Positions 1-7,652 of a DNA stretch of 7,652 nt are shown one piece after another; position 1 is the stretch's first letter, and each line of letters opens with the position of its first letter. This DNA is from an uncultured Spirochaetales bacterium (GTDB lineage Bacteria > Spirochaetota > Spirochaetia > Sphaerochaetales > Sphaerochaetaceae): NCBI GenBank assembly GCA_937902565.1, contig CALFMX010000038.1:1-7652 (forward strand), written 5' to 3'. The position numbers and the translations under genes were made by a program. The notes below the pieces were generated by a model. It worked only from the letters and a program-made list of their open reading frames with translations. It ran no database searches and was not told where the DNA came from.

Positions 1-222
1 GTTGGTGTTGGCGACCGACTTGCCGCCACCGCCGAAGCCGATGCTGCGCTCCCACGGCGTACCGTCGGGAAGGGTCAGTGCATCCCATTCCGGGTTCGAG
101 GCCTTGGCATCGTAGTAGCTGCCGCGTACCGCCAGGCTGAGGCGATCCTTCAGCAGCGGACCGCTGAGGTACAGGTCGGTGGTGCGTGCATCGCCGAACT
201 GGTCATCCTGCTGCACCGTGAT
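1..222 (-). CDS. TonB-dependent receptor-like fragment, partial at both ends
   Basis: The minus strand is open from about position 240 down to 1, with codon boundaries at 1-3, 4-6 and so on. The translation includes YLSGPLLKDRLSLAVRGSYYD, then a stretch with NPEWDAL and PDGTPWERSIGF. The pattern of a beta-strand, SGPL, a short turn with DRL and another strand ending in RGSYY is typical of the barrel of outer-membrane siderophore receptors of the FepA/CirA type. No start or stop is present. Upstream of about 240 the similarity ends abruptly, because the DNA there codes for DnaB on the other strand. Such receptors are mainly proteobacterial and are out of place beside spirochaete-like genes, so this is either a transferred remnant or a chimeric contig end. 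The family call rests on remembered motif patterns only. The exact right edge is uncertain by about 20 nt. Confidence 0.5.
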   Translation of the reverse strand, partial: MTVQQDDQFGDARTTDLYLSGPLLKDRLSLAVRGSYYDAKASNPEWDALTLPDGTPWERSIGFGGGGKSVANTN

Positions 223-414
223 GTTGCCAAGAACCGTACCGACGATGAGGAGGAGCGGCGACGCAACAACATCCAGGAGACGAAGATCATCATGGCCAAG
301 AACCGTAACGGGGAGACCGGAGTCTTCTCACTGGCCTTTGTCAGCAACATCGTCCGCTTTGAGGAGATGGAGTATAGCCGGCCCTACGTAGCCGCTTCCA
401 ACCCTAACGCCTGA
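199..414 (+). CDS. dnaB: Replicative DNA helicase DnaB, C-terminal end (partial)
   Basis: The + strand frame ending in TGA at 412-414 reads LVILLHRD, then DDEEERRR, IQETKIIMAKNRNGETG and VFSLAFVSNIVRFEEMEY. This matches the end of the RecA-like domain of DnaB: the hydrophobic strand ending in HRD, the basic AKNRNGxTG loop that takes part in the hexamer interface, and the closing FxxxxxRFE strand. DnaB unwinds DNA at replication forks as a homohexamer. Only about the last 70 residues are present. The expected upstream residues (the SGxIEQDAD region) are missing, although the frame stays open to position 1. Left of about 199 the DNA reads better as a TonB receptor on the opposite strand. The gene is therefore truncated by a join, and its left edge is approximate. 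It ends tail to tail with rseP, overlapping it by 11 nt. Confidence 0.8.
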   Translation: MVILLHRDVAKNRTDDEEERRRNNIQETKIIMAKNRNGETGVFSLAFVSNIVRFEEMEYSRPYVAASNPNA

Positions 415-1789
415 GGGCGAGGGCATGCCTGAAATCGGTGAAGCTCAAGAATGCGAAGAAGAGCGCGATCATCACAAACCCGACAATCTGCAACACAAGA
501 TAGACGCGCGGCTTGATCTCTTTGCCGCTGACCCACTCGAAGAGCGCCATCACCAACTGACCGCCATCGAAGGCCGGTAGGGGGAAGAGATTGATGATGG
601 CAAGCGAGATCGAGACAACCCCCATCAGGTAGAGCAGGGCGTGGATCCCGCTGACCGGGTTCTGTTCAAAGCCCAAGGAAGCGATGTCACCGATCAGGAG
701 GGCCGAGCGGTTCATGCCGGTGACCGAGGTGTGCAAGTCACCGCCGCCAGGTTGTGAGAGACCGAAGAGCGAGTCGACCGTCTGCTCGGCTACGGCCAGG
801 CTCTGTACCACACCGCGGACCACGCTGAAACGTTCAGGGGTGCCGCTGCGGCGTGCAGAGGCGAGGCTGAAGCGATAGGCACTCCTGCCCCCGTCATCCC
901 GCTCCGGGGTGAAGGTGATGGAGAGGGGGGGGCCGTCACGCTCGATGCCCAGGGTGACCTGACGTCCATCGACCGGCAGGAGGGAGAGCAGGTCAAGGTG
1001 GTTCTCCACCGTCTGGTCGTCCACTGAGATGATCCGGTCACCGGCAAGGAGGCCTGCGCGCTCCTCACGGCTTGAGGGGCGTACGCTGCCGACAACCGCC
1101 TCCTGCATCACAGCAAGCCCCCAACGATAGGTGTCGTCTCCCCGGACCTCACCCTCGACGAGGAAGGTCAGCTCCCGATCACCCCTCAGGACCGTGAAGC
1201 GTTCGATACCCGATGAGCGGGCAAGCAGCGTCTCCAACTCCTCCCAGTCCCGCACCTCGGCGCCGCTGAGCGCCGTGATCACATCCCCGGTGCGGATACC
1301 CGCCTTCCAGGCGGGGCTGGTGTTGGTTCCAAAGAGGGACTCATAGGTATTGGTCGTGGCAACGCGTGCTTCGGTGGAGATGAGGGTGAAGGGGAGGACC
1401 GCCAAAAGTGCGTAGAGGAGGATGGCGAAGATGACGTTGAAGAGGACACCGCCGAGGTAGGTGGCGATCCGTTTTGCCGGGTGTGCCCCGTAGTAGGAGC
1501 CCTCTTCGGTGTGGCGGAAGGTGTTGCCCTTGTAGCGCAGGGCGCGCTCCAGATCCTCGGAGCCCTTGAGGCGGCAGTAGCCTCCCACCGGCACCATGCT
1601 GAGGCGCAGTTCGGTCCCTCTAATTTGGGTGGAGATGAGTTTCGGCCCGAAGCCGAATGAGAAGACCTCGACGCCGATGCCCATGAGCGATGCCATGACC
1701 AGATGGCCCGTCTCATGGATGAGGACCACCACGCTGATGCCCGCCAAGCCGATGAGATACTTCAGCAGCAGGGGCCAGAGCGCACTCAT
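404..1789 (-). CDS. rseP: RseP-family site-2 intramembrane zinc metalloprotease
   Basis: This 461-residue membrane protein belongs to the S2P family. In better-studied bacteria its relatives cleave anti-sigma factors and leftover signal peptides inside the inner membrane. The zinc motif HETGH lies at residues 25-29 within the first membrane helix, followed by the conserved MVPVGGY hairpin (65-71). A second helix is near 110-135. There are two periplasmic PDZ-like domains, about 150-215 (GIRTGDVITAL) and 230-310 (GLLAGDRIISV). The second active-site motif, NLFPLPAFDGGQ, is near 400-411, with the zinc-binding Asp at about 408, followed by a last helix. The ATG at 1789 overlaps the dxr stop as ATGA. 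No Shine-Dalgarno sequence is visible, so translation is probably coupled to dxr. The frame stays open for 26 more codons upstream inside dxr, but that stretch looks like shadow sequence. The TAG stop overlaps convergent dnaB. The natural substrate cannot be told from the sequence. Confidence 0.93.
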   Translation of the reverse strand: MSALWPLLLKYLIGLAGISVVVLIHETGHLVMASLMGIGVEVFSFGFGPKLISTQIRGTELRLSMVPVGGYCRLKGSEDLERALRYKGNTFRHTEEGSYYGAHPAKRIATYLGGVLFNVIFAILLYALLAVLPFTLISTEARVATTNTYESLFGTNTSPAWKAGIRTGDVITALSGAEVRDWEELETLLARSSGIERFTVLRGDRELTFLVEGEVRGDDTYRWGLAVMQEAVVGSVRPSSREERAGLLAGDRIISVDDQTVENHLDLLSLLPVDGRQVTLGIERDGPPLSITFTPERDDGGRSAYRFSLASARRSGTPERFSVVRGVVQSLAVAEQTVDSLFGLSQPGGGDLHTSVTGMNRSALLIGDIASLGFEQNPVSGIHALLYLMGVVSISLAIINLFPLPAFDGGQLVMALFEWVSGKEIKPRVYLVLQIVGFVMIALFFAFLSFTDFRHALALRR

Positions 1790-2979
1790 AGCAGGCTCTG
1801 GGCGAGGTGGCGAGCCCTGGTGTCGACCTCGACGATCTGCTGATAGGAGGTGATGGTGCCCTCCCATTCATGGTCGACGGTACGCCGTACCACATCGATC
1901 ATCACAGGGTAGGGGATGGTGCCTTCGAGGAAGGCGGCGACGGCCACCTCGTCGGCAGCGTTGAAGGCGATGGTGCTGAGGTCCCCCCGCCTGAGGATCT
2001 CGAAGGCGAGGCCCAAGAGGGGGAAGCGATCCAGGTCAGGCCGCTCGAAGCTCAACGAGAGGGCGTCGAAGTCGAGACGGTCGACGATATCCTCAGGCCC
2101 GTCGAGCAGCGCGCCGATGATGGCGAGACTCATGTCGGGCTTGCTCAGCTGGGCGTAGACGGCACCATCGGTGGTACGGATCATCGAGTGGACGATCGAT
2201 TGCGGGTGGACGACCACCTCGATCTCATCACCGGAGAAGCCGAAGAGGTAGGATGCCTCGATGACCTCGAGGGCCTTGTTGGCCAGGGTTGCGCTGTCAA
2301 TGGTGATCTTCTTCCCCATCTGCCAGGTAGGGTGGGCAAGGGCATCCGCTGCCTTCAGGTGGGCAAAGCGGGCACTCTCGAGGGTGCGGAACGGTCCCCC
2401 GCTGGCGGTGAGGATCAAGGATCGCACGTGCTCTTTCTTATGCCCCTTGAGCAGGGAGGCGAGGGCGGAGTGCTCACTATCGACGGGGATTATGCGGCAG
2501 TTATGCCTACAGGCAGTCTCGAAGAGCAGCGCCCCTCCACAGATGACGGACTCCTTGTTGGCCAGGGCGAGGTCGATGCCCCGCTCAAGGACTGCAAGCG
2601 AGGCCCTGAGGCCGGCAAAGCCACTGATGGCATTGAGTACGATATCGACCGGATGCTCATCGAGCATGGCCACAAGACCTTCAAAGCCGTGGTAGAGTCC
2701 CTCGTATGGAGTCCCCGTCGAGCAGAGCGCCTCAGCAGAGAATTCACGCCCATCGGCGATGAGGCGATCGACACTGGTATGGGAGGTGAGTGAGACGACA
2801 GAGAGGGGGAGGGCGTGTGTTCTTATGGCGGTGAGGGTCGTCTGTCCTATCGAGCCGCTGGAGCCCAGGATGGCCACGCGGTCGCCGGGCTGCACGTCGA
2901 AATCGATGCCCTGCAGCACATGGTGATCGCCGAAGCGCTTGTGGAGGCCGCTGGAGCCCAGGATAGCGATGCGTTTCAT
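1786..2979 (-). CDS. dxr: 1-deoxy-D-xylulose 5-phosphate reductoisomerase with a 31-residue ABC-ATPase-like insertion
   Basis: Dxr converts DXP to 2-C-methyl-D-erythritol 4-phosphate with NADPH and a divalent metal, the committed step of the MEP isoprenoid pathway. Family motifs present in order are: the NADPH loop GSSGSIG (39-45), ANKESVICGG, the metal/substrate motif VDSEHSAL, LTASGGPFR, HPTWQMGKKITIDSATLANK, VVHPQSIVHSMI and AQLSKPDMS. The frame gives 397 residues, which looks normal, but only 366 belong to Dxr. Residues 12-42 are an insertion that begins LHKRFGDHHVLQGID and ends GDRVAILGSSG, so MKRIAILGSSG is followed by a second near-copy of the same loop. The second copy still supplies a complete strand and GSSGSIG loop, so the enzyme could be active, but this is not known. 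The ATG at 2979 overlaps the cdsA stop as ATGA and has no visible ribosome-binding site, which suggests coupled translation. The TGA overlaps the rseP start. Confidence 0.93.
   Translation of the reverse strand: MKRIAILGSSGLHKRFGDHHVLQGIDFDVQPGDRVAILGSSGSIGQTTLTAIRTHALPLSVVSLTSHTSVDRLIADGREFSAEALCSTGTPYEGLYHGFEGLVAMLDEHPVDIVLNAISGFAGLRASLAVLERGIDLALANKESVICGGALLFETACRHNCRIIPVDSEHSALASLLKGHKKEHVRSLILTASGGPFRTLESARFAHLKAADALAHPTWQMGKKITIDSATLANKALEVIEASYLFGFSGDEIEVVVHPQSIVHSMIRTTDGAVYAQLSKPDMSLAIIGALLDGPEDIVDRLDFDALSLSFERPDLDRFPLLGLAFEILRRGDLSTIAFNAADEVAVAAFLEGTIPYPVMIDVVRRTVDHEWEGTITSYQQIVEVDTRARHLAQSLL
2854..2871. repeat. 18-bp direct repeat, copy 1 (inner edge of dxr insertion)
   Basis: GCCGCTGGAGCCCAGGAT on the + strand is identical to 2947-2964, 93 nt away. 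On the coding strand it encodes ILGSSG. Similarity continues over 27 nt (2854-2880 against 2947-2973) with three mismatches, encoding RVAILGSSG here and RIAILGSSG in the other copy. Confidence 0.95.
2854..2946 (-). other. 93-nt in-frame insertion in dxr resembling an ABC-transporter ATPase N-terminus
   Basis: The 31 inserted codons read LHKRFGDHHVLQGID, then FDVQPGDRVAILGSSG. In amino-acid-importer ATPases (HisP/GlnQ type) the same layout occurs: LHKxFGxxxVLxGIxxxVxxGDxVxIIGSSGSGKST, running from the first strand to the Walker A loop. The following residues here are SIGQTTL, which are Dxr and not the GKST of Walker A, so no ATP site is formed. Because both ends carry the same 18 bp, the insertion can equally be placed up to 18 nt to the right. 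What is seen is the repeat and the duplicated loop. The ABC origin is inferred from motif pattern. Confidence 0.75.
2947..2964. repeat. 18-bp direct repeat, copy 2 (near the dxr start)
   Basis: This is the second identical copy of GCCGCTGGAGCCCAGGAT. It lies in codons 6-11 of dxr and probably represents the native start of the gene, since MKRIAILGSSGSIGQTTL would be the normal uninterrupted Dxr N-terminus. Confidence 0.95.
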
Positions 2980-3815
2980 AGGATTGTCAGCAGGAGGTAG
3001 AAGATCGGGGCGCCCACGAGCATCGAGTCGATCGAATCGAGGAGGCCGCCACGACCCGGGATGAGGTGGCCGCTGTCCTTGACATCGACCGAACGCTTGA
3101 AGGCGCTCTCGATGAGGTCCCCGATATTGGCAGCCGTGGCGGTGGCGAGGCTGATGACCAGGACGGCGGGAATCGAGTACTGCCCCTTGATAGCGGGCAC
3201 GAAGAGGCAGAAGAGCAGGCCGAGCGCCATGGCGCTGAGGGTGCCTCCGACAAAGCCTGCAACGGACTTGTTGGGGCTTACCTTCACCACCCCCCGGTTG
3301 CCCTTGCCGAGCCACATGCCGAAGAGGAAGGCGAAGACGTCATTGCCGAAGATCAGGAGGAAGAAGAGGAGCAGGGCCTCGGGAGCAAACGTGAACGAGG
3401 TAAGGCGCTGGATGTAGGTGATCAGAAGGCCTGGATAGATGATGAGGAAGGCCTTGGCGCTGATGCGCCCGAGCGACCCCTTGAAGTGGTCCGACGACCC
3501 GGAGAAGATCTCTATGGTGAAGAAGGTCAAGGCAAGGGCGATCATCGTCAAATTGACGATGGGCTGGGTCACGTGATACTCAAGATCGATCCACTGTGCC
3601 AGTGGCATCAGGCCGATGAGGAGGGGAACACTGCGGTTGAGGTGGACCGAGGCCTTCGCAAAGATGCCATGCATCTCGAAGGCCGATGCCACGGCAGCCA
3701 CGAGCGCAAGGGCGGAGAGCGCTGCATAGGAGTGGTGGGGCAAGAAATAGATTATAACGAAGATGGTGGGTAGGGCGATCGTTGTGGTCAGGACCCTCTT
3801 TGCCATTGATGTCAC
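2976..3815 (-). CDS. cdsA: Phosphatidate cytidylyltransferase (CDP-diglyceride synthase)
   Basis: CdsA joins CTP and phosphatidic acid to make CDP-diacylglycerol, the precursor of membrane phospholipids, at the inner membrane. The 279-residue protein is mostly hydrophobic, with about eight membrane segments. It ends with the family signature at about 237-263: SAFKR, then KDSGHLIPGRGGLLDSIDS. The family usually has PGHGG followed by LDRxD; here the His is Arg and the Arg is Ser, so these are substitutions, while the acidic metal-binding residues are kept. The GTG start at 3815 overlaps the uppS stop as GTGA and sits 4 nt after GGAGGTG. An ATG three codons later (3806) is possible but lies 13 nt from that site. 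The TGA overlaps the dxr start by 4 nt. The position between uppS and dxr fits the common lipid-synthesis cluster. Confidence 0.95.
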   Translation of the reverse strand: MTSMAKRVLTTTIALPTIFVIIYFLPHHSYAALSALALVAAVASAFEMHGIFAKASVHLNRSVPLLIGLMPLAQWIDLEYHVTQPIVNLTMIALALTFFTIEIFSGSSDHFKGSLGRISAKAFLIIYPGLLITYIQRLTSFTFAPEALLLFFLLIFGNDVFAFLFGMWLGKGNRGVVKVSPNKSVAGFVGGTLSAMALGLLFCLFVPAIKGQYSIPAVLVISLATATAANIGDLIESAFKRSVDVKDSGHLIPGRGGLLDSIDSMLVGAPIFYLLLTIL

Positions 3816-4510
3816 TCAACACCTCCAAATTTCCTGACCCGCAGGCGGTAGTCACGGCACACTGCCTTGATCTCTTCGGCACCCCAGTCCGGCCAAAGTT
3901 TCTCGTAGAAGGCGAGTTCAGCGTAGGCGCTCTCCCACAAGAGGAAGTTGCTCAGTCGCTGTTCATCCGCGCTCCTCACTATCATATCCACGACAGGAAG
4001 ATCGGGCAAGTCCAAGTTTTGTCCGATCTCCTCCTCACTGACCTCCTGGGCGCCGCTCTTTTTGAGTGCCCGTCCCACCGCCCGGCAGATTTCGTCACGC
4101 CCGCCGTAGTTGATCGCTATGACCGCGGTTATGGCACTGTTGTCCTTCGTTGCCTCTTCGGTCCTCGCTATGGCATCCCGCACCTCAGGTGGCAGGGCCT
4201 GCAGATCACCGCGGGCGCGAATGCGGATTCCATGGCGGTTATAGAAGGAGAGTTCACCGTGGAGCTTGGAGACGATGAGATGCATCAGATAGGCAACCTC
4301 CTGCTCGCTTCGCTTCCAGTTCTCGGTAGAGAAGGTGTAGAAGGTGACCACCTCGATGCCTTGTTCCTTGGCCTCGATGATGACACGCTTGAGTGCCTTG
4401 AGCCCCTCGACGTGTCCGGCTGTGCGTGGAAGCGATCGCTTCTTCGCCCACCGGCCGTTGCCATCCATGATGATACCCAGATGTCTGGGCCCAGAGGCGC
4501 TCGTGGGCAT
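3812..4510 (-). CDS. uppS: Undecaprenyl diphosphate synthase
   Basis: UppS is a cis-prenyltransferase that extends farnesyl diphosphate with isopentenyl units to C55 undecaprenyl diphosphate, the lipid carrier for peptidoglycan. The 232-residue protein has all the main motifs: IMDGNGRWA at about 14-22 with catalytic Asp16, GH further on, TFYTFSTENWKRS, INYGGRDEI, and RLSNFLLWESAYAEL near the C-terminus. The pyrophosphate-binding segment reads VRSADEQR where relatives usually have IRTSGE or IRTGGE, so the small Gly is an Asp here; both Arg residues and the Glu are kept. The ATG at 4510 is placed by the family's N-terminal length and by GGAG 7 nt upstream. It starts 1 nt after the frr stop and ends in the GTGA overlap with cdsA. 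The more upstream ATG at 4567 would add 19 residues read inside frr and is unlikely. Confidence 0.95.
   Translation of the reverse strand: MPTSASGPRHLGIIMDGNGRWAKKRSLPRTAGHVEGLKALKRVIIEAKEQGIEVVTFYTFSTENWKRSEQEVAYLMHLIVSKLHGELSFYNRHGIRIRARGDLQALPPEVRDAIARTEEATKDNSAITAVIAINYGGRDEICRAVGRALKKSGAQEVSEEEIGQNLDLPDLPVVDMIVRSADEQRLSNFLLWESAYAELAFYEKLWPDWGAEEIKAVCRDYRLRVRKFGGVE
3820..3826 (-). promoter_or_regulatory. Ribosome-binding site for cdsA inside the end of uppS
   Basis: GGAGGTG lies 4 nt before the GTG at 3815 and 13 nt before the ATG at 3806. The spacing favours the GTG that overlaps the uppS stop. Confidence 0.65.
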
Positions 4511-4511
4511 G

Positions 4512-5066
4512 TCAGATCTCCATGATTTCCTTCTCCTTTTCATCGGAGATGGAGTTGATCTTCTCAATGAAGGAGTCGGTCAGTTTCTGGACCCTGTTCT
4601 CTCCATCCTTCAGCTCATCCTCGCTGATCTCGCTTGCCTTCTCCAGGCGCTTGAGTTCGTCGATTGCCTCACGGCGGATGTTGCGCATGGCGACCCGGCT
4701 CTGCTCTGCCGTTGCCTTGGCACCCTTTACCAGCTGCTTGCGCCGATCCTCGTTGAGGGGAGGGAAGTTGAGGCGGATGAGCTTGCCGTCGTTGTTCGGC
4801 GGCAGTCCGAGGTCACTCTTGAGGATTGCACGCTCGATGGCACTGAGTACGCTCTTGTCCCACGGTTGGATGACGATGGTCCTCGCCTCGGGGACACTGA
4901 TCGTGGCGACCTGGTTGATCGGGGTTTCGGCGCCATAGTAGTCCACCCGAATCTTGTCGAGGAGGGTGGTGGAGGCCCGTCCGGTCCTGAGGCCATCAAA
5001 CTCCCTGGAAAGACTCTCCAGGCTCTTCTGCATCTTGCTTTCGCACGTCTCCAATACTTGTTGCAT
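4512..5066 (-). CDS. frr: Ribosome recycling factor
   Basis: RRF splits the post-termination ribosome together with EF-G so that its subunits can be reused. The 184-residue length matches the family (about 185). The sequence contains the three-helix-bundle motifs LRTGRAST (26-33), KSDLGLPPNNDGKLIRLNFP, LNEDRRKQLVK and NIRREA. It ends in a charged helix rich in Glu and Lys. The ATG at 5066 is chosen because GGAG (5073-5076) lies 6 nt upstream. A TTG four codons earlier would itself be part of that ribosome-binding site. The stop is separated from the uppS ATG by a single nucleotide. A 66-nt spacer with a strong hairpin separates it from tsf, which may allow expression to differ from the ribosomal genes. 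Confidence 0.97.
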   Translation of the reverse strand: MQQVLETCESKMQKSLESLSREFDGLRTGRASTTLLDKIRVDYYGAETPINQVATISVPEARTIVIQPWDKSVLSAIERAILKSDLGLPPNNDGKLIRLNFPPLNEDRRKQLVKGAKATAEQSRVAMRNIRREAIDELKRLEKASEISEDELKDGENRVQKLTDSFIEKINSISDEKEKEIMEI

Positions 5067-5072
5067 ATAGTT

Positions 5073-5076
5073 CTCC
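5073..5076 (-). promoter_or_regulatory. Ribosome-binding site deciding the frr start
   Basis: GGAG on the minus strand lies 6 nt before the ATG at 5066. It overlaps the alternative in-frame TTG at 5078, which rules against that longer start. Confidence 0.75.
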
Positions 5077-5090
5077 AATACAAAGACGAG

Positions 5091-5114
5091 TGCCGCTCAC
5101 AGGTGTGAGCGGCA
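5091..5114 (-). terminator. Intergenic hairpin between tsf and frr (attenuator or processing site)
   Basis: TGCCGCTCAC and GTGAGCGGCA form a perfect 10-bp stem around a 4-nt loop, beginning 18 nt after the tsf stop. On the transcribed strand it is followed by CTCGTCTTTGTATT, which has T residues but no clean T-run, so it is a weak terminator at best. Its place after the ribosomal genes suggests partial termination or RNA end protection that lowers expression of frr and the lipid genes. The hairpin is seen directly; the role is inferred. Confidence 0.6.
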
Positions 5115-5132
5115 TCCGTATCATTCAATCTC

Positions 5133-5984
5133 TCAAACGGGGCAGGAGGCTACACCTGCACGCAGGAATGCATACTCCTTGATTGCAAGCGTGCCACCGG
5201 CGGCCTTCTCCACTTCGGCCAACTTCTTTGCAACGGTCAACGAGTCATCCTTGACGAACTCCTGCTGCATGAAGCAGATCTCGGCAAGGTGCTTGGCGAG
5301 CTTGCCTTTGACGATGCCGGCCTGGACCTTCGCGGGTTTGTCGAGCTTTGCAACCTGGGCGGCAAAGATCCCCTCCTGCTCCTTCACGTATGCCGGGTCG
5401 ACGCTGGAGACGTCGAGGAAGGCGGGGGTGTTGGCAGCGACGTGGAGGGCACAGTCGTTGGTGAACTCCTTGACCAGGTCATTGGCAAAGAGCTCCTTGC
5501 GGTCGGCCTTGAAGATCACGAGGACGGCAAGGCTGCCGTTGCCATGGACGTAGGAGGAGGCGTACTCGTTCTCACCGATTTCGTAGAGGCAGACACTCTT
5601 GAGTGACATGTTCTCCTTGATGGTGGTGATCAGGTCGTTAACCATTCCATTGAGCTCGTCATTGACCTCGTTGTACCCCTTCTCAAGGGCTACGGTGCAA
5701 ATATTCTCACCCAGCTCGGCGAATTGGGCGTTGCCGGCGACGAAGTCGGTCTCACAGGTGAGTTCGACCAAGACGGCCCTGGTGTCTGCAACCTTCACGA
5801 AGACACGGCCGTTGTCAGTGGCGCGATCCTGGCGGTTCGCGATGGCGGCGAGCCCCATCTCCTTGAGCAGGCGCTCGGCTGCGTCAAAATCCCCGTCTGC
5901 CTTCACCAGCGCCTTCTTGCAATCCATCATGCCCGCCCCAGTGAGGTCGCGCAGTTTCTTTACTACATCAGCGGTAATAGCCAT
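5133..5984 (-). CDS. tsf: Translation elongation factor Ts
   Basis: EF-Ts is the nucleotide-exchange factor that removes GDP from EF-Tu. The 283-residue protein begins with the UBA-like domain (VVKKLRDLTGAGMMDCKKAL, about 8-26). It carries the EF-Tu-contacting TDFVAGN at 79-85, where many relatives have TDFVARN, so the loop's Arg is Gly. The two core subdomains follow, with HVAANTPAFLDVSSVD and CFMQQEFVKDDSLTV marking the second. The ATG at 5984 has AAGGAG (5990-5995) 5 nt upstream; the GTG two codons earlier overlaps that site and is rejected. It follows rpsB after 9 nt, the usual pairing. The ribosome-binding site overlaps the rpsB stop codon, so the two genes are probably translated in step. 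Confidence 0.97.
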   Translation of the reverse strand: MAITADVVKKLRDLTGAGMMDCKKALVKADGDFDAAERLLKEMGLAAIANRQDRATDNGRVFVKVADTRAVLVELTCETDFVAGNAQFAELGENICTVALEKGYNEVNDELNGMVNDLITTIKENMSLKSVCLYEIGENEYASSYVHGNGSLAVLVIFKADRKELFANDLVKEFTNDCALHVAANTPAFLDVSSVDPAYVKEQEGIFAAQVAKLDKPAKVQAGIVKGKLAKHLAEICFMQQEFVKDDSLTVAKKLAEVEKAAGGTLAIKEYAFLRAGVASCPV

Positions 5985-5993
5985 GTTCACTCC

Positions 5994-6884
5994 TTAGTCT
6001 TTGAATAGGGTCTCTTCATCGAGGGTGTCGTCCTCTTCCCCCTCTTCAGCGCTCTCCACAACCTTCTCCTCAACAGCCTCGAAGGTGGAGTAGTCGGTCT
6101 CCTCATCGGTGGAGAAGACGATCTCCTCATCCTCTTCCTTGACTTCGACGGCGGCCTCGGCCTCATCCTCATCACCGAGGGTCTCGATGATCTGGATGCC
6201 GACCTCGTTGTCTGCGTCGACTACGGCGTTGGCGATGATCTCGACAAAGAGGCTGATCGCCCTGATGGCGTCATCGTTGCCGGGAATGGGGTAGGTGATA
6301 TCGGTGGGGTCACAGTTGGTATCGACGACTGCGATGACCGGAATGCCCAGGCGCTTGGCCTCGGCGACGGCGATTGCTTCCTTCTTGGTGTCGATGATGA
6401 AGAGTGCTCCGGGAAGTTCCTTCATGTCCTTGATGCCACCGAGGTTCTTCTCCAGCTTCTCCTTCTGCTTGGAGAGGAGGCTGATCTCCTTCTTGGTCAG
6501 TGAGTCGAAGGTGCCGTCAAGCTCCATCTTCTCAATCTTCTTCAGTGTTGAGATCGAGCGCTTGATGGTGGAGAAGTTGGTGAGCATACCACCGAGCCAG
6601 CGGTGGTTGACATACGGCATGCCGCAGCGCTTGGCCTCGGTCTCGATGGCCTGCTGTGCCTGCTTCTTGGTTCCTACGAAAAGAATGGTCTTGCCTTGCT
6701 TGACGACGGCTCGTGCTGCGTCGTATGCCTCGATGATGCAAGCCGAGGTCTTCTGCAAGTCGATGATGTGGATGCCGTTTCTCTGGCTGAAGATGAAACG
6801 TGCCATCTTGGGGTTCCACCGTTTGGTCTGGTGGCCGAAGTGTACGCCTGACTCAAGCAGGCTTTTCATGGTAACAACGGACAT
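5994..6884 (-). CDS. rpsB: 30S ribosomal protein S2 with acidic C-terminal extension
   Basis: S2 assembles late into the small ribosomal subunit. Family motifs are [14 protein letters not shown] (14-27), [67 protein letters not shown] and [13 protein letters not shown]. The core ends near residue 235, the usual size. It is followed by a 61-residue tail with 29 Asp or Glu and only three Lys, giving 296 residues in total. Long acidic S2 tails occur in spirochaetes as I remember them, and this supports the taxonomic guess. The ATG at 6884 is preceded by AGGAGG (6888-6893) with only 3 nt between, which is short. The upstream frame is open for another 18 codons but looks non-coding. This is the first gene of the operon after the leader. 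Confidence 0.97.
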
Positions 6885-6897
6885 AATCCTCCTGTCT

Positions 6898-6918
6898 GAC
6901 GGCATGCGATACGCCGTC
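6898..6918 (-). promoter_or_regulatory. Leader hairpin beside the rpsB ribosome-binding site
   Basis: On the transcribed strand GACGGCGT pairs with ATGCCGTC (six Watson-Crick pairs, one G-U and one T-A) around a 5-nt loop. It ends 4 nt before AGGAGG of rpsB. It could occlude or position the ribosome, or bind S2 as an autoregulatory site, as the rpsB leader does in gammaproteobacteria. The hairpin is visible; the regulation is inferred. Confidence 0.5.
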
Positions 6919-6955
6919 ACCCTATAGCTCTTACACACCCCGAGAGGTGGAGATT

Positions 6956-6977
6956 CCGGTTTCCGTACGGAAATCGG
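6956..6977. promoter_or_regulatory. Palindrome at the predicted transcription start of the rpsB operon
   Basis: TTTCCGTACGGAAA at 6960-6973 is a perfect 14-bp palindrome. After one mismatch, CCG and CGG extend the symmetry by three pairs on each side. It sits just downstream of the predicted -10 box, so it could be an operator for a dimeric regulator or a hairpin at the RNA 5' end. No T-run follows, so it is not an obvious maf terminator. Confidence 0.5.
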
Positions 6978-6984
6978 TCCTCCT

Positions 6985-7013
6985 AGTATTTCAGAAAATC
7001 AAAAGTGTGGCAA
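6985..7013 (-). promoter_or_regulatory. Predicted sigma-70 promoter of the rpsB operon
   Basis: The minus strand has TTGCCA (7013-7008, five of six matches to TTGACA), then a 17-nt AT-richer spacer, then AATACT (6990-6985, four of six matches to TATAAT). The start of transcription would fall near 6978, giving a leader of about 93 nt. The AT-rich spacer stands out in otherwise GC-rich DNA. The -10 match is only moderate. Confidence 0.5.
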
Positions 7014-7026
7014 GGTGGCGGGTCCC

Positions 7027-7599
7027 TTACCGGAGGACACGCTTCATCTGCCGCACCGGCAGGCCGGTGACGACACACTCATCACCCTCGATGGAGGCGA
7101 TCAGACGGGTGCCGCGCCCCTGGATCCGATAGGAGCCGGCGGCCCCCATCCACTCGCCGAGGGCGAGGTAGGATTCGATCTCATCGTCGCTGAGTTCCTT
7201 GAAGCGGACCCGCGCAACGTCGGCCCCGCCGATGAGGGAGCCGTCCTGGTAGAGGACCCACGCCGACCACACCTCCTGGATGCCGGCCCTGAGGCGGTGG
7301 AGCTGCAGGCGGGCCTCCTCGATCGAGGAGGGCTTGCCGATCAGCATCCCGTCGATGGCGATGGTGGTGTCGCAGGCGAGCAGGGGCAGGCGTGCCTGCC
7401 CGTTCTGGGAGAGGGCCGCCTCGAGCTTGCGCCTGGCAAGGAGGGTGACGACCTCGTCGGCTGCGCTCAGGCTATGCTCCTCGTTTGCCCAGGTGGGGCG
7501 CACGGTGACCGCTACTCCCTCCTTTTGAAGGAGTGCACGCCTTGCCGGCGATTGGCTGGCAAGGATGAGGGCGGGAAGTGTGCTGCTAAGCGTTGGCAA
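7027..7599 (-). CDS. maf: Maf-family nucleoside triphosphate pyrophosphatase
   Basis: Maf proteins hydrolyse non-canonical or selected nucleoside triphosphates to monophosphate and pyrophosphate, probably to clean the nucleotide pool. The 190-residue protein has LILASQSPARRALL near the N-terminus (the substrate loop with the Arg pair at 20-21), LLACDTTIAIDGMLIGKP with the likely catalytic Asp77, and ESYLALGEWMGAAGSYRIQGRG with the family IQG motif. It ends with a variant of the usual VVGLP segment (CVVTGLPV). The family's GxxHxVxTxV segment reads GIQEVWSAWV, so the His is absent; the exact substrate class is unclear. The likely start is TTG at 7599, because GGAGG lies 6 nt upstream and no ATG or GTG precedes the conserved motif. 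It overlaps the upstream gene by 14 nt. The stop lies about 14 nt before the predicted rpsB promoter. Confidence 0.9.
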   Translation of the reverse strand: MPTLSSTLPALILASQSPARRALLQKEGVAVTVRPTWANEEHSLSAADEVVTLLARRKLEAALSQNGQARLPLLACDTTIAIDGMLIGKPSSIEEARLQLHRLRAGIQEVWSAWVLYQDGSLIGGADVARVRFKELSDDEIESYLALGEWMGAAGSYRIQGRGTRLIASIEGDECVVTGLPVRQMKRVLR

Positions 7600-7652
7600 T
7601 CTCGGCCTCCAGGCGTTCTCGTTCGTCGACGAGGGAGAGCCAGCGGCCCTCG
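7586..7652 (-). CDS. 3' end of an upstream gene, possibly an ABC-F ATPase (partial)
   Basis: The minus strand reads EGRWLSLVDERERLEAEIANA and stops at TAG (7586-7588). The short heptad-like, Glu/Arg-rich ending resembles the C-terminal coiled coil of ABC-F proteins such as Uup, which often contains RWLxL and ExLEAE. Only 21 residues are visible, so the family is a guess. The reading frame itself is supported by overlap with the maf ribosome-binding site and start, a common operon arrangement. Confidence 0.5.
   Translation of the reverse strand, partial: EGRWLSLVDERERLEAEIANA
7606..7610 (-). promoter_or_regulatory. Ribosome-binding site supporting the TTG start of maf
   Basis: GGAGG on the minus strand lies 6 nt before TTG at 7599, inside the last codons of the upstream gene. 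It is the main reason for accepting this rare start codon. Confidence 0.65.

Follow-up and report, generated by a model that had tools for sequence, protein, structure and literature searches.

The dxr gene (1-deoxy-D-xylulose-5-phosphate reductoisomerase, which acts in isoprenoid synthesis) of this contig is interrupted, within the codons of its NADPH-binding loop, by 93 bp that equal, base for base, part of an amino-acid ABC-ATPase gene from another phylum. We consider it probable that this insert is a sequencing or assembly chimera, i.e., a mis-join of DNA or reads from two organisms, a weighting that is our judgement after setting out the evidence both ways. The earlier note on this DNA had offered such a join as the alternative to recombination; it is now the reading rated most likely, and a genuine insertion takes second place, possible but doubtful.

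A dxr frame carrying 31 additional codons

The window (the whole of contig C38, 7,652 bp, from an 86% complete draft assembly of 332 contigs and 2.33 Mb) carries on its minus strand a run of genes that we take to be maf, rpsB, tsf, frr, uppS, cdsA, dxr, and rseP, with names that follow the Pfam families. Here tsf is followed directly by frr (4512–5990, minus strand); pyrH, which often sits between these two, is not in this cluster.

The product of the interrupted frame is recognizably Dxr. Three Pfam domains score above curated cut-offs (PF02670 at 83.0 bits, residues 35–149; PF08436 at 124 bits; PF13288 at 98.9 bits), as does the Dxr equivalog model TIGR00243 of NCBIfam (328.7 bits versus a cut-off of 315.7), whose match begins at residue 34; an insert-free homolog (P0047) scores 337.8 on this model, and two other Dxr equivalog models place both the chimera and P0047 below cut-off. 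The GxxGSIG loop that follows the first strand is present (Gly39, Ser40, Ser41, Gly42, Ser43, Ile44, Gly45), with Gly39, Gly42, Ser43, Ile44, and Gly45 invariant across 54 aligned Dxr sequences.

The frame reads MKRIAILGSSG, then LHKRFGDHHVLQGIDFDVQPGDRVAILGSSG, then SIGQTTL, and contains two exact copies of the 18-bp word GCCGCTGGAGCCCAGGAT spaced 93 bp start to start (Table 1). The identical repeats, the open in-frame reading, and the retention of both frame and strand across the insert, all described in the earlier note, are confirmed. Over a longer span of 27 bp the two copies agree at 89%. This is the single pair of exact repeats of at least 18 bp at a spacing of 30–400 bp in the window, and no such pair was found in 280,383 bp taken from 20 other contigs of the 332 (~12% of the assembly) or in 13 stretches, 248,975 bp in all, that belong to five relatives; the pair stands above chance background.

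Table 1. Positions of the dxr frame, the repeat copies, and the donor-derived tract in the window
Feature	Position	Strand	Remarks
dxr frame, insert included	1786..2979	-	397 aa, no internal stop
Opening five dxr codons, MKRIA	2965..2979	-	Residues the same in P0047 and P0048
5′ copy of the 18-bp repeat, dxr ILGSSG, left joint	2947..2964	-	Donor counterpart ATCCTGCGCATCAGCGGC, 15/18, final 7 bp exact
75 bp attributable to the donor ABC-ATPase gene alone, LHKRFGDHHVLQGIDFDVQPGDRVA	2872..2946	-	Identical to G237 C5
3′ copy of the 18-bp repeat, ILGSSG, right joint	2854..2871	-	Exact repeat copy
21 bp common to the empty dxr site and the donor gene, right joint	2851..2871	-	Flanks joined in silico
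93-bp insert, 31 codons, one of several equivalent placements	2854..2946	-	Donor comparison
Exact donor tract, 103 bp	2851..2953	-	Alignment to donor gene

Comparison with other Dxr sequences (the best 120 of 7,941 protein matches to query residues 44–397) identifies the 31 residues as foreign to Dxr and not ancestral. The two closest proteins, P0047 (98% identical) and P0048 (96% identical, from Sphaerochaeta sp. and the closest named Dxr among these 120), share the start MKRIAILGSSG (beginning MKRIAILGSSGSIGQTTL) and lack the 31 residues, their length of 366 aa being exactly 397 minus 31. The claim that Dxr is interrupted in its NADPH-loop codons is upheld. Given the Sphaerochaeta source of P0048, we take the host to be a spirochaete of the Sphaerochaeta type. 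P0047 departs from the window protein, insert aside, at eight residues (residue 35 falls in the donor tract), and because just these eight differ we regard P0047 as the representative of a protein cluster and as coming from a near strain. Of the 120 listed Dxr, 115 have a loop that begins no later than residue 13, and the other five are N-terminally truncated and devoid of the loop. None of the 120 (those five included) carries the segment, and none of the listed Dxr shares more than three consecutive residues with the 24 inserted residues upstream of the repeat. At the genome level, a match came from 56 of 60 relatives, in some cases no more than a weak ABC-ATPase match, and the segment is absent from all 25 Dxr loci read (24 of them congeneric, one from the same family). 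An insertion shared by close relatives, which the earlier note regarded as evidence against a recent event, was looked for, and none of those examined has it.

These comparisons bear directly on the idea that the segment is an old N-terminal extension inherited within this Dxr lineage. Short N-terminal extensions do occur in other Dxr (a loop offset of 9–12 residues in 9 of the 120 listed), but the segment is in none of the listed proteins or loci read and all of its 93 bases are those of a gene from a betaproteobacterium; P0047 and P0048, which lack the segment, refute the idea, and it is the least probable of the explanations weighed.

Two further observations were made in the course of these searches. 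One Dxr relative (P0114, on a contig of 3,010 bp) is 552 aa long, ~180 aa above the usual length. Separately, seven relatives at the class level (G039, G052, G053, G055, G045, G046, and G048; 89–99% complete) returned for the Dxr query either nothing or only brief matches resembling an ABC ATPase, and some further genomes in the relative search show the same pattern, so that several lineages of this class may be without Dxr.

Source of the segment and placement of the joints

Residues 1–50 as query returned 45 protein matches at E ≤ 10, all with an ABC-transporter domain and none of them a Dxr; the best is a protein of Pseudacidovorax sp. 1753. Over the inserted residues this protein, an ABC-transporter ATPase for polar amino acids (P0002), is identical (31/31). 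At the DNA level, 71 of 399 donor-family genomes gave a match at E ≤ 1e-8 (the 399 being a draw from a larger family group with two candidates scored per genome; others may equal the best). A Pseudacidovorax MAG (G060) shares 89 of the 93 insert bases, and genome G237 shares all 93, within a gene at L139:954–1733 whose protein is 97% identical to P0002 and likewise agrees at 31/31 inserted residues; with flank included, the exact tract reaches 103 bp. This identifies a Pseudacidovorax-type betaproteobacterium as the donor, and one of its amino-acid ABC-ATPase genes as the source of the insert. The assignment to an amino-acid ABC ATPase, made in the earlier note from the letters of the window, holds, and the searches have supplied the donor gene itself. 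Zero differences in 93 bases place donor divergence below ~3% (rule of three), and therefore the event is either young or never took place in a cell. Next after the ATPase gene of G237, on the same strand, lies a 310-aa frame (L139:1767–2699) that by eye resembles an aminotransferase of class IV.

Candidate sources nearer to hand were rejected. A DNA search of the assembly itself yielded nothing close to the donor gene (the longest strong match elsewhere being 75% over 277 bp). A 49-residue junction peptide gave 32 matches, one of which is the window and the other 31 of which lie at E 8.2e-6 or weaker, and a donor-type protein gave 66, the best at 52% identity besides the short tract of the window; an own-genome donor is rejected with some caution, given an assembly completeness of 86%. 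As to carriers, the tract is matched by 19 of 72,556 plasmid records, all at or below the 80–90% identity band, and by no phage record, and the exact left-joint pattern (the sole query used there) is in no viral contig.

The position of the joints can be read from the donor. When the dxr 18-mer is compared with every position of the 3-kb donor locus (5,968 positions, 2,984 per strand), the two best matches (18/18 and 15/18) coincide exactly with the joints and lie 93 bp from each other, ahead of a third-ranked position at 13/18. On the right, dxr without the insert and the donor have 21 bp in common with no mismatch, covering the codons of ILGSSG(S). At the left joint, the donor counterpart encodes the ATPase N-terminal residues ILRISG, and its 15/18 match includes just 7 exact bases at its end. 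The earlier proposal that two ILGSSG loops served as joints therefore stands for the right side, where Walker A meets the Dxr loop, and fails for the left. We infer that sequence similarity placed both joins; it follows that the kept frame needs no extra coincidence.

The part of the ATPase that is present is not in itself a nucleotide-binding fold. The Pseudacidovorax ATPase is a whole protein of ~259 aa, whereas the Dxr insert holds the pre-Walker A stretch and the start of the loop only. The chimera (P0001) has no GK[ST] of Walker A, reading GSSGSIGQTT where the donor reads GSSGSGKST, and it is missing the LSGGQ signature and Walker B of ATPases of the HisP/TcyN type, both of which are present in the donor family. 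The suggestion of an exchange between two different nucleotide-binding folds was accordingly overstated. A stronger form of it, in which the exchange is adaptive and the ATPase segment gives Dxr a new property, could appeal to the right joint, placed in a loop that contacts nucleotide in both families (the Walker A loop and the Dxr loop both touch nucleotide). Against this are the missing GK[ST], signature motif, and Walker B, a left joint outside any nucleotide-binding loop, and a segment predicted to be disordered in the Dxr context, in a model whose alignment held no relatives for that part; we regard an adaptive exchange as very improbable.

Mis-joined DNA or an event in a living cell

Under the preferred reading, a mis-join would have arisen outside any living cell, during library making or assembly. 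Two places in the donor gene, separated by 93 bp, match the dxr site ATCCTGGGCTCCAGCGGC(TCG), and these two matches would account for both joins. The 21 identical bp on the right could have led reads of both organisms to be mistaken for one path, and the 18 bp on the left (three mismatches, the last 7 bp exact) could have allowed the end of one piece to be laid on the other; as both matches lie in the same codon phase, the product would remain open and be hidden as a full-length Dxr.

Several observations favor such a chimera. The foreign sequence is identical to that of another organism and missing from the 98% and 96% identical Dxr, and among the assemblies examined the insert is seen in this one only. 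The donor belongs to another phylum, with no near copy of its gene elsewhere in the assembly. When the rest of the window was compared with G237 and G060, with 40 candidates scored for each genome, no listed stretch of at least 50 bp rose above 77% identity, and the next-best match was rpsB at 65%. The contig is short, and the assembly to which it belongs is fragmented and incomplete. A published evaluation describes chimeric contigs in metagenomes as commoner for species of low to intermediate coverage (PMC7881036). The present case resembles such contigs in that a fragmented draft genome has DNA of two organisms on a single contig, and differs in that a 93-bp insert has both flanks in place where a chimeric contig has a single breakpoint.

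Three points weigh against a chimera. The seven contiguous bases of the left joint are too few for an ordinary k-mer collision, and therefore an artefact would also require chimeric molecules or mismatch-tolerant joining. The lack of a second repeat pair in the 280,383 bp of other contigs gives no sign of systematic mis-joining; that broader process is unsupported by the stretches sampled, though a single accident may have occurred. Finally, the insert preserves the frame, and no decay is seen in the remainder of dxr: in an alignment of 36 rows (one short row left out), columns that are free of gaps and invariant in the 34 other Dxr hold no change private to this protein, and residues 157 and 203, which differ from both near strains, fall at variable columns. 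Taken by itself, this absence of decay is uninformative as to artefact or real event.

The same facts can be read as traces of an event in a cell. A single strand of Pseudacidovorax-type DNA, nascent or incoming, would have annealed at the ILGSSG codons of dxr through its 15/18 match on the left and its 21/21 match on the right, after which a pair of template switches or of illegitimate crossovers would have produced the 93-bp insertion; we hold this to be possible but tentative. In its favor, both joints lie at sequence matches, as expected from annealing, the frame is kept in an undecayed gene, and an AlphaFold2 model retains the Dxr fold. The genome encodes the ComEC-type channel family, which is found also in 10 of 14 control genomes and so is not diagnostic of competence. 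Short matches at both joints are likewise a feature of illegitimate recombination during transformation, and double illegitimate recombination in natural transformation was reportedly described by Hulter and Wackernagel in 2008. A published account describes cells integrating foreign DNA in natural transformation by a short homologous anchor plus microhomology, or without homology (PMC4437187); homology-facilitated and double illegitimate recombination as treated there resemble the present case in joining foreign DNA at short or no matches and differ from it in that here we see pure insertion into one site, known from sequence alone. A literature search under the phrase short-patch double illegitimate recombination found nothing, which we do not equate with absence from print. 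Speaking against an event in the cell, the insert is in no close strain examined, plasmid matches reach at most 80–90% identity with no phage record and no viral left-joint pattern, and the altered form would need to have become the one sampled and assembled with no visible benefit.

Implications for the enzyme and for annotation

Should the insertion be real, the encoded protein can be described in some detail. The dxr start and the cdsA stop overlap as ATGA (2976–2979, minus strand); with dxr starting in this overlap, translation would proceed from the usual ATG to give 397 aa, and it is probably coupled to that of cdsA. AlphaFold2 models have a mean pLDDT of 90.3 for the chimera and 94.5 for P0047, with strand 33–38 and helix 43–54 of the former corresponding to 2–7 and 12–23 of the latter, a shift of exactly 31; residues 1–20 and 22–25 of the chimera fall below pLDDT 50. 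The first strand now reads DRVAILG instead of KRIAILG. On these models the chimeric Dxr would likely keep its fold, with a loose tail ahead of the first strand. With an N-terminus longer by 31 residues it would probably still work. That a living Sphaerochaeta took a 93-bp betaproteobacterial transporter patch into the cofactor-loop codons of Dxr, in frame and with a probably working enzyme as the outcome, is a picture we view with doubt.

As an artefact, which is the reading we prefer, the insert is no biological feature; it serves as a warning that a chimera can stay in frame, keep gene order, and pass family cut-offs at an unremarkable length, escaping annotation because ILGSSG is encoded by similar codons in two gene families. 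If it took place in a cell, it would be a fresh instance of short-patch illegitimate transfer, a kind already known: a snapshot of such transfer between phyla in which donor, recipient, and both joints are known to the base, and in which Dxr, an enzyme generally held essential, would have been patched at its cofactor loop with the frame intact.
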